This document shows, in pieces, positions 1 through 55,520 of a DNA stretch of 55,520 bases. The translations under genes and the position numbers were made by a program. How positions within the stretch are numbered: position 1 is the stretch's first letter; each line of letters starts with the position of its first letter. Source of the DNA: an uncultured Hyphomonadaceae bacterium (GTDB lineage: Bacteria > Pseudomonadota > Alphaproteobacteria > Caulobacterales > Hyphomonadaceae); the NCBI GenBank assembly GCA_938084575.1, contig CALKFG010000008.1:1-55520 (forward strand), in the 5' to 3' direction. The notes below the pieces were generated by a model. That model saw nothing but the letters and a program-made list of their open reading frames with translations, searched no databases and had not been told where the DNA came from.

Positions 1-884
1 GCTGCGGCCTTGATCTGCAGAGATGTCAGGCGGGACCCGTCATGGCTGTAGCCGGGCTGTCCAACCAAATAGAGCACGCGTTGCTTCAGCGTCCGGTCGG
101 GGCCAAACACGTCTTTCAGGACCGCCCAGTACTCGTGAAACACAATCACCAGGGGGTTAAAGGTGTCGAGGTCCTTGACCAGACCATAATCCGGCTTGTC
201 CTCGGGATGTTCGGCCACAAAGGTGCCAAACATGCGGTCCCAGATGATCAGTGTGCCAGCATAATTCGCATCAAGGTAGCGCGGATTCTTGCCATGATGG
301 ACGCGATGGTGCGACGGGGTGTTGAACACGGCCTCGAACCAGCGCGGCAGCTTGTCCACGGTCTCGGTGTGCAGGAAGAACTGGTAAATCGCGTTGAGGG
401 CACCGCAGAAAATCACCAGCACCGGATCGAAGCCGACCAGAACCAGCGGGACCTTCAGCAGGGTCGTGCCGGTAAAATGCTTGGTCCATCCCTGACGCAG
501 CGCCACGGCGAGATTGAAATTGGTGCTGGAATGATGCGTGACATGCATTGCCCAAGGCCAGCGGATCCGATGCGCCATGCGGTGATGGAGATAATAGCGC
601 AGATCGTCGATCAGGAAGCAGGCTATGACCGATGCGAGGGTGATCGGGATGCTGGTCAGGCTGTAGGCTGCGGCCCAGAACAACAAACCGACCGTGAGAA
701 AGGCAGTCGCGCCATTCGTCACCACGCTGGTCAGGCCCATAAAGATGCTGACCCCGTCATCCCGGGCATCCATCTTGCCTCGGGCTTTGAACACCCTGAC
801 CGCGACGGTCTCTATGAAGATGGCCGCGAAAAAGACCGGTATGGCGTAAAGCGTGATTTTCATCGCAATGATATGTTCGAGCAT
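1..884 (-). CDS. Sterol desaturase / fatty acid hydroxylase superfamily protein (partial)
   Basis: Integral-membrane di-iron oxygenase fold. The frame starts at ATG 884 (GGGGAG 5 nt upstream) and stays open to the window edge, so about 294 residues are visible and the C-terminus is missing. Three histidine clusters typical of the family are present: HHRMAH (residues 100-105), HVTHH (114-118) and HHRVHHG (192-198), which hold the two irons. Hydrophobic stretches near residues 8-25, 45-95 and 140-170 fit a membrane protein. Family members hydroxylate or desaturate sterols, carotenoids or other lipids; the substrate cannot be told here. It is divergent from the LysR gene and lies close to a CYP153-type P450, which suggests lipid or hydrocarbon metabolism (inference). 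Confidence 0.9.
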   Translation of the reverse strand, partial: MLEHIIAMKITLYAIPVFFAAIFIETVAVRVFKARGKMDARDDGVSIFMGLTSVVTNGATAFLTVGLLFWAAAYSLTSIPITLASVIACFLIDDLRYYLHHRMAHRIRWPWAMHVTHHSSTNFNLAVALRQGWTKHFTGTTLLKVPLVLVGFDPVLVIFCGALNAIYQFFLHTETVDKLPRWFEAVFNTPSHHRVHHGKNPRYLDANYAGTLIIWDRMFGTFVAEHPEDKPDYGLVKDLDTFNPLVIVFHEYWAVLKDVFGPDRTLKQRVLYLVGQPGYSHDGSRLTSLQIKAA

Positions 885-932
885 GTAAACTCCCCGCCCC
901 CGACCTTGCTTTTTCCAGCTTAACAGTGGCCA

Positions 933-963
933 AATTGCTGGTGCAATTGCTTTTTTCTATAAT
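933..963 (+). promoter_or_regulatory. Predicted sigma-70 promoter overlapped by a palindromic operator
   Basis: TTGCTG (935-940) and TATAAT (958-963) are separated by 17 bp and point toward the LysR gene. The -35 box lies inside the inverted repeat AATTGC-TGGT-GCAATT (933-948). LysR proteins often repress their own promoter through such dyads, so this may be an autoregulatory site that also affects the divergent desaturase gene. Confidence 0.5.
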
Positions 964-1014
964 CTGTCATTTATGAAATACGCGGTACCACAAACGCAAA
1001 GATGAGCAAATCCC

Positions 1015-1938
1015 ATGTCGGACCTGATGGATCTCCGCCTGCTAGAGCATTTTACGGTGGTTTATCGGCACGGCAGTTTTTCGCGGGCCGCTGAAGAGAT
1101 TGGTTTGTCGCAGTCCTCGCTGACCAAACGGGTTCAGCTTCTCGAGAACGATCTGGGTGTTGCCCTGTTCTGGCGCTCGACGCGGAATGTCAGGCCGACG
1201 GAGGCGGGCAGCCGGCTTTACCTGCTCGCGCTCGACCTCCTGGCGCAGTCCAAAACTGCGCGCCAGAAGGTCATCGGGACTGACCGGAGACTGAAGATTA
1301 TGGGCGGGCAGCCTGTGATCGAAACTCTTCTGATCCCGGCTATCGGCGCCTTCAGGGCAAAATGCCCGGACGTCCGGATGTCGGTTCTGGCAATACCTCC
1401 GGCCCTTGCCGCTGAGCAACTGATCCAGCGCCGGGCGCAAATCATCGTGTTCCATACCGAGGTGATAAAGCGCCTGCCCATCGGAGAGACAGCCGTCCGG
1501 CATGAGCTTACGCGGGAGCCCCTGCGGGTTGGCTGTCGCAAAGGACACCCGGCCCTGCAAACCGACAGGTCCCTGTCCGCTTTGATGGAATTTGACTGGG
1601 CCATCTGTGGCCGGCCCGATTTCATAGCGACTCTGGCCATGGGCGAAGCTTTGGGCGGTGAGACTGTGGCGTCTCTGACTGCTAATAAGTTTCCAAAATA
1701 TTTCATCGACAGCACGTCGGGGCTTCTGGACCTGATCAGGCGTGGCGATGTTTTGACCATGGCCGGGGCGAGCATTTTCTCCGGGTTGACCGAGACCGAC
1801 GCGTTGGAGGTTTTCGATGTCGACTGGCTGGGGGAGACCGGATCGAGCTTCAGTGCCGTCACCCTGCCGGAAACGATGGAAGATCCGGTTGTTTTGGCGT
1901 TTCTTGAGGCGCTGCAGGCCGGGCCGGGTGCGTGCTGA
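1015..1938 (+). CDS. LysR family transcriptional regulator
   Basis: 307 residues, the usual length for LysR. The N-terminal winged helix-turn-helix is clear (LRLLEHFTVVYRHGSFSRAA and the following SQSSLTKRVQLLE, residues about 7-45), and a periplasmic-binding-like effector domain follows from about residue 95. It starts at ATG 1015, with an in-frame ATG at 1027 as alternative. It lies between a divergent desaturase gene and a co-directional CYP153 gene 41 bp downstream, so it probably regulates one or both. The inducer is unknown. The upstream dyad over its own -35 box fits autoregulation. Confidence 0.92.
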   Translation: MSDLMDLRLLEHFTVVYRHGSFSRAAEEIGLSQSSLTKRVQLLENDLGVALFWRSTRNVRPTEAGSRLYLLALDLLAQSKTARQKVIGTDRRLKIMGGQPVIETLLIPAIGAFRAKCPDVRMSVLAIPPALAAEQLIQRRAQIIVFHTEVIKRLPIGETAVRHELTREPLRVGCRKGHPALQTDRSLSALMEFDWAICGRPDFIATLAMGEALGGETVASLTANKFPKYFIDSTSGLLDLIRRGDVLTMAGASIFSGLTETDALEVFDVDWLGETGSSFSAVTLPETMEDPVVLAFLEALQAGPGAC

Positions 1939-1979
1939 TGGGCTCCGGTGTGATCGTCTGAACGAAAAGGAGCGGCGGA

Positions 1980-3254
1980 ATGGCAGATGCGCGAAAAGGT
2001 CGGCTGGATTTATCTGATCCGTGGTCTTTACCGCTGGAGACGCTGGACGTGTCGCGTTCGGAATTGTTCCAGGCAAATATACATGGCGCGTATTTTCGCC
2101 GCCTGAGACAGGAAGATCCGGTCCATTTTTGTCCCGACAGTGCGTTTGGGCCGTACTGGTCAATTACCAAATTCAACGATATCGTGGCCGTCGACTCCAA
2201 TCACCGGGTGTTTTCTTCTGACCGCGACATTGTGATCGGCGATGCGCCGGAGTCCTTTGCGCCCCCGATGTTTATTGCCATGGATCAACCCCGCCATGAC
2301 GTTCAGCGCAAGGCGGCGCAGCCTGCTGTTGCGCCGACGCGTCTGTCGGACCTTGAGGCGCTGATCCGGAAAAGGGCAGCGGCGATTCTTGACGGCCTGC
2401 CCGTTGGCGAACCCATCAACTGGGTCGAGCACGTCTCGAAAGAACTGACGGCGCAGATGCTGGCGACGCTGTTCGATGTCCCGTTCGAGGATCGCCATCT
2501 CCTGCCTTACTGGTCTGACATGACCACGGCGTCGGAAACCGTCGGGGTCCCGGATGCCGACATGGCGGCGCGTGAGCGCGTTCTGGGAGAATGTCTTGCC
2601 TATTTCTCCCGGCTCTGGGCAGAGAGAGCTGCTGCGCCCCCCAAATTCGATTTTATTTCCCTGCTGGCACACAATGCCGCGACACGAGATATGATCAAGA
2701 CACCGATGGAACTTCTCGGCAATCTGATGCTGTTGATTGTCGGCGGCAATGACACCACGCGGAATTCGATTTCCGGCGGCGTCGTCTTTCTCAACGAAAA
2801 CCCCGGCGAGTTCGCCAAGCTGAAAGCGGATCCGGGCCTGGTGCCCAATATGGTGTCGGAAATTATCCGTTATCAGACCCCGCTGGCGCACATGCGCCGC
2901 ACCGCGCTGGAGGATGTTGAACTGGGGGGCAAGCTGATCCGAAAGGGCGACAAGGTCGTGATGTGGTACATCTCCGGGAACCGGGATGAAGAGGTGATCG
3001 ATCAGCCTGACCGCTTCCTGATTGACCGGCCGCGGGCGCGCCACCATCTGTCGTTCGGCTTCGGGATCCACCGTTGCATGGGCAATCGAGTCGGCGAGAT
3101 GCAGTTGCGTATTCTCTGGGAAGAGATTCTGAAACGGTTTGACCGGATTGAGCTTGTCGGAGAGCCGGTCCGGGTCGCGTCTAATTTCGTGCTTGGATAC
3201 AGCGATGTCCCGGTCGTGGTGCACGCCCGCCAGGGGGCGGGCTTGATCGGCTGA
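1980..3254 (+). CDS. Cytochrome P450, CYP153-like (alkane/fatty acid terminal hydroxylase)
   Basis: 424-residue soluble bacterial P450. The I-helix oxygen-activation motif GGNDTT is at residues 255-260, the K-helix ExxR at E294/R297, and the heme-binding loop FGFGIHRCMG has its cysteine ligand at C366. The C-terminal stretch after the heme loop (MQLRILWEEILKRF, then SNFVLGY near the end) is characteristic of CYP153, a family that hydroxylates the terminal carbon of alkanes and related chains. The start at ATG 1980 is fixed by AAGGAG about 8 nt upstream. No ferredoxin or ferredoxin reductase gene lies beside it, unlike many CYP153 operons. CYP153 is my recognition from motifs, not from a search. 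Confidence 0.88.
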   Translation: MADARKGRLDLSDPWSLPLETLDVSRSELFQANIHGAYFRRLRQEDPVHFCPDSAFGPYWSITKFNDIVAVDSNHRVFSSDRDIVIGDAPESFAPPMFIAMDQPRHDVQRKAAQPAVAPTRLSDLEALIRKRAAAILDGLPVGEPINWVEHVSKELTAQMLATLFDVPFEDRHLLPYWSDMTTASETVGVPDADMAARERVLGECLAYFSRLWAERAAAPPKFDFISLLAHNAATRDMIKTPMELLGNLMLLIVGGNDTTRNSISGGVVFLNENPGEFAKLKADPGLVPNMVSEIIRYQTPLAHMRRTALEDVELGGKLIRKGDKVVMWYISGNRDEEVIDQPDRFLIDRPRARHHLSFGFGIHRCMGNRVGEMQLRILWEEILKRFDRIELVGEPVRVASNFVLGYSDVPVVVHARQGAGLIG

Positions 3255-3289
3255 CGCGTTGCAGCCAGAATGCCGATGGGGGGCAGGTC

Positions 3290-3862
3290 ATGGATGTGGA
3301 TTTGAGTGCGGTCAGCCTTTGGCTGCAAGGCTTCTTTGAGGTTCCGGAAACGGCCAGTTTCTGGTCGCTGCTGAATTCGCCGATCTTGGTGTCGATCATT
3401 GCGGTTATTATTGGCTGGCAGCTCAACCAGCGCATCGATGCGGCCAATTCCAATGCCGAGGTCGCTGCCGGTCTGGCGGAATACCAGCTGGAGCAGGGGG
3501 GCTTGAATGAAGCGCCAGATGATGCGGCAGCGGAGTCCCTCTTGGCCGGGGAGGATTTCTCGGAACAGGTCCTCGGCATTGCCGATCAGGCCAAGGCCTT
3601 CATCCAGGCCAAGATTGACCAGGACCGGGACCGGCGTCACCAGCGGACCTATAAGAAATTTTCGGGCCACCATCCCGTCGCCCGTGCCGTGGCTCTGACC
3701 CAGCGCAAGCAGATTACGGCGGAGCAGGAGCGCGAACTGATCAACATCATTCGCATGGCCAATCGCTACAATAAGGGCAGGGCGGCGAACCGGCAGACCC
3801 CGGAATCTGCCTATGAGGCGGTCAGGGCCAGCTGGGACCGCGTGATGCGCGCCGATCGCTAG
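3290..3862 (+). CDS. Hypothetical membrane-anchored protein
   Basis: 190 residues, no family recognised. One hydrophobic segment near residues 28-45 (SPILVSIIAVIIGWQL) suggests a single membrane anchor. It is followed by a charged, probably helical region rich in A, E, Q and D. The start at ATG 3290 is preceded by GGGGGG. It lies 35 bp after the CYP153 gene on the same strand and could be co-transcribed with it. The function is unknown. Confidence 0.65.
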   Translation: MDVDLSAVSLWLQGFFEVPETASFWSLLNSPILVSIIAVIIGWQLNQRIDAANSNAEVAAGLAEYQLEQGGLNEAPDDAAAESLLAGEDFSEQVLGIADQAKAFIQAKIDQDRDRRHQRTYKKFSGHHPVARAVALTQRKQITAEQERELINIIRMANRYNKGRAANRQTPESAYEAVRASWDRVMRADR

Positions 3863-4021
3863 GCCGCTCCCCTCGAGAAAACATATTCTGACCGTGTGGG
3901 CGTCGAAATCCGCCTGGATTTGGCCGACCGTGCGACATGTGGGACGCACCCTGTCAGCCAGGGCCTTGGCGCTGAGGCGGGCGGCTGGACAGCAGGGTGA
4001 TCTTTGGCCATTCAGATGACA

Positions 4022-4038
4022 TTCTACTGGAAGTAGAA
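4022..4038. promoter_or_regulatory. Perfect 7+7 bp inverted repeat, possible operator
   Basis: TTCTACT-GGA-AGTAGAA lies 72 bp upstream of the next predicted start in a non-coding gap (3863-4109). The symmetry suits a dimeric regulator. No other evidence supports binding. Confidence 0.3.
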
Positions 4039-4109
4039 CTTGCCTCATTTTGGGAATAGATTTATTCGCGGAATTAATCAAGCGTGTGCTGTGTGATTGT
4101 GGGGGCTGT

Positions 4110-4637
4110 GTGTTCGGTTTGTTTGGAACGAAATCCCGTCGCGGCCGGCATGTGCGTGTTGACATGCAACAGATGGGCAAATCGCCCAGAGCCGCGCTGA
4201 AAGCGTTGCCACGGACTCAGATCGTCACCGTAGCGGGTGATTTGCCAGAACGGATGGCCGGGCGGCTGGACCGCCGCCTGCGGGTTGCAGGGCTGTGCGA
4301 TGTGGTCGATGTGCTTGTGGTGAGCAAGTCCGACGCCAGCATTGCCGAGCTGAAACAGGCTCTCGAATCGGATCTGGTGCAGGCGCAGAAGACCAGGCGG
4401 GGTCAGGGCGTCGATTTTGCCGTATTGTTTGCATGTGACCTGATCGCAGCAGGCTCTGGCAGATCGCTTCTGGTTGAAAAAACCTTTTATGACATTCGCC
4501 GCGGCGTCGAGTTCGGGCGCGACGGGTTCCGGATCGATCCCCAATCGGGGTATAGAAGCGATCAGGAGCTGGTCGACCGGGCGTCGCATCTGCTGCAGGA
4601 TCTTTGCAAGACGGCGATGCTGGACGCCTCTCGCTGA
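4110..4637 (+). CDS. Hypothetical cytoplasmic protein
   Basis: About 175 residues from GTG 4110, which has a G-run a few bases upstream; a TTG at 4050 and an ATG at 4164 are alternative starts. The protein is mixed alpha/beta in look, with hydrophobic strands around TQIVTVAGDLP and VVDVLVVSKSD, and has no signal peptide or membrane segment. I recognise no family. It stands alone, with the OYE pseudogene downstream. The reverse strand is also open here but has poor composition. Confidence 0.45.
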   Translation: MFGLFGTKSRRGRHVRVDMQQMGKSPRAALKALPRTQIVTVAGDLPERMAGRLDRRLRVAGLCDVVDVLVVSKSDASIAELKQALESDLVQAQKTRRGQGVDFAVLFACDLIAAGSGRSLLVEKTFYDIRRGVEFGRDGFRIDPQSGYRSDQELVDRASHLLQDLCKTAMLDASR

Positions 4638-4908
4638 TATATGGACCCCGCCGACCTGTCAGCGGTCCGGCGGGCGGGCCCGCCACCTCGTCAGACCTTG
4701 CGGTCAGGGATGTCCCGCTAAGGGGGCTGCGGGCGGTCTTTTCGGTCTTGCAACTGTCCTGACATGGCGCCGTCTCGGGCAGATCAGGCGGGCGCAGCGG
4801 GTCAGAATTTGCCAGGCGGGGGCCGGCCGGGCCTCCTCGCCGGTGTTCGCTATCGCTTGCGACACTGACCCGGTCTGTCATCAGTCTCTTGGATCCATCT
4901 GAACACTC
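4638..4908. other. Non-coding gap with short direct repeat
   Basis: No convincing gene. It is GC-rich with small hairpins such as GGCGGGCCCGCC. The 12-mer GGATCCATCTGA occurs at 4891-4902 and again at 4911-4922, 20 bp apart, just before the OYE remnant. Confidence 0.4.
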
Positions 4909-5520
4909 GTGGATCCATCTGACAGGAACGCCCTTCATCCCCCTCTCTTCACCCCACCTGCCATGCGGCGTGGTCCGGACTGGCCGAACCGGGTCATGCT
5001 GGCGCCCCTGACACGTCAGCACAGCCATGAGGACGGCGGGCTCAGCGAGGAGGACTATACCCTGGCTGACCCGGCGGGCCGAAGGCGGATTCGGCCTGAC
5101 CATGACCTGTGCCAGCCTTGTGCGGGCCCGCGGTATTGGCGTCCCCCGACAGCTCGGCATCCGGAGTGACCATCACCTGGACGGGCAGGCCCGCCTTGCA
5201 GACGGCTTGAACCGGACCGGCATCCCTTTTTGTTGTCCGGCTTCATCATGCTGGCATGCGGACACCGCCGGCCCTGATTTCGGGCGCGCCGGAATGCCCG
5301 CCGGACAATGAGGAAACGGGCGCGGTGGCCCTGAGCGCGGAGGATGTCGAGCGGGTCAGGGATGATGTCGTGGCCGCCGCTGTGCGGGCAGAGCGGGCCG
5401 GGTTTCATGGCGTCGAGCTGCGCGGGGCCCATGGTTACGTGCTGTGTCAGGTCCTCAGTCCTGACATCAATCAGACGATCGATCACTATGGCGGTTCTCT
5501 GGACACCGGTCCCGCATCCG
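4909..5520 (+). pseudogene. Old Yellow Enzyme family NADH:flavin oxidoreductase, frameshifted and truncated
   Basis: Three successive reading frames together spell the N-terminal half of an OYE-type flavin oxidoreductase. Frame one (from about 4909) gives LFTPPAMRRGPDWPNRV and LAPLTRQHSHEDGG. An extra base near 5055-5065 moves the match to LTRRAEGGFGLTMTCA. A second shift, close to the T-run at 5226-5230, moves it to RLHHAGMRTPPALI, DNEETGA and AERAGFHGVELRGAHGYVL. The match stops at YGGSLD (about 5505), directly against the end of the convergent amidohydrolase gene, so roughly the last half of a normal OYE barrel is gone. Two frameshifts plus truncation indicate decay rather than one sequencing error. 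Intact relatives reduce enones or 2,4-dienoyl substrates. Confidence 0.85.
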
Positions 5521-5522
5521 GC

Positions 5523-6713
5523 CTACGCGGCGCTCCGCCTGTGCGGGCGCCGCAGATCGGCTGCCAGCCCGGCCCCCATCAGGTCGATAAAATTCTCTGC
5601 GAAGAACCGGTTGGTGACCGGCTCGGCCAGGCCTGCGAGGCTGGCGTCAAACCGTTTCAGCGGATGGCGTCCGCCCTCAATGTGCGGGAAGTCAGACGAA
5701 AACATGCAGACCTCTTCACCGGCATGGCGAACGATCCAGCCCGAATCCTCATGGGGATAGGGGGCGACCCGGATCTGGCGGCGGACAAATTCCGACGGGG
5801 TCAGGCTGAGCTTTTGCAGGCGCGCCTCGTTGCGGACAAAGGCATGGGCAGCAGAGTCCATAGCGCGCATCCAGCCTGGGACCCAGGAGGCGCCGAGCTC
5901 AATCACGCCCCATTTCAGGGCTGGAAACGCCTCCAGCACGCCATCGAAGATGAGCGTTGCCAGCGTTTGCATGGCGGCGTGGGGAATGGGCATGTAGCTG
6001 ACGGATGTGAAATTATCGTCGCCGCCATGAAAATCCGGAACAGGCGGCTGCCCATTCTCCTTATAGGTCGGGTTGAGGCGGTCCTCGCCCCCGACATGAA
6101 ACAGGATGGGCAGGCCGGCCTCCTGTGCCATGGCCCAGATCGGAAACAGGCCGATATGGCTGGGGCCGTGCTGCCTCGGGCACCGTGACGGGATCATCAG
6201 GGCCCTGGCGCCAAGATCGATCGCTTCGCGGGCGCACCGGATGGCCTGTGCGATATCTTCAAGCGGGACATAGGCGGTCGCCAGCAGGCGCCGGTCGACG
6301 GCACAGAAATCGGTCATCATGCGATTGTGCGCCGATGCGGCGGCATAACACAGCTCGATATCGTCGGACTGGTCGAGGTCGAAATTGCCGAGGCAAAACG
6401 TGGTAAAGACCAGCTGGCTGGCAAAGCCCATCAGGTCGAGCGCATGCGGCCTGTCCTGTGGCAGGAAAGCACCATGCGCCTCATAATTCTTCCGAAGCAT
6501 AATCGCCTCGTCTGCACCTGACCTGAAGGCGGGGTCGCCCTGTTGGGCGCGGGCCAGTTTGGCAAGGCTGTTGTCACCGATCTTGGCCCGGTAGGCCGGC
6601 AGATCGTGAAAGCGGCGAAGGAGCCTCTTGTCAAAATAAGGGTCGAGGCAATCGCCCAGTTCCATTAAATGGCTGTCCGCATCGTGGATCAGGCGTCCCG
6701 CACTGTAGGTCAT
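5523..6713 (-). CDS. Amidohydrolase family protein (amidohydrolase 2 type)
   Basis: 396 residues from ATG 6713, chosen because GGGGAGG lies 8 nt upstream; the frame is open further but without support. The start of the barrel shows HDADSHLME, which stands where the metal-binding HxH-like motif sits in this family. FHVGG in the middle and FSSDFPHIEGG near the end match conserved active-site strands. Relatives include ACMSD-like decarboxylases and hydrolases of ring-cleavage products; the exact reaction is unknown. It is divergent from the acyl-CoA dehydrogenase gene, with 188 bp between them, and its 3' end abuts the OYE pseudogene. Confidence 0.85.
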   Translation of the reverse strand: MTYSAGRLIHDADSHLMELGDCLDPYFDKRLLRRFHDLPAYRAKIGDNSLAKLARAQQGDPAFRSGADEAIMLRKNYEAHGAFLPQDRPHALDLMGFASQLVFTTFCLGNFDLDQSDDIELCYAAASAHNRMMTDFCAVDRRLLATAYVPLEDIAQAIRCAREAIDLGARALMIPSRCPRQHGPSHIGLFPIWAMAQEAGLPILFHVGGEDRLNPTYKENGQPPVPDFHGGDDNFTSVSYMPIPHAAMQTLATLIFDGVLEAFPALKWGVIELGASWVPGWMRAMDSAAHAFVRNEARLQKLSLTPSEFVRRQIRVAPYPHEDSGWIVRHAGEEVCMFSSDFPHIEGGRHPLKRFDASLAGLAEPVTNRFFAENFIDLMGAGLAADLRRPHRRSAA

Positions 6714-6901
6714 GGTCTCATCCTCCCCTGACATGTGATCCATAATTCCGGGGGCATGGCAAGCCAGTCCGGCGCGGGTGTGGCGGATCCTACAGGGGCG
6801 AAAACCGAGCAGCAGCCCGTGATGAAAGGGTCTTTGCAGGCTGGCCGAACATCCTGTAGCACAGAAGCAAAACAGAACATCAGACACGCGGAGGCGATAC
6901 C

Positions 6902-8149
6902 ATGCACACTGAAACCCCGGACCTGTTCGATCTTGCCATGTCCGACCAGGCACGGCCGCTCATGGATGCCGTCCAGCAACATATCGAACGCCATATCGTG
7001 CCAATCACGGAGGAATTTTTCGCCCTCGACGCCGAAAAAGAGGATCGCTGGTCGTGGCATCCGCGTCAGCTCGAGCTTCTCGAGGGCGCCAAGGACAAGG
7101 CCAAGCAGTCGGGCCTGTGGAATTTCTTCCTGCCGGATTCCGAGACCGGGGAAGGCCTGACCAATCTGGATTATGCCTATATCGCGGCCGAGCTTGGCAA
7201 ACATGCTCTCGCCTCGGAATCGCTGAATTGCAGTGCACCGGATACGGGCAATATGGAGGTTCTCGAGCGGGTCGGGACCCCGGCGCAGAAAGAGGAATGG
7301 CTGAAGCCGCTGCTCAATGGCGAGATCCGGTCGGCCTATGCCATGACCGAGCCCGCCCTGCCGAGCTCGGATGCCAAAAACATTTCCACCCGGGCCGTTC
7401 TTGAGAATGGCGAATGGGTGATCAATGGCGAGAAATTCTACATTTCCGGTGCGGGCGACCCCCGCTGCAAGATCATGATCGTCATGGTCAAGACCAATCC
7501 GGATGCTGCGCCACACCAGCAGCAGAGCCAGATCCTGGTGCCGCGGGACACGCCTGGGGTAAAGATCCTTGATGGCATGGAAGTGTTTGGTGAGGACCAT
7601 GCGCCGCGCGGACATATGCACATCGTCTTCGACAATGTGCGGGTTCCTGAAGAGAACATGCTTCTGGGCGAAGGGCGCGGCTTCGAAATCTCCCAGCTGC
7701 GCCTTGGTCCGGGCCGGATCCATCATTGCATGCGCTCCATCGGCAAGGCCGAGCGGGCGCTGGAGCTGATGGTCAGGCGGGGGGCTTCGCGCGAGGCCTT
7801 TGGGCGTCCGCTGATCAAGCTGGGGGGGAACCTCGAGAAAGTGTCCCGCGCCCGGATTGAGATCAATGCCATGCGTCTGGCCGTTTTGCAGGCCGCCAAG
7901 GCGATGGATGTTCTCGGCAATAAGGAAGCGCGGGTCTATGTCAGCGCCGTGAAGGCCATGGTTCCGGAAAAAGTCTGTCAGATCATTGACGATGCGATCC
8001 AGATTCACGGTGCAGCCGGTGTGTCACAGTGGACCCCACTGGCCGGCCTGTACACCGATATGCGGCATTTGCGGTTCGCCGACGGGCCGGATGAGGTGCA
8101 CCACATGGTCGTGGGCCGGGCCGAAGTCCAGCGCTATGGCCTGTGGTAA
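6902..8149 (+). CDS. Acyl-CoA dehydrogenase, ACAD10/11-like
   Basis: 415-residue flavoprotein of the acyl-CoA dehydrogenase family. The N-terminal helical domain is followed by the FAD/substrate segment SAYAMTEPALPSSDAKNI, then VPRDTPGVKI. The C-terminal helical domain contains RKAFGRPL-like RGASREAFGRPL and ends with the VHHMVVGRAE-like segment. Overall it resembles the dehydrogenase half of ACAD10/ACAD11 and of bacterial LvaC-type enzymes more than classical short-chain enzymes. It starts at ATG 6902. Convergent with it is a kinase-like gene matching the other half of ACAD10/11, so the two probably act on the same 4-hydroxyacyl-CoA-type substrates (inference). Confidence 0.9.
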   Translation: MHTETPDLFDLAMSDQARPLMDAVQQHIERHIVPITEEFFALDAEKEDRWSWHPRQLELLEGAKDKAKQSGLWNFFLPDSETGEGLTNLDYAYIAAELGKHALASESLNCSAPDTGNMEVLERVGTPAQKEEWLKPLLNGEIRSAYAMTEPALPSSDAKNISTRAVLENGEWVINGEKFYISGAGDPRCKIMIVMVKTNPDAAPHQQQSQILVPRDTPGVKILDGMEVFGEDHAPRGHMHIVFDNVRVPEENMLLGEGRGFEISQLRLGPGRIHHCMRSIGKAERALELMVRRGASREAFGRPLIKLGGNLEKVSRARIEINAMRLAVLQAAKAMDVLGNKEARVYVSAVKAMVPEKVCQIIDDAIQIHGAAGVSQWTPLAGLYTDMRHLRFADGPDEVHHMVVGRAEVQRYGLW

Positions 8150-8154
8150 CAGCT

Positions 8155-8188
8155 GCCCTGCCGGCCGGCGCGGCTTGCCCGGCAGGGC
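8155..8188. terminator. Strong hairpin between convergent genes
   Basis: A 10-bp perfect stem, GCCCTGCCGG (8155-8164) with CCGGCAGGGC (8179-8188), sits between the stop of the dehydrogenase gene and the end of the convergent kinase gene. There is no clear T-run, so bidirectional termination is likely but not certain. Confidence 0.5.
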
Positions 8189-8193
8189 GGGGG

Positions 8194-9234
8194 TCACAGC
8201 CGGTTCAGGGCGTCCTGAGCCTGGGTCAGCGACCGGTCGATGCTGTGGCGCAGTGCCGGCAGGTCGACCCCGTCCGTGCTCTTCTTGCCTTCCATATAGC
8301 GGGCATAGACGCCATGCACGATGCAGGCGCTTTTCCAGCGATTGAAGCCAAGATAGTAGTCGAGGTGTGACAGGTCACGCCCGGTGCGCTGGCCATAGCG
8401 CCGGGCAAGATCGTGGCGCGACGGAAATCCCGGCGGCGAGGTCGGGCTGTGCGGCAGCGTGTCCTCCCCGGCGACCTGTTCCGGCCATTGGTTCAGGGCA
8501 TAGGCGAGGTCTGCGAGGGGGTCTCCGAGCGTCGAGATTTCCCAGTCCACGACCGCGGCGACCGTCTGGTCCGGGCCGATCAGGCAATTGTGCAGGCCGT
8601 AATCGCCATGCACGATGCGTGCAGGGCCCTGGTCGGGAAGGTGGGCGAGGAGATAATCGCGCAGCTCATGCGCCCGTGGATCGTCCAGCTGGGCAGGACC
8701 GACGGAGGCGGTCCAGGATCGGTACCAGGTCTTGATCTGGCGGGCGATATAGCCCTCTTTCCGGCCCAGCTCCCCGAGCCCGACCTGGTCGGGGTCGAGC
8801 GCGTGGAGATCGGCCAGAACGTCGATAAAGGAGTGCGCCAGGCCCTGCCGCGTCGGCAGGGGTGCAAGGCGTTCGGTGTCGGCAGAGGTGTAGAGCGGTG
8901 CGCCATCAACATGTCCCATGACATAGAAGTGCGCACCGGTTACCGCCGGATCCGCGCAGAAGGCGATAGGCCGGGCAACCGGGACAGGCGACGCCTCAAG
9001 GGCCTGCAGCAGTGCCCATTCCCGCGCCATGTCGTGTGCCTTGGGCAGCAGCGTGCCAAGCGGCGGACGCCGGATGACGACGGTCTGCCCGGACTGATCG
9101 GTCAGCAGATAGGTGAGATTGGAATGGCCGCCCTCGAGGCGCGTCCAGGTAAAGGGCGGCGTGAGAAAGGCCGCGTGGTCGCTCAGCCAGGCCTGTACGG
9201 CGTCAACAGTGTAACCGGCGATATCTGACATCAT
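8194..9234 (-). CDS. Phosphotransferase family protein (ACAD10/11-type APH kinase)
   Basis: 346 residues with an aminoglycoside-phosphotransferase fold. The N-lobe has EGGHSNLTYLL and the strand lysine-equivalent region VVIRRPPLGTLLPKAHDM. The catalytic loop reads HGDYGLHN and the metal-binding motif DWEISTLGDPLADLAY. This subtype is the kinase domain fused to acyl-CoA dehydrogenase in ACAD10/11 and separate in LvaA, where it phosphorylates the 4-hydroxyl of an acyl-CoA. It is the last gene of a three-gene operon, 12 bp after the enoyl-CoA hydratase gene. ATG 9234 and ATG 9231 are both possible starts. Confidence 0.88.
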   Translation of the reverse strand: MMSDIAGYTVDAVQAWLSDHAAFLTPPFTWTRLEGGHSNLTYLLTDQSGQTVVIRRPPLGTLLPKAHDMAREWALLQALEASPVPVARPIAFCADPAVTGAHFYVMGHVDGAPLYTSADTERLAPLPTRQGLAHSFIDVLADLHALDPDQVGLGELGRKEGYIARQIKTWYRSWTASVGPAQLDDPRAHELRDYLLAHLPDQGPARIVHGDYGLHNCLIGPDQTVAAVVDWEISTLGDPLADLAYALNQWPEQVAGEDTLPHSPTSPPGFPSRHDLARRYGQRTGRDLSHLDYYLGFNRWKSACIVHGVYARYMEGKKSTDGVDLPALRHSIDRSLTQAQDALNRL

Positions 9235-9246
9235 TCTGGTCCCGTT

Positions 9247-10077
9247 CTACCGCCCGTGAAAGACCGGGCTGCGCTTCTCGACAAAGGCTTTTGTGGCATT
9301 GCGGTGATCTTCGGTCTGACCGCAATGAATGTGATGCGTGGCTTCCAAATCCATGCAGTCGCCGAGATCACCGGAGCTGATGGCGCGGTTCAGGTTTTCC
9401 TTCATGTAGCGATAGGCGACGCTCGGACCGCTGGCGATGCGCTGGGCAATCTCATGGGTACGGGTGCCGAGATCCTCCGGAGCACAGACCCAATTGGTCA
9501 GGCCGAGACCAAGGGCGTCATCCGCAGACACCCGGTCGGACAGGTAATACAGCTCCCGTGCCTTGGCGGTACCGACCAGCTGGGTAAGGAAGAAGGTGCC
9601 ACCATAATCCCCGGAAAAGCCGACCCTGGCAAAAGCGGTGGTCAGGAACGCCGTCTGGCTCATGATCCGCATGTCGCAGGCCAGAGCGAGGGCGAGTCCG
9701 GCGCCGGCGGCGGCGCCGGGCAGGGCGGCCAGAGTTGGCTTCGGCAGGCTGTAGAGCCGTCCCGACGTGGCACGCTGGTTGAGGCGCTGGCGGTGAATGG
9801 CGGCATCAATCGTGGTCTCCCCGACGGTGCCGTCGCCGGCGGCCGCCATCCCTTTGACATCGCCCCCGGCACAGAACCCCCGGCCTGCACCGGTCAGGAC
9901 GATGCAGCGAACCGCAGGATTGCGCTCGGCCTCGTCCAGCTGCACAGCCAGCGCGCTGGTCATCTCGCCGGACATCGCATTGCGGGCTTCCGGTCGGTTC
10001 AGGGTGAGGGTCAGTACCCCGTCTTCCAGCTCTGCCAGAAGGTGATCGGTCCCGGTATCGTGCTGTGCCTTTGCCAT
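9247..10077 (-). CDS. Enoyl-CoA hydratase/isomerase family protein
   Basis: 276-residue crotonase-fold enzyme. The oxyanion-hole and CoA-binding segments are visible: NRPEARNAMS near residue 28, GAGRGFCAGGDVKGMA near residue 65, and LPGAAAGAGLALALACD near residue 125. It starts at ATG 10077, with AAGGAG 6 nt upstream. It lies between the acyl-CoA synthetase and the kinase gene with gaps of 19 and 12 bp, so the three are very likely one operon. The expected role is hydration of an enoyl-CoA in beta-oxidation; the substrate is not known. Confidence 0.92.
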   Translation of the reverse strand: MAKAQHDTGTDHLLAELEDGVLTLTLNRPEARNAMSGEMTSALAVQLDEAERNPAVRCIVLTGAGRGFCAGGDVKGMAAAGDGTVGETTIDAAIHRQRLNQRATSGRLYSLPKPTLAALPGAAAGAGLALALACDMRIMSQTAFLTTAFARVGFSGDYGGTFFLTQLVGTAKARELYYLSDRVSADDALGLGLTNWVCAPEDLGTRTHEIAQRIASGPSVAYRYMKENLNRAISSGDLGDCMDLEATHHIHCGQTEDHRNATKAFVEKRSPVFHGR

Positions 10078-10096
10078 CTGTGTCTCCTTGTCTTGT

Positions 10097-11776
10097 TTAG
10101 GTCGCGGTCAGCCGTGCCACAGCCTCGTCGCGCAGCTGGCGTTTCAGGATCTTGCCGGAGGCGGTGCGCGGCAACGGGCCGTCGGCCACGTGAATGTGAC
10201 GCGGCAGCATGAAGGCGGCGAGGCGCGGGCGCAGAAAGGCGGTCAGCGCATCAGGGTCGATGTCGCCCGTGACATAAAGCGTGGCGCCGACTTCCTCGCC
10301 AAGCCGTGTGTCCGGCACGCCGTACACGCTGGCCTCGACGATGTCGGGATGTTCCAGCAGGGCCGCTTCAACCGCGCCGCAGCCAATATTCTCGCCGCCC
10401 CGGATCACCAGGTCCTTGATCCGGTCGACGATAAACAAATAGCCTTCTTCATCGAGGTAAGCGACATCCCCGGTTTTCAGCCAGTCGCCGTCAAACGTGG
10501 CGGCATTCGCATCCGGCCGGTTCCAGTAGCCGCGTATGACCGAGGTGCCCCGCACCTGTAACTCCCCCCGCTGATGGACGCCCAGCGTCCGGCCGGCCTC
10601 ATCCACCACGCGCAGGTCGAGGACGGCGGCCGCCTGTCCGGAGCTTTCAGGCCGGCCGAGATAATCTGATCCGGCAATCCCTGTCCCGATGGCATTGGTC
10701 TCGGTCATGCCCCACCCGGTATTGGGGCGCGCCTGTGAAAAGGCCTCGTCAATGCCGCGGACCTGCTCTGGCGCCCGGGCTGCGCCGCCCCCGCCGACAA
10801 GTTTCAGCGAGCTGAGGTCGAGATTCTGGCGGCGGGCCGCTTCGACAAGGTCGCCGGTGATGGCTGACGGGGCGGTAAATTGCGTGATCTGTTCCTCGGC
10901 GATGAGCCGGGCAGCCTGATCAACCGTCCATTTATACATGCAGACCAGGCGCCGCTGCGACCGGTACGAGGCCAGCATCACCGCATGCGATCCCGCGACA
11001 TGGAAAAGCGGGATGCCGAGCAGCGCCGCCGGCTGCGCGGTGACATCCGGATCGGGAGGGTCAAAAACGCCCGTCATCACTGCGGCCTGGGCGTCCACTT
11101 CCCAGCACAGCAGAGCGCTGATGACATTGCGATGGCTGGATACCGCGCCCTTGGGGTGACCTGTCGATCCCGAGGTGTACAGCATGGTCGCATCATCATC
11201 CGGTCCCAGCGGCACATCCGGCAAGGTGTCGCAGCGTGGCCCGTCCAGAAGCGGCCCCCAGTGATACACACCTTTGCGGGTCGGATCCGCCAGGCGGGCC
11301 CCGATCAGGGCGAGGTCAGGGCGCGGAGAGATGGCATCGAACCGCTGCAGCCGCTCCTCGTCGAGGATCATAACTTTCGGCGCACTGTCGTTCAGAGCAT
11401 AGGCCATTTCGTCCGGTTGCCACAGCGCATTCATGGCCACGGCAATGCCGCCGACAGAGGTGATTGCATTGAACGCGATGACCCATTCGGGATAGTTGCG
11501 CATGGAGATCGCCACCCGGTCACCCGGAACGACGCCGAAATCGCCAACCAGACGATGGGCCAGCTGGCAGGTCAGCTGCCAGACCTCCTCGAAGCTCAGC
11601 CGTTCTTCCTCATAAACGATAAAAGGCAGGTCGCTACGGGCCTCAAGATACAGGTCGCGCAGGGTCGAGGGGGCATGGGTGAAAACCCGGCAGCCCCGGC
11701 CAAACATCTCGCCATCGCGCAATTCATAGGGTTGCCCCGGTGCCGTGATCTGGGCAATTGCCTCTTTCCGCTTCAA
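10097..11776 (-). CDS. AMP-dependent acyl-CoA synthetase (FadD-like)
   Basis: 559-residue ANL-superfamily ligase. The P-loop-like AMP-binding signature is MLYTSGSTGHPKGAVS (about residues 198-213). A later motif, GWGMTE, is followed by the hinge region TGDVAYLDEEGYLFIVDR and the C-terminal lysine segment PRTASGKILKRQL. It activates a carboxylic acid to its CoA thioester with ATP. The start is TTG 11776, with a G-run (GGGGGGACTG) just upstream. It is the first gene of the operon with enoyl-CoA hydratase and kinase, and divergent from the second P450 gene, so the P450 product or its oxidised acid is a plausible substrate (inference). Confidence 0.9.
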   Translation of the reverse strand: MKRKEAIAQITAPGQPYELRDGEMFGRGCRVFTHAPSTLRDLYLEARSDLPFIVYEEERLSFEEVWQLTCQLAHRLVGDFGVVPGDRVAISMRNYPEWVIAFNAITSVGGIAVAMNALWQPDEMAYALNDSAPKVMILDEERLQRFDAISPRPDLALIGARLADPTRKGVYHWGPLLDGPRCDTLPDVPLGPDDDATMLYTSGSTGHPKGAVSSHRNVISALLCWEVDAQAAVMTGVFDPPDPDVTAQPAALLGIPLFHVAGSHAVMLASYRSQRRLVCMYKWTVDQAARLIAEEQITQFTAPSAITGDLVEAARRQNLDLSSLKLVGGGGAARAPEQVRGIDEAFSQARPNTGWGMTETNAIGTGIAGSDYLGRPESSGQAAAVLDLRVVDEAGRTLGVHQRGELQVRGTSVIRGYWNRPDANAATFDGDWLKTGDVAYLDEEGYLFIVDRIKDLVIRGGENIGCGAVEAALLEHPDIVEASVYGVPDTRLGEEVGATLYVTGDIDPDALTAFLRPRLAAFMLPRHIHVADGPLPRTASGKILKRQLRDEAVARLTAT

Positions 11777-12006
11777 GTTCAGTCCCCCCGGTCGCCTGCT
11801 TTATCCTTGTCTTGTTGTCGCAGATGATTGACTGAAAGCAAGCAGAAGACACCGGCGGCAGGCGATTGCAGGCCCGGCCCCCTGCTGCGGGCCTGACCGG
11901 CAGGTCCCCGCACCCGGGCAAAAGGCCGTTTGCCGGCAGGTTCCGGTTCGCCGGGCAGCGGCGGCGGCGTGAACTGCCTCGGGGGCAGATATTGAATGCT
12001 GCGGTT

Positions 12007-12020
12007 AAAGATACATCTTT
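12007..12020. promoter_or_regulatory. Palindrome upstream of the second P450 gene
   Basis: AAAGAT-AC-ATCTTT is a perfect inverted repeat 30 bp before ATG 12050, in the 273-bp gap between the divergent acyl-CoA synthetase and P450 genes (11777-12049). It is a plausible operator. The rest of the gap shows no gene. Confidence 0.35.
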
Positions 12021-12049
12021 GCTAAAGCTGGGCAGAGGGAGCGTCAGGA

Positions 12050-13429
12050 ATGAGTTTGGTAAGCGATAACATTCTCGTTGATACCGGGGCCAAGACCCCG
12101 GTCTATCCCGCCGCCTACCCGATGCTGGAGACGGATTTCGAGCTCTGGAACCCCAATTCCTGGACCCGGGGCCATCCCTATGAGCTGTACAGGGCGATGC
12201 GGGAACAGGCCCCGGTCATGTGGTCGAAAATGGGCCGGACGGCGTCTGGATTCTGGTCCGTCTCGCGCTATGACGACATCAAGGCGGTTGAGCTGCAGCC
12301 GGAGATTTTTTCGTCCCAGCGGGGCGGCATCAATCTGGCGGTACCCGACCGTAAGCACTGGCGGCCGGAAGTCCTTGTCCGGGCCTCCATGGACAATCTG
12401 ATCAGCCTCGACGAGCCGCGGCATATGAAGATGCGGATTCAGCAGAAAGATTTCTTCATCCCGGCCTATGTCGCCAGGCTGCGGGAAAAGGTCAGCCAGA
12501 AGGTCGAGGCGCTGCTCGACGATCTCGAGGCCAGGGGACCCGTGGTTGATTTCGTCAGGCTGTTTTCCAATGAGCTGCCCCTGTACACGCTGTGCGAAAT
12601 GCTGGGCGTGGACGAGCAGGACCGCCACCGGGTGGTGCACTGGATGCATTATCTGGAGATGGCCAGCCAGTTCCTGACCCATCCGATGCGAACCTTTTTC
12701 AGCGAGCCGCTCTTTCCCTTCCGGTTTGGGACTGTGGTCGAAGAGATGTTCGACTATGGCAAGCAGGTCATGGCCGATCGCCGCCTCAATCCGCGTGAGG
12801 ATCTGCTCAGCGTCATCGCCCATTCGCACATTGATGGCGACACGCTCTCGCAGGAATTCCTCGACGGCTCCTGGTTGCTGATCATTTTTGCCGGTAATGA
12901 TACGACCCGGAATTCCCTGTCGGGCACGATCAAGCTGATGACGGAGTTTCCCGACCAGCGGGCCATGGTGCTGGATGACCCGTCACTGATCCCGCGCATG
13001 TCGGAAGAGGCCTTGCGGATGATCTCTCCGGTCAAGCATATGCGGCGCACGGCCCTGCAGGACACGGAGCTGAACGGCCAGCGGATCGCGAAGGATGAGA
13101 AAGTGGTGATGTGGTATGGCGCGGGCAACCGCGACCCGAACGTGTTTCCCAATCCGGATGTTTTTGACCTGACCCGTGACAATGTCAGCAAGCACATCGC
13201 GTTTGGGCATGGTGTTCATAAATGCCTCGGCGCGCGGGTCGCGCAGATGCAGCTTCGGGTGGCCTATGAGCAGATTTTTGACCGCTTTCCGAATATCGAA
13301 TTTACCGGCGATATGAAGATCGCGCCAAATTCCCTTGTCCATGCCATTTCGAGGCTCAAGGTGAATGTCTATGGCCGGGGGAACAGCAGACCGCGCCGGG
13401 TGCAGGTGAAGACACCAAGCGCAGCCTAG
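12050..13429 (+). CDS. Cytochrome P450
   Basis: 459-residue soluble P450. Oxygen-activation motif AGNDTT at residues 281-286, ExxR at E320/R323, heme loop FGHGVHKCLG with the cysteine ligand at C392. The N-terminus is extended relative to the CYP153-like enzyme upstream. After the heme loop it reads RVAYEQIFDRFPNIEF. It shares the AGNDTTRNSLSG-type helix and VMWYxxGNRD segment with the first P450, so both belong to related families, but I cannot assign a CYP number. It is divergent from the acyl-CoA synthetase operon and probably supplies hydroxylated substrate to it. No redox-partner gene is adjacent. Confidence 0.9.
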   Translation: MSLVSDNILVDTGAKTPVYPAAYPMLETDFELWNPNSWTRGHPYELYRAMREQAPVMWSKMGRTASGFWSVSRYDDIKAVELQPEIFSSQRGGINLAVPDRKHWRPEVLVRASMDNLISLDEPRHMKMRIQQKDFFIPAYVARLREKVSQKVEALLDDLEARGPVVDFVRLFSNELPLYTLCEMLGVDEQDRHRVVHWMHYLEMASQFLTHPMRTFFSEPLFPFRFGTVVEEMFDYGKQVMADRRLNPREDLLSVIAHSHIDGDTLSQEFLDGSWLLIIFAGNDTTRNSLSGTIKLMTEFPDQRAMVLDDPSLIPRMSEEALRMISPVKHMRRTALQDTELNGQRIAKDEKVVMWYGAGNRDPNVFPNPDVFDLTRDNVSKHIAFGHGVHKCLGARVAQMQLRVAYEQIFDRFPNIEFTGDMKIAPNSLVHAISRLKVNVYGRGNSRPRRVQVKTPSAA

Positions 13430-13490
13430 GCCTCGGGGCCGGGCCGCCGATCGGACATCTGCCAGAGTCTGGCGGCGGACCGTTGCGCCG

Positions 13491-14792
13491 TCAGTGGGAC
13501 TCTGGCGCACTGCGCCCGGGGGGCGGTGCGCAGTTTCCCGGGATCGCCGCACCGGAAAAGGCCCGGGCGATGAAGGGGCTGGACTCCGCCTGCGACCGGT
13601 TGAGCGTGCTGAGATGATCATAGCCGTCGTAAATATGGCGCTCGACCCGTGTCCCTGCGGCGCAGGCCTGCCGCACCAGCTCGGCCTGCATGCGCAGCGG
13701 TGTGTCCCGATCGCCTGATCCCATCCCGACAAAAACCGGGACGTTCAGGCTGAGAGTCGGAAACTGCATCTGTTCGAAGGCGGTTTCGAGCGGCCCGGAC
13801 GGAGATTGGCGAAAACTGGCCTCATAGGTCAGGCCGGCCTCCTCGATCCGGGCGCGCATGTCCCGGTTGCAGATACTGGCAACGCCGCGCGCAAGGGGCA
13901 GTGCCTCGGCGGACACATAGTCCTCAAGCCGGAACTCGGGATCGATCAGCGCCAGCAAAGAGAGAGCCAGGAAATTATACCCCAGCATCGGATCAACCCG
14001 GTCCCGCGGCCTTGCTTCCTGCACGGCGATCAGCGCCTGCGGGGTAAAGAACGGGACCCCGGTTGCCACGACGCCCCGAAGGTCAAGGTCAGGGGCGTAT
14101 GTCCTGGCATAGGCAGCTGTGGCAATCGCGGCCCCGGCGCCCTGGGACTGTCCGGCCAGGATGACGGCCTGGCTGACTGGAAACGCCGCGGCCTGGACGG
14201 CCCGGATCAGATCCAGATTGCTGTAGGCAGCGGGACGGGTCGCCAGATAGGGGTGGGTGCCGGGGGTTCCGAGCCCCTGATAATCCGACGCCGCTATGGC
14301 ATAGCCCTGTGCCAGCCATTCGGTGAGGTGGGTGACATGAAACGGAACATATCCTGTCCAGCTGGGCGCGCAGATATCGGCAATACCGACGGTTCCATGT
14401 GACCAGACCAGAAGGGGCCAGCCGCTTTCCGGCGGCGCGCCCGAGGGCAGGTGCAATGTTCCTGACACGGTCAGGCCGGTTTTGCCGTCAAGACCATTGG
14501 TGGAGGTGTAGAGCAGGCGCAGACTTCGGGACGCTCCCGGCAGGGCCTGATGGGGTGACAGGGCCTCCTGGCGCAACAACAGACCGGGGGTTTGAGGGGA
14601 CACACCGTCATACCGGTAGAAGGCCGAGACGCCGCCGTCGCCGAGCGTGTGCCGGTCATCGACAGAGGCGTGCGGCGTGAGAGGGTCCGCATGGCGTTCC
14701 CCGGTGCCGCAGGCGGCAAGTCCGACGGCGGCGACGCTGGCCAGTATCCGGCGCGTCAGCATCCACACGGCCGGGCTTGAACAGCGCGCCAT
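13491..14792 (-). CDS. Secretory-lipase-like alpha/beta hydrolase, predicted lipoprotein
   Basis: 433 residues from ATG 14792, chosen because AAGGGGTGGG lies about 6 nt upstream; ATG 14762 is an alternative without an RBS. The signal peptide ends in the lipobox LAAC (LASVAAVGLAAC), so the protein is likely lipid-anchored in the envelope. The fold is alpha/beta hydrolase of the secretory lipase type: LLVWSHGTVG, then SDYQGLGTPGTHPYL, and the nucleophile elbow GQSQG. Members hydrolyse ester bonds of lipids or related substrates. It is convergent with the second P450 gene, 61 bp away. Confidence 0.8.
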   Translation of the reverse strand: MARCSSPAVWMLTRRILASVAAVGLAACGTGERHADPLTPHASVDDRHTLGDGGVSAFYRYDGVSPQTPGLLLRQEALSPHQALPGASRSLRLLYTSTNGLDGKTGLTVSGTLHLPSGAPPESGWPLLVWSHGTVGIADICAPSWTGYVPFHVTHLTEWLAQGYAIAASDYQGLGTPGTHPYLATRPAAYSNLDLIRAVQAAAFPVSQAVILAGQSQGAGAAIATAAYARTYAPDLDLRGVVATGVPFFTPQALIAVQEARPRDRVDPMLGYNFLALSLLALIDPEFRLEDYVSAEALPLARGVASICNRDMRARIEEAGLTYEASFRQSPSGPLETAFEQMQFPTLSLNVPVFVGMGSGDRDTPLRMQAELVRQACAAGTRVERHIYDGYDHLSTLNRSQAESSPFIARAFSGAAIPGNCAPPPGRSAPESH

Positions 14793-15293
14793 GGTTGACC
14801 CACCCCTTGCCGATGGGGCGCGATACATGTCCTGCCCGCCGCCGGGGCCATAGGCGGGGCCCCTGCCAGTGCCTTCGGGTGTCGCCTGTTCCGGCTCAGA
14901 AAACACACCGTGATCGCGGCACCCATGGCCGCGGACCCCTTCCGTACACCTGTCAGGTCAGTCATGCTGCCCCCTTTGTGCCAAGGCCGCGGTGGTGGCC
15001 ACATCTGCGCCGGCCGAGCTTGCAGCAGATCGATCTGTCTGCCAAGTGTGGAGGTCTGGACCAGCCGGGTCCGCCGGCCGCGTTGGCACGCCGGTCCCGG
15101 GTGCGGCGGGTGCAGGCGAGCGGGACCCCGATGGTCGGCGCTGGCATCTTGGCCAGACGGCCGGGTCTTCATCGGGGCCCCGGCTGTGCTGGGGGCTGCC
15201 TGCAGGGCGCGCCCAGCCGGATCGTGATGTCATAAGCGGGGCAGAGGGGCAAAACCTTTCGCCGGTCTGGCGAAGATGCGTCGGTCGGAAGAT
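14793..15293. other. Intergenic region without a supported gene
   Basis: This GC-rich stretch has open frames on both strands, but none has a plausible start, RBS or protein-like composition. It leads into the small-RNA-like element at 15294-15406. Confidence 0.5.
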
Positions 15294-15380
15294 GGAAAAA
15301 GAGCAGGCGGCGCTCTGGAGCACATGAAGTGGGTGTGGGAGAGTGGGAGAGGAGCTCAGTCTGTGTCGCGTCCGCCTGCA
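15294..15380 (-). ncRNA. Predicted small RNA, copy 1 of a two-copy stem-loop family
   Basis: Read on the minus strand, the 5' arm GCAGGCGG (15379-15372), a bulged A and CGC (15370-15368) pair with GCG (15313-15311) and CCGCCTGC (15310-15303). The T-run TCTTTTT (15302-15296) follows, so the RNA would end like an intrinsic terminator after about 85 nt. The loop is pyrimidine-rich (CTCCTCTCCCACTCTCCCAC), complementary to Shine-Dalgarno-like purine runs. A second copy at 30722-30802 keeps the stem with a compensatory change in its third-last pair (C-G here, U-A there). A sigma-54-like promoter motif starts 11 bp upstream. It lies in the gap divergent from the gene at 15552. Confidence 0.6.
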
Positions 15381-15390
15381 CCCGGAACTA

Positions 15391-15406
15391 TTCAAGTTCC
15401 GTGCCA
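15391..15406 (-). promoter_or_regulatory. Sigma-54-like -24/-12 promoter motif of RNA copy 1
   Basis: On the minus strand the sequence reads TTGGCACG-GAAC-TTGAA, against the sigma-54 consensus YTGGCACGrNNNTTGCW. Only the C of the -12 GC is changed to A. The predicted start falls at about 15380, exactly where the stem begins. The same motif at the same distance precedes copy 2. Confidence 0.5.
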
Positions 15407-15551
15407 AAGAGTGCGGCTTGTGACCATAAATATGTCGGGCGGAGCCGGAAATAGCTTGTCTGAGGGCATGAGATAGGTCAAGGCCGCGCCCAGCGGGCGT
15501 TTGGCCATTGCTCGGAGGCCTGAGAGAACGGCTCATAAGGGGAATATTTAC

Positions 15552-16034
15552 ATGATCCAAAAGCTGACCACGTCGCTGGCGCTTGCAGGCCTCGGACTGA
15601 TGACGATTTTTACCGCCCAGGCGGATCAGACCATTGAGATTGTTCAGGACCGGCCTGACATTGTGCATGTTGATATTGGCGCCGATGGCGGGCCACATGG
15701 TGACCTGCTTGCCTTTGAAGCACCCTTCCAGACATCTGAAGGGGAGGCCGGGATAATCAGCGGTATGGTTATGACGGTCGACCTCGATGTCGGTACTGGC
15801 GGAGTCTACCATGACCGGGTTGCGAATATCGTGCTGGATTTTGGCGCGGATGATACGCTGGTGGTCGGTGGACAGTCTCGCTATGGCGCGCAGGAGGCGG
15901 AACTCAGCGCTGACGTGCCGCAGCTGCGTGCGATTGTCGGCGGCACGGGTCGGTTTATCGGTGCCCGCGGGCAAATCCTGACCACCCGCAAGGATCAGGG
16001 CCACTATCAGCACGTGATTACCCTGCTCGACTAA
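15552..16034 (+). CDS. Secreted protein with dirigent/allene-oxide-cyclase-like barrel signature
   Basis: 160 residues from ATG 15552 (AAGGGGA about 9 nt upstream). It opens with a Sec signal peptide ending near AQA (residue 24). The mature part is beta-rich, and its C-terminal segment IVGGTGRFIGARGQILTT resembles the GGTGxFxGARG turn of allene-oxide-cyclase and dirigent-like barrels, which bind small hydrophobic molecules. The fold assignment is by motif only. The minus-strand gene at 16630-17172 carries the same type of segment, so the two may be distant paralogues. The sigma-54-like element of RNA copy 1 lies 150 bp upstream on the other strand. Confidence 0.65.
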   Translation: MIQKLTTSLALAGLGLMTIFTAQADQTIEIVQDRPDIVHVDIGADGGPHGDLLAFEAPFQTSEGEAGIISGMVMTVDLDVGTGGVYHDRVANIVLDFGADDTLVVGGQSRYGAQEAELSADVPQLRAIVGGTGRFIGARGQILTTRKDQGHYQHVITLLD

Positions 16035-16069
16035 GCGCGGCGGCCCGGTCTGGTCCGGGGCCCGGTGGT

Positions 16070-16546
16070 TCATTCGGCGATACAGGACCCGGCGAAAAGC
16101 GCGCTGCTGTCGGCCATCGCATCCGGTGCGTCATCGACAAAGGCATAGCCGCCCAGACTGCCGCGATAGAATTCGAACCGGCCTGTCTCAGGCGAGAACA
16201 CAAGCTGCCATGGCATACGGCCTGGTCCGGGCTCAAAGCGCAGGCCGCAAATCACCAGGCCGGGCCAGATTTCCCCGGTGACCGGGCCGCAGGTCAGTTC
16301 ATGGGCCGACACGGCATCACGATAGGCCAGCTGTGACGGTGTTTCCGCGCCGTCTGCGGTCCAGTCGCCCTGCAGGGTGAAGGTAATGTTGCTGAACCCG
16401 GTCGAGACCCATTGCTGTTGCCCGACATCTTTGCGGTGGCCTGCGGCCAGGTCAGAGCGACAGGAAAACCGCGTCTCCTGGCCTCGGGCTGCCGGACCGG
16501 CCAAGATCAGGATCAGGATCAGGGCAGCTGACAGGGGGCGGGGCAT
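16070..16546 (-). CDS. Hypothetical secreted protein
   Basis: 158 residues from ATG 16546, with a strong AAGGAGG RBS. The signal peptide core LILILILAG is encoded by a three-fold hexamer repeat (GATCAG on the plus strand, about 16505-16523). The mature protein has four cysteines (FSCRSD, LTCGPV, VICGLRF, AGSCIAE), which would allow two disulfides in the periplasm or outside. I recognise no family. It ends 36 bp from the convergent barrel protein gene and follows the gene at 16630-17172 on the same strand, after an intervening hairpin. Confidence 0.65.
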   Translation of the reverse strand: MPRPLSAALILILILAGPAARGQETRFSCRSDLAAGHRKDVGQQQWVSTGFSNITFTLQGDWTADGAETPSQLAYRDAVSAHELTCGPVTGEIWPGLVICGLRFEPGPGRMPWQLVFSPETGRFEFYRGSLGGYAFVDDAPDAMADSSALFAGSCIAE

Positions 16547-16588
16547 GGTGGTCCTCCTTGATGCCTGACGCTGGCTGTGTCCCCGGAT

Positions 16589-16620
16589 CAGGGCCTGACC
16601 ATGTGTCCGGTCAGGCCCTG
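16589..16620 (-). terminator. Perfect 12-bp hairpin after the barrel protein gene
   Basis: CAGGGCCTGACC (16589-16600) pairs with GGTCAGGCCCTG (16609-16620). It lies 10 bp after the stop of the minus-strand gene at 16630-17172 and before the next start. No T-run follows, so it may attenuate or stabilise RNA ends rather than terminate fully. Confidence 0.45.
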
Positions 16621-16629
16621 CCACCAGGG

Positions 16630-17172
16630 TTAGTGGTCGCGACGGTGGTGTCTTTCCCAGGACTCATCCTCGTCCTCGTGGCCGTCTTCATGCTTGTGGG
16701 TGAAATGGAATTCATGGGCCCAGGTGTCGTCGGCGAAATGGGTCGAGATGGCCTCGCCCGTGGCACCGGCATGGTCGCCGGTTCCGCCAAGAACAGACCG
16801 CGCCAGAGAGCTGGCGGGCTTGAAGGTGCTGCCCGTCGTCGGGTAAAGGCCAACGCCTTCGATGATGATCTGGTTGATGTCGGCGCCCTCGAATGAGAAA
16901 ATGCCGGTTGTGACCCGGGTTTCGATGCCGGCGTCCGGCGTGTTGGTCGCCGTTGTCAGCATGATCCATTCCATTTTGACCGGTGACCCGTCTTCCGTTG
17001 TCCCGTCAAAATGCCAAATGCGCTGGTCACCGACAGAGTGGCCTTCGACGCCATGGTCGATCAGGGTCGGAGCAGGGACGCTGCCATGATAGACTTTCAG
17101 GGCGTCTGCATGGGCCGACAGGCTGCCGGTCAGGGCAAATCCGGCGATCAGGGCTGTAAGGATGTTTTTCAT
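16630..17172 (-). CDS. Secreted barrel-like protein with His/Asp/Glu-rich tail
   Basis: 180 residues from ATG 17172 (GGAG 8 nt upstream) with a signal peptide ending at AHA (about residue 22). The central part is beta-rich, and SVLGGTGDHAGATGEAIS resembles the GGTGxxAGATG turn of allene-oxide-cyclase-like barrels, as in the gene at 15552. The last 28 residues are dominated by H, D, E and R (HEFHFTHKHEDGHEDEDE, then ERHHRRDH), which could bind metal such as zinc, copper or nickel. The function is unknown; the fold is an inference from one motif. Confidence 0.65.
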   Translation of the reverse strand: MKNILTALIAGFALTGSLSAHADALKVYHGSVPAPTLIDHGVEGHSVGDQRIWHFDGTTEDGSPVKMEWIMLTTATNTPDAGIETRVTTGIFSFEGADINQIIIEGVGLYPTTGSTFKPASSLARSVLGGTGDHAGATGEAISTHFADDTWAHEFHFTHKHEDGHEDEDESWERHHRRDH

Positions 17173-17456
17173 CTCAGCGACTCCAGTGGATCGGGGTTAA
17201 AAAATTGGCCTGACAGAATGGGGATGAAGATGTCTGGCTCCGCGTGCACAGTCCGGGCGGCCGGGTGACCATTTGCGCGGAAATTCCCCACTCTGTTTGT
17301 TGGTAACCGTGCTAGGCGAATATATCACCCGGTGTCCAGACGTTTTGTGACGGGTCCTGACTCCGCCCCGCCGGAGGCCGCGCCGGGGGCGCTCCAAAGC
17401 CGTGGCAAATCCGCGTCAGCGTCGCCAGGAGTGTGCCCCCGACAGCCAGGTTCGGC

Positions 17457-18587
17457 TCACTCGTCGGGGGGTACCGCGCGCGGTTTCAGGGCCGGGGCTT
17501 CGCGGACATATTCCACCTGGTGGGGATAAGGAATCTCGATGCCTTCCCGATCGAAAACCTGTTTCACAGACTTGGTCAGGTCGGCACGGACCTGGACGAA
17601 ATCCTTGGTGGGAACCCAGGCTCTTAATCGCAGCGTGATTGCCCAGTCGCCCAGCTCGTGGACCCCGACCCAGGTTTCTGATTTCAGGGCGACCAGGGGG
17701 TGATCATTTGCGAGGCGGGCCAGAACCTCGAGCGCATGATCGAGATCGGTGTCATAGTGAACGCCATAATACAGGTCGAGCCGCCTGCGGGCATGGCGGG
17801 TATAGTTCACGACGGGATTGCCCCAGACCTGATCATTGGAATAGAAAACCTGCTTGTTATCGACCTGCCTGATCGTGGTGTTAAAGGGCGTGATTTGGGA
17901 CACCTCGCCCTCTTCATCATTGATCCGGATCCAGTCTCCGATCCGAAAAGGACGAAAGGCAGCAATCATGAACCCGGCCGCGACCGCTTTCAGCGCGTCC
18001 TGCAGAGCAAGGGCGATCGCCAGGCCAACCGCACCGACAATGGCAATCAGAGATCCCGGCGCAAAGCCGAACTGAATCATCGTCATGATGATGGCTATGC
18101 CTAGAATGGAGTAGCGGATGATCGATGCGGCAAAGCTGACCAGCGTGTCGTCCACCCGGGTTTTGCCATGCGCCCGCTCGGTAAAGGACCGCAGGGACTT
18201 ATTGATCCACGTTGCCAGAAGCACTGCAGCCCCGACAATGATCAGACCTGCCAGAGCCTTGGGCCAATACCCGATAAGCTGGTCTGCAAAGGTAAATCCC
18301 AGGGCCTCTGAAATGGCGGTTAACGCCATCAGGAACACCAGCAGCTGGATCACCGGCGCGGCCAAATCCCAGCTCGACCCGATAAAGCGGTCCTCCGTGT
18401 CATAGCGTCTGCGGCCGACAGCTCTGACCAGGCGCTTGGACGCATATCCGACGCTATAAGAAATCAGGACGGCGGCAAAAACGATGAGCAGGAACCAGAC
18501 CTGCGGCACCACTGACTGTATCCATGCCGGCCAGTCATGTGTTGGAAACGGTAATTGGGTGATCCTGTTCATCGGATCGGTGTACAT
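17457..18587 (-). CDS. Mechanosensitive ion channel, MscS family
   Basis: 376 residues. Four or so membrane helices fill residues 20-200, and the pore-lining helix reads AIVGAVGLAIALALQDALKA, with the Gly/Ala packing typical of MscS TM3. The cytoplasmic beta domain follows (FRIGDWIRINDEEGEVSQI, then PNSQV-like YSNDQVWGNPVVNYT) and ends in the alpha/beta part. Such channels release solutes on hypo-osmotic shock from the inner membrane. It starts at ATG 18587, with an alternative ATG at 18572. It stands alone, with long gaps on both sides. Confidence 0.92.
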   Translation of the reverse strand: MYTDPMNRITQLPFPTHDWPAWIQSVVPQVWFLLIVFAAVLISYSVGYASKRLVRAVGRRRYDTEDRFIGSSWDLAAPVIQLLVFLMALTAISEALGFTFADQLIGYWPKALAGLIIVGAAVLLATWINKSLRSFTERAHGKTRVDDTLVSFAASIIRYSILGIAIIMTMIQFGFAPGSLIAIVGAVGLAIALALQDALKAVAAGFMIAAFRPFRIGDWIRINDEEGEVSQITPFNTTIRQVDNKQVFYSNDQVWGNPVVNYTRHARRRLDLYYGVHYDTDLDHALEVLARLANDHPLVALKSETWVGVHELGDWAITLRLRAWVPTKDFVQVRADLTKSVKQVFDREGIEIPYPHQVEYVREAPALKPRAVPPDE

Positions 18588-19023
18588 CAGAATGACGCAA
18601 TCGCAACGATTTGGTTCTGGCTTTGGCAGGGTGGAGCGGCAGATCGATCAACCCGGTTAGATGCGGCCAAAATAGCGGGCAGGATCCTTGTCCCTCGGTT
18701 GTGTCTCCGGGCCTCTTTCATCCTAAGGGGGCATGCCGCGCCGAAGGTTCAAAGGTCAGCCCATTACCAAGCCCAGCCCGGCGTTTGGCGTATGGCAGAT
18801 CGCTGAGGCTATTACCCGGCCACATGCCTAGAGTTGAGTGGCGCTCGCCAAGATTGTGTTCGCTTGTTATTATTTCAACCGCGGCTAGAGACGGCGTGGG
18901 AATAGGCAAAATGTGAGAGCAGCCCTTCAGGCGTCGTGAGATGTCGTGGGGCTGCTGTTTTGGACCTTCCAGACCCGCCGCACACGACATCTATCCGGCT
19001 CAAGTGTGCCGCGCCGGATCTGT
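18588..19023. other. Intergenic region with one long-loop hairpin
   Basis: No supported gene. AGCAGCCC (18918-18925) pairs with GGGCTGCT (18949-18956) and is followed by GTTTT on the plus strand. This could be the 3' end of an unrecognised small transcript or an accidental hairpin. Confidence 0.35.
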
Positions 19024-19060
19024 TTAAAAGGTCCAGCCCGATGATCATACCGGGCTGGAC
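19024..19060 (-). terminator. Intrinsic terminator of the selenocysteine operon
   Basis: GTCCAGCCCG (19060-19051 on the minus strand) pairs perfectly with CGGGCTGGAC (19040-19031), 10 bp, followed by CTTTTAAA. It is 22 bp after the final stop codon of the UGSC selenoprotein gene, which supports the idea that translation normally runs through the internal TGA to 19083. Confidence 0.8.
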
Positions 19061-19082
19061 GAGATCGTCTGTCGGGTCTGCA

Positions 19083-19601
19083 TCAGACCGACAGTGCGTC
19101 AATCACCTGGGCAAAGACGGACCGTGCCTTGTCCCGCATCTCCTCATCCGTGGCATCCTGAATGGGATGGTCGACGAGCACGAAACGGGCGTCATGCATG
19201 CCCAGCGCGTCGCGCTGGGTGACGGCGGCATTGTGAAATTCACTGGAGGCAATGGTGATGGCCGGGAGGCCCTGGATTTCAAACCAGACTGTGTCGTGCA
19301 TACTGCACGTCGTACAAGACCCTCAGTCAGCCAGACCTTCAATGATATAGTTGCATTCCGCTTTTATCTGCGCCCGCAAAGGGTCCGGGCAGGGTTTGGT
19401 AAAGGTTGGCTTGGCATAACGCCGGACCTCAAGGTCCGGCATCCGCTCGCCAAACAGGCGTTCAAGCTCATCAAGCAGAATGTTGCCCCTCGGTTTTCGG
19501 ATATCCATCAAGCCGATAATGCCGGAGAGGTTTCCCGTGCGCGGCGTAATTTGCCGAGCAACCGGGACCCGTTCATCTGTCGGGTCTAAGATTGTTTCCA
19601 T
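19083..19601 (-). CDS. UGSC-type selenoprotein (selenocysteine at TGA 19325-19323)
   Basis: 172 residues if the in-frame TGA at codon 93 is read as selenocysteine. The frame runs from ATG 19601 (AGGAGGAG RBS) through ECNYIIEGLAD, then TGA, then GSCTTCSMHDTVWFEIQG, to a stop at 19083, giving the motif U-G-S-C of the known UGSC (seleno)protein family. The half after the TGA has normal protein composition and is in the same frame. selA, selB and tRNA-Sec lie just upstream, and a hairpin with a G-containing apical loop begins 14 nt after the TGA. The terminator lies after the second half, not after the TGA. The selenocysteine-GSC site is presumably the redox or catalytic centre. The substrate is unknown. 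It follows the thioredoxin-like gene by 11 bp. Confidence 0.93.
19295..19325 (-). promoter_or_regulatory. SECIS-like hairpin following the selenocysteine TGA
   Basis: After TGA (19325-19323), CGTGC (19309-19305) pairs with GCACG (19299-19295) around the apical loop AGTAT. A G in the first positions of a small loop, 10-20 nt after the UGA, is the pattern SelB recognises in bacterial mRNAs. Weaker outer pairing is possible. Confidence 0.6.
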
Positions 19602-19612
19602 GTCTCCTCCTG

Positions 19613-21202
19613 TTAAAAATGCTCGTCTATTTTTCTCGACACAGATTGTGACCCCATGGCACCGGTGACCCAGCCATGAAAGGCGCTGGAAAATTTACCG
19701 GCATCCGAGCCCGCAACGACGAGGTGAATGTATTCCGTTCCGGCAAATTTCGGAACATGGCGATCAAGCTGTTCCGGGCTCAACTGGGCAGCGGCCTGCC
19801 GGGTCATGCCCGCGCCCGAAATATTGTCGGCGACCATGGTCCTCAAGGGGCGCCGGGTGACATGCTGGATACGGTCGCGCAGCCGATCTTTGGAATAAGT
19901 GCCGTCGCGCATCAGCGTGTCGATATGTTCCGGGCAGACAACCAGCAAGCTGTCCACCGGCATCATATGGTATTTGGAGAGAAACATCGAATCGAGACCG
20001 AGCGCGAGGGACCCGGCAATCTCGTCCGGTGCGCGGGATTCCTGATCGACAATCTGCACCGGGCCTGAGGTCATTGCAAACGCCGTCACAACGGACTCAT
20101 CCTGTTTAAAGCCGCGCTCGACATGCAGCGGCGCCCAGGGGGAGCGTTCCTCCCACTCGGCAAAGCACATGGTGAACTTCATGGGGCTGCCCAGAGTGGA
20201 CCGGTCCGTGCCTCCCGGCTTGGAGCCGCCGACGTTCCGCACGACCAGTCGGACGGCCCGACCAATCGTGGCATTGGCCCGGTTGCCAGTGCCAAGGGCC
20301 ATCAGGCCCATATTCATACCAATGCGATGACGGATCGGACCATTGACCAGCAGAACCGGCGACGCGCCCATGGTGGTTGCCATGACCCCGTGGATATTGA
20401 AAGCATCGGTGCACAGGGCTTCAATGGCGGCGATAATCACAGGCAGATACTCTGGCCTGCAGCCGGCCATGACGGCGTTGATCGCAATTTTTTCAATCGT
20501 TGCCTCGCCCATATTGGGCGGCATTTCCGCAATCACGTCCTGCGGATGGCGCTGAGTTCCGGCCAACATGCGCAGAACGCGCTCCGGCGTCGGCGGGACC
20601 AGGGGAAGACCATCTGAAAAGCCCTGATCGAACATGAATTCGGCGGTATCGTCAGCGGGCGCAATCTCGATCCGCCGCGCCCGGATAGGGCTGTCCTCGG
20701 CGGCCGCTTTCAACCGCTCATAAATGTCGGGATCGAGATGCCTGGACGCACAGCCGGGGCGCCAGTCGGGAAGGCTGGCCCAGTCGATCGGTGCCGGCGT
20801 AAGGTCGACTGCGTGCGCAAGGGCTTGCGACAGGCTTTGCCATTCCGCACGGACGAACCCTTCGACATGGGTCTCAACACCATCGCCCCCAGGACACCAA
20901 TACAGGGCCGGAACGACCTCGAAGTCCCAAGCAAAAGAGGTGAGCAGCTTGCTATCATCCAGGATGGGCAGGGTCAGGCCGTGCCGGTCCTGGAGACGGA
21001 GATTGCCGTCCTTGGATTGTCCGATAATCCATATATTCGCAGCGTCGCCATAATGGTCGTGAAACGCCTGCAGCAGCGGGGCTGCGAGATTGCAGGTTGC
21101 GCAGTCTTCCTTGGCAAAGCAAAGGAACGTGGGCTTCGAGGACGGAAAGGTATGCGCCTCACCGGCGACTGAAATCAGCTTGAAGTCGGGTTTGCGCCCC
21201 AT
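19613..21202 (-). CDS. Two-domain protein: thioredoxin-like N-terminus plus UGSC-associated domain
   Basis: 529 residues from ATG 21202 (AAAGGGA 7 nt upstream). An upstream extension of the frame would run into tRNA-Sec and is rejected. Residues 1-120 look like a thioredoxin/peroxiredoxin fold with an active-site-like CATC (34-37) in FAKEDCATCNLAAPLL. From about residue 175 a large second domain follows: MFDQGFSDGLPLVPPTPERV, NMGEATIEKIAINAVMAGC, then MGLMALGTGNRANATIGRA. I recognise this domain only as a partner of UGSC proteins. It is 11 bp upstream of the selenoprotein gene, so the two are co-expressed and probably act together: the thioredoxin part could reduce the selenocysteine centre (inference). 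The cysteine pair here is not replaced by selenocysteine. Confidence 0.75.
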   Translation of the reverse strand: MGRKPDFKLISVAGEAHTFPSSKPTFLCFAKEDCATCNLAAPLLQAFHDHYGDAANIWIIGQSKDGNLRLQDRHGLTLPILDDSKLLTSFAWDFEVVPALYWCPGGDGVETHVEGFVRAEWQSLSQALAHAVDLTPAPIDWASLPDWRPGCASRHLDPDIYERLKAAAEDSPIRARRIEIAPADDTAEFMFDQGFSDGLPLVPPTPERVLRMLAGTQRHPQDVIAEMPPNMGEATIEKIAINAVMAGCRPEYLPVIIAAIEALCTDAFNIHGVMATTMGASPVLLVNGPIRHRIGMNMGLMALGTGNRANATIGRAVRLVVRNVGGSKPGGTDRSTLGSPMKFTMCFAEWEERSPWAPLHVERGFKQDESVVTAFAMTSGPVQIVDQESRAPDEIAGSLALGLDSMFLSKYHMMPVDSLLVVCPEHIDTLMRDGTYSKDRLRDRIQHVTRRPLRTMVADNISGAGMTRQAAAQLSPEQLDRHVPKFAGTEYIHLVVAGSDAGKFSSAFHGWVTGAMGSQSVSRKIDEHF

Positions 21203-21283
21203 CGGTGTCCCTTTCCTGCCACCGACGAGTATGCCGCTATCTGTCCACTTGTCCATTCTTGCAAGGGACCTGCGACGAGCGAC

Positions 21284-21379
21284 TGGCGGAGGCGGATGGG
21301 AATCGAACCCACCACACGCCGGTAACGGCGGGTCCATGGTTTTGAAGACCAGGGGAGCCACCAGACTCCAGTCGCCTCC
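21284..21379 (-). tRNA. selC: tRNA-Sec (anticodon UCA)
   Basis: The minus-strand sequence starts GGAGGCGA and ends CCGCCTCC-G-CCA, an 8-position acceptor arm with encoded CCA (21286-21284). The anticodon loop CTTCAAA carries TCA (21345-21343). The T arm reads GGTGGGTTCGATTCCCATC. A long variable arm with stem CGCCG/CGGCG is present. Length (96 nt), long extra arm and UCA anticodon identify selenocysteine tRNA. It sits between selB and the thioredoxin-like gene on the same strand and may be cut from one long transcript. Confidence 0.96.
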
Positions 21380-21433
21380 GAAGAGGTCAACCTAACCTCT
21401 TGTGGCGGGAAGGGAAAGCGGGTGCAGGCATGA

Positions 21434-23326
21434 TCAGCCCTGTGTTTCAATATTGAAATATCGGGCATTGCCCTGCCGGGTTGTGAGGCCCTTCCGGTCA
21501 AAATACTCCAGCAGGGGAACAACCAGCTTGCGATTGGTTCCCAGGGCGTGGCGGGCTTCGCTGGTTGTGAATTGGGTTGGTGCAGGGAATTTGTTTGCGA
21601 GGTCCGTCGCCGCATCCCTGGCAGTCTGGCAATGTACGACCAGCGACTGCCGAAGGGCATGATTGTACAGACGCAGGGCCCGTCCACTCCAGACCAGCAA
21701 GTCGATCAGATCTTCATCTGCAATGCGACGCGACGGTTCGTATTGTCCGGGCTGAAGCGCGGCGTCGAGCAGGTGCGCTTCGGTCCGGGTCAAGTTTTCC
21801 TGATCACCGGGGCTCATCAGGCGAAAGGGATCATGATCGCTACGGGCCAACCCATCGCCCCGCCTTTCTATATCACCGGATGCGATCAGGCTGGCTTCTG
21901 CGTGGGTCAGCAGGACTGCGGGGGTGTCCTGAATACGCGACCGGATCATGGTCAGGGCATGGGCCGGCCGCAGCGGCCAGATGGCATGCAAAGCGTCAAG
22001 CTGCTGCAAATAGGACGTCCGGGCAAGGTCGAGGGACGATCCGTCGAAGACATTCCCGGCATCATCCAAAACGAAGGTGGGCATAAGTGCCTGGCGGCAG
22101 GCCGGCCCGTCGAGGCCGGCAAGACGCACAACATCATCGAGCCGGGCATACCCGCCGTCGCGCTCGGTCAGCGCCTTGGCTATGCCTGAAACATCGCCGC
22201 TATGGGTGGCCTCAAGGACGGCGATTTGGCGAGCTTTCCGGCGTCCTTGATCCCGCGCGACAGGGTCCAGAATTTGTCCCCCAGCCAAACGACCTGTGTG
22301 GCCTTGCCGCAGCAGAATCACAGGCTGGCCAGCATAAGCAATTTGGGGTTTTTGAAAGAGAAGCTGGGCGTATTGCGGCAGGGTCGGATCGCTTGGGTGC
22401 AGATCATATAATTTCACCCTTGCGCTGCTGTTCTGGGTGCCATGAAGCGCCACGACGTGTTCCATGTGTTGCATTGGTGCGGGGGCTTCAGGTCCGGGCT
22501 TGATCCGGATATCAAATCGCTTGGAGGGGGCGAACGCTCCGACGGCGCAGAGAACCGAACCCCTCGACAGAGCCCCCGACGCGCTGTTTCTGAGGTTGAC
22601 TGCAACTCGGGCGCCAGGGGCGACTTGGGCAACCTCCTCGCCATTGACCTGCAGCCTGCGCAAGGAGACCGGTATCGCCCCCGGTTCCACTTGGCAGGCC
22701 CGGCTTGGGCTGAGCGCGCCACCCAGCAGGGTTCCCGTGATGATGGTTCCAACGCCGCGTTGCGAAAAAACACGATCGATCGGTAGGTAGGGTTCGATCG
22801 GCCTTTCAGGTGGTTTCAGGTTGAAAACCAGATGGTCAAGGGCCGCCTTCAGCGTGTCGAGGCCATCGCCGCTAAGGGCGGAGCAGGCACAGACAGATGG
22901 ACTTTCAAAACCGTAGCTGCGGAGCAGGCCGGAAGTCTCCTGTCTTAGCGTCTGACATTGATCGGGTTGCGCCCTGTCTGCCTTCGTAATCGCTACAACG
23001 GCGTGTTTTAGTCCCATAAAATGTGCAATTTCAATGTGTTGCTTCGTCTGTTCCTGGAGACCATCTATGGCCGACACAACCAGCAGAATGGCCTGAACGC
23101 CGCTCAGTCCGGCAATGGTCGTCTGCAGGAAGTCGACATGGCCGGGCGCATCAATCAGGTTCAGCCGACCCGATGGCAGATCGCACCTTGCAAATCCAAG
23201 CGACAGGGTCAGGCGCCGCCGTTTTTCTTCAGGCTGGGTATCGGTATCTGTCCCGGTGAGCGCTTTGACCAGGGACGTCTTGCCATGGTCAACATGACCC
23301 AGCACGGTGATGACGGCATGGCTCAT
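21434..23326 (-). CDS. selB: Selenocysteine-specific translation elongation factor SelB
   Basis: 630 residues. The GTPase domain has the P-loop GHVDHGKTSL (residues 10-19), switch II DAPGHVDF and the base-recognition motif TKAD. Domains II and III of the EF-Tu type follow, and the C-terminus carries winged-helix repeats that bind the SECIS RNA (ending near RKLVVPLLEYFDRKGLTTRQ). It delivers selenocysteyl-tRNA-Sec to UGA codons that carry a SECIS hairpin. Its ATG (23326) overlaps the stop of selA by 4 bp (ATGA), so the genes are translationally coupled. Confidence 0.96.
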   Translation of the reverse strand: MSHAVITVLGHVDHGKTSLVKALTGTDTDTQPEEKRRRLTLSLGFARCDLPSGRLNLIDAPGHVDFLQTTIAGLSGVQAILLVVSAIDGLQEQTKQHIEIAHFMGLKHAVVAITKADRAQPDQCQTLRQETSGLLRSYGFESPSVCACSALSGDGLDTLKAALDHLVFNLKPPERPIEPYLPIDRVFSQRGVGTIITGTLLGGALSPSRACQVEPGAIPVSLRRLQVNGEEVAQVAPGARVAVNLRNSASGALSRGSVLCAVGAFAPSKRFDIRIKPGPEAPAPMQHMEHVVALHGTQNSSARVKLYDLHPSDPTLPQYAQLLFQKPQIAYAGQPVILLRQGHTGRLAGGQILDPVARDQGRRKARQIAVLEATHSGDVSGIAKALTERDGGYARLDDVVRLAGLDGPACRQALMPTFVLDDAGNVFDGSSLDLARTSYLQQLDALHAIWPLRPAHALTMIRSRIQDTPAVLLTHAEASLIASGDIERRGDGLARSDHDPFRLMSPGDQENLTRTEAHLLDAALQPGQYEPSRRIADEDLIDLLVWSGRALRLYNHALRQSLVVHCQTARDAATDLANKFPAPTQFTTSEARHALGTNRKLVVPLLEYFDRKGLTTRQGNARYFNIETQG

Positions 23327-24714
23327 GCGCGCATGGCGGAAAGCACCATTTGGGCGACCTGGCTAACCTCCGCATCGGCGACTGTCCGCGCGTCCAGAAG
23401 CAGCCTGTCTTGCGAGATGCGGCCAATGACCGGCATGCTGCCCGCTCTGAGGCGCCGCGACAGCTCCTGTGCCGAGCAGTCCGAACAGGTCAGCGCGACC
23501 GCAAAGCTCGGCAGGTCCTGCTGCGGCAGGGAGCCTGCACCGGCGCGTGCGACGGTGTGTACGAGCTGAGTGTCCAGTCCATCAAGCGCCCCGATCTGTG
23601 CCGCGAGGCGGCCCGCCCGCTTTTTCACTGTTTCGAGTGTTTCGGATAGGGCTTGCAGGACGGGGATGCGTTCGACCGGTCTGTTAGGGGCACGATACAG
23701 GTCAAGGGTCGCGCAAAGCGCTGACAGTGACAATTTATCGATCCGAACCGCCCGTGCGATTGGATGCTTGAGGATGCGCTCAATAAGGGCCCGTTTGCCT
23801 GCGATTATACCGGCCTGGGGTCCCCCCAGAAGTTTGTCGCCGGAAAAGGTAACAAGGTCGACCCCCGATGCCAGAACGTCGCTAATCACCGGTTCATCCG
23901 GCAGGCCATAGGAGGCAAGATCAATCAGGACGCCGCTGCCGAGGTCTTCGACCAGGGGCAGCCTGTGTCGGTTCGAGAGATCTGAAAGGTCGCGGCGGCC
24001 AGGCGAAGAGGTAAAGCCGACGATCTTGTAATTGCTGGTATGGCTTTTGAGCAGGAGCCCGGTGTCTTCGGTAATGGCCATTTCATAGTCACTCAGATGG
24101 GTCTTATTGGTGGTTCCGACCTCTTTGAGCTCGGCGCCACTCTGCAGGATGATATCTGGCATCCTGAAAGAGCCCCCGATCTCAACCAGCTCACCGCGCG
24201 ATATCACGACCTGCTTTCCCGATGCGAGCGCTGTCAGGCTGGCCATAATCGCAGCGGCACCATTGTTGACGACCATGGCAGCTTCCGCACCGGTGAGCGC
24301 GCAAATTTGTGCCGCGACATGGTCCTGGCGGGAGCCGCGGTGACCAGTCTCGAGGTCCAATTCCAGAGTCGAGTAATTTTCGGCTACGTCTTGCACCGCT
24401 TTGATGGCCTCCGGCGCCAATCGGGCCCGACCGAGATTGGTATGGATAAGGATGCCGGTCGCATTAATGACCGACGTCAGCGTGATGTCCCGTTTTCCCG
24501 ACAGCCGCACCGCAATGTCATGGAAGAAACCCGAATGCGGGTCGAGCCCCTCGGCTGCGTCATCGCCTGCAATGATGGCAGTGCGAATTTCCTGGAGCCG
24601 GTCGCGAATGGCCTGTGTCACGTCGTCATGACCGAATTCATGGATCAGCAGGACCGCGGGCGGGCTTTCCAGCAGCCGCTGGATCTGGGGCAGTTGTCTG
24701 AGGCGGTTTTGCAT
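23323..24714 (-). CDS. selA: L-seryl-tRNA(Sec) selenium transferase SelA
   Basis: 463 residues, the normal SelA length. The PLP-binding lysine is in TFSGDKLLGGPQAG at K294; INATGILIHTNLGRA (about residues 83-97) and LETGHRGSRQDH are typical SelA segments. The enzyme converts seryl-tRNA-Sec to selenocysteyl-tRNA-Sec using selenophosphate. It is the first gene of selA-selB-tRNA-Sec-thioredoxin-like-UGSC on the minus strand. The selenophosphate donor enzyme SelD is not encoded in this window and must be elsewhere. Confidence 0.97.
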   Translation of the reverse strand: MQNRLRQLPQIQRLLESPPAVLLIHEFGHDDVTQAIRDRLQEIRTAIIAGDDAAEGLDPHSGFFHDIAVRLSGKRDITLTSVINATGILIHTNLGRARLAPEAIKAVQDVAENYSTLELDLETGHRGSRQDHVAAQICALTGAEAAMVVNNGAAAIMASLTALASGKQVVISRGELVEIGGSFRMPDIILQSGAELKEVGTTNKTHLSDYEMAITEDTGLLLKSHTSNYKIVGFTSSPGRRDLSDLSNRHRLPLVEDLGSGVLIDLASYGLPDEPVISDVLASGVDLVTFSGDKLLGGPQAGIIAGKRALIERILKHPIARAVRIDKLSLSALCATLDLYRAPNRPVERIPVLQALSETLETVKKRAGRLAAQIGALDGLDTQLVHTVARAGAGSLPQQDLPSFAVALTCSDCSAQELSRRLRAGSMPVIGRISQDRLLLDARTVADAEVSQVAQMVLSAMRA

Positions 24715-24823
24715 GTGTCATTGTTTCCCAAGACCATCCGCCGCGCAAGCGCCCGGCTTCGCCTGCAAGCGTGTGCGGGTGAGGGTTGGCTCGAGCTCCT
24801 GACGGCCGAAATTGCGGCGGACC

Positions 24824-25780
24824 TCAGTACCGGTTGAGCGTGCCATCTCTATAGGCCGCGATGCAATCGCTTGCATCCTTGCTGTGGTGGCTGTCGCTGG
24901 TGATGGCGGCGTCCTGCCGTGCCGAGCCAGAAAAGCGGCTGTCGTCGCAGACACCATCATTGGCCCATCGGCCTGAATCATCTCCGAAATCTAGGGAAAG
25001 TGAGACTTGGCCGCTGATAAAGGCCTGCCGGCAATCTGTGGCGTCCCGCAGAACATGCTCCCGCATGTAAGAGGAGTTGTCGCCTTCTTCGGAGAACCTT
25101 GCATCGTCACACTCCCCGTCATTAGAGAAGGTGCCGCTATCATCTCCCAAGGGCGGTGTCCCCTTGTTGGCTTTGTTCGGAGGAGCTGCGGCGACGGGCA
25201 TAGACAGTTGGCCATTGTTCCAGGCCGTCCGGCAATCGCTTGCATCCTTGCTGTGGTGGCTGTCGCTGGTGATGGCGGCGTCCTGCCGTGCCGGGCCAGA
25301 AAAGCGGCTGTCGTCGCAGACACCATCATTGGCCCATCGGCCTGAATCATCGCCGAAATCCGGCAGGGCCGATGTGCTCAGAACGATCTGGCCGGTGTTC
25401 CAGGCTTGTCGACAATCGGTCGCATCAGCCTGCAGGTCGGCGTCAACCAGTGTAGAGGCCATTCCCGGCCCTTCAAAGCGGGGGTCATCACACTCGCCAT
25501 CCTTGACCCAGCTACCGGTGTCATCCCCAAAATCGGGAAGATCTGAATGTTGTAGGGCAATCTGGCCATCATTGAAGGCCGCCTGACAATCGGTGGCGTC
25601 CGCCTTGCGATCGGACTCCACAAGGGTAGACGCCATGCCGGGGCCCGAAAAGCGTGGGTCGTCGCATTCGCCGTCACGAGCCCATGTGCTGCTGTCATTT
25701 CCAAAGTCTGGGGAAGCATGCATGCTTGCGGGAAAGATAGTGAAGGTCAGCACAGTCAGTAACCCAATAAAATGTTTCAT
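24824..25780 (-). CDS. Secreted protein of five Cys/Asp-rich repeats
   Basis: 318 residues from ATG 25780 (AAGGGA RBS) with a signal peptide ending near MHA (residue 22). The mature protein is five tandem units of about 50-60 residues, each with the pattern DFGDDxGxWxxDGECDDxRF followed by a DATDC element and a short tail ending in G-Q/T. The two cysteines and many aspartates per unit suggest disulfide-stabilised, calcium-binding modules (inference). Units three and five are almost identical at DNA level, marking a recent internal duplication. It lies upstream of selA on the same strand with 109 bp between; the family is unknown. Confidence 0.85.
   Translation of the reverse strand: MKHFIGLLTVLTFTIFPASMHASPDFGNDSSTWARDGECDDPRFSGPGMASTLVESDRKADATDCQAAFNDGQIALQHSDLPDFGDDTGSWVKDGECDDPRFEGPGMASTLVDADLQADATDCRQAWNTGQIVLSTSALPDFGDDSGRWANDGVCDDSRFSGPARQDAAITSDSHHSKDASDCRTAWNNGQLSMPVAAAPPNKANKGTPPLGDDSGTFSNDGECDDARFSEEGDNSSYMREHVLRDATDCRQAFISGQVSLSLDFGDDSGRWANDGVCDDSRFSGSARQDAAITSDSHHSKDASDCIAAYRDGTLNRY
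24863..24981 (-). repeat. 119-bp direct repeat, copy A, within the repeat protein gene
   Basis: It matches 25232-25350 at 118 of 119 positions, 369 bp apart, which is an exact multiple of three. Homologous exchange between copies would remove or add 123 codons without a frameshift. Confidence 0.9.
25232..25350 (-). repeat. 119-bp direct repeat, copy B, within the repeat protein gene
   Basis: Partner of 24863-24981, with a single mismatch (GGGCC here, GAGCC there). Confidence 0.9.
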
Positions 25781-26036
25781 GATTTCCCTTTCGCTGCTGG
25801 GAACTTAACACGGTGGCTGTTCTGACACAAACAACCAGCCGATGGCGCGCGTGCCCCTGGCTCAGACGCCGCACCTGGCGAAACGAACATTGCCCGTCAC
25901 AACCGTCCGGTTGGAAAAAGGGCGCTACGCTTGTGTCCAGACAAGCAAGGTCATAGCCTTTTCCATCGGGGCGGGAATCTGCTTCTGAGAGTCCTTGGCC
26001 AAATTGTCTCGCCGGTCATTTGAGAGGTCCAAAGTC

Positions 26037-27224
26037 ATGCCGCTATCAAACCCTGACCTGAAGGGTCCTTTAACGGACGTTCGTGTCCTGGATTTCTCGC
26101 GGGTCGTTGCAGGGCCCTATGCCACGCGACTGCTCTCCGATCTGGGTGCTGATGTGTTGAAAGTGGAACCGCCCGAAGGGGACCTCACCCGCTTGCTGGG
26201 CCTGCAGGGGGACGGTGAGAGCGGCTATTACCTGCAACAGAATATCGGGAAACGAAATATCTGCATTGATTTAAAGGTGGACGGTGCCCGTGAGCTCATC
26301 CTGAAATTGGCTGCCAAAGCCGATATGGTGGTCGAAAACTTTCGTCCTGGCATTATGGACAAGTTCGGGGTTGGCTGGAAAGACCTCAGCGCGGTCAATG
26401 GCAAGCTTGTGATGCTGTCGATTTCCGGGTTCGGCCAGAATGGTCCCGAACGTGGACGTGCGGCTTATGCCCCTATCATCCATGCTGAAGCGGGGGTGAT
26501 TGCCCGGCAGGCGGAAATGTCCGGTGGACCGGCAATGGATTTGCAAGTCTCCATTGCGGACACTTACAGCTCCCTTCACGGGGTGATTGGCCTGCTTGCG
26601 GCCCTGCGGGTCGCCGAGCAGACGGGGATTGGTCAGCACATTGATGTGGCCATGATTGATGCGCTCCATTCGGCAGATGATTATGCCCACTGGGCGCTGG
26701 ACGAGGCCTGGCCGAAGCCCCCGGAGAACCTTGTTTGGGACGCGCCAGAGGACTCTCGGATCTTGATTTCAGGTGACTTGAAATGGCTGTGGCATTTGCT
26801 GTCCACGCATGAAAATGTGGTTGCCCCGGTCTCAGAGGGGGCCGATTTAAAGACCAAAATTGCGGCCCGCGGACAGGCGGTCGCTGACTGGGTCAAAACG
26901 CGGGCGAGCTTTGACGCTTTGACGGACAGGCTGGACGAGCTGAACCTCGCCTGGGGGCGCCTGAGGGCATTTGGCGCGGACTCATTTGAGCAAACAAGCG
27001 TCGTCGCCAATGGTGTAATCGTCGACATTGAGGATAGCACAGGAGCGTCGCGGCGAACCGTTCAATCACCTTATCGCTTTTCGCGCTCTCAGAGCGGGAT
27101 TTCTCCCGGGGCGAGGGCCCCGCGGCGTGGGGGTCATAATTTTGAAGCCCTGGAAGACTGGCTTGGGGAGAGTCATGAGGCCGTCGCTGCCTACAGAGCT
27201 GCCGGCATCTTGTGCGCAGAGTAA
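26037..27224 (+). CDS. CaiB/BaiF family CoA-transferase
   Basis: 395 residues from ATG 26037 (GAGAGG 9 nt upstream; a TTG at 25995 is less likely). Family III CoA-transferase features are clear: VLDFSRVVAGPYATRLLSDL with GADVLKVEPPEGD at the N-terminus, VENFRPGIMDKFG in the middle (the aspartate region that forms the acyl-CoA anhydride lies just beyond), and LSISGFGQNGPERGRAAYAP. It moves CoA between carboxylic acids or acts as a racemase in side branches. It is divergent from the five-repeat protein and convergent with a class III aminotransferase. The substrate is unknown. Confidence 0.9.
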   Translation: MPLSNPDLKGPLTDVRVLDFSRVVAGPYATRLLSDLGADVLKVEPPEGDLTRLLGLQGDGESGYYLQQNIGKRNICIDLKVDGARELILKLAAKADMVVENFRPGIMDKFGVGWKDLSAVNGKLVMLSISGFGQNGPERGRAAYAPIIHAEAGVIARQAEMSGGPAMDLQVSIADTYSSLHGVIGLLAALRVAEQTGIGQHIDVAMIDALHSADDYAHWALDEAWPKPPENLVWDAPEDSRILISGDLKWLWHLLSTHENVVAPVSEGADLKTKIAARGQAVADWVKTRASFDALTDRLDELNLAWGRLRAFGADSFEQTSVVANGVIVDIEDSTGASRRTVQSPYRFSRSQSGISPGARAPRRGGHNFEALEDWLGESHEAVAAYRAAGILCAE

Positions 27225-27275
27225 CCCTGGCTGGCGACGGCTGACTTTCCTGAACCAAGCCTGCGCGTTGAGGGC

Positions 27276-28550
27276 CTATGTCGGTGCCGATGCCAACCTT
27301 GCCCTCAGGGCGGGGTGAGGCTCCAGCTGGTCGATCCTCGTCGCCAGGCCTTCGAACGCTTTTTCTGCGGCTCTGATCACCCGATTTATGTCGCTGCGAG
27401 TCAGCGCGTCGCACAGGAACATATTGTGCCAGGGGTGCACGTAAACACCCTGTTCAAGCATGTCTGACGACCAGGCAAAGCCGAGTCGATGGTCGGGATC
27501 CCCGTCAAACAGAAAAAGCGGCATCTGGACCGGGCCCGTCTGCCGGAAGGAAAACCCAGCCGTGTCTGCGGCCCGGGCTAAGCCCTCCCGCAACTGTGTG
27601 CCCAATGCACATATGTGCTCCAGATAAGAGCTGTTGCGGAGAATTTGGAGGGTCGCGATAGCGGCTGCCATGGGCACGGCTGAGAACCAGAAAGACCCCG
27701 TGACATAGATGGATCCAGCCGCCTTGCGGGCTTTCTCGGCGCCGAGAAGGGCGGAAAGGGGATGCCCATTCGCAATGCTCTTTCCCCAGGTGCTGAGATC
27801 GGGTCGAACCCCGATCAATTCCCAGCTGCAGTCCCGCGCCAGACGGAAGCCAGCCCTGACATCATCGACAATTAGCAGGGCCCCGGTCTGATCACAGACC
27901 CGCCGGGCATGGCGGGCATAGTGGACATCTGGCAGCGCCTGGTCGGTAAAGGCGTCATGTTTGAACGGCGTCGCGAAAATAGCAGCGAGATCGTCTCCGG
28001 CATCGGCGACGGCAGCGGCCAGACTTTCAGCATTATTGTACTCATATTTCCGTATAAAGGCGCGGTCCTCTTCGATCACACCGGCGGGTGCCGGCGTGCA
28101 CCAGGGGGCAGCACCATGATAGGCGCCGTCTGCCACCAGGATGATCCGTTTCCCGGTCTGCGCCCGCGCGACCGTCTTGGCCATTGTTGTGGCGTCTGTG
28201 CCATTCTTGCAGAAAATCGCCCAGTCTGCATGGCTGACCATATCGACCATCAGTTCCGCAAGCTCGACCATGACCGCCGTTGGCCCGGTTAGTGTGTCGC
28301 CCTTGCGAAGCTGGTCGATGGCTGCATCGTCTATCCGGGGATCGGCATAACCGAGAAGGTTCGGCCCATAGGCGCACATCAGGTCGAGATATTTATTGCC
28401 ATCCGCATCCCAGATATGGGCACCCTGACCGCGGGAGAAAAACTGCGGATAGGTTTCAGGCAGCAAGGCGGTCGCCTGATGTCCGTACATGCCATTTGGA
28501 AGCACGCTCTTTGCCCGGTGGCGCAATGCCAGATCCCTGGTCCGTTTCAT
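27276..28550 (-). CDS. Class III aminotransferase (glutamate-1-semialdehyde aminomutase-like)
   Basis: 424-residue fold-type I PLP enzyme. The Schiff-base lysine is K257 in LSTWGKSIANGHP; the cofactor aspartate lies in LLIVDDVRAGFRL; substrate and PLP segments include FCKNGTDATTMAKTVARA and DGAYHGAAPWCTP. Relatives transfer amino groups between omega-amino acids and keto acids or act as mutases. It starts at ATG 28550 with AGGAG upstream. It lies 72 bp after the alpha-hydroxyacid oxidase gene on the same strand, a likely operon in which the oxidase would make a 2-keto acid (inference). Confidence 0.9.
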   Translation of the reverse strand: MKRTRDLALRHRAKSVLPNGMYGHQATALLPETYPQFFSRGQGAHIWDADGNKYLDLMCAYGPNLLGYADPRIDDAAIDQLRKGDTLTGPTAVMVELAELMVDMVSHADWAIFCKNGTDATTMAKTVARAQTGKRIILVADGAYHGAAPWCTPAPAGVIEEDRAFIRKYEYNNAESLAAAVADAGDDLAAIFATPFKHDAFTDQALPDVHYARHARRVCDQTGALLIVDDVRAGFRLARDCSWELIGVRPDLSTWGKSIANGHPLSALLGAEKARKAAGSIYVTGSFWFSAVPMAAAIATLQILRNSSYLEHICALGTQLREGLARAADTAGFSFRQTGPVQMPLFLFDGDPDHRLGFAWSSDMLEQGVYVHPWHNMFLCDALTRSDINRVIRAAEKAFEGLATRIDQLEPHPALRARLASAPT

Positions 28551-28622
28551 ATCCCCAGCTCCTCTATGTTCCCGGGCACTTGCCTGAAAGCCTCGCCGCG
28601 AGGGTTGCAGGCCTGTTTTCCA

Positions 28623-29780
28623 TTATCTCCACCGCAAATTCCCGCGTGACAGCTCACTGAGTTTGGTGACGCCCATAAGCTTCATGTCCCGCTCGATTTC
28701 AGTTCGCATATTCAGCAGGGCCCGCTCTACGCCCTGCTGGCCGGCCGCCGCGAGGGCGAAGAGATAGAGCCGCCCGCCGGAAACGGCCTTGGCGCCGACG
28801 GACAAGGCTTTGAGGATATGAGTGCCCCTTTGGATGCCGCCTTCGCAAATGACATCCACCTGATCGCCAACGGCATCGCAGATCTCCGCAAGCTGGTCGA
28901 ACGGCGCCCGCGCTCCGTCCAGTTGTCGCCCCCCATGATTGGAAACCATGATGCCCGTGCACCCGATATCGACGGCCTTTTTTGCGTCTTCAACACTCAT
29001 AATGCCTTTCAGGGCAAATTCCCCGCCCCATTGAGCGCACAGCTTTTCTGCGTCCTTCCAGGTCATTGACTGGTCCAGCATAGTGGAAAAGTAATCCCCG
29101 ACGGATGCGGGTAAATTGGTGCCGGTGCGGACATGTCCGGACAGGTGCGGCATGTCGAATTTCTCCCCGGTCAGAAAATTCCAAGCCCAGCCCGGATGGG
29201 CCGCAAAACTCAGGAGAGAGGATGGGGTCAGGCGTGGCGGCGTCGTAAACCCAGTGCGCAGGTCGCGCTCGCGATTTCCGCCCGTGATCGTGTCGACGGT
29301 GAGGGCCATGACGTTGAACGCCGCGGCCCGGGCGCGTTCCATAAGCGCGTCGTTCAGACCGCGATCCTTGTGGAAATAGAACTGGAACAGCTTGGGACCG
29401 GGCGCGAGGTCTGCAATCTCCTCGACCGTTACCGTTGCCAGGGACGAGACGCCAAACATGGTACCGAATTTGCTTGCGGCCCGCGCTACGGCGCGTTCAC
29501 CCTGATGATGGAAAAGCCGTTGCAGGGCCGTTGGCGCGCAATATAGAGGCATGTCCAGCTTTTGCCCCATAACCTCAACCGACATGTCAACAGTTTCAAC
29601 GCCCCGCAGGACATTTGGGACGAGGTCGACACTGTCATAAGCGGTCGTGTTTCTTCGATAGGTCACTTCATCATCAGCACCACCATCGATGTAGTGGAAG
29701 ATTGGTCCCGGCAGGCGCTTTTTGGCGAGCCGGCGGAAATCCCCAAAATTGTGACAATCCCGCAATCGCATCGTTTTCAT
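28623..29780 (-). CDS. FMN-dependent alpha-hydroxyacid oxidase/dehydrogenase (LldD-like)
   Basis: 385-residue TIM-barrel flavoenzyme. FHYIDGGADDE at the N-terminus, ALTVDT in the middle, the active-site stretch IMVSNHGGRQLDG (catalytic His and substrate Arg), and ICEGGIQRGTHILKALSVGA near the FMN phosphate site are all present. It oxidises 2-hydroxy acids such as lactate, mandelate or glycolate to keto acids. The substrate is not predictable. It starts at ATG 29780 and is upstream of the aminotransferase gene on the same strand. Confidence 0.92.
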   Translation of the reverse strand: MKTMRLRDCHNFGDFRRLAKKRLPGPIFHYIDGGADDEVTYRRNTTAYDSVDLVPNVLRGVETVDMSVEVMGQKLDMPLYCAPTALQRLFHHQGERAVARAASKFGTMFGVSSLATVTVEEIADLAPGPKLFQFYFHKDRGLNDALMERARAAAFNVMALTVDTITGGNRERDLRTGFTTPPRLTPSSLLSFAAHPGWAWNFLTGEKFDMPHLSGHVRTGTNLPASVGDYFSTMLDQSMTWKDAEKLCAQWGGEFALKGIMSVEDAKKAVDIGCTGIMVSNHGGRQLDGARAPFDQLAEICDAVGDQVDVICEGGIQRGTHILKALSVGAKAVSGGRLYLFALAAAGQQGVERALLNMRTEIERDMKLMGVTKLSELSRGNLRWR

Positions 29781-30238
29781 TTCCTGATTTTGCCACCGGT
29801 CGTCCTCCTTGGTAGCGGCTCAAGCCTGATTATCCAGCGGTTTCACGACAATCTGGCCGGGTGACTGGAAGAGCTCCGGTTCGATCGCCCGAGAATCCGG
29901 CTGATCAGGAGCGGAAGAATAAGGGTGACACCTGGCAAAGCCGGCCGGGTTTCCGGTGGGTCATTGTGACTCAGGCGCACGGGGCAAGGTGGCTCATCTG
30001 GCGGGCTGGCAAGTTTTTTCGCAAACCTGTCGAACGCCTGTTCAGCCTGGCGAACCCGTTTTCCAATTCATCCTCTAAGTTTGGTTATTTTGACGTCGCG
30101 GCGGGCGTCATTCCCCGATATCGATCCAGTGTGGTCGATGATATTGGTCGCCCGAGCCTGTCCCCGCGCCCGAAGGCAGCCGGTCAATCGCAGCGGCGAT
30201 GATTGGCGCGGGGTCAGGTCAGGTCTAGAGACACTAGT
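29781..30238. other. Intergenic region between divergent genes
   Basis: No supported gene, repeat or strong hairpin. It presumably holds the promoters of the oxidase operon (minus) and of the YaiI family gene (plus). Confidence 0.4.
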
Positions 30239-30688
30239 GTGGTCATAAAGATATATATCGATGCAGATGCCTGCCCCGTGAAAGACGAGACCTATAAGGT
30301 TGCAGTCCGTCACGGTGTTGAGGTGGTGGTTGTTTCCAACAGCTTCATACGTGTGCCGCCCTCACCGCGCATCAAGCTCGTCATCGTCGATGCGGGTCCG
30401 GATGTCGCAGATGACTATATTGCCGAACGGGCCTGTTCACAGAGCGTGGTGATCACCGCTGATATTCTGCTGGCGGAGCGATGTCTGAAAACTAAGGCGA
30501 CCGTCCTGTCGCCGACCGGGTCTCTGTTCAGCGAAGACACAATTGGATCCGCTGTGGCCACGCGGGCCTTGCTTGATCAGTTAAGAGGATCGGGAGCATG
30601 GACTGGGGGCGCAGCGCCCTTCAGCGCCAAAGACCGATCGAACTTTCTGCAAACCCTGCATGAGTCTGTCGTCCGCCTGAAGCCGTGA
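30239..30688 (+). CDS. UPF0178 (YaiI/YqxD) family protein
   Basis: About 149 residues from GTG 30239, which starts VVIKIYIDADACPVKDE as in the family; an in-frame TTG at 30203 is less likely. Conserved family segments are IYIDADACPVK, VSNSFIRVP, VDAGPDVADDYI and TADILLAERCL, and RGSGAWTGGAAPFSAKDR near the end. The fold is PIN-like and an RNase-type role is discussed for it, but the function is unproven. It stands alone; the RNA copy 2 element lies downstream on the opposite strand. Confidence 0.92.
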   Translation: MVIKIYIDADACPVKDETYKVAVRHGVEVVVVSNSFIRVPPSPRIKLVIVDAGPDVADDYIAERACSQSVVITADILLAERCLKTKATVLSPTGSLFSEDTIGSAVATRALLDQLRGSGAWTGGAAPFSAKDRSNFLQTLHESVVRLKP

Positions 30689-30721
30689 AACGGCCTGTGC
30701 CTATCCAGTCGATTTGAGAAC

Positions 30722-30802
30722 AGGAAAAGAGCAGGCGGTGCCCGGGGAACACTTGAGGTTTATGTGGGAGGAGAGAGAAAGTGTCTGTCGCATCCGCCTG
30801 CC
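30722..30802 (-). ncRNA. Predicted small RNA, copy 2 of a two-copy stem-loop family
   Basis: On the minus strand GCAGGCGG (30801-30794), a bulged A and TGC (30792-30790) pair with GCA (30741-30739) and CCGCCTGC (30738-30731). TCTTTT follows. The inner pair U-A (30792/30739) replaces the C-G of copy 1, a compensatory change that supports an RNA structure. The loop holds CTCTCTCCTCCCAC, a perfect anti-Shine-Dalgarno stretch. The expected length is about 78 nt. It lies downstream of the outer membrane protein gene on the same strand, in the 305-bp gap 30689-30993 that otherwise holds no gene. Confidence 0.62.
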
Positions 30803-30812
30803 CCGGTTATTA

Positions 30813-30828
30813 TTCAAGATCCGTGCCA
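30813..30828 (-). promoter_or_regulatory. Sigma-54-like -24/-12 promoter motif of RNA copy 2
   Basis: On the minus strand it reads CTGGCACG-GATC-TTGAA, the same degenerate sigma-54 pattern as at 15391-15406. The -12 base is 13 nt from the first stem base in both copies. Confidence 0.5.
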
Positions 30829-30993
30829 GACCAGCTCAGCCGGGGTTTCGGCCATACAGTCCTGGTGCCGGCCATATTCCTGTCTCACGGATCGGCGCCA
30901 TCAGACGGCGCTCAAGGTTCCCGTCCTCACTCCTGGCAATCACCCTTGGTGACGCCAGGAGCGCTGGCGTGGCTCTGATGCCGGTCGAGCCGG

Positions 30994-31617
30994 TTAGAAA
31001 CGGTAAATCAGGGAGCTGGAAATCATGCCATATTCATTATCGCGGGTCGACCGACCGGGTTGATCGGTGATCTCATCGAACGAACTGTCATTTACATAAG
31101 CGAGTTCTAATCTGACGCCAATTCTCGGAGTGAAAAAGTGCTCGACACCAGAGCCGCTCGAAATCAGCATGCCATTAGCGGTTATCTCTGGAGTGGTGAG
31201 ATATTCCGGCGCGCTGGTCTGAGACACGCCGCCACCAAACCGGATGAACAGGGCAGAATTATTCTTGCCGTAGGGCAGCCGTGCGACCCCTGAAATGGTT
31301 GCCCAAAGGTCAATCTCGTCATCCGAATCAATCAGCAGAATTCCCCCGCCATTGACAACAGCTTCGCCCCTGGCGGCTTCTGCCTCGATGCGGACATACC
31401 GGTTCAGGTTGTACCCATAGCGTGCATTGAGCAGGGCCGCTTTTCCGAAGCTGGCGCCGACGCCGATCTCATGCCGCGGCGCGGTTTTCTCGTCATCAGA
31501 CTGGGCCTGGGCGCCAAAGGCCGCAAAGGCGAGAAGAGCCGCCGACAAAGTCGCGACATATGTGTTTATATTTGCCAAGGGGGGACTTCCTTTTCGGGCG
31601 ATTTTAAGAGTTGCCAT
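30994..31617 (-). CDS. Outer membrane beta-barrel protein (OmpA-like small porin fold)
   Basis: About 207 residues from ATG 31617. The signal peptide ends at GAQAQ, followed by eight predicted amphipathic strands (for example EIGVGASFGKAALLNARYGY, SALFIRFGGGVSQ, RIGVRLELAYV) and a C-terminal phenylalanine (SLIYRF), the usual BAM recognition residue. An 8-stranded barrel of the OMP_b-brl type is likely. A TTG at 31575 has a better-placed AAAGGAAG but would give a signal peptide without positive charge, so the start is uncertain. The RNA copy 2 gene lies 190 bp downstream on the same strand. Confidence 0.8.
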   Translation of the reverse strand: MATLKIARKGSPPLANINTYVATLSAALLAFAAFGAQAQSDDEKTAPRHEIGVGASFGKAALLNARYGYNLNRYVRIEAEAARGEAVVNGGGILLIDSDDEIDLWATISGVARLPYGKNNSALFIRFGGGVSQTSAPEYLTTPEITANGMLISSGSGVEHFFTPRIGVRLELAYVNDSSFDEITDQPGRSTRDNEYGMISSSLIYRF

Positions 31618-31867
31618 CACCACGCAACTGACCGGGTGAATATAGCCCCGTGTTCGGCATGATTTACTTGTGCGGCAACGCCGTCTGTGGATCTCGGGCG
31701 TGCGGCCAACGGGGCGTCGTTAAATCCATTTCGGACCAGCTTTGCATGACACCGTGCCTTAAAAGGGTTGCTCAAAGTCAGCTTCTATTATCTGCTGATG
31801 AACGGTCGGGCTTGCATATGTTGCATGCAGGCCAGCACCATAGGGATCGGGGCAAGGAGAAGACCAC

Positions 31868-32776
31868 ATGCAGGATTTCAGCGGAAAACTGGCGGTCATT
31901 ACGGGGGGTGGAACCGGGATTGGCCGCGCGCTTGCCCAGCAATTGGCGGCAGAGGGCTGCAGCGTTGCCATGTGTGACATCTCCGAGGCGGACATGAAGG
32001 AAAGTTGTGGGCTGGCGATGCAGGGTGCCCCACAGGGCGTTCAGGTGACGGGCTTTCTTGCCGATGTGGCTATGGAGGCGCAGATCGAAGCCTTTCGGGA
32101 TGACACGCTTGCCCGGCATCAGACAAACCACATTCACCTGCTTTTCAACAATGCAGGCATTGGCGGCGGTGGCAGCTTCATAAACGCACCCCGGAATGTC
32201 TGGGAACGGACCTTCGGCGTATGCTGGTATGGCGTCTATTACAGTTCGCGGGCCTTCCTGCCGGCTTTGATGCGGGCGGAGGAGGGGCATCTGGTCAATG
32301 TCAGCTCGGTGAATGGCTTCTGGGCCAGCCTCGGGCCCGACACGGCGCACACGGCCTATTCGGCTGCCAAATTCGCCGTCAAGGGCTTCACCGAGGCCCT
32401 GGTCAACGATTTCCGTCTCAACGCGCCGCATCTTAAGGCGAGTGTCGTGATGCCTGGCCATATCGGTACGAATATCGCGCTCAACACCATGCGGGAATTC
32501 GGTGACCTTTTAAGTCAGGATGTGCCCGGATCTGACGCCGAGGGTCAGGGTGATGCTACGGCAATGGGCGAATCCTTCCGCGACAATGGTCTTGATCCGG
32601 CTGTGGCCGCACAAATCATCCTGCAGGGTGTTCGGGATGAACGCTGGCGCATACTGGTGGGGCTGGACGCCCAGGGGCTGGATCAAGCCGTTCGCCAGGC
32701 GCCGGAAGAGGCATATGAGCGCGACTTCATGGACGCCCGGGTTGCGCCAATCATGCCGCAACTCATCTCTGAGTGA
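31868..32776 (+). CDS. Short-chain dehydrogenase/reductase (SDR) family protein
   Basis: 302 residues, classical SDR. The cofactor motif is TGGGTGIG (residues 13-20), followed by NNAGIGGGG, the catalytic serine region VNVSSVNGFWA, and YSAAKFAVKG (catalytic Tyr and Lys). It starts at ATG 31868 with AAGGAG. It oxidises or reduces an alcohol/ketone pair with NAD(P). It is followed 43 bp later by a cupin gene on the same strand, and the two may be co-transcribed. Confidence 0.92.
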   Translation: MQDFSGKLAVITGGGTGIGRALAQQLAAEGCSVAMCDISEADMKESCGLAMQGAPQGVQVTGFLADVAMEAQIEAFRDDTLARHQTNHIHLLFNNAGIGGGGSFINAPRNVWERTFGVCWYGVYYSSRAFLPALMRAEEGHLVNVSSVNGFWASLGPDTAHTAYSAAKFAVKGFTEALVNDFRLNAPHLKASVVMPGHIGTNIALNTMREFGDLLSQDVPGSDAEGQGDATAMGESFRDNGLDPAVAAQIILQGVRDERWRILVGLDAQGLDQAVRQAPEEAYERDFMDARVAPIMPQLISE

Positions 32777-32819
32777 CGGGGCGTTTCAGATCGACAGGAC
32801 AGGTTTGTCAGGGGAGCGC

Positions 32820-33188
32820 ATGCCGGATCTGCAGAAAGTGAATCTGGCCGAGGCCTTTGCCAGCTTTGCCGACACGTGGTCTCCGCGGGTGGGCGGCGAT
32901 ATCAATGATTTCCAGATCAAGCTGGTGAAGCTTGAAGGGGAATTCATATGGCACCTGCATGAGAAGGAAGACGAATTGTTCCTGGTTGTCTCGGGACGAT
33001 TGCTCATGAAGCTCCGAGATCAGGACATCCTTCTCGACCCGGGCGAATATATCATTGTTCCCAAAGGTGTTGAGCACTGCCCGGTTGCGCTGCCGTCTTG
33101 TAATGTCATTCTTCTGGAGCCGCGTGCGACACTTAACACTGGGAACATCCGGAATGACAGGACCGTTTCAACGCTGAAGCCGGTATGA
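32820..33188 (+). CDS. Cupin domain-containing protein
   Basis: 122 residues from ATG 32820 (GGGGAG 3 nt upstream). It is a single small beta-barrel: WHLHEKEDELFLVVSGRLL gives the two histidines and glutamate of cupin motif 1, and PGEYIIVPKGVEHCPVA gives motif 2 with its histidine. It could bind a metal ion and act as an isomerase, oxygenase or sensor; nothing more specific is visible. It follows the SDR gene and precedes the DUF952 gene on the same strand. Confidence 0.88.
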   Translation: MPDLQKVNLAEAFASFADTWSPRVGGDINDFQIKLVKLEGEFIWHLHEKEDELFLVVSGRLLMKLRDQDILLDPGEYIIVPKGVEHCPVALPSCNVILLEPRATLNTGNIRNDRTVSTLKPV

Positions 33189-33299
33189 CATGCCGCCCGT
33201 TTGCCGCAAAGGCAACCTCGGCCTGGTCTCCCGGAACTTGGTGTTCTTTTTGGTTTTGTCCTAAGCGTTGTGTCTGTTCAGCCTGACCGGAGCGAGCCA

Positions 33300-33674
33300 A
33301 TGGACATGACCGATGCTTATAAGATTTTGACGGTGGCCGAGTGGCAGGCCGCCCGTGAGCTGGGAACGGTTTGCACGGGTCTTGACCGCGCGGATGGGTA
33401 TGTCCATCTGTCGTCGTCTCGCCAGCTTGCCGGAACCCTGCAGCGCTACTTTCCGACGGATGACAGGCTTGTGATATTACAGGTCGATGTGGCGGCACTT
33501 GGCGACCGACTTGTCTGGGAGACCCCAATCCCGGAAAATGGTCGGCCAGGAATGTTCCCGCATTTCTATGGCGATCTTTTAATTCAGCATGTCGCCAAGG
33601 TCTGGCAGATTGAACGCGGTGCTTTTCTGCTGCCGCTCGATGTCTTGGATCAGACAGAACGAACAGACGCCTAA
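33300..33674 (+). CDS. DUF952 family protein
   Basis: 124 residues from ATG 33300 (GGAGCGAG upstream); ATG 33306 is an alternative. The family hallmarks are YKILTVAEWQAARELG, LDRADGYVHLSS and FPHFYGDL. DUF952 proteins resemble ADP-ribosyltransferase-like folds, but the function is not established. It is small, cytoplasmic and lies at the end of a possible SDR-cupin-DUF952 unit. The 260 bp after it (33675-33934) hold only a small GGATCC-based dyad and probably the promoter of the next gene. Confidence 0.85.
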   Translation: MDMTDAYKILTVAEWQAARELGTVCTGLDRADGYVHLSSSRQLAGTLQRYFPTDDRLVILQVDVAALGDRLVWETPIPENGRPGMFPHFYGDLLIQHVAKVWQIERGAFLLPLDVLDQTERTDA

Positions 33675-33934
33675 TTCGGGATCCATCCATGTTACGGCCT
33701 GTGGCCCGGATCCGAAAGCCCAGCTTGTGCCACGGCTATGCCGGTCCACGGAGCGCAGTATATCAAAGGCGGCGCGGGGTGCTGAGGCCGGTGCTCTGTG
33801 CGATCGGCGCGCTGAGTCCTGTCCAGTCAAATCTCTCTCTTCGATGAAAGGTCCTTTCGGCTGCGTCGTGGTGCAAACAAAATCTTTTATTGTTAAGCTA
33901 TTCGGGGTAATGCTTATCCAATGGGAGGACGCGG

Positions 33935-34375
33935 ATGAGACAGATACTTGCTTCTTTTATCGCCTTAGGTGTTCTGGCCTTGGCGCCATCGGCTCAGGCG
34001 GAAATCGCCGGAACAGTTGAATCCATGACGGGTGAAAATGGCAGCGTACTGGTCGTGCGCGACGGCGAAATTTACTCTCTGAGCCAGGGCGATATGCTGC
34101 TGGTGGGAGATATTGTCGCCACCCGCACCGCCGCCTCCGTTCTGCTCTCCTTGACCGGGTGTAGCATCAACCTTGCGGGTACAGAGCAGATCGCGATTGG
34201 TCCGAATTCCTGCGTTCCCGGCGCTGTATCCAGTGTCTCTGTCGCAGGTGTCGCGACGTCCACGACTGTGGCGGCGACGGGGCCTCTCCTTCTCGGTGCG
34301 GCGAGCCTGACCACGCTGAGCGCGCTTGCCGCTGCGGCCGACGATGAGGGTGACGACCTGCCGGTAAGCCCGTAA
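33935..34375 (+). CDS. Secreted FecR-like domain protein with PVSP tail, paralogue 1
   Basis: 146 residues from ATG 33935 (GGGAGG RBS). The signal peptide ends at AQA. The mature domain GTVESMTGENGSVLVVRDGE, then GDMLLVGDIVATR and LSLTGCSINLAG, has the layout of FecR-like beta domains. Near the C-terminus a hydrophobic Ala-rich helix leads into DDEGDDLPVSP. The gene at 38782 encodes the same architecture, including the single cysteine in LTGCS and the final PVSP. Such a helix plus conserved tail at the very C-terminus suggests a sorting or membrane-insertion signal (inference). The function is unknown. Confidence 0.75.
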   Translation: MRQILASFIALGVLALAPSAQAEIAGTVESMTGENGSVLVVRDGEIYSLSQGDMLLVGDIVATRTAASVLLSLTGCSINLAGTEQIAIGPNSCVPGAVSSVSVAGVATSTTVAATGPLLLGAASLTTLSALAAAADDEGDDLPVSP

Positions 34376-34513
34376 ACCCGGGTCGAGGGCCGCCAGCTGT
34401 CATGTGAATGTTTCCGGGACGGGCTCGTCGGGGGCGTCTCCCTTGGGGTCCGAGCGAGTCTTTCTGGCCGGGTTGATTGTGAGGTGAATAATCATGGGCG
34501 GGGGCAAGGCTGA

Positions 34514-35893
34514 ATGTTTGTGTTCTATGACACTGAGACGACGGGCCTGAACAAGACATTCGACCAGATCTTACAATTTGCCGCGATCCTCACAGACGAA
34601 AATTTCAACCCAATTGACGAAATCAACGTCCGCTGCCGGATCCTGCCCTGGGTGATCCCGGCACCGGCGGCATTGAGGGTAACCGGCGTGTCGGCGGCGA
34701 AACTTGCTTCGCCTGCTCTGCCGAGCTTTTACCAGATGATGGGCGCGGTGAGGGCGAAATTCGATGCCTGGTCGCCCGCCATATTCCTCGGATACAATTC
34801 GATCGGCTTCGATGAGAATTTCCTTCATCAGGCTTTCTGGCAAACGCTTCATCCGCCCTATCAGACAGTTACCAACGGGAATGCCCGCATGGATGTCTTG
34901 CCCCTGGTTCGGGCGGCAGCGGCGCTGGCGCCGGGCGCATTTGAGGTGCCAGAAAACGAGCGGGGACAGCTGGTTTTCAAGCTGGAGACGCTGGCGCCTG
35001 CGACGGGCTATGTCCATGACAATGCGCATGACGCGCTGGAGGATGTCCGGGCCACCATCCATGTCGCAAAGCGGGTCGCGGACCGGGTTCCGGACCTGTG
35101 GCGCCATAGCGTCCGCTGCGCTACCAAGGCGCGCACCTCCGAAGCGCTCTCAATGGAAGCGCCGGTTCTGATGGTCGACTATTTCAAACAGCCAAATCTC
35201 TGGTGGGGACAACGGCTTGATGCTGACGGCCAGCGCGCCCGTTTTGCCAGGGTGGTTGATCTTGGTGCCGACTGGAGCAGGCTTGATGAACTGGGCGACG
35301 ACGATCTGTCAGACTGGGCTCTGGGCCCCCCGCGCGCCCTCCGGAATATCGCCCTGAACAAGGCACCGATTGTCTTTCCGGCTGCGGCCGCAGAGCGGTA
35401 TTGGGGACAGCGCCCAGACCCGGATCAGCTGCGCAACAGCGCCCGCCTGAGCGTGGACAGGGAGCTCAGGCCGCGCCTGCTCAAGGCGCTTGAGGCCCAT
35501 GACCGAGAGTGGCCGCAGCCGGAGCAGCTGGAGGACATGATCTATCAGGGTTTTCCCTCGCGGGCGGATGAGGCCCTGATGGCACGGTTTCATAGCTCCG
35601 GCTGGCGCGACCGAGCGGAGCTTGTCCACCAGTTTGCCGATCAGCGGTACCGCCGCCTCGCGCAGCGGCTTGTCTACCTTGATGCGCCGGACATGCTGAG
35701 TGATGCGGAACGGCAGCGAATCGAAAGCGGGATTGCCCGGCGGTGCACCGCGGATCCCGGCGGTAAAGGCCTCTGGCGGACCCTGTCGGCGGCGCGCGCT
35801 GAGCTGGACGGATGGGGGGGCGAGGACCAGGCGCTGGCCGAAGAGATCACCCAATATCTGGACGCCATTGCGCACAGATATCCGCCAGCCTGA
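34514..35893 (+). CDS. sbcB: Exodeoxyribonuclease I
   Basis: 459 residues. The DEDDh exonuclease motifs are in order: FYDTETTG (residues 4-11), GYNSIGFDE (about 96-104) and HDALEDVRAT (about 174-183). The SH3-like and C-terminal helical regions of ExoI follow. The enzyme degrades single-stranded DNA 3' to 5' and acts in recombination and mismatch repair. It starts at ATG 34514. Its stop codon lies inside a perfect 16-bp palindrome (35888-35903). Confidence 0.93.
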   Translation: MFVFYDTETTGLNKTFDQILQFAAILTDENFNPIDEINVRCRILPWVIPAPAALRVTGVSAAKLASPALPSFYQMMGAVRAKFDAWSPAIFLGYNSIGFDENFLHQAFWQTLHPPYQTVTNGNARMDVLPLVRAAAALAPGAFEVPENERGQLVFKLETLAPATGYVHDNAHDALEDVRATIHVAKRVADRVPDLWRHSVRCATKARTSEALSMEAPVLMVDYFKQPNLWWGQRLDADGQRARFARVVDLGADWSRLDELGDDDLSDWALGPPRALRNIALNKAPIVFPAAAAERYWGQRPDPDQLRNSARLSVDRELRPRLLKALEAHDREWPQPEQLEDMIYQGFPSRADEALMARFHSSGWRDRAELVHQFADQRYRRLAQRLVYLDAPDMLSDAERQRIESGIARRCTADPGGKGLWRTLSAARAELDGWGGEDQALAEEITQYLDAIAHRYPPA

Positions 35894-35903
35894 CCGGTCA
35901 GGC
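35888..35903. other. Perfect 16-bp palindrome over the sbcB stop codon
   Basis: GCCTGACCGGTCAGGC contains the TGA stop at 35891-35893. It is loopless symmetry, more like a protein site than a terminator. The following 190 bp to the next gene show nothing else. Confidence 0.45.
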
Positions 35904-36092
35904 GGCCGCCAGGTGACATTGAGGGGGACTCTGCAGGGCAGTCCGGTGGGATTCAGCCCGGCACCGCGGCGGCATTGCGGGGGCATGCCGGGCGACCACG
36001 CCATGAGGCTGGCCGGGCCGGTCGTGCGGGAACAGCCGAGCCGAGCTTGCCTGCGCCGGCGGCCTCGGCTCTAACCGAAGCAGAGGCTATAA

Positions 36093-38582
36093 ATGGAGTG
36101 GGCTATGCGGTTCTTTCTTGCGGTGATGATCCTGTTTGGCGTGCAGGGGCTTCCGGCCCGGGCCGAGACACCCGCGGCCGTCGATGCCCTGATCGCCAGC
36201 CTTGAACATAAGCCGGGCTTTATTGATCTTTATGTCGATCAGGAGGCAGGGAGGATATATGCCGCACTGCCAGCGCCGGATGCAGAGGGGATCTCGGTTC
36301 GGTTTATTTATACCACGGGCCTGACCGGCGGATTGGGATCCAATCCGATCGGCCTGGACCGCGGCAATGCCAGTCAGGCGGCGATTGTCCGGTTTCGCAA
36401 AATCGGCGGCCAGATGGTGGCCGAACAGGAGAACTGGCGGTTTCGGGCGAGCGCCGACAATCCGCGCGAAAAGCTGGCTGTTGCACAATCCTTTGCCAGC
36501 TCCTTTCTGTGGTCGCAGCCGATCCATGCCATCGATGCCACGGGCCGGATCCTGATCGATTTGTCGGGCTTCCTGACCCGCGACCAGTTCGGCATCGCAG
36601 ATCGCCTGAAGCACGGGGCCCAGGGCGGCGCTTACAGCCTTGTTCCGAACCGCTCCTTTGCCGACGCCGGCAGTGTTCTGGCCTTTCCTGACAATGTTGA
36701 GCTGGATGCCTTCCTGACCTTTTCGAGCCCGGCACCGAATGCCGAGACCCGTGCCACGGCGCCCGACGCCCGGTCCGTCACCCTGATCCAGCACCACTCC
36801 CTCGTCCGGCTGCCGGATGACGGCTACCAGACCCGGACCTTTGATCCGCGCACCGCCAATATCGGTCTCGGCTTCTATGACTATTCCAGTGATCTGGCCG
36901 ACCCGATCGTGCAGAGACTGTCCCGCCGGTTCCGGCTGCAGCGCGCCGATCCGACCACACCGACTGGCCCGGCCAGGAAGCCCATTGTCTTTTATGTCGA
37001 CCCGGGCGCACCGGAACAGATTCGCACAGCCCTGATCGAGGGGGCGTCGTGGTGGGCGGAAGGCTTCGCGGCGGCAGGCTTTGAGGATGCCTACCGGGTC
37101 GAGGTTCTGCCCCCGGAGGCCCACCCGCTGGATGTGCGCTATAATGTTATTAACTGGGTGCACCGTGAGACGCGGGGCTGGTCCTATGGCGGACATGTTG
37201 CCGATCCGCGCACGGGCGAAATCCTCAAGGCAAATGTCATTCTCGGGTCGCAGCGGGTCCGGCAGGACCGGATGATCTTTGAAGGCCTCGCCGGTGTTGG
37301 CGACACCGGCACTGGCGCCGCCAATGACCCGGTTGAGCTGTCGCTTGCCCGGATCCGGCAGCTGGCGGCACATGAGGTCGGCCATACGCTTGGATTCGCG
37401 CATAATTTCGCGGGAAGTTCAAACAACCGGGCCTCGGTGATGGATTATCCCGCGCCATATATCCGGCCGCGCGAGGGCGGCCTGGACTTCTCCGAGGCCT
37501 ATGGTGTCGGCCTGGGCGCCTGGGACGTGTTCACGGTCAAATGGCTGTATACGGAGTTCTCCGATCCGGCAGAGGCAGAGCCGGCTCTGGATGCCATGGT
37601 GTCAGAGGTTGTCGCGGCCGGGCTTCGGTTCACCGCCGATCCGCATGGCCGCCCCGTCGGTGCCGCGCATCCTTATGGCTCGGTCTGGGATAATGGTGGG
37701 GATGCGATTGCAGCCCTGCTGGAGACCCTTGAAGTTCGCCGGATCGCCCTGGCCGATTTCGGCCTTGACCGGCTGGCACCCGGCCGCCCGACCTCCGACC
37801 TGAATGCCGTCATCGTGCCGATCTATTTGTATCATCGCTATCAGGTCGCGGCCGCAGCGAAATTCATCGGTGGATTGGAGTTCAGCTATAGCGTCAATGG
37901 GAAGGCCCCGCTGGCCGCCACCCCGGTTGACGTGAAGGACCAGCAGCGCGCGATCGATGCCGTGCTGCGAACCCTTGACCCGGTACAGCTGGACCTCCCC
38001 GACGCCCTTCTGAACCTGCTGACGCCGGGCGATGTAGGGTTTGCCGGCGGCGGCGAGGCGCTGGAGGTTTTCCCGTCCCGCACGGGGGCTGTGTTTGACC
38101 TGCCCTCGGCCGCGACGCTGGCGGCAGATCTCAGCCTCGGGGCTCTGCTCGCGCCAGCACGGCTCGAGCGCATTATCGCCTATGAGCAGCGGTCCCCGTC
38201 GGCCCTGAAGCTGTCAGACCTGTTGAACCAGATTGAAAAGGCGGCGTTCCAGCGTCCGGTTGACAGACGGCATGAGCTTTTGGCGCGTATCGTTCAGGCC
38301 CGCTATGTCGAGGCGCTGACGGGGGCCGCGTCGCATCCGGACGCCTCGCTGGAGGTGGCTGCCGGCGTCAATGCAAAACTGCGGGACGTCCGGGCGCGTC
38401 TGACCCGTCGGCGGGCCGCCCGCAACGACCAGGAGGCGCGCCATTTTGCGGCCCTTGCGGCGCGCATTCAGCGCCATCTGGAGGGGGCGCCGCCGCCCCA
38501 GCGCACCCTGCTGCAAACCCCGCCAGGCAGCCCGATCGGATCCGGTCTGGCCGAGGAGGTGTGCTGGCATTGCGCCCCCTAG
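36093..38582 (+). CDS. Secreted zinc-dependent metalloprotease (DUF5117/DUF4953 type)
   Basis: 829 residues with a signal peptide ending at ARA (about residue 24); ATG 36105 is an alternative start. The zinc site HEVGHTLGFAH has H427, H431 and H437 with catalytic E428. A Met-turn-like SVMDYPAPYIRPR follows shortly after, so it is a metzincin-like peptidase. The long N-terminal half (VRFIYTTGLTGGLGSNPIGL) and the C-terminal region match the large bacterial DUF5117/DUF4953 proteins. It probably works in the periplasm or outside on peptides or proteins. It is flanked by ExoI and by the second FecR-like gene. Confidence 0.88.
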   Translation: MEWAMRFFLAVMILFGVQGLPARAETPAAVDALIASLEHKPGFIDLYVDQEAGRIYAALPAPDAEGISVRFIYTTGLTGGLGSNPIGLDRGNASQAAIVRFRKIGGQMVAEQENWRFRASADNPREKLAVAQSFASSFLWSQPIHAIDATGRILIDLSGFLTRDQFGIADRLKHGAQGGAYSLVPNRSFADAGSVLAFPDNVELDAFLTFSSPAPNAETRATAPDARSVTLIQHHSLVRLPDDGYQTRTFDPRTANIGLGFYDYSSDLADPIVQRLSRRFRLQRADPTTPTGPARKPIVFYVDPGAPEQIRTALIEGASWWAEGFAAAGFEDAYRVEVLPPEAHPLDVRYNVINWVHRETRGWSYGGHVADPRTGEILKANVILGSQRVRQDRMIFEGLAGVGDTGTGAANDPVELSLARIRQLAAHEVGHTLGFAHNFAGSSNNRASVMDYPAPYIRPREGGLDFSEAYGVGLGAWDVFTVKWLYTEFSDPAEAEPALDAMVSEVVAAGLRFTADPHGRPVGAAHPYGSVWDNGGDAIAALLETLEVRRIALADFGLDRLAPGRPTSDLNAVIVPIYLYHRYQVAAAAKFIGGLEFSYSVNGKAPLAATPVDVKDQQRAIDAVLRTLDPVQLDLPDALLNLLTPGDVGFAGGGEALEVFPSRTGAVFDLPSAATLAADLSLGALLAPARLERIIAYEQRSPSALKLSDLLNQIEKAAFQRPVDRRHELLARIVQARYVEALTGAASHPDASLEVAAGVNAKLRDVRARLTRRRAARNDQEARHFAALAARIQRHLEGAPPPQRTLLQTPPGSPIGSGLAEEVCWHCAP

Positions 38583-38781
38583 ACGTGGCCGAGTGTGACC
38601 GCGGGCTTTGCCCGCATGCCGCATAAGAGAGAGGGGGCGGCGACAGGAGCCCGGCTGCGGCGGCGGTATCGGGCAGCGGTGCCGCCGGTCGCTTTCGGAA
38701 CGACCGAAAGCAGCGCTTTGTGTTGGGTGGACTTCATGATAGGTCACGACCCGTTAACCAGTTCCATGAAAGATTCGGCCC

Positions 38782-39267
38782 ATGAAGCTTAAATCCTTTT
38801 TCGTCTCATCGCTTTTCATGGGCGCTCTTATTCCATCGGCATCAGCCCAGCTTGCCGGGACGGTGGCGGCTGTGTCGGGCGAGGTCGGCAGTGTCATTGT
38901 CCTGCGTGACGGCGAGATCTACGCCCTGAACCCGGGCGATTTTCTGATTGTCGGGGACGTTGTGACGACGCGCCGGAACGCCTCTGTCGAGCTGTCCCTA
39001 ACAGGATGCAGTCTGAAACTGGGGGGCCGGGAGCAGATTGAGATTGACACCAATGCCTGCCCGACCGGCAGGGTCCGGGCCGAGTCGTCAGGTGGTGAAA
39101 CCGTTACCGCTGCAGAAACCACGGTGTCGAGCGGCGGATCGGCGCTTGGCGGTACATTAGGTGGACTAAGCACCAGCACTGTCCTGCTGGGTGTTGCCGG
39201 GGCCGCAACGGTTGCCGCTCTTGCTGCGGGCGGCGGCGGCGATGACGACCGGCCGGTCAGCCCGTAA
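38782..39267 (+). CDS. Secreted FecR-like domain protein with PVSP tail, paralogue 2
   Basis: 161 residues from ATG 38782. The signal peptide ends at ASA. The domain GTVAAVSGEVGSVIVLRDGE, GDFLIVGDVVTTRRNASV and LSLTGCSLKLGG aligns along its length with the protein at 33935. The C-terminus is again an Ala/Gly-rich helix followed by GGGGDDDRPVSP. The two genes are 4.4 kb apart, with ExoI and the metalloprotease between, so they are likely an old duplication. A hairpin (GCTTTCGG/CCGAAAGC, 38691-38711) lies upstream of the gene. Confidence 0.78.
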   Translation: MKLKSFFVSSLFMGALIPSASAQLAGTVAAVSGEVGSVIVLRDGEIYALNPGDFLIVGDVVTTRRNASVELSLTGCSLKLGGREQIEIDTNACPTGRVRAESSGGETVTAAETTVSSGGSALGGTLGGLSTSTVLLGVAGAATVAALAAGGGGDDDRPVSP

Positions 39268-39421
39268 CCGCGTTTGCCGGCTGCTTTGAAACCCCGCTGG
39301 CCTATGTATCCAGCCTGTTCCATACATTCGGCGCCCGCGGGGAAACCCGGGCGGCGGTCCCCTGATCTGCTCAGCTCCGCCATGGGGTCGGTCTGTGGGT
39401 GAGGGGGTTGGGGACGACCGT

Positions 39422-40633
39422 ATGATGCAGATGTTGAGGTGTTTGGGGCTTTGCACCCTCATGGTGGCCGGGTTGCCCGGGGCGTATGGCGTGGCTCAGG
39501 ATATGTCGCTTCTGGACCTGCACCCGTCGCAATATGCCGACCATCCGGTCATGGAGACCCTGCCGTCTGACCTCGCCCTGCAATATTTCATGGCCTGGGT
39601 CCTGTTTGCCAGCGCCACGTCACCGGGTGACGGGACGGCCGAAAATCCGCTTGTCCCGAGCTGGATGAGCTGGCCCACTGACCTGGACACGTTTCCGAAA
39701 TCGGGTGATCCTGACTTTACGTTCGGAAAACCCGTCAAGGCCGGACTGGATGCGGTTGTCGCCAAGGAGACCCTCGCCGCACTGGAGGTGGGTGACGCCT
39801 GCGCGGCCGAGGTTGAGGTCGTGGCGCGCAACCGGATCAGCTATGATTATCTGGTCAGCAACAGGCTTTATACCCAGTCAGGTGTCGCCGCCTATCTGGC
39901 TGACAACGACATCGAGATGCCGAATGGTGCCTATGAGATCAAGGGTGTGTTTGTGCCCCTGACCGCCTATACCGACCTTCAGGGCGAGACGTGTCCACCG
40001 GTTGAGGATGTGGCCCGCTACGACGATGCCTTTCACTATGTCGCCGGGGATGGGGCCAGATTTGCATGGGCGGGCATGCACATCATGGTCAAGCTGCAGC
40101 CGACCCCGGAGGATCTTCTGAATTCCGAAGCGGTGAGCTGGTTCTGGACGACATTCGAATACGCCGCCAATCCGGGTCTCGCCAATATCCGCAAGCTGAA
40201 CAACACGCGCGACACGACGCCGCCGGGCCTGATCGGGGCGGTTCAGGCGCATTTCGGTCTGAGCGGCACACCGCTTGAAAATTATTCTCCCAATGGCGTC
40301 CAGGTCAGCTTCACGCGGGATGAAAGCGCCGTCATTCTGGGTCATTCCATGCTGGAGGATTTTGCGGGCGGCACGGTTCACATGCTGAACAAGGCTGCCG
40401 CCGAGTCGGACGTCCGGGTTGAACCGGAAGATTTCACCTTCTTTGCGAGCTCCTGTCATAGCTGCCACGCTGTGGCATCGGTTAATCCGGAAAACGCAAA
40501 TCAGGAGGGGTTTGCTTTCCCCATGCCTCTGGTCATCGGGCCGGTTGCGCAGGCGGTGCAGGACGACCTGGCGCAGGCCTATCGTCAGGTCGATTTCATG
40601 TGGCCGATTCCGTTTCAGGCGCGCGCCGAATAA
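39422..40633 (+). CDS. Secreted protein with a single C-terminal c-type heme motif
   Basis: 403 residues from ATG 39422, with a signal peptide (LGLCTLMVAGLPGAYGVAQ). The only recognisable feature is CHSCH at residues 345-349, a CxxCH heme attachment site near the C-terminus, in the context SSCHSCHAVAS. The N-terminal 330 residues match no family I know; PSWMSWPTDLDTFPKSG and MAWVLFASATSPGDG suggest a substrate domain. It is probably a periplasmic electron carrier or a heme enzyme. It is convergent, 24 bp apart, with the DUF2236 oxygenase-like gene. Confidence 0.75.
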   Translation: MMQMLRCLGLCTLMVAGLPGAYGVAQDMSLLDLHPSQYADHPVMETLPSDLALQYFMAWVLFASATSPGDGTAENPLVPSWMSWPTDLDTFPKSGDPDFTFGKPVKAGLDAVVAKETLAALEVGDACAAEVEVVARNRISYDYLVSNRLYTQSGVAAYLADNDIEMPNGAYEIKGVFVPLTAYTDLQGETCPPVEDVARYDDAFHYVAGDGARFAWAGMHIMVKLQPTPEDLLNSEAVSWFWTTFEYAANPGLANIRKLNNTRDTTPPGLIGAVQAHFGLSGTPLENYSPNGVQVSFTRDESAVILGHSMLEDFAGGTVHMLNKAAAESDVRVEPEDFTFFASSCHSCHAVASVNPENANQEGFAFPMPLVIGPVAQAVQDDLAQAYRQVDFMWPIPFQARAE

Positions 40634-40657
40634 GCCTGTTGCTGGCGGTGGCCCGTC

Positions 40658-41986
40658 CTAGGCGGACGCGGCAGGCGCCTTGGTCGCGGGTTTATAGTCT
40701 TCTGAATCGCTTTCGAATTTCGCCCGGCCATAGCCCTTGAGCAGCCGAGTCAGTTTCCGGATGAGGTGTCTGTCGACGAGGCCGGAGACCCCGGGAATCC
40801 TCATGGCGAGCCGGTAGGCATAAAGCCGGCCAAACATCACCATTGCGGTCAGGGAGCCGATGATTTTGTCCCCGGTCGAGATCTCCACGCCCATGTCGCG
40901 GGCGATTGAATAATCACCCCCGCAATGGTTCTTCACCAGCAACAGCTTTGACAGGCTGAGCTCCATTCGCCTGCGCAGCGGTCCCCCGAGCAGGTGTTCA
41001 TTCGCGACGACGGCCGATACGGTTGAGCGCACCAGCTCCCCGCAGGTCTGATTGTCCCAGGCCTTGCGCAAAGTGGCCTGGCGCGTCAGCATCAGGTCGA
41101 CAATTTCCTGCGGGTCATCTGCGAGCAGGTCGGCCGGCAGGCCCAGCAGGAAGCAGCGATACCGGGCAAGTTCGACTTTTGCGCGTTCCTCCCGGTTAAA
41201 GGCAGTGCGCCCCTGCTTGAGCAATTTGGCAGACACGAAAAACATGCCGACCATGCCGGCCGGCATCTGGTCGACCTGCGGGATCGGCGTGCCATAGACA
41301 CGAACATCCCATCTTTGGGTCCGCATGATGTTGAACCGGACCATGGAGTGCATCAGGCGCACCTTGGCGGCGGCCTTGAATCCGGCCCCGTGGCGTTCAA
41401 GCGCGCCCGGCATCACCGTGGTTGTAAAAAAGTTGGCGGTTTCCTTGACCCGGCCGGCCGAGGATGCGTTTGACAGGGTTCCGGTCATGGCCATCGGCAA
41501 GGCCGCATAGGCGTTCATGAAGGTGGCCAGAAAAGTGCCGCGAATGGCGTAGGGCACGAAATTGGCGAATTCATTGCGCTCTCTGCGGGCACCGTCTTCA
41601 ACCAGCGCCATGTCCAGCCAGTCGGGTGTGCGCTCCATGGCGGCGATCAGGCGCCGGAGTTCCGGCGGCGGGTTGTCGACCGCCGCCAGTCCGGCGTCAC
41701 ATGCGGTTTCCAGCATGGAGACGAGGGTCCGAAAGCCATATTGCGGGATCAGCGCGGCATAGGCATCCGCGGTGCTGTCGCCCATCATGGTGTAGGTCCG
41801 GATCTTGGCCATCCGGTCCTCATTCTCAAGCAGGCGGGCCCGAATGTCCGGGTTCAGGCCGACGAATTCTGCCTCATCCTCCGGCGCGCCGGCATACCGC
41901 TCAGGCGTGATCGAAAAATCCACCTGGCCATAGATCGACGGCACGTCGATTTTCTGTTGTGTCAACTGTTCGGGGGGCGTGTACAT
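40658..41986 (-). CDS. DUF2236 (MpaB/latex-clearing-like) family protein
   Basis: 442 residues from ATG 41986, chosen because GAGG lies 9 nt upstream; a longer frame from TTG 42127 adds a low-quality N-terminus. The family core is visible: AGFKAAAKVRLMHSMVRFNI, then RWDVRVYGTPIPQVDQ, and RYRCFLLGLPADLL. Lcp rubber oxygenase and fungal MpaB belong here and use a histidine-ligated b-type heme; the histidine in RLMHS may be the ligand, but this is by analogy. It has no signal peptide at this start. The 3' neighbour encodes a c-heme protein. Confidence 0.72.
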   Translation of the reverse strand: MYTPPEQLTQQKIDVPSIYGQVDFSITPERYAGAPEDEAEFVGLNPDIRARLLENEDRMAKIRTYTMMGDSTADAYAALIPQYGFRTLVSMLETACDAGLAAVDNPPPELRRLIAAMERTPDWLDMALVEDGARRERNEFANFVPYAIRGTFLATFMNAYAALPMAMTGTLSNASSAGRVKETANFFTTTVMPGALERHGAGFKAAAKVRLMHSMVRFNIMRTQRWDVRVYGTPIPQVDQMPAGMVGMFFVSAKLLKQGRTAFNREERAKVELARYRCFLLGLPADLLADDPQEIVDLMLTRQATLRKAWDNQTCGELVRSTVSAVVANEHLLGGPLRRRMELSLSKLLLVKNHCGGDYSIARDMGVEISTGDKIIGSLTAMVMFGRLYAYRLAMRIPGVSGLVDRHLIRKLTRLLKGYGRAKFESDSEDYKPATKAPAASA

Positions 41987-42209
41987 CTTTATGGCCTCAA
42001 GCTGGATCCCTACCGATAACAACTCTGCCGCGGCGCGTCGAGCAATCCTGTCCGACAGATATTCTGAGCCATGCGAGGCAGAGGACGGGTCTGCCGCATC
42101 CCCGGCCCCTGCCGCCAGCTGATCCAAATGGTTCAGGCCGGACGTGGCCTGCCCCCCTGTCCGCTGTCAACCGCTCAGCCGGCAGCGGGATCCTTTCCAT
42201 GGCGGCACG

Positions 42210-42728
42210 TCAGTCCTCGCCCAGAAGGGCCTCGGCGCGACGTCGGTTGAGCGTCTCATCGAGATAGTCCTCAAAGTCGCGGACCGTAAGCTTCCAGTCA
42301 TAGACGTCGGACAGATCGAACACGTCTTCTGGGTGAAAATCACGGCGGACTTTGACACAGATGACGCTGCCAATCCCGATAATCGCATCGCTGTACAGCG
42401 TCCCGCGCCCGTCGATCTCGCCATTGTAGCGATCAATAATGTCCAGGGCCTCGGTCCGGCTGAGGTCGGAAATCGATTTGCAGGTGCTGAAAGAGGTCGA
42501 CCGGCAATCCAGGCCCAGCGTGTCCCGGTCACATGATCCAAGCCGGAGCTTGAAGCCCTGGCCGTCAAATTCGCCCATAATCACCGGATCGCCGTACAGG
42601 AGCGCGCCGTCGACGGCATTGGCGCCGCGATCGCGTAATTCCTGCATGGCCTGCTGCAGGTTGAGCGTCTCCGCACCAGCTGTTTGAGCCAGCAGGATGA
42701 GCCCCAGCGCGGAAAGCATCTGCCTCAT
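42210..42728 (-). CDS. Secreted small protein, YbjN-like
   Basis: 172 residues from ATG 42728 (CAGGA upstream) with a signal peptide ending at AGA. The mature part has three or four cysteines (GSCDRD, LDCRST, STCKSI, VICVKV) and the segment DLSRTEALDIIDRYNGE followed by a strand pair, which recalls YbjN-type domains of exported proteins. The resemblance is weak. It lies downstream of the acyl-CoA ligase gene on the same strand (184 bp gap). Confidence 0.6.
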   Translation of the reverse strand: MRQMLSALGLILLAQTAGAETLNLQQAMQELRDRGANAVDGALLYGDPVIMGEFDGQGFKLRLGSCDRDTLGLDCRSTSFSTCKSISDLSRTEALDIIDRYNGEIDGRGTLYSDAIIGIGSVICVKVRRDFHPEDVFDLSDVYDWKLTVRDFEDYLDETLNRRRAEALLGED

Positions 42729-42912
42729 GTCGATATCCTGTTTTCTGAACGCCCCGACCAGATTCGGGAGAGGATGGGTTACCGGTTCGTGCGCGACAGG
42801 CAACGTCTCGTGTGCAGACCGGCTGGTCTGTTCCCGCACCGGCAACCGCGCGACCCGTGCGGTCTGTCCGCCGGCATCTGCGCCCGAAGCCAGACCCGAA
42901 CCGGGCGTATCG

Positions 42913-44373
42913 CTAATCCTCTGTCTCGAGGCGGGCGGCCCGAAGCGCGCTGCGCCGGGTCTTGCCGGCATCGTCGCGCAGGGGGGCGGTGACGACTTCC
43001 AGCGATTTCGGGATCTTGTAGGTGACAAGCCGCTCGCGCAGGTGCGCCGTCAGCGCCGGTTCGTCCAGGACGCCCCCGGGCACATCGACAATTGCGTGCA
43101 GGCGCGCGCCCATGTCTTCGTCCGGCAAGCCGATGACGGCGGAGCTGCGCACCCCCGGAAAAGCGTCGAGCGCGGCCTCGATCTCGGCGGGATAGATGTT
43201 CGCGCCGCCGACAATGACCATGTCCGACTTGCGGTCGGTGAGATAGAGGTAGCCGTCCGGGTCCATCCACCCCATGTCGCCGAGGCTTTCCCACCCCCCG
43301 TCGATCGCCCGGGGTTCGGCGCCGAGATAGTAATAACTCGTTCCCGCGCCGGCGAGCGGCCGGATAAAGACTTCGCCGACCTCGCCTGGCGGCAGGGTTT
43401 CGCCTGTATCGCCGACAATCTTCATTTCGCACGTGTCGACGGCCCGCCCGACCGAGCCGCGATGGGTCAGCCATTCGGTCCCCTGTATCGTGGTCGATCC
43501 CTGTCCCTCCGTGCCGCCATACAGTTCCCAGATCACCTCCGGACCGAGCCAGTCTATGAACGCCTGCTTGAGCCAGGGAGGACAGGGGGCCGCCAGATGC
43601 CAGAGTGCGCTGAGGCTGGACAGGTCATAGGAGTCCCGCACCTCCGGCGGCAGGGCCCAGATCCGGCGCATCATGGTCGGCACCATATAAGCCGTTTCGA
43701 GCTTGAGGCGGTCGATCAGCTGCAGCGTTGTCTCAGCATCGAACCGGGTCGTCACCGCGACGCTGGCACCCTTGAACAGCGCAACCATCGCCCAGAGGAA
43801 GGGGCCGTTATGATACAGCGGACCGGGAATCAGCATTGAGCCGCGGGTGCGGATCTCCAGATAATCCTGCGCGGTGTCCCATGCCGCCGGCGCTTTCGAG
43901 ACAATCAGCTTTGGACGTCCGGTCGATCCGCCGGACGTCATTGCCTTGAGGGATGTGGATGTCTGCTCCGGCAGGGCGGTGTCGGACAGGCCCGGATCAG
44001 GCATGAATCCGGCCGGCACAGACGGCGTTGGCGCATAGGTGCCGTCGTCAACGCCGACCACGAGGGCCGGCTTGGCCAGGTCAATAATCTGGTCGCGTTC
44101 AAGCCGGGGCAGGCGGGATGAGACCGGTTGCGGTGTCGCGCCGAGCTTCCAGGTGGCAAAGCAGGCCTCGAAAAAAGCGATGCCATTGGGCAGCGCGATG
44201 GTAACAAAATCATCGGCTTTGACGCCGCGCGCGGCATAGGCCCGCGCCAGCCTGTTGGTCCGGCGTTCAAGCGCCCGCCAGCTGATCTGGTCGCCCTCAT
44301 GATCGATGGCGAACCGGTCCGGCTGCTGGTCGGCCCAGAAGGCCAGAATGCGCGACAGCGAAATGATTGGCAT
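42913..44373 (-). CDS. AMP-dependent acyl-CoA synthetase/ligase
   Basis: 486-residue ANL enzyme, slightly short for FadD. AMP-binding motif MTSGGSTGRPKLIVSK (about residues 144-159), YGGTEGQGSTTI (A5 region), GDMGWMDPDGYLYLTDRKSD (A7-A8), and a C-terminal GKTRRSAL in place of the usual PRTxxGK lysine segment. It makes acyl-CoA or aryl-CoA from a carboxylic acid and ATP. It starts at ATG 44373. It stands opposite to the DUF885 lipoprotein gene. The substrate is unknown. Confidence 0.88.
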   Translation of the reverse strand: MPIISLSRILAFWADQQPDRFAIDHEGDQISWRALERRTNRLARAYAARGVKADDFVTIALPNGIAFFEACFATWKLGATPQPVSSRLPRLERDQIIDLAKPALVVGVDDGTYAPTPSVPAGFMPDPGLSDTALPEQTSTSLKAMTSGGSTGRPKLIVSKAPAAWDTAQDYLEIRTRGSMLIPGPLYHNGPFLWAMVALFKGASVAVTTRFDAETTLQLIDRLKLETAYMVPTMMRRIWALPPEVRDSYDLSSLSALWHLAAPCPPWLKQAFIDWLGPEVIWELYGGTEGQGSTTIQGTEWLTHRGSVGRAVDTCEMKIVGDTGETLPPGEVGEVFIRPLAGAGTSYYYLGAEPRAIDGGWESLGDMGWMDPDGYLYLTDRKSDMVIVGGANIYPAEIEAALDAFPGVRSSAVIGLPDEDMGARLHAIVDVPGGVLDEPALTAHLRERLVTYKIPKSLEVVTAPLRDDAGKTRRSALRAARLETED

Positions 44374-44617
44374 AAGCCCGTCCCCCCATGGATGGTGTCA
44401 GCAAGACGCCAAGCTTGGTGCAGGACGGCCGGAATAACAAGCAGGCTGTGGGGCTGCCGGGTGTCAGCTGAGCCCCCTGGGCGGGGCGGCCATATCTGAC
44501 CCCGTCTTCTGACGCCGACCGCGTCCATGATCCGGTGACTTCGGCTCTTGCCGCTTTGTGCAAAACCTGCTTTCTTGCCGTTTAACGATAAATCTAAGGT
44601 CTGGGAGACCACTGGTC

Positions 44618-46522
44618 ATGCGACGAAATCTGATACTGCTCACCGCCCTGGCGACCGTGCTGACACTGGCATCCTGCGATATTGTGCGGGCACCAAACGC
44701 GGCGCAATCAGAGGCCGCAGCCGGCGGGGTCGAAATCGCGGCAGCCCCGGGCGCGGACGAGATTGCGGCTGAAACAGCCCGGCTGAATGCCTGGTTTGAA
44801 GACAAGTATGAGGCGGAAGTCCTGCAAAGCCCGATCCAGCTGACCTTTCTGGGGCGCGATGAACGTCAGGGCGAGATCGATGACTTTTCTGAATCGGCCC
44901 TTGATGCCCAGCTTGAACGGTCGCGTGCGAATCTGGCGGAGCTGCGGGCCGCGATCGATTATGACAAGCTGACGCCGGCGGCGAGGATCTCTTACGACCT
45001 CTGGGTGTATCAGGCCGAACGCGGCGAGGCGGCGGATCAGTTCCGGTATAATGACTATGTTTTCAACCAGATGCAGGCTGTTCACAGTTTCTTCCCGCAA
45101 CTGCTGATCGCGTTTCATAAAGTCGTCGATGGCGCGGATATGGACAATTACCTGCGGCGCATCTCGGGCAGCGCGCGTGCGCTGGACCAGCTGATCGAGG
45201 GCTCGAAGAAGGTCGCCGGCCAGGGTGTCCGGCCCCCTTATTTTGCCTTTGATGCGGTGATCGAGGAAGCGCAGAAGATCATCACGGGCGCGCCCTTCGA
45301 CGACAGCGGTGCAGACAGTGATATCTGGGCCGACGCCCAGGCCAAGATTGCCAGCCTGGTCAGCCAGGGCGCGATTGACCAGGCCAAAGCCGACCAGCTG
45401 ACGGCGGATATTCGCACCGCTCTGGTCGAGGAATGGCAACCCGCTTATCAGCGCCTGATCGCCTGGCAGGAGGAAGACAAAGCCAATGCCGCACCCGAGG
45501 CCGCAGGTGTCAGCGCGCTGCCCAATGGGATCGCTTATTATAATGAACGCCTTGCCAACCACACCACCACGACCCTGACCGCAGACGAGATCCACGACAT
45601 CGGCCTGGCCGAGGTCGCGCGGCTGCGCACGGAGATGGAAGCCATCCAGGCCGATTTTGGTTTTGAGGGGTCGCTTCAGGACTTCTTTGTCTTCCTGCGG
45701 GACACCAAGGATGATGACCGGCTGTACTATCCCGACACGGATGAAGGGCGCCAGGGCTATATTGAGGATGCGACCGCAGCGATTGAGCGCATCAAGACGG
45801 CGCTGCCGGACTATTTCGGCATTCTGCCAAAAGCCGACATGGTGGTGAAGCGGGTCGAACCCTTCCGCGAACAGGCTGGCGCCGCCCAGCATTATTTCCC
45901 GTCAACGCCAGATGGATCGCGACCCGGCGTGTACTATGCGCATCTGTCTGACATGACGGCGATGCCAAAGCGCGAGCTGGAGGTGATTGCCTATCATGAG
46001 GGCCTGCCCGGCCACCATATGCAGATTGCGATCCAGCAGGAGCTGGACGCGGTGCCGACCTTCCGCACCCAGGCCGGCGTCACCGCTTACAGCGAAGGCT
46101 GGGGGCTGTATTCAGAGTGGCTGGCGATTGAGATGCCGGGCACCTATCAGGACCCGCTGTCGCGCTTTGGGCGTGCGGGGTCGGAAATCTGGCGGGCCAT
46201 TCGCCTCGTCGTGGATACCGGCCTGCATGCCAAAGGCTGGAGCGAAGATGAGGCGGTCCGGTATTTCATGGCCAACTCGGCCATTACCGGAGCTCAGGCC
46301 CGCTCGGAAGTGCGCCGCTATCTGGTGATGCCGGGGCAGGCGACGAGTTACAAAGTCGGTATGCTGAAAATCCAGCAATTGCGTCGCAAGGCGGAAGCCG
46401 AGCTTGGCGAGGCGTTCGATATCCGGGCCTTCCATGACACCATTCTTGGCGGCGGTGCCTTGCCTCTCGCGATCCTTGAACGCCGGGTCGATGAGTGGAT
46501 TGCGCAGGTTCAGGCGGGCTGA
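44618..46522 (+). CDS. DUF885 family lipoprotein, putative metallopeptidase
   Basis: 634 residues from ATG 44618 (GGGAGA upstream). Signal peptide with lipobox LASC, so it is lipid-anchored. The catalytic-type motif is YHEGLPGHHMQ, followed by AYSEGWGLYSEWLA, both hallmarks of the DUF885 family related to gluzincin peptidases. The long helical body (RISYDLWVYQAERGEAADQF) fits. It probably cleaves peptides in the periplasm. A clear terminator follows at 46552-46590. Confidence 0.9.
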   Translation: MRRNLILLTALATVLTLASCDIVRAPNAAQSEAAAGGVEIAAAPGADEIAAETARLNAWFEDKYEAEVLQSPIQLTFLGRDERQGEIDDFSESALDAQLERSRANLAELRAAIDYDKLTPAARISYDLWVYQAERGEAADQFRYNDYVFNQMQAVHSFFPQLLIAFHKVVDGADMDNYLRRISGSARALDQLIEGSKKVAGQGVRPPYFAFDAVIEEAQKIITGAPFDDSGADSDIWADAQAKIASLVSQGAIDQAKADQLTADIRTALVEEWQPAYQRLIAWQEEDKANAAPEAAGVSALPNGIAYYNERLANHTTTTLTADEIHDIGLAEVARLRTEMEAIQADFGFEGSLQDFFVFLRDTKDDDRLYYPDTDEGRQGYIEDATAAIERIKTALPDYFGILPKADMVVKRVEPFREQAGAAQHYFPSTPDGSRPGVYYAHLSDMTAMPKRELEVIAYHEGLPGHHMQIAIQQELDAVPTFRTQAGVTAYSEGWGLYSEWLAIEMPGTYQDPLSRFGRAGSEIWRAIRLVVDTGLHAKGWSEDEAVRYFMANSAITGAQARSEVRRYLVMPGQATSYKVGMLKIQQLRRKAEAELGEAFDIRAFHDTILGGGALPLAILERRVDEWIAQVQAG

Positions 46523-46551
46523 GCGGCCCTATCCGCTGCAGGCATAACCGA

Positions 46552-46590
46552 ACCGGATGTCAGCCGCCAGCTGGCGTCCGGTTTCTCTCT
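46552..46590 (+). terminator. Intrinsic terminator of the DUF885 gene
   Basis: ACCGGATGTCAGC (46552-46564) pairs with GCTGGCGTCCGGT (46570-46582) over 13 bp with two G-U pairs and the loop CGCCA. TTCTCTCT follows. Confidence 0.7.
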
Positions 46591-46748
46591 CCGGGTCCGT
46601 CATTTGCCGTCTGTCCAGGAAGGGACCTGATGGCCACCGGATATCAGACACCCGGTGCCAGACAGGGCAGGCGCCATCACAGCAGGACCCGTCGCCATGG
46701 CCTGACCGCCTGATGGTGCAGGGTCTGGTGGGTGCGATCTTGCCTCTC

Positions 46749-47297
46749 TCAGCTACGGTTTTGATCCAGCGTGATCCGACCGGCGCCTTCTTCGGCGAGC
46801 TGCCTCAATTTCGAGATCGTAAGCGTGTGCTTATTGTCTCTTTTTGAGTAGCGGGCATGCTTCAGAACGTCCGAAAAATCGCCATAGTAAATTTCTTCCC
46901 ACTCGCCTTCGGCATCGACCTTAATCACCAACATCAGGTCAGCTGTGCCTCTAAAGCCGATCATGTTTGCCGCATGATTTGCTTTTATTTGGACGGATTT
47001 GCCAGCAGGGGTAACGGCATCATACCCATTTGCGCCAGCGGGAGCTTTTGTGAGGCCGTAATGTTCTATGCAAACAAATTCACCATGGTCGCCAAGCAGG
47101 TTTCCAAGTCCTGCACACTTGAATCCAGGCGCTAACGCCCGAAGCGCATTTTGAGCTGAAAAGAGTGTTGATAAAACATGTTTGATCGCGTCCGAGCGTT
47201 GCGTGCTGTCCAAGCTTAATCCCCCCAATCTTGTATGAAGAGGCTCGCAAACGCATGTCTGTTGCGGTTTGTTCAGCTTTTTTGAGGTCTTCCCCAT
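46749..47297 (-). CDS. DUF6998-like protein with nuclease-type QIKA motif
   Basis: 182 residues from ATG 47297. The central part GDHGEFVCIEHYGL, GYDAVTPAGKSVQIKA resembles proteins with a restriction-endonuclase-like fold in which E and QxK form the metal site, as in DUF6998. The surrounding DNA is visibly AT-richer than its neighbours, and no partner gene is adjacent, so it may be a stray acquired gene. It could also be a non-catalytic member. The assignment is by motif only. Confidence 0.6.
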   Translation of the reverse strand: MGKTSKKLNKPQQTCVCEPLHTRLGGLSLDSTQRSDAIKHVLSTLFSAQNALRALAPGFKCAGLGNLLGDHGEFVCIEHYGLTKAPAGANGYDAVTPAGKSVQIKANHAANMIGFRGTADLMLVIKVDAEGEWEEIYYGDFSDVLKHARYSKRDNKHTLTISKLRQLAEEGAGRITLDQNRS

Positions 47298-47478
47298 TGC
47301 CCGGCTGATTTTCTGGATGTCTTGGCGAAAAACCAGGAGGTGCCCATCAGCTGAATGGCCTGACTATTGGCACGCCCTCAGCGTCATCATCTGGCATGGG
47401 GGAACAAACGTCTTGCCGCTTTCGCCGTCTGTGCCATGTCTTGTCTGGTCGAACCTTTAATCTCAAGAGAGGCCCGCC

Positions 47479-48375
47479 ATGTGTGACGACACCACCGACC
47501 GCGAATTGGAGGCCGATCTCAAGCACAGGGCCATGACCCGGCGCAGCTTTACGGTCAGCGCGTCGGCCGCTCTGGCGGCAACCGCTTTGCGGCCCTCTGC
47601 CCAGGCGGCGCCTGTCGCTGGGGCCCATGACATCACGGAAACGGATGTTCTTATCCCGACGCCGGACGGCCAGATGGATGCCCTGTTTCTCCATCCGACA
47701 GAGGGGGCGCATGCCGCTGTGATCATGTGGCCGGACATTCACGGTGTGCGTCCTGCCTTTTTTGATATGGCACGGCGACTGGCCGGGGCCGGCTACAGCG
47801 TTGTCGCGGTCAATCCGTATTACCGTTCACATACAGGCCGCCTGTTCGAGGACGGCATGAGCTCTGGGGACCCCGGCGGGCGGGCCCGGCTTGGTCCGCA
47901 TTATCAGTTGCTGTCGCCATCGACCGTGGGCCCCGACGCCGTCGCGCTTGTGGCCTGGCTGGATGATCAGGCCGCTGTTGATCGCAGGCGCGGGATTGGT
48001 GCCGTCGGGTTCTGCATGACGGGGTCATGGACGCTGCGCGCGGCGGCAGCGGTTCCGGGCCGGATCACGGCCCCGGTCTCGTTCCATGGTGGGGGTCTGG
48101 TCAGCGAGGCGGACGACAGCCCGCACCGCCTGGCGGATCAGATCAGGGGCGGCGTTCTGATTGCCATCGCCGGGAATGATCACAACCGCGATCCGGGCGC
48201 ACGGGCGGCCTTGGTCTCGGCCTTCGATGCGGCCGGGGTGCCTGCCGAGATCGACGTCTATGCTGACGCGATGCATGGCTGGGTGCCGACCGACTCCCGT
48301 GCGCATCATCCGGAACAGGCCGACCGCGCCTGGGCGCGCATGCTGGCCCTGTTCCAGAGGGAGCTCTCTTCCTAG
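47479..48375 (+). CDS. Tat-exported dienelactone hydrolase family protein
   Basis: 298 residues. The N-terminus carries a twin-arginine signal (MTRRSFTVSASAALAATA, residues about 19-36), preceded by a polar stretch, so export in folded form is likely. The alpha/beta hydrolase core shows MWPDIHGVR, the nucleophile motif GFCMTG with Cys in place of Ser as in dienelactone hydrolases, and the histidine in DAMHGWVP. It may open lactones from ring cleavage or act on another ester. It starts at ATG 47479, or possibly downstream near the Tat motif (ATG 47533). Confidence 0.86.
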   Translation: MCDDTTDRELEADLKHRAMTRRSFTVSASAALAATALRPSAQAAPVAGAHDITETDVLIPTPDGQMDALFLHPTEGAHAAVIMWPDIHGVRPAFFDMARRLAGAGYSVVAVNPYYRSHTGRLFEDGMSSGDPGGRARLGPHYQLLSPSTVGPDAVALVAWLDDQAAVDRRRGIGAVGFCMTGSWTLRAAAAVPGRITAPVSFHGGGLVSEADDSPHRLADQIRGGVLIAIAGNDHNRDPGARAALVSAFDAAGVPAEIDVYADAMHGWVPTDSRAHHPEQADRAWARMLALFQRELSS

Positions 48376-48871
48376 CCCCACCGCCCGGGCCGGTGTCAAC
48401 TGACACATGGCGCATGGAAGGCGGTCGCCGCGACCTCGCATAGCTGGGGTGAGGGCCCCCGCCGGCGGCGCTGGCGGTGCACACCCCCCGCTCAGGCGCG
48501 TTCTGACGTGACGGCCCGCAGACTACCTTCTTTTCGAATTATAGGGGATCTGGCGGGTAGCAGGTCTGGCACCAGCCACTGGGCATCAACGGGCGTGCCT
48601 TTCCCGCCCATTGTACCCAATGTTTACCCAAGGGGGGCTTTGGCGGGTTGATGTGGTCTGACGCCAAATTTGACCGCCTTCCGAAGAAGTCTATCCCCGC
48701 AGCAACTTGCAATCTGTGCAGTGTCCTGATCGGCCAGTTTTGAAAGGTCGAGGGAAGGTGCAGCGACTTGTTAGGGCTGCTTTCCTATGAGCTACCAGAA
48801 AGAAGGAGTTCGATTCTTGCATGCCTTTGCTCAGCCGTCTCTAACTTAAAGCGATGGATAAGGGGGATTAT
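48376..48871. other. Intergenic region at the left edge of the accessory block
   Basis: No supported gene. It holds repeat copy A (48591-48631) and the probable promoter of the PEGA lipoprotein gene. Composition turns AT-richer toward its right end. Confidence 0.5.
48591..48631 (+). repeat. Imperfect direct repeat, copy A (possible att-like site)
   Basis: It matches 54681-54721 at 36 of 41 positions, including the identical 10-mers GGGCGTGCCT and TGTTTACCCA. The pair brackets about 6.1 kb of accessory genes. A further GACGCCA match occurs 30 bp to the right in both. Confidence 0.65.
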
Positions 48872-49303
48872 ATGAACACACGTCTATTTATGGCCGTTTC
48901 GGCGGCCTGCCTGATGGCGACCGGCTGCGCCACAGTTACCAGAGGGTCTAATGAAGTATTTGTTGTGGAGAGTGATCCGCCGGGGGCGGCGGTTCAGCTC
49001 TCTAACGGCATGAGATGCACGGCAACGCCTTGCTCTTTCAAGGTGCCTAGAAAAGAGAATCTTCAGGTTACGGTCAGCATGGATGGTTATGAGACTTCCC
49101 GGCATAATGTTCAGACGCAAGTTTCCGGAGGGGGCGGCGCCGCGATGGCCGGTAATGTTATCCTCGGAGGGCTGATCGGGGCCGGCGTCGACGCTGCAAC
49201 AGGAGCCATGCTTGAGCACAAGCCCAATCCCTTGGTCGTTACATTGCGTCCAGTGGCGAAAGAAGAAGAGATCGAGACGGAGCCCTCTGACGCGATTAGC
49301 TAG
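48872..49303 (+). CDS. PEGA-domain-like lipoprotein
   Basis: 143 residues from ATG 48872 (AGGGGGA RBS). Signal peptide with lipobox ATGC. The segment VVESDPPGAAVQLSNG, then CTATPCSFKVPRKENLQVTV and DGYE, is the PEGA-like repeat seen in surface lipoproteins. A Gly/Ala-rich membrane-like stretch follows (GNVILGGLIGAGVDAATG). The role is probably structural in the envelope. It ends at a clear terminator into whose T-run the IS element is inserted. Confidence 0.8.
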   Translation: MNTRLFMAVSAACLMATGCATVTRGSNEVFVVESDPPGAAVQLSNGMRCTATPCSFKVPRKENLQVTVSMDGYETSRHNVQTQVSGGGGAAMAGNVILGGLIGAGVDAATGAMLEHKPNPLVVTLRPVAKEEEIETEPSDAIS

Positions 49304-49328
49304 GCGTTGGCGAGTGAATGCGAAAGCT

Positions 49329-49359
49329 GGCTCATCCGCACTGTCGGGTGAGCCTTTTT
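49329..49359 (+). terminator. Intrinsic terminator abutting the IS left end
   Basis: GGCTCATCCG (49329-49338) pairs with CGGGTGAGCC (49345-49354), followed by TTTTT. The first base of the IS inverted repeat is the last T of the run. Confidence 0.8.
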
Positions 49360-49422
49360 GGAACTGTCCCGGTTTGATTCCGGCCTTGATAGACGATTAT
49401 CTATTATCAAGGAGATAGGACT

Positions 49423-49695
49423 ATGGGTCATAGACGCGGCGAAGACTTCCAGCGTGAGGCCGTCCGGCTTGCGCTGAGCAGCGGACTTTCACGTAAGCAG
49501 GTTGCGGCAGATTTGGGCATCGGGCTTTCGACACTGGGCAAGTGGATTGCGACGCACCGAACCGAGGAGCGGTCAGATCTGCCATCGGCGGACCTTTTGA
49601 AGGAAGTCGAGCAACTGCGCCGAGAGAACCGCGTTCTGAAGGAGGAGCGGGATATCCTAAAAAAAGCGACGGCCTTCTTCGCAAGTCAGAAGTGA
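49423..49695 (+). CDS. IS3-family transposase OrfA
   Basis: 90 residues from ATG 49423 (AAGGAG RBS). Helix-turn-helix GLSRKQVAADLGIGLSTLGK followed by a leucine-zipper-like coiled coil (LLKEVEQLRRENRVLKEERD), the usual OrfA build. The frame ends at 49695; a slip of -1 on AAAAAAA (49659-49665) would lead into orfB and give the OrfAB transposase. Confidence 0.92.
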   Translation: MGHRRGEDFQREAVRLALSSGLSRKQVAADLGIGLSTLGKWIATHRTEERSDLPSADLLKEVEQLRRENRVLKEERDILKKATAFFASQK

Positions 49696-50595
49696 AGCGG
49701 TTCGCCTTCATTGATGCTTGGAAGAAGGTCTGGTCGATTGAACAGATGTGCCGTGTGTTGAAGGTGACATCGCGGGGCTTTCGCGCCTGGCGGTCGCGTC
49801 CGATGGGCACGCGCCAGCGCAAGGACCTTGAGATCCTGGCGCATATCCGTGAGCAGCACAGTCTTGCGCTCGGCAGTTATGGCCGCCCGCGTATGACTGA
49901 AGAGCTAAAAGAACTTGGTCTTGCCGTCGGGCATCGGCGCGTTGGTCGGCTCATGAGGCAGAACGACATTCGTGTTGTGCGCACACGCAAGTTCAAGGCA
50001 ACGACTGATAGTAATCATCGGTTCAACATAGCGCCCAACCTGCTTGATCGAGATTTCTCTGCAAGCGCACCAAACCAGAAATGGGCCGGTGATATCTCGT
50101 TCGACGGGAAAATGATTCACTGGATCATTTTCTTTACCCGTCTCACTCTGGACCCGCGAGGGATGGCTCTATCTGGCCGTCATTCTCGATCTATATTCGA
50201 GGCGCTTAATCGGCTGGGCGGTCAGCAACCGGATGAAGAAAGACCTTGCTATTCGTGCACTGGATATGGCGATCAATCTGCGTCAGCCGCCACCAGGATG
50301 TATTCACCATACCGACCGCGGCAGCCAATATTGCAGCCATGATTATCAAAAGCGCCTGTGCCAGCAGGGCTTTCAAGTCTCGATGAGCAGCAAGGGAAAT
50401 TGCTACGATAACGCAGCCGTAGAGACTTTTTTCAAATCTCTGAAAGCCGAACTGATCTGGCGGCACACATGGACGACGCGGAGAGAAACTGAAGCCGCAC
50501 TCTTTCAGTATATCAATGGGTTCTACAATCCACGCCGACGACATTCAGCACTTGGATGGAAAAGCCCCTTGGCATTCGAACGAAAGGCAGCTTAA
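49692..50595 (+). pseudogene. IS3-family transposase OrfB, interrupted by a palindromic insertion
   Basis: The frame from GTG 49692 encodes the HTH_21 segment SYGRPRMTEELKELGL-like and the first catalytic aspartate in KWAGDIS (about 50090). At 50095-50141 about 46 extra bases shift the frame by +1. The second half resumes in another frame: WTREGWLYLAVILDLYSRR, HTDRGSQYCS (second D) and NCYDNAAVETFFKSLK (E), ending LAFERKAA at 50595. The DDE triad is therefore split between two frames and the copy is probably inactive. Confidence 0.9.
50103..50142. repeat. Short palindromic insertion (REP/MITE-like) inside orfB
   Basis: GACGGG (50103-50108) and AAAATGAT (50109-50116) pair with ATCATTTT (50124-50131) and CCCGTC (50137-50142), with loop TCACTGG and a bulge CTTTA. 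Possible target duplication TCTC at 50095-50098 and 50141-50144. It looks like a small palindromic element that can land in genes. Confidence 0.7.
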
Positions 50596-50775
50596 CTGAA
50601 ACTCAAGGTCGGAACGAAAGCGTGACAGGTCCATTCTTGAGCCGCGGTTTTCCCAAGCGAACTTAGGAGAATGATAAAGACCATAATGAGAGTACGCATT
50701 ATGCCTAAGTCCCTTTCCGGCCTGTTATAGAGAGTTCTACGGCCTACTCATGTCAAGATTTATCAAGGAGGTTCC

Positions 50776-51066
50776 GTGAGTGCCCCCAACTTGTCCATTT
50801 GGCACCATCTTCTTAAGAGGCCTGGCTTCATCCCTGCCATTTTAGCATTTTTGTGTTTCGGCTGTGTCTCGCCTCCAGCGTCGGATGAGACATGGGAAAA
50901 GATGCTTGGTTCTCCGGACGTTAAATTTGGGGGCGTCAAGCCGGACTTCTATCATGCCTATGATGAAAGCGCGCATTTTGAGAGCTCCTGCGAAGTGATT
51001 TCGCCGGACCGGGACCAGCTGCGGGCGGGGACACCGCTACAATGTGTAATTGACCGTGATCGCTAG
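50776..51066 (+). CDS. Small lipoprotein, unknown function
   Basis: 96 residues from GTG 50776, with an excellent AAGGAGGT RBS. Signal peptide with lipobox-like CFGC (AILAFLCFGC), so it is a predicted lipoprotein of about 70 mature residues. Two further cysteines (SSCEVI, LQCVID) could pair. I recognise no family. It is followed after 60 bp by the DUF418-like gene. Confidence 0.7.
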   Translation: MSAPNLSIWHHLLKRPGFIPAILAFLCFGCVSPPASDETWEKMLGSPDVKFGGVKPDFYHAYDESAHFESSCEVISPDRDQLRAGTPLQCVIDRDR

Positions 51067-51126
51067 TGTATCTGGGCTGGCAAACTGTCTGGCGACGACC
51101 AGCCAAATAAACCCGTTGCAAACCAG

Positions 51127-52197
51127 ATGGAAATGATGAAACAGACCCAGCGGCTCCCTATGAACAAACGCCTAGAAGGGCTCGATCTGGCGCGCTTCCT
51201 AGCTTTTGTCGGCATGGTCATCGTGAACTTCAAGGTCGTTATGGGGGCTGAAGGGGGGAGCGGTGTTATCAACCTGCTAACCAGTGCCCTCGAGGGGCGT
51301 GCAGCTGCCACTTTTGTTGTTCTTGCCGGCATAGGGCTTGGACTGGCGGGGCTGAAAGGGCTGGATCAGACGGTCTCTGTTACCATCAAACGTGCTGCAT
51401 TCCTGTTGATGATCGGCCTTTTGAATATGACGATCTTTGAGGCTGACATCCTGCATTACTATGGGTTCTACTTTCTGTTTGGCGTCTTTCTGTTACCCTT
51501 GGGCGTGCGGGCGCTGTTCGGGGTTCTTTTGGGTCTCAACATCGCTTTTATGGTCATGATCCTGACGTTGAACTATGATGCAGGCTGGAACTGGGATGAC
51601 TTAACCTACACCGGTTTCTGGACGCCTACAGGCTTCATTCGCAACCTGTTCTTCAACGGCTGGCATCCCGTTATCCCGTGGCTTGGGTTCCTGGTGTTCG
51701 GCATCATTCTCAGCCGTGTGTCTCTTTCCGAACGCGCGACCCAATGGAGACTCGTTCTTGGTGGTGTGATTGCCGTTGTCGTTGCTGAGGGCGTGAGCGC
51801 GTGGCTTGTCGCGAGTCTCGGACCGATTGACCCGGAACTCGTACTACTGGCATCCACGGTCCCCGTGCCGCCGATGCCGCTCTATACTCTTGCGGGTCTT
51901 GGCGCTGCCTGCGTTGTCGTGGGGGGCTGCCTGCTGTTCTCAGATAGTCTGAAGGCCGTGGGGGTTTTGCATCTACTGACCCCTGCAGGGCGGCAAACTC
52001 TGACGCTTTACATAGCCCATATTCTGGTTGGCATGGGGACGCTCGAAGCCCTGGGCATGCTTGGAGCGCAAACCGTCGCACAGGCGCTTGGAGCATCCCT
52101 ACTGTTCTGTTTCGCGGCAACGGTCTTCGCGCTGATCTGGGCGCGCTGGTTCAATCGTGGACCGATCGAAGCAATAATGCGAAAGGTGGCAGGCTAG
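51127..52197 (+). CDS. DUF418-like multi-pass membrane protein
   Basis: 356 residues, mostly membrane. It opens RLEGLDLARFLAFVGMVIVN, the typical DUF418/acyltransferase-like start with a conserved first helix. About ten hydrophobic helices follow. Conserved small loops such as GWHPVIPWLGFLVFGI and LTPAGRQTLTLYIAHI match DUF418 and related acetyltransferase-like proteins. It probably modifies or moves an envelope component; the substrate is unknown. It starts at ATG 51127 or at a downstream ATG (51163). Confidence 0.82.
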   Translation: MEMMKQTQRLPMNKRLEGLDLARFLAFVGMVIVNFKVVMGAEGGSGVINLLTSALEGRAAATFVVLAGIGLGLAGLKGLDQTVSVTIKRAAFLLMIGLLNMTIFEADILHYYGFYFLFGVFLLPLGVRALFGVLLGLNIAFMVMILTLNYDAGWNWDDLTYTGFWTPTGFIRNLFFNGWHPVIPWLGFLVFGIILSRVSLSERATQWRLVLGGVIAVVVAEGVSAWLVASLGPIDPELVLLASTVPVPPMPLYTLAGLGAACVVVGGCLLFSDSLKAVGVLHLLTPAGRQTLTLYIAHILVGMGTLEALGMLGAQTVAQALGASLLFCFAATVFALIWARWFNRGPIEAIMRKVAG

Positions 52198-52444
52198 CGC
52201 CCAGCGCCGCCCAAAAGGCGGGACAATGGCCTCGCAAGGGCGCTCTAGCGCTAGTATCCGCCACTGAACATTATCAGGTGAGCTTGTGGCCTGCCGACAG
52301 GGATTCCGGTTGTGCGTCGTAAGACCCAGGCGCTTCTTCACGCAAAGATATCTCGCGCCATTATTATATACAATATACAATAATTTAGAGATACGATTTG
52401 ACTTAGGCGTCATTTTTGCCCCAACTTAATAATTGGGGGGAAGT
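52198..52444. promoter_or_regulatory. AT-rich promoter region before the lipoprotein gene
   Basis: A stretch near 52360-52400 is very AT-rich (ATTATTATATACAATATACA), and TTGACT stands near 52399. A CCGCCC-AAAA-GGCGGG hairpin lies at the left end (about 52207-52222). Together they look like a terminator-to-promoter boundary. Confidence 0.35.
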
Positions 52445-52936
52445 ATGAAGTATTCTTTTCTGTTGTTGGCTGTATTTCTGTTGCAGGCTTGCTCTTCCGT
52501 AGGGGGTGGCAATAGTATCGACTTTGAATCCAAGACCACCAATACCTCGCCGGATAGCTTGATATCACTCAGCCCTGAGGCGCAGTGGGCAATTGTTTCG
52601 TCTCCGGACGATAGCAGGGTTTTCTGTTTTCTGCCGCCGCCCGAGGGCCTGAGAACCGGTGGTTCTTCCATCGTTGTGAGTGGTATTTCCGCGGGAGGGG
52701 TCGCTCCCGGAGCGGGCATGTCCTCAGGGGCGGACGTCATAGGCGGTGTTAATCCGAACGTCCACATCGTCCGTGAGATGTTCTTCCGGACCTGTGAAAT
52801 GATCGTGAACTACAATCTCCCAAAAGATGAGGCCCTCGACCTCTTCAAGGCTACGTTGGCCAGAATACCAGTGACGGTCTCACTTGGGACAGGTGCTTCT
52901 ACGGCGGAACAAAACATTCCACCGATAAATGAATAA
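52445..52936 (+). CDS. Hypothetical lipoprotein
   Basis: 163 residues from ATG 52445 (GGGGGAAG upstream). Lipobox LQAC after a short signal peptide (FLLLAVFLLQAC). The mature part is Gly/Ser-rich with a central helix (EMFFRTCEMIVNYNLPKDEA). No family is recognised. It is AT-richer than the core genes and is probably accessory. Confidence 0.7.
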   Translation: MKYSFLLLAVFLLQACSSVGGGNSIDFESKTTNTSPDSLISLSPEAQWAIVSSPDDSRVFCFLPPPEGLRTGGSSIVVSGISAGGVAPGAGMSSGADVIGGVNPNVHIVREMFFRTCEMIVNYNLPKDEALDLFKATLARIPVTVSLGTGASTAEQNIPPINE

Positions 52937-52989
52937 ATGAATTAGAGTTTTGCAATCAATATTGGCTATTTAAAAGGGACATTTAAGTA

Positions 52990-53505
52990 ATGAAATATTT
53001 TACCAGTTTGATGCTCGCTGCATCGGTTTTTGGTTCAGGATTTGCTGTTGCAGAGGATAGCTACGCTCTAGTCAACAAAAGCACGCAATTTGTATACTAT
53101 GAATATTATAATTGTAATGACAATGTATATGATAATAAATGGAGGCAAACCTTTGTTCCGGCGTGCTCGACCGTGTACGATGCGAACAATCCGGAATTAA
53201 GTCCGACATGTAAGGCGCATATTATTGTAGTGCCGGCTACTATGGTAAAGGAGGACGGTTCCACGACGGAGAGCGTATCTGCCACGGTCAACGCATCCAA
53301 GGAAGTCGATGGGGTTGAGGTGGATGGAACAGTCCAGGCCGGTGTGACAAACACCACTAATTGGGCCGCAAGTGCCAACTGGGAAAATAGGGCTGGAGCT
53401 GCTAATCGGCTCGAAACCATTTATGCTAACCCAGAGAGAGCATACAACTATAATGGTGCCAGCCAAAATATGACCCCATATTTTTATGGGAATTCATGTA
53501 ACTAG
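52990..53505 (+). CDS. Hypothetical secreted protein
   Basis: 171 residues from ATG 52990 with a signal peptide ending at AVA. The mature part is rich in Y, N and T, with four cysteines (NCNDN, ACSTV, TCKAH, NSCN), so disulfides are likely. The region is among the most AT-rich of the window, which suggests transfer. A hairpin with T-run follows (53518-53550). The function is unknown. Confidence 0.7.
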   Translation: MKYFTSLMLAASVFGSGFAVAEDSYALVNKSTQFVYYEYYNCNDNVYDNKWRQTFVPACSTVYDANNPELSPTCKAHIIVVPATMVKEDGSTTESVSATVNASKEVDGVEVDGTVQAGVTNTTNWAASANWENRAGAANRLETIYANPERAYNYNGASQNMTPYFYGNSCN

Positions 53506-53517
53506 TAATTCAAACGT

Positions 53518-53550
53518 GGGTGGGGGCAGTTGCTCCCGCCCATATTTCTT
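53518..53550 (+). terminator. Probable intrinsic terminator
   Basis: GGGTGGGGGC (53518-53527) pairs with GCTCCCGCCC (53532-53541) with G-U pairs and a 4-nt loop, followed by ATATTTCTT. Confidence 0.55.
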
Positions 53551-53647
53551 AATTCTCCTGAAGTTGATCCGTTAGCGTCCGAGAAGAATATCGATGACAT
53601 GTCAATTGATTTCAGAAGACGTGAAATGGAAACGAAGAGGGGACATT

Positions 53648-54310
53648 ATGATGAAGATTTTTCCCGGCATAATAGGGGGGGTGGCTTTGGCTGCCTGCAG
53701 TCAGGTTTCACCTGAGAACCCGTCTGCTGTTGAGGTTTCTGCTGCGCCAGAAATCGCTGAGACAACCAGTGGTGGGCCAGAAGACATTTCCCATTTGTCC
53801 GCCGAGTGGCAGATCGAGGCCTACTCAACCGCGGGGCCATCTTTTATTGGAGAGAACGCTACGATCCTCTCAGTTGACGGAACGGTTCTGCGTGAGGGGA
53901 CCAATGGCTGGACCTGTATGCCGGGAAATCCGCGTCCGGTTCCCGAAGGGGGCTGGGGTTCGGCTCATGAAGCCATGCCGGTTTGCGGTGATAGCGAGGC
54001 GTTCAAATGGATGATGGCTTACATGAACAATACCGAGCACGATATGCTTCATGATGGCTACATGTGGATGCTGCATGGAGACATGGGTGAAGACAATACC
54101 AAGGCCGGTGTGCTGAATAAGGCCGACGCAGAAGATCCTGCGAACTGGATTGAATCCGGGGCCCATCTCATGCGGATGCCAAAGGACCCCTCTTCACTGG
54201 ACGGCATGACCACAGACTTCAGGTCTGGCGCGCCTTATGTGATGTTTTCCGGAACACCCTGGGCTCATTTGATGATCCCGGTCGAGGGGTACTATGATTA
54301 TTCGGAATGA
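53648..54310 (+). CDS. Hypothetical lipoprotein
   Basis: 220 residues from ATG 53648 (GAGGGG upstream). Lipobox LAAC (GIIGGVALAAC). The mature part has YSTAGPSFIGENATILSVDG, a pair of cysteines (TCMPGNPRPVP, MPVCGD) and a Met/His-rich segment (NNTEHDMLHDGYMWMLHGDM), which could bind a metal. The remainder matches no family I know. It ends at a strong terminator. Confidence 0.75.
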   Translation: MMKIFPGIIGGVALAACSQVSPENPSAVEVSAAPEIAETTSGGPEDISHLSAEWQIEAYSTAGPSFIGENATILSVDGTVLREGTNGWTCMPGNPRPVPEGGWGSAHEAMPVCGDSEAFKWMMAYMNNTEHDMLHDGYMWMLHGDMGEDNTKAGVLNKADAEDPANWIESGAHLMRMPKDPSSLDGMTTDFRSGAPYVMFSGTPWAHLMIPVEGYYDYSE

Positions 54311-54358
54311 GATCCACCCGGGATCTGTTCGATCATAGCTAAAGCCCAATTATCACGC

Positions 54359-54391
54359 TCACCCGGATTTTCTAAATCCGGGTGATTTTTT
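54359..54391 (+). terminator. Strong intrinsic terminator
   Basis: TCACCCGGATTT (54359-54370) pairs perfectly with AAATCCGGGTGA (54374-54385) across a 3-nt loop, followed by TTTTTT. It closes the lipoprotein gene and the accessory block. Confidence 0.92.
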
Positions 54392-54680
54392 GCGGCTCGT
54401 CCTGTTATCATATGAGGTCGAAATAGCAAACTCGCGTCACAATTTAGCTAAACCAGACAAGATCATTTAGTGGGCTAATTTCTGAAATCGCCATTTCAGA
54501 GAAACCGGTATCGTCGTCACTAAGCCTGTGTCATCACTATCTCATCCCGGGAGGCCGCCTGCGGCGCTTTTCCTCCTCCCCTATGTCTGTGTCAGTTTTG
54601 GCGCCCCCGGGGAATCGCACAGCTCTGAGTTTTAGGTGTTTTTAGCGGTCGATGTTTTTAGCACGACAACGGACATTATC

Positions 54681-54721
54681 GGGCGTGCCTCTCCCGACAA
54701 TTCTACCCCATGTTTACCCAA
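54681..54721 (+). repeat. Imperfect direct repeat, copy B (possible att-like site)
   Basis: Partner of 48591-48631 (36 of 41 identical, same orientation). No integrase gene is visible next to either copy. Confidence 0.65.
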
Positions 54722-54948
54722 AGGATTTCTTCCCTGGGGCTCAATGATTGGACGCCAGAAAGACACACGAAAACAAAGGCTTGAGGGGATTTTCGGATTG
54801 GTTTATCTGGTTCCGACGAAAGTGAATGGGAAGGGCATGCCGAGCAGGTGACGAGGGTGACGTCATGCGTTGGGTTTTTCGGTCAGGAAGCCCTGTCGAA
54901 GCCACCCTGACACTGCTATGGTCCCGCCAGACAAGGAGGAGGCCGAAA

Positions 54949-55389
54949 ATGGATTTATATGCGCCGATCTACACCGCCTATCTGGGTGCTTTCCTGATCA
55001 CGCTGCAGACCTTGCTGGCCGCATCTGTGGGCGGCTACCGCTTCCGCAGCCGAAATGGTGTCGGCCACGAGGGCGACATGACGCTTGAACGCCGCGTTCG
55101 CCGACATGGCAATATCACCGAGTATGCGCCGATCTTCCTCATCGTGCTTGCGCTTTTTGAGTTGATTGCCGGACAGACAGGAAGCGTCTTCTGGCTTGCC
55201 GTCCTGTTTGCTTTTGCGAGGGTCGCCCACGCATTCGGCTTCTCCTCGTCGGCGGGGTCTCATCTCGTCAACCCGAAAGGGGGGCCTGTTTTCCCGATCG
55301 CCAGGATGATTGGGGCGATGTTCACCCTCGCACTATCCCTCGCCCTTCCTGTCATGCTTGTCTGGCATCTGACGGCTGCGGGATCATAG
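54949..55389 (+). CDS. MAPEG family membrane protein
   Basis: 146 residues from ATG 54949 (AGGAGGAGG RBS). Four membrane helices; the family signature is LERRVRRHGNITEYAPIFLI after the first loop. Further helices are AVLFAFARVAHAFGF and MIGAMFTLALSLALP. MAPEG proteins are membrane-associated glutathione-dependent enzymes; the substrate is unknown. It is outside the repeat-bounded block and GC-rich like the core. The last 131 bp of the window show no gene. Confidence 0.93.
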   Translation: MDLYAPIYTAYLGAFLITLQTLLAASVGGYRFRSRNGVGHEGDMTLERRVRRHGNITEYAPIFLIVLALFELIAGQTGSVFWLAVLFAFARVAHAFGFSSSAGSHLVNPKGGPVFPIARMIGAMFTLALSLALPVMLVWHLTAAGS

Positions 55390-55520
55390 CAAAGGGGCGT
55401 CTTTCTCTCTGACACCTGAAACCGGCTTGGTCAGTGTTCCCCAGTGCCTGGTGTTTTGAATTCACGGTCCTCGCAGTGGGGTCCCTCAAAGGCATGACGT
55501 GGGGGTTTGAGTTCGCCGTT

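Follow-up and report, generated by a model that had tools for sequence, protein, structure and literature searches.

The two intergenic elements described here are probably sibling small RNA (sRNA) genes, each with its own sigma54 promoter, and the interior of each RNA would lower translation at ribosome binding sites. They lie on the minus strand of the 55,520-nt stretch of DNA that was analysed (the window), copy 1 at 15294-15406 and copy 2 at 30725-30828, and are separated by 15.4 kb. The earlier note on this DNA had reported two intergenic minus-strand elements about 15 kb apart that share an 11-pair stem with one bulged A and carry a T-run after the closing stem, and both descriptions held, the T-run being TTTTT in copy 1 and TTTT in copy 2. 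Its proposal of a duplicated minus-strand sRNA gene of about 85 nt gained boundaries, a promoter and a third copy, with the correction that the predicted RNA of copy 2 is about 78 nt. The most informative feature, which that note overlooked, is a sigma54-type promoter. The features of the two copies are as follows.

15391-15406, minus strand: sigma54-type -24/-12 promoter of copy 1, TGGCACGGAACTTGAA, by sequence match
15296-15380, minus strand: predicted RNA of copy 1, about 85 nt, its start placed from the -12 element and its end from the T-run
15368-15379, minus strand: 5' arm of the closing stem of copy 1, GCAGGCGG-A-CGC, with the bulged A at 15371
15334-15341, minus strand: loop motif CUCCCACA of copy 1 (anti-Shine-Dalgarno-like)
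15303-15313, minus strand: 3' arm of the closing stem of copy 1, GCGCCGCCTGC
15296-15300, minus strand: terminal T-run of copy 1
30813-30828, minus strand: sigma54-type -24/-12 promoter of copy 2, TGGCACGGATCTTGAA, by sequence match
30725-30802, minus strand: predicted RNA of copy 2, about 78 nt, with predicted start and end
30790-30801, minus strand: 5' arm of the closing stem of copy 2, GCAGGCGG-A-UGC
30748-30785, minus strand: inner hairpin of copy 2, GACACUU...AAGUGUU, predicted by folding to present the pyrimidine-rich loop
30763-30770, minus strand: loop motif CUCCCACA of copy 2
30731-30741, minus strand: 3' arm of the closing stem of copy 2, GCACCGCCTGC
30725-30728, minus strand: terminal T-run of copy 2

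In the proposed mechanism, an activated enhancer-binding protein, putatively PspF or a TacA/NtrC-type regulator, would cause sigma54 (RpoN) polymerase to start at or beside the first base of the closing stem, giving a transcript of 78-85 nt from each copy. The 5' end of this RNA would fold onto its 3' end; the resulting long stem, interrupted by one bulged A, and the U-run behind it would together end and protect the RNA. The closing stem would hold out a pyrimidine-rich interior of about 48-54 nt bearing CUCCCACA, and this interior would pair with GGGAG-type ribosome binding sites and lower their translation. The loop of such a terminator would be unusually long, which counts against the explanation. 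An RNA whose 5' end doubles as the 5' arm of its terminator is a useful test of the limit on terminator loop length.

Promoter, start geometry and boundaries

At its left end, the block shared by both copies reads TGGCACGGA[A/T]CTTGAA, a sigma54-type -24/-12 promoter, and the corresponding site of the third copy, located in another genome (G024), reads TGGCATGGAACTTGAA. The pattern TGGCAYGGNNCTTGAA matched the window's own genome (G000) at copies 1 and 2 only, and a scan of the window allowing up to two mismatches returned three promoter matches against 1.07 expected by chance, the two exact ones being the copies. In the sigma54 consensus, TGGCACG-N4-TTGC, the -12 element has the textbook form TTGC, from which the TTGAA of the copies departs, a point against the explanation. 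A sigma54-type site was found upstream of pspF in all 28 genus genomes read (L096-L123), and these sites, which are oriented divergently from pspF, end in TTGAA in 27 of the 28 cases and read exactly TGGCACGGTCCTTGAA in 23; TTGAA thus appears to be a usual -12 form in this genus. In another genus, three genomes have the form TGGCA[C/T]GGGACTTGAA ahead of a flagellin-like start, "flagellin" being a label that we assume from the protein start. G000 has the sigma54 DNA-binding domain, as do 28 of the 29 genus genomes.

The spacer between the -12 A and the closing stem measured 12 nt in all three copies, and its letters were identical at 6, 4 and 0 of 11 aligned columns in the three pairwise comparisons. 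The fixed promoter-to-stem geometry beside a drifting spacer is the main argument for an RNA gene that would start at the stem, and both promoter and geometry are well supported at the level of sequence. A looser pattern, TGGCNYNNNNNTTGMW, matched 74 times in G000, against 13 times for the reversed pattern; 41 of the 44 sites read overlap a frame of at least 150 aa (exceptions L056, L057 and L062), so loose sigma54-like matches alone mean little. Ten non-psp instances of TGGCAYGGNNCTTGAA were looked at, psp status being known for part of the other-genus instances: three precede a flagellin-like start, two of them with the frame itself and one with the same DNA; six are located within open frames or overlap them; and one, in G033, a genome of another genus, precedes hairpins and a T-run. 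This last site (L186; minus strand, 293410-293395 in G033:C1:292400-294400) reads TGGCACGGGACTTGAA; behind it come a 12-nt spacer, a small hairpin, a strong G+C-rich terminator-like hairpin and eight T. The G033 candidate had no Rfam match and by eye is not homologous in sequence to the copies, its pyrimidine stretch lying in a stem; it suggests that sigma54-driven sRNAs of unrelated sequence may occur elsewhere in the bacterial family.

The boundaries of the element were set by comparison of the copies. In a search of the own genome (2.33 Mb, 16 contigs) with copy 1, eight matches were obtained at E<=10; copy 2 matched with an E value of 4.8e-13 and 75% identity, the six other non-self matches had E values of at least 0.229, and there was no strong match besides copy 2. 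The core alignment of the two copies scored 53 against a shuffle maximum of 16, and their 300-nt flanks aligned no better than shuffles, 27 of 100 and 62 of 100 of which scored as well. The similarity ends at the element boundaries, and the flanks are unrelated.

The third copy, predicted RNA structure and distribution

In a DNA search of 61 genomes, G024 was the only further genome matched; the element is present on CAJXMY010000006.1, from an uncultured Hyphomonadaceae MAG. The third copy sits at the locus of copy 1, where the P450 gene has 82% DNA identity and is followed in the same order by a Dirigent-like gene and further stretches. The downstream flanks of copy 1 and G024 scored 52, well above the shuffle maximum of 20, a similarity in keeping with one shared locus, and their upstream flanks showed no similarity beyond shuffles. 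The promoter, the 12-nt spacing, the stem, CUCCCACA and the T-run are all kept in the third copy, while the spacer letters have diverged. Pairwise identities among the three copies were 14-15 of 16 in the promoter, 11-12 of 12 in the 5' arm, 10-11 of 11 in the 3' arm and 5 of 5 in the tail, against 33 of 55, 31 of 54 and 34 of 49 in the interior.

Other features of this neighborhood were observed in passing. Downstream of copy 1, a 112-nt stretch (15112-15223) has 70% identity with the G024 locus, shows no reading frame shared with it and is possibly another noncoding element. Two putative secreted proteins near copy 1 (15552-16034, plus strand, and 16630-17172, minus strand) are weakly alike and both matched at the G024 locus, the first with a sub-threshold Dirigent-like hit.

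As an alternative to a free sRNA, the element could be part of a longer mRNA, as its sigma54-driven leader or terminator, which would fit the lipase-like frame that starts on the minus strand about 390 nt downstream of copy 1. This reading is improbable, since the downstream genes differ, copy 2 facing the end of a convergent YaiI-family gene, since no G024 frame matches the lipase at E<=1e-8, and since a T-run ends each of the three copies. Two copies in one genome with inverted-repeat ends could instead be a mobile or repeated DNA element of the MITE or REP type, a reading that we rejected as very improbable: there are only two copies in 2.33 Mb, each is bounded by a promoter on one side and a T-run on the other, always in the same orientation, plasmids gave no match, the single pattern match on viral contigs had no sigma54-type promoter in the 80 bases before it, and the locus of copy 1 is old, being common to G024. 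Least probable of all is a conserved small protein gene on either strand, which we also rejected. Short open frames do cross both G000 copies on both strands, and the stem-to-stem distances of 77 and 71 nt differ by 6 nt, which keeps these frames in step; the G024 distance of 70 nt is one base off, however, so that no frame holds at both ends across the three copies, and the minus-strand ATG of copy 2 is ACG in copy 1 and G024.

For the preferred reading, that of sibling sRNAs, the closing stem is the central structural feature. It pairs GCAGGCGG-A-(C/U)GC with GC(G/A)CCGCCUGC in eleven pairs (8 + 3) with one bulged A, and the pair adjoining the bulge differs between the copies (C-G in copy 1, U-A in copy 2). 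The earlier note had taken this compensatory change as pointing to a selected RNA structure; the change itself is present, but taken alone it is too weak to show this, for among three sequences one covarying pair was counted against 0.3 in shuffles, 172 of 500 of which scored as high, and the covariation was not significant. In a sliding control, pairing was 93.8% against 25-56.5%, although the control itself leans towards the structure. The inner hairpin CACUU/AAGUG was formed in the predicted folds of copy 2 and G024 and was weak or shifted in copy 1. Relative to 200 shuffles, the folding energies of the predicted RNAs had z values of -1.62 (copy 1), -3.28 (copy 2) and -4.96 (third copy), and copy 1 is predicted to fold only slightly better than its shuffles, with an ordinary energy; the energies of copy 2 and the third copy are low. 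With the promoter stretch added, copies 1 and 2 had z values of -1.60 and -1.33, respectively, and the corresponding values for the opposite strand were -1.36 and 0.45.

A covariance model (R1) built from the three sequences found only the three known copies, both in 29 genus genomes at E<=0.1 and, with stricter filters, in 105 family genomes at E<=0.01. The family was seen in 2 of 105 family genomes, and its presence in two genomes only counts against the explanation. An exact-stem pattern run on GTDB 220 contigs, a set from which the window's own genome may be excluded, gave 20 stretches, of which only that on the G024 contig has a sigma54-type site upstream. A pattern of promoter, CTCC and TCTTTT matched 17 times in 16 of 398 order genomes, against 6 matches for the reversed control, and three of the 17 were the known copies. 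When all 17 were folded, the known copies paired their ends (first against last 30 nt) with 11, 16 and 14 pairs. Of the 14 others, 11 had no end pairing, and L045, L054 (G259) and L055 (G342) had 4, 18 and 15 pairs, respectively. L054 is embedded in large frames, the longest of 582 aa. L055, in a genome of another family of the order, has from position 1501 a sigma54-type site, a stretch with paired ends and a T-run, and lies outside frames of at least 150 aa; about 14 nt separate its stem from the last base of the T-run, so it is no more than a candidate.

None of the 4,227 Rfam models reached its gathering score on an element, tRNA-Sec being the only match in the window, and at E<=10 three weak matches were found in the three loci of the copies, none of them on an element. 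Among the matches listed in a literature search, there was no Hyphomonadaceae sRNA with a sigma54 promoter and no PspF-controlled sRNA, which is not a claim of absence from print. By the searches made, the elements would constitute a new sRNA family, which either is narrow or diverges too fast for those searches. The tRNA-Sec belongs to a selA-selB-tRNA-Sec cluster (21288-21379, 21434-23326 and 23323-24714, all minus strand), in which about 55 nt separate it from the selB frame that precedes it. The tRNA-Sec also overlaps a 582-aa frame, without NCBIfam match, at that frame's start. Its place beyond the selB frame differs from that in other Alphaproteobacteria, where PMC8124441 describes tRNA-Sec nested in selB.

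Candidate activators and proposed action at ribosome binding sites

A PF00158 search of G000 matched in six places, four of them strongly, and the four enhancer-binding proteins are PspF, NtrX, an NtrC-type protein and a TacA/NtrC-type response regulator. PspF scored 473.4 bits with TIGR02974 (cut-off, 443.55) and NtrX exceeded its NCBIfam cut-off; the best NtrC score of the NtrC-type protein fell below the cut-off, and the TacA/NtrC-type regulator (G000 C6, L093) reached no cut-off among the 25 of 117 NCBIfam matches listed, the TacA label being tentative. As read from the sequences, GAFTGA, the motif that contacts sigma54, is kept in PspF and the TacA/NtrC-type regulator and is absent from the NtrC-type protein and NtrX. 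This pattern resembles that of Caulobacter, for which PMC10274813 gives NtrC and NtrX as lacking GAFTGA and FlbD and TacA as having it. Because only PspF and the TacA/NtrC-type regulator keep GAFTGA, one of these two proteins should drive the promoters.

PspF, the phage-shock (envelope-stress) activator, would in one version drive psp together with both sRNAs, which would then silence envelope protein synthesis. Both PspF and PspA are encoded in the genome, PspF is one of the two GAFTGA keepers, and the psp promoter of G000, TGGCACAGTCCTTGAA, has the same -24 and CTTGAA -12 form as the copies. That promoter precedes a small frame, pspA, pspB and a PspC-like gene, the PspB and PspC labels being ones that we presume from the sequence; in the other genus genomes, only the pspF-facing side of the site was read. 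The psp operon of G000 opens with a small putative membrane peptide ahead of pspA (L092, 2409-2616). The core promoter form is nevertheless uninformative about the activator, as flagellin-like genes in three family genomes have the same one. Sites resembling TTAG-N9-CTAA occur about 113 and 91 nt before the -24 element of pspF-psp in many of the 28 genomes, but no PspF-type sites were found upstream of the three copies, where fractions of 0.64, 0.11 and 0.16 of 300 shuffles scored as well, and control by PspF is unlikely. Activation by the TacA/NtrC-type regulator, the only other enhancer-binding protein of G000 with GAFTGA, is a good possibility that stays short of probable; the RNAs would then answer a phosphorelay, perhaps a developmental one like that of TacA in Caulobacter. 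Against it, no binding site is known to us for this regulator and none was found upstream of the copies, where the best shared motif agreed at 8 of 12 positions and was matched or exceeded by 46 of 60 shuffles, and the label itself is tentative. We lean to the TacA-type regulator because neither PspF-type sites nor another shared motif stood above chance.

In the pyrimidine-rich interior, all three copies contain CUCCCACA, which is complementary to the Shine-Dalgarno-like UGUGGGAG. The pyrimidine-rich stretch claimed in the earlier note is thus present, but matching ribosome binding sites showed no enrichment: UGUGGGAG stood shortly before an ATG at 5 sites in G000, where the reversed sequence gave 3, and at 3 sites in G024, where it gave 2. 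Within the stretches examined, two of the G000 sites precede frames that read as 289 and 501 aa and that we take to be lipoprotein-like and methylmalonyl-CoA-mutase-like, respectively. Among the sites combining UGUGGGAG with an ATG, no target was recognized as shared by G000 and G024, and CTCCCACA showed no excess in the window, with 2 occurrences against 2.22 expected by chance. By analogy with the anti-Shine-Dalgarno motifs of SisA-D and NfeR1, which are reported to silence mRNAs (PMC12559287, PMC10746234), the RNAs probably act at ribosome binding sites, on targets that they would reach by base-pairing.

Comparison with known small RNA systems

CcsR/cuckoo RNAs carry pyrimidine-rich loops, and it was to these that the earlier note had linked the elements. 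Beyond that likeness the link was not borne out. According to PMC10253847, CcsR/cuckoo RNAs are cotranscribed with a DUF1127 gene from an RpoHI/HII promoter and are cut out by RNase E; here the promoter is of the sigma54 type, Rfam gave no match, and the upstream neighbor tested for each copy had no DUF1127 hit. Of the upstream minus-strand frames (those of at least 60 aa were tested), 16070-16624 had no family and 30994-31623 was an outer-membrane barrel.

The alphaR8 family (SisA-D of Caulobacter and MmgR of Sinorhizobium) comes closer, as it consists of alphaproteobacterial sibling sRNAs with a pyrimidine-rich anti-Shine-Dalgarno stretch and a terminator (PMC12559287). In the account given there, the core UUUCCUCCCU is single stranded below a weak hairpin, no promoter motif is common to SisA-D, and an N-formylglutamate amidohydrolase gene is linked in most species; a title cited in PMC9170634 places mmgR under positive NtrC regulation. 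In the present elements, by contrast, the closing stem spans the whole RNA and encloses CUCCCACA, and both copies have the same type of promoter. As written, the core UUUCCUCCCU is absent from all three copies (copy 2 has UCUCCUCCCA), and the neighbors given to Pfam or NCBIfam included no N-formylglutamate amidohydrolase hit. In alphar14 (NfeR1), anti-Shine-Dalgarno motifs in unpaired regions are likewise reported to silence mRNAs, and three hairpins each carry CCUCCUCCC behind a sigma70 promoter (PMC10746234). The present elements differ in having one closed stem, at most one inner hairpin and a sigma54-type promoter, and CCUCCUCCC is absent from all three copies.

As a predicted sibling set made from sigma54-type promoters, the elements resemble Qrr of Vibrio, CrcZ/CrcY and GlmY/GlmZ. 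To our knowledge, coregulated sibling sRNAs made by sigma54 polymerase are known mainly from Gammaproteobacteria, these three sets being the examples. Qrr RNAs depend on sigma54 and on the activator LuxO, whose cut-off of 800 bits was reached by none of the four enhancer-binding proteins of G000. Qrr RNAs are described as siblings in PMC12559287, and CrcZ/CrcY and GlmY/GlmZ as sibling sRNAs with sigma54 promoters whose activators are CbrB (PMC6292655) and GlrR (PMC3844500), respectively. All three systems are gammaproteobacterial; the present elements have no Rfam match. An unambiguous example from the Alphaproteobacteria, with an anti-Shine-Dalgarno loop, would show that this logic arose independently there. 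A more far-reaching view, which is tentative and on balance doubtful, is that the elements represent a new alphaproteobacterial family of duplicated, stem-closed anti-Shine-Dalgarno RNAs that would be a major sigma54 output of a small genome, switched by PspF or a TacA-type phosphorelay and serving as a Qrr-like arm of an envelope-stress or developmental signal.
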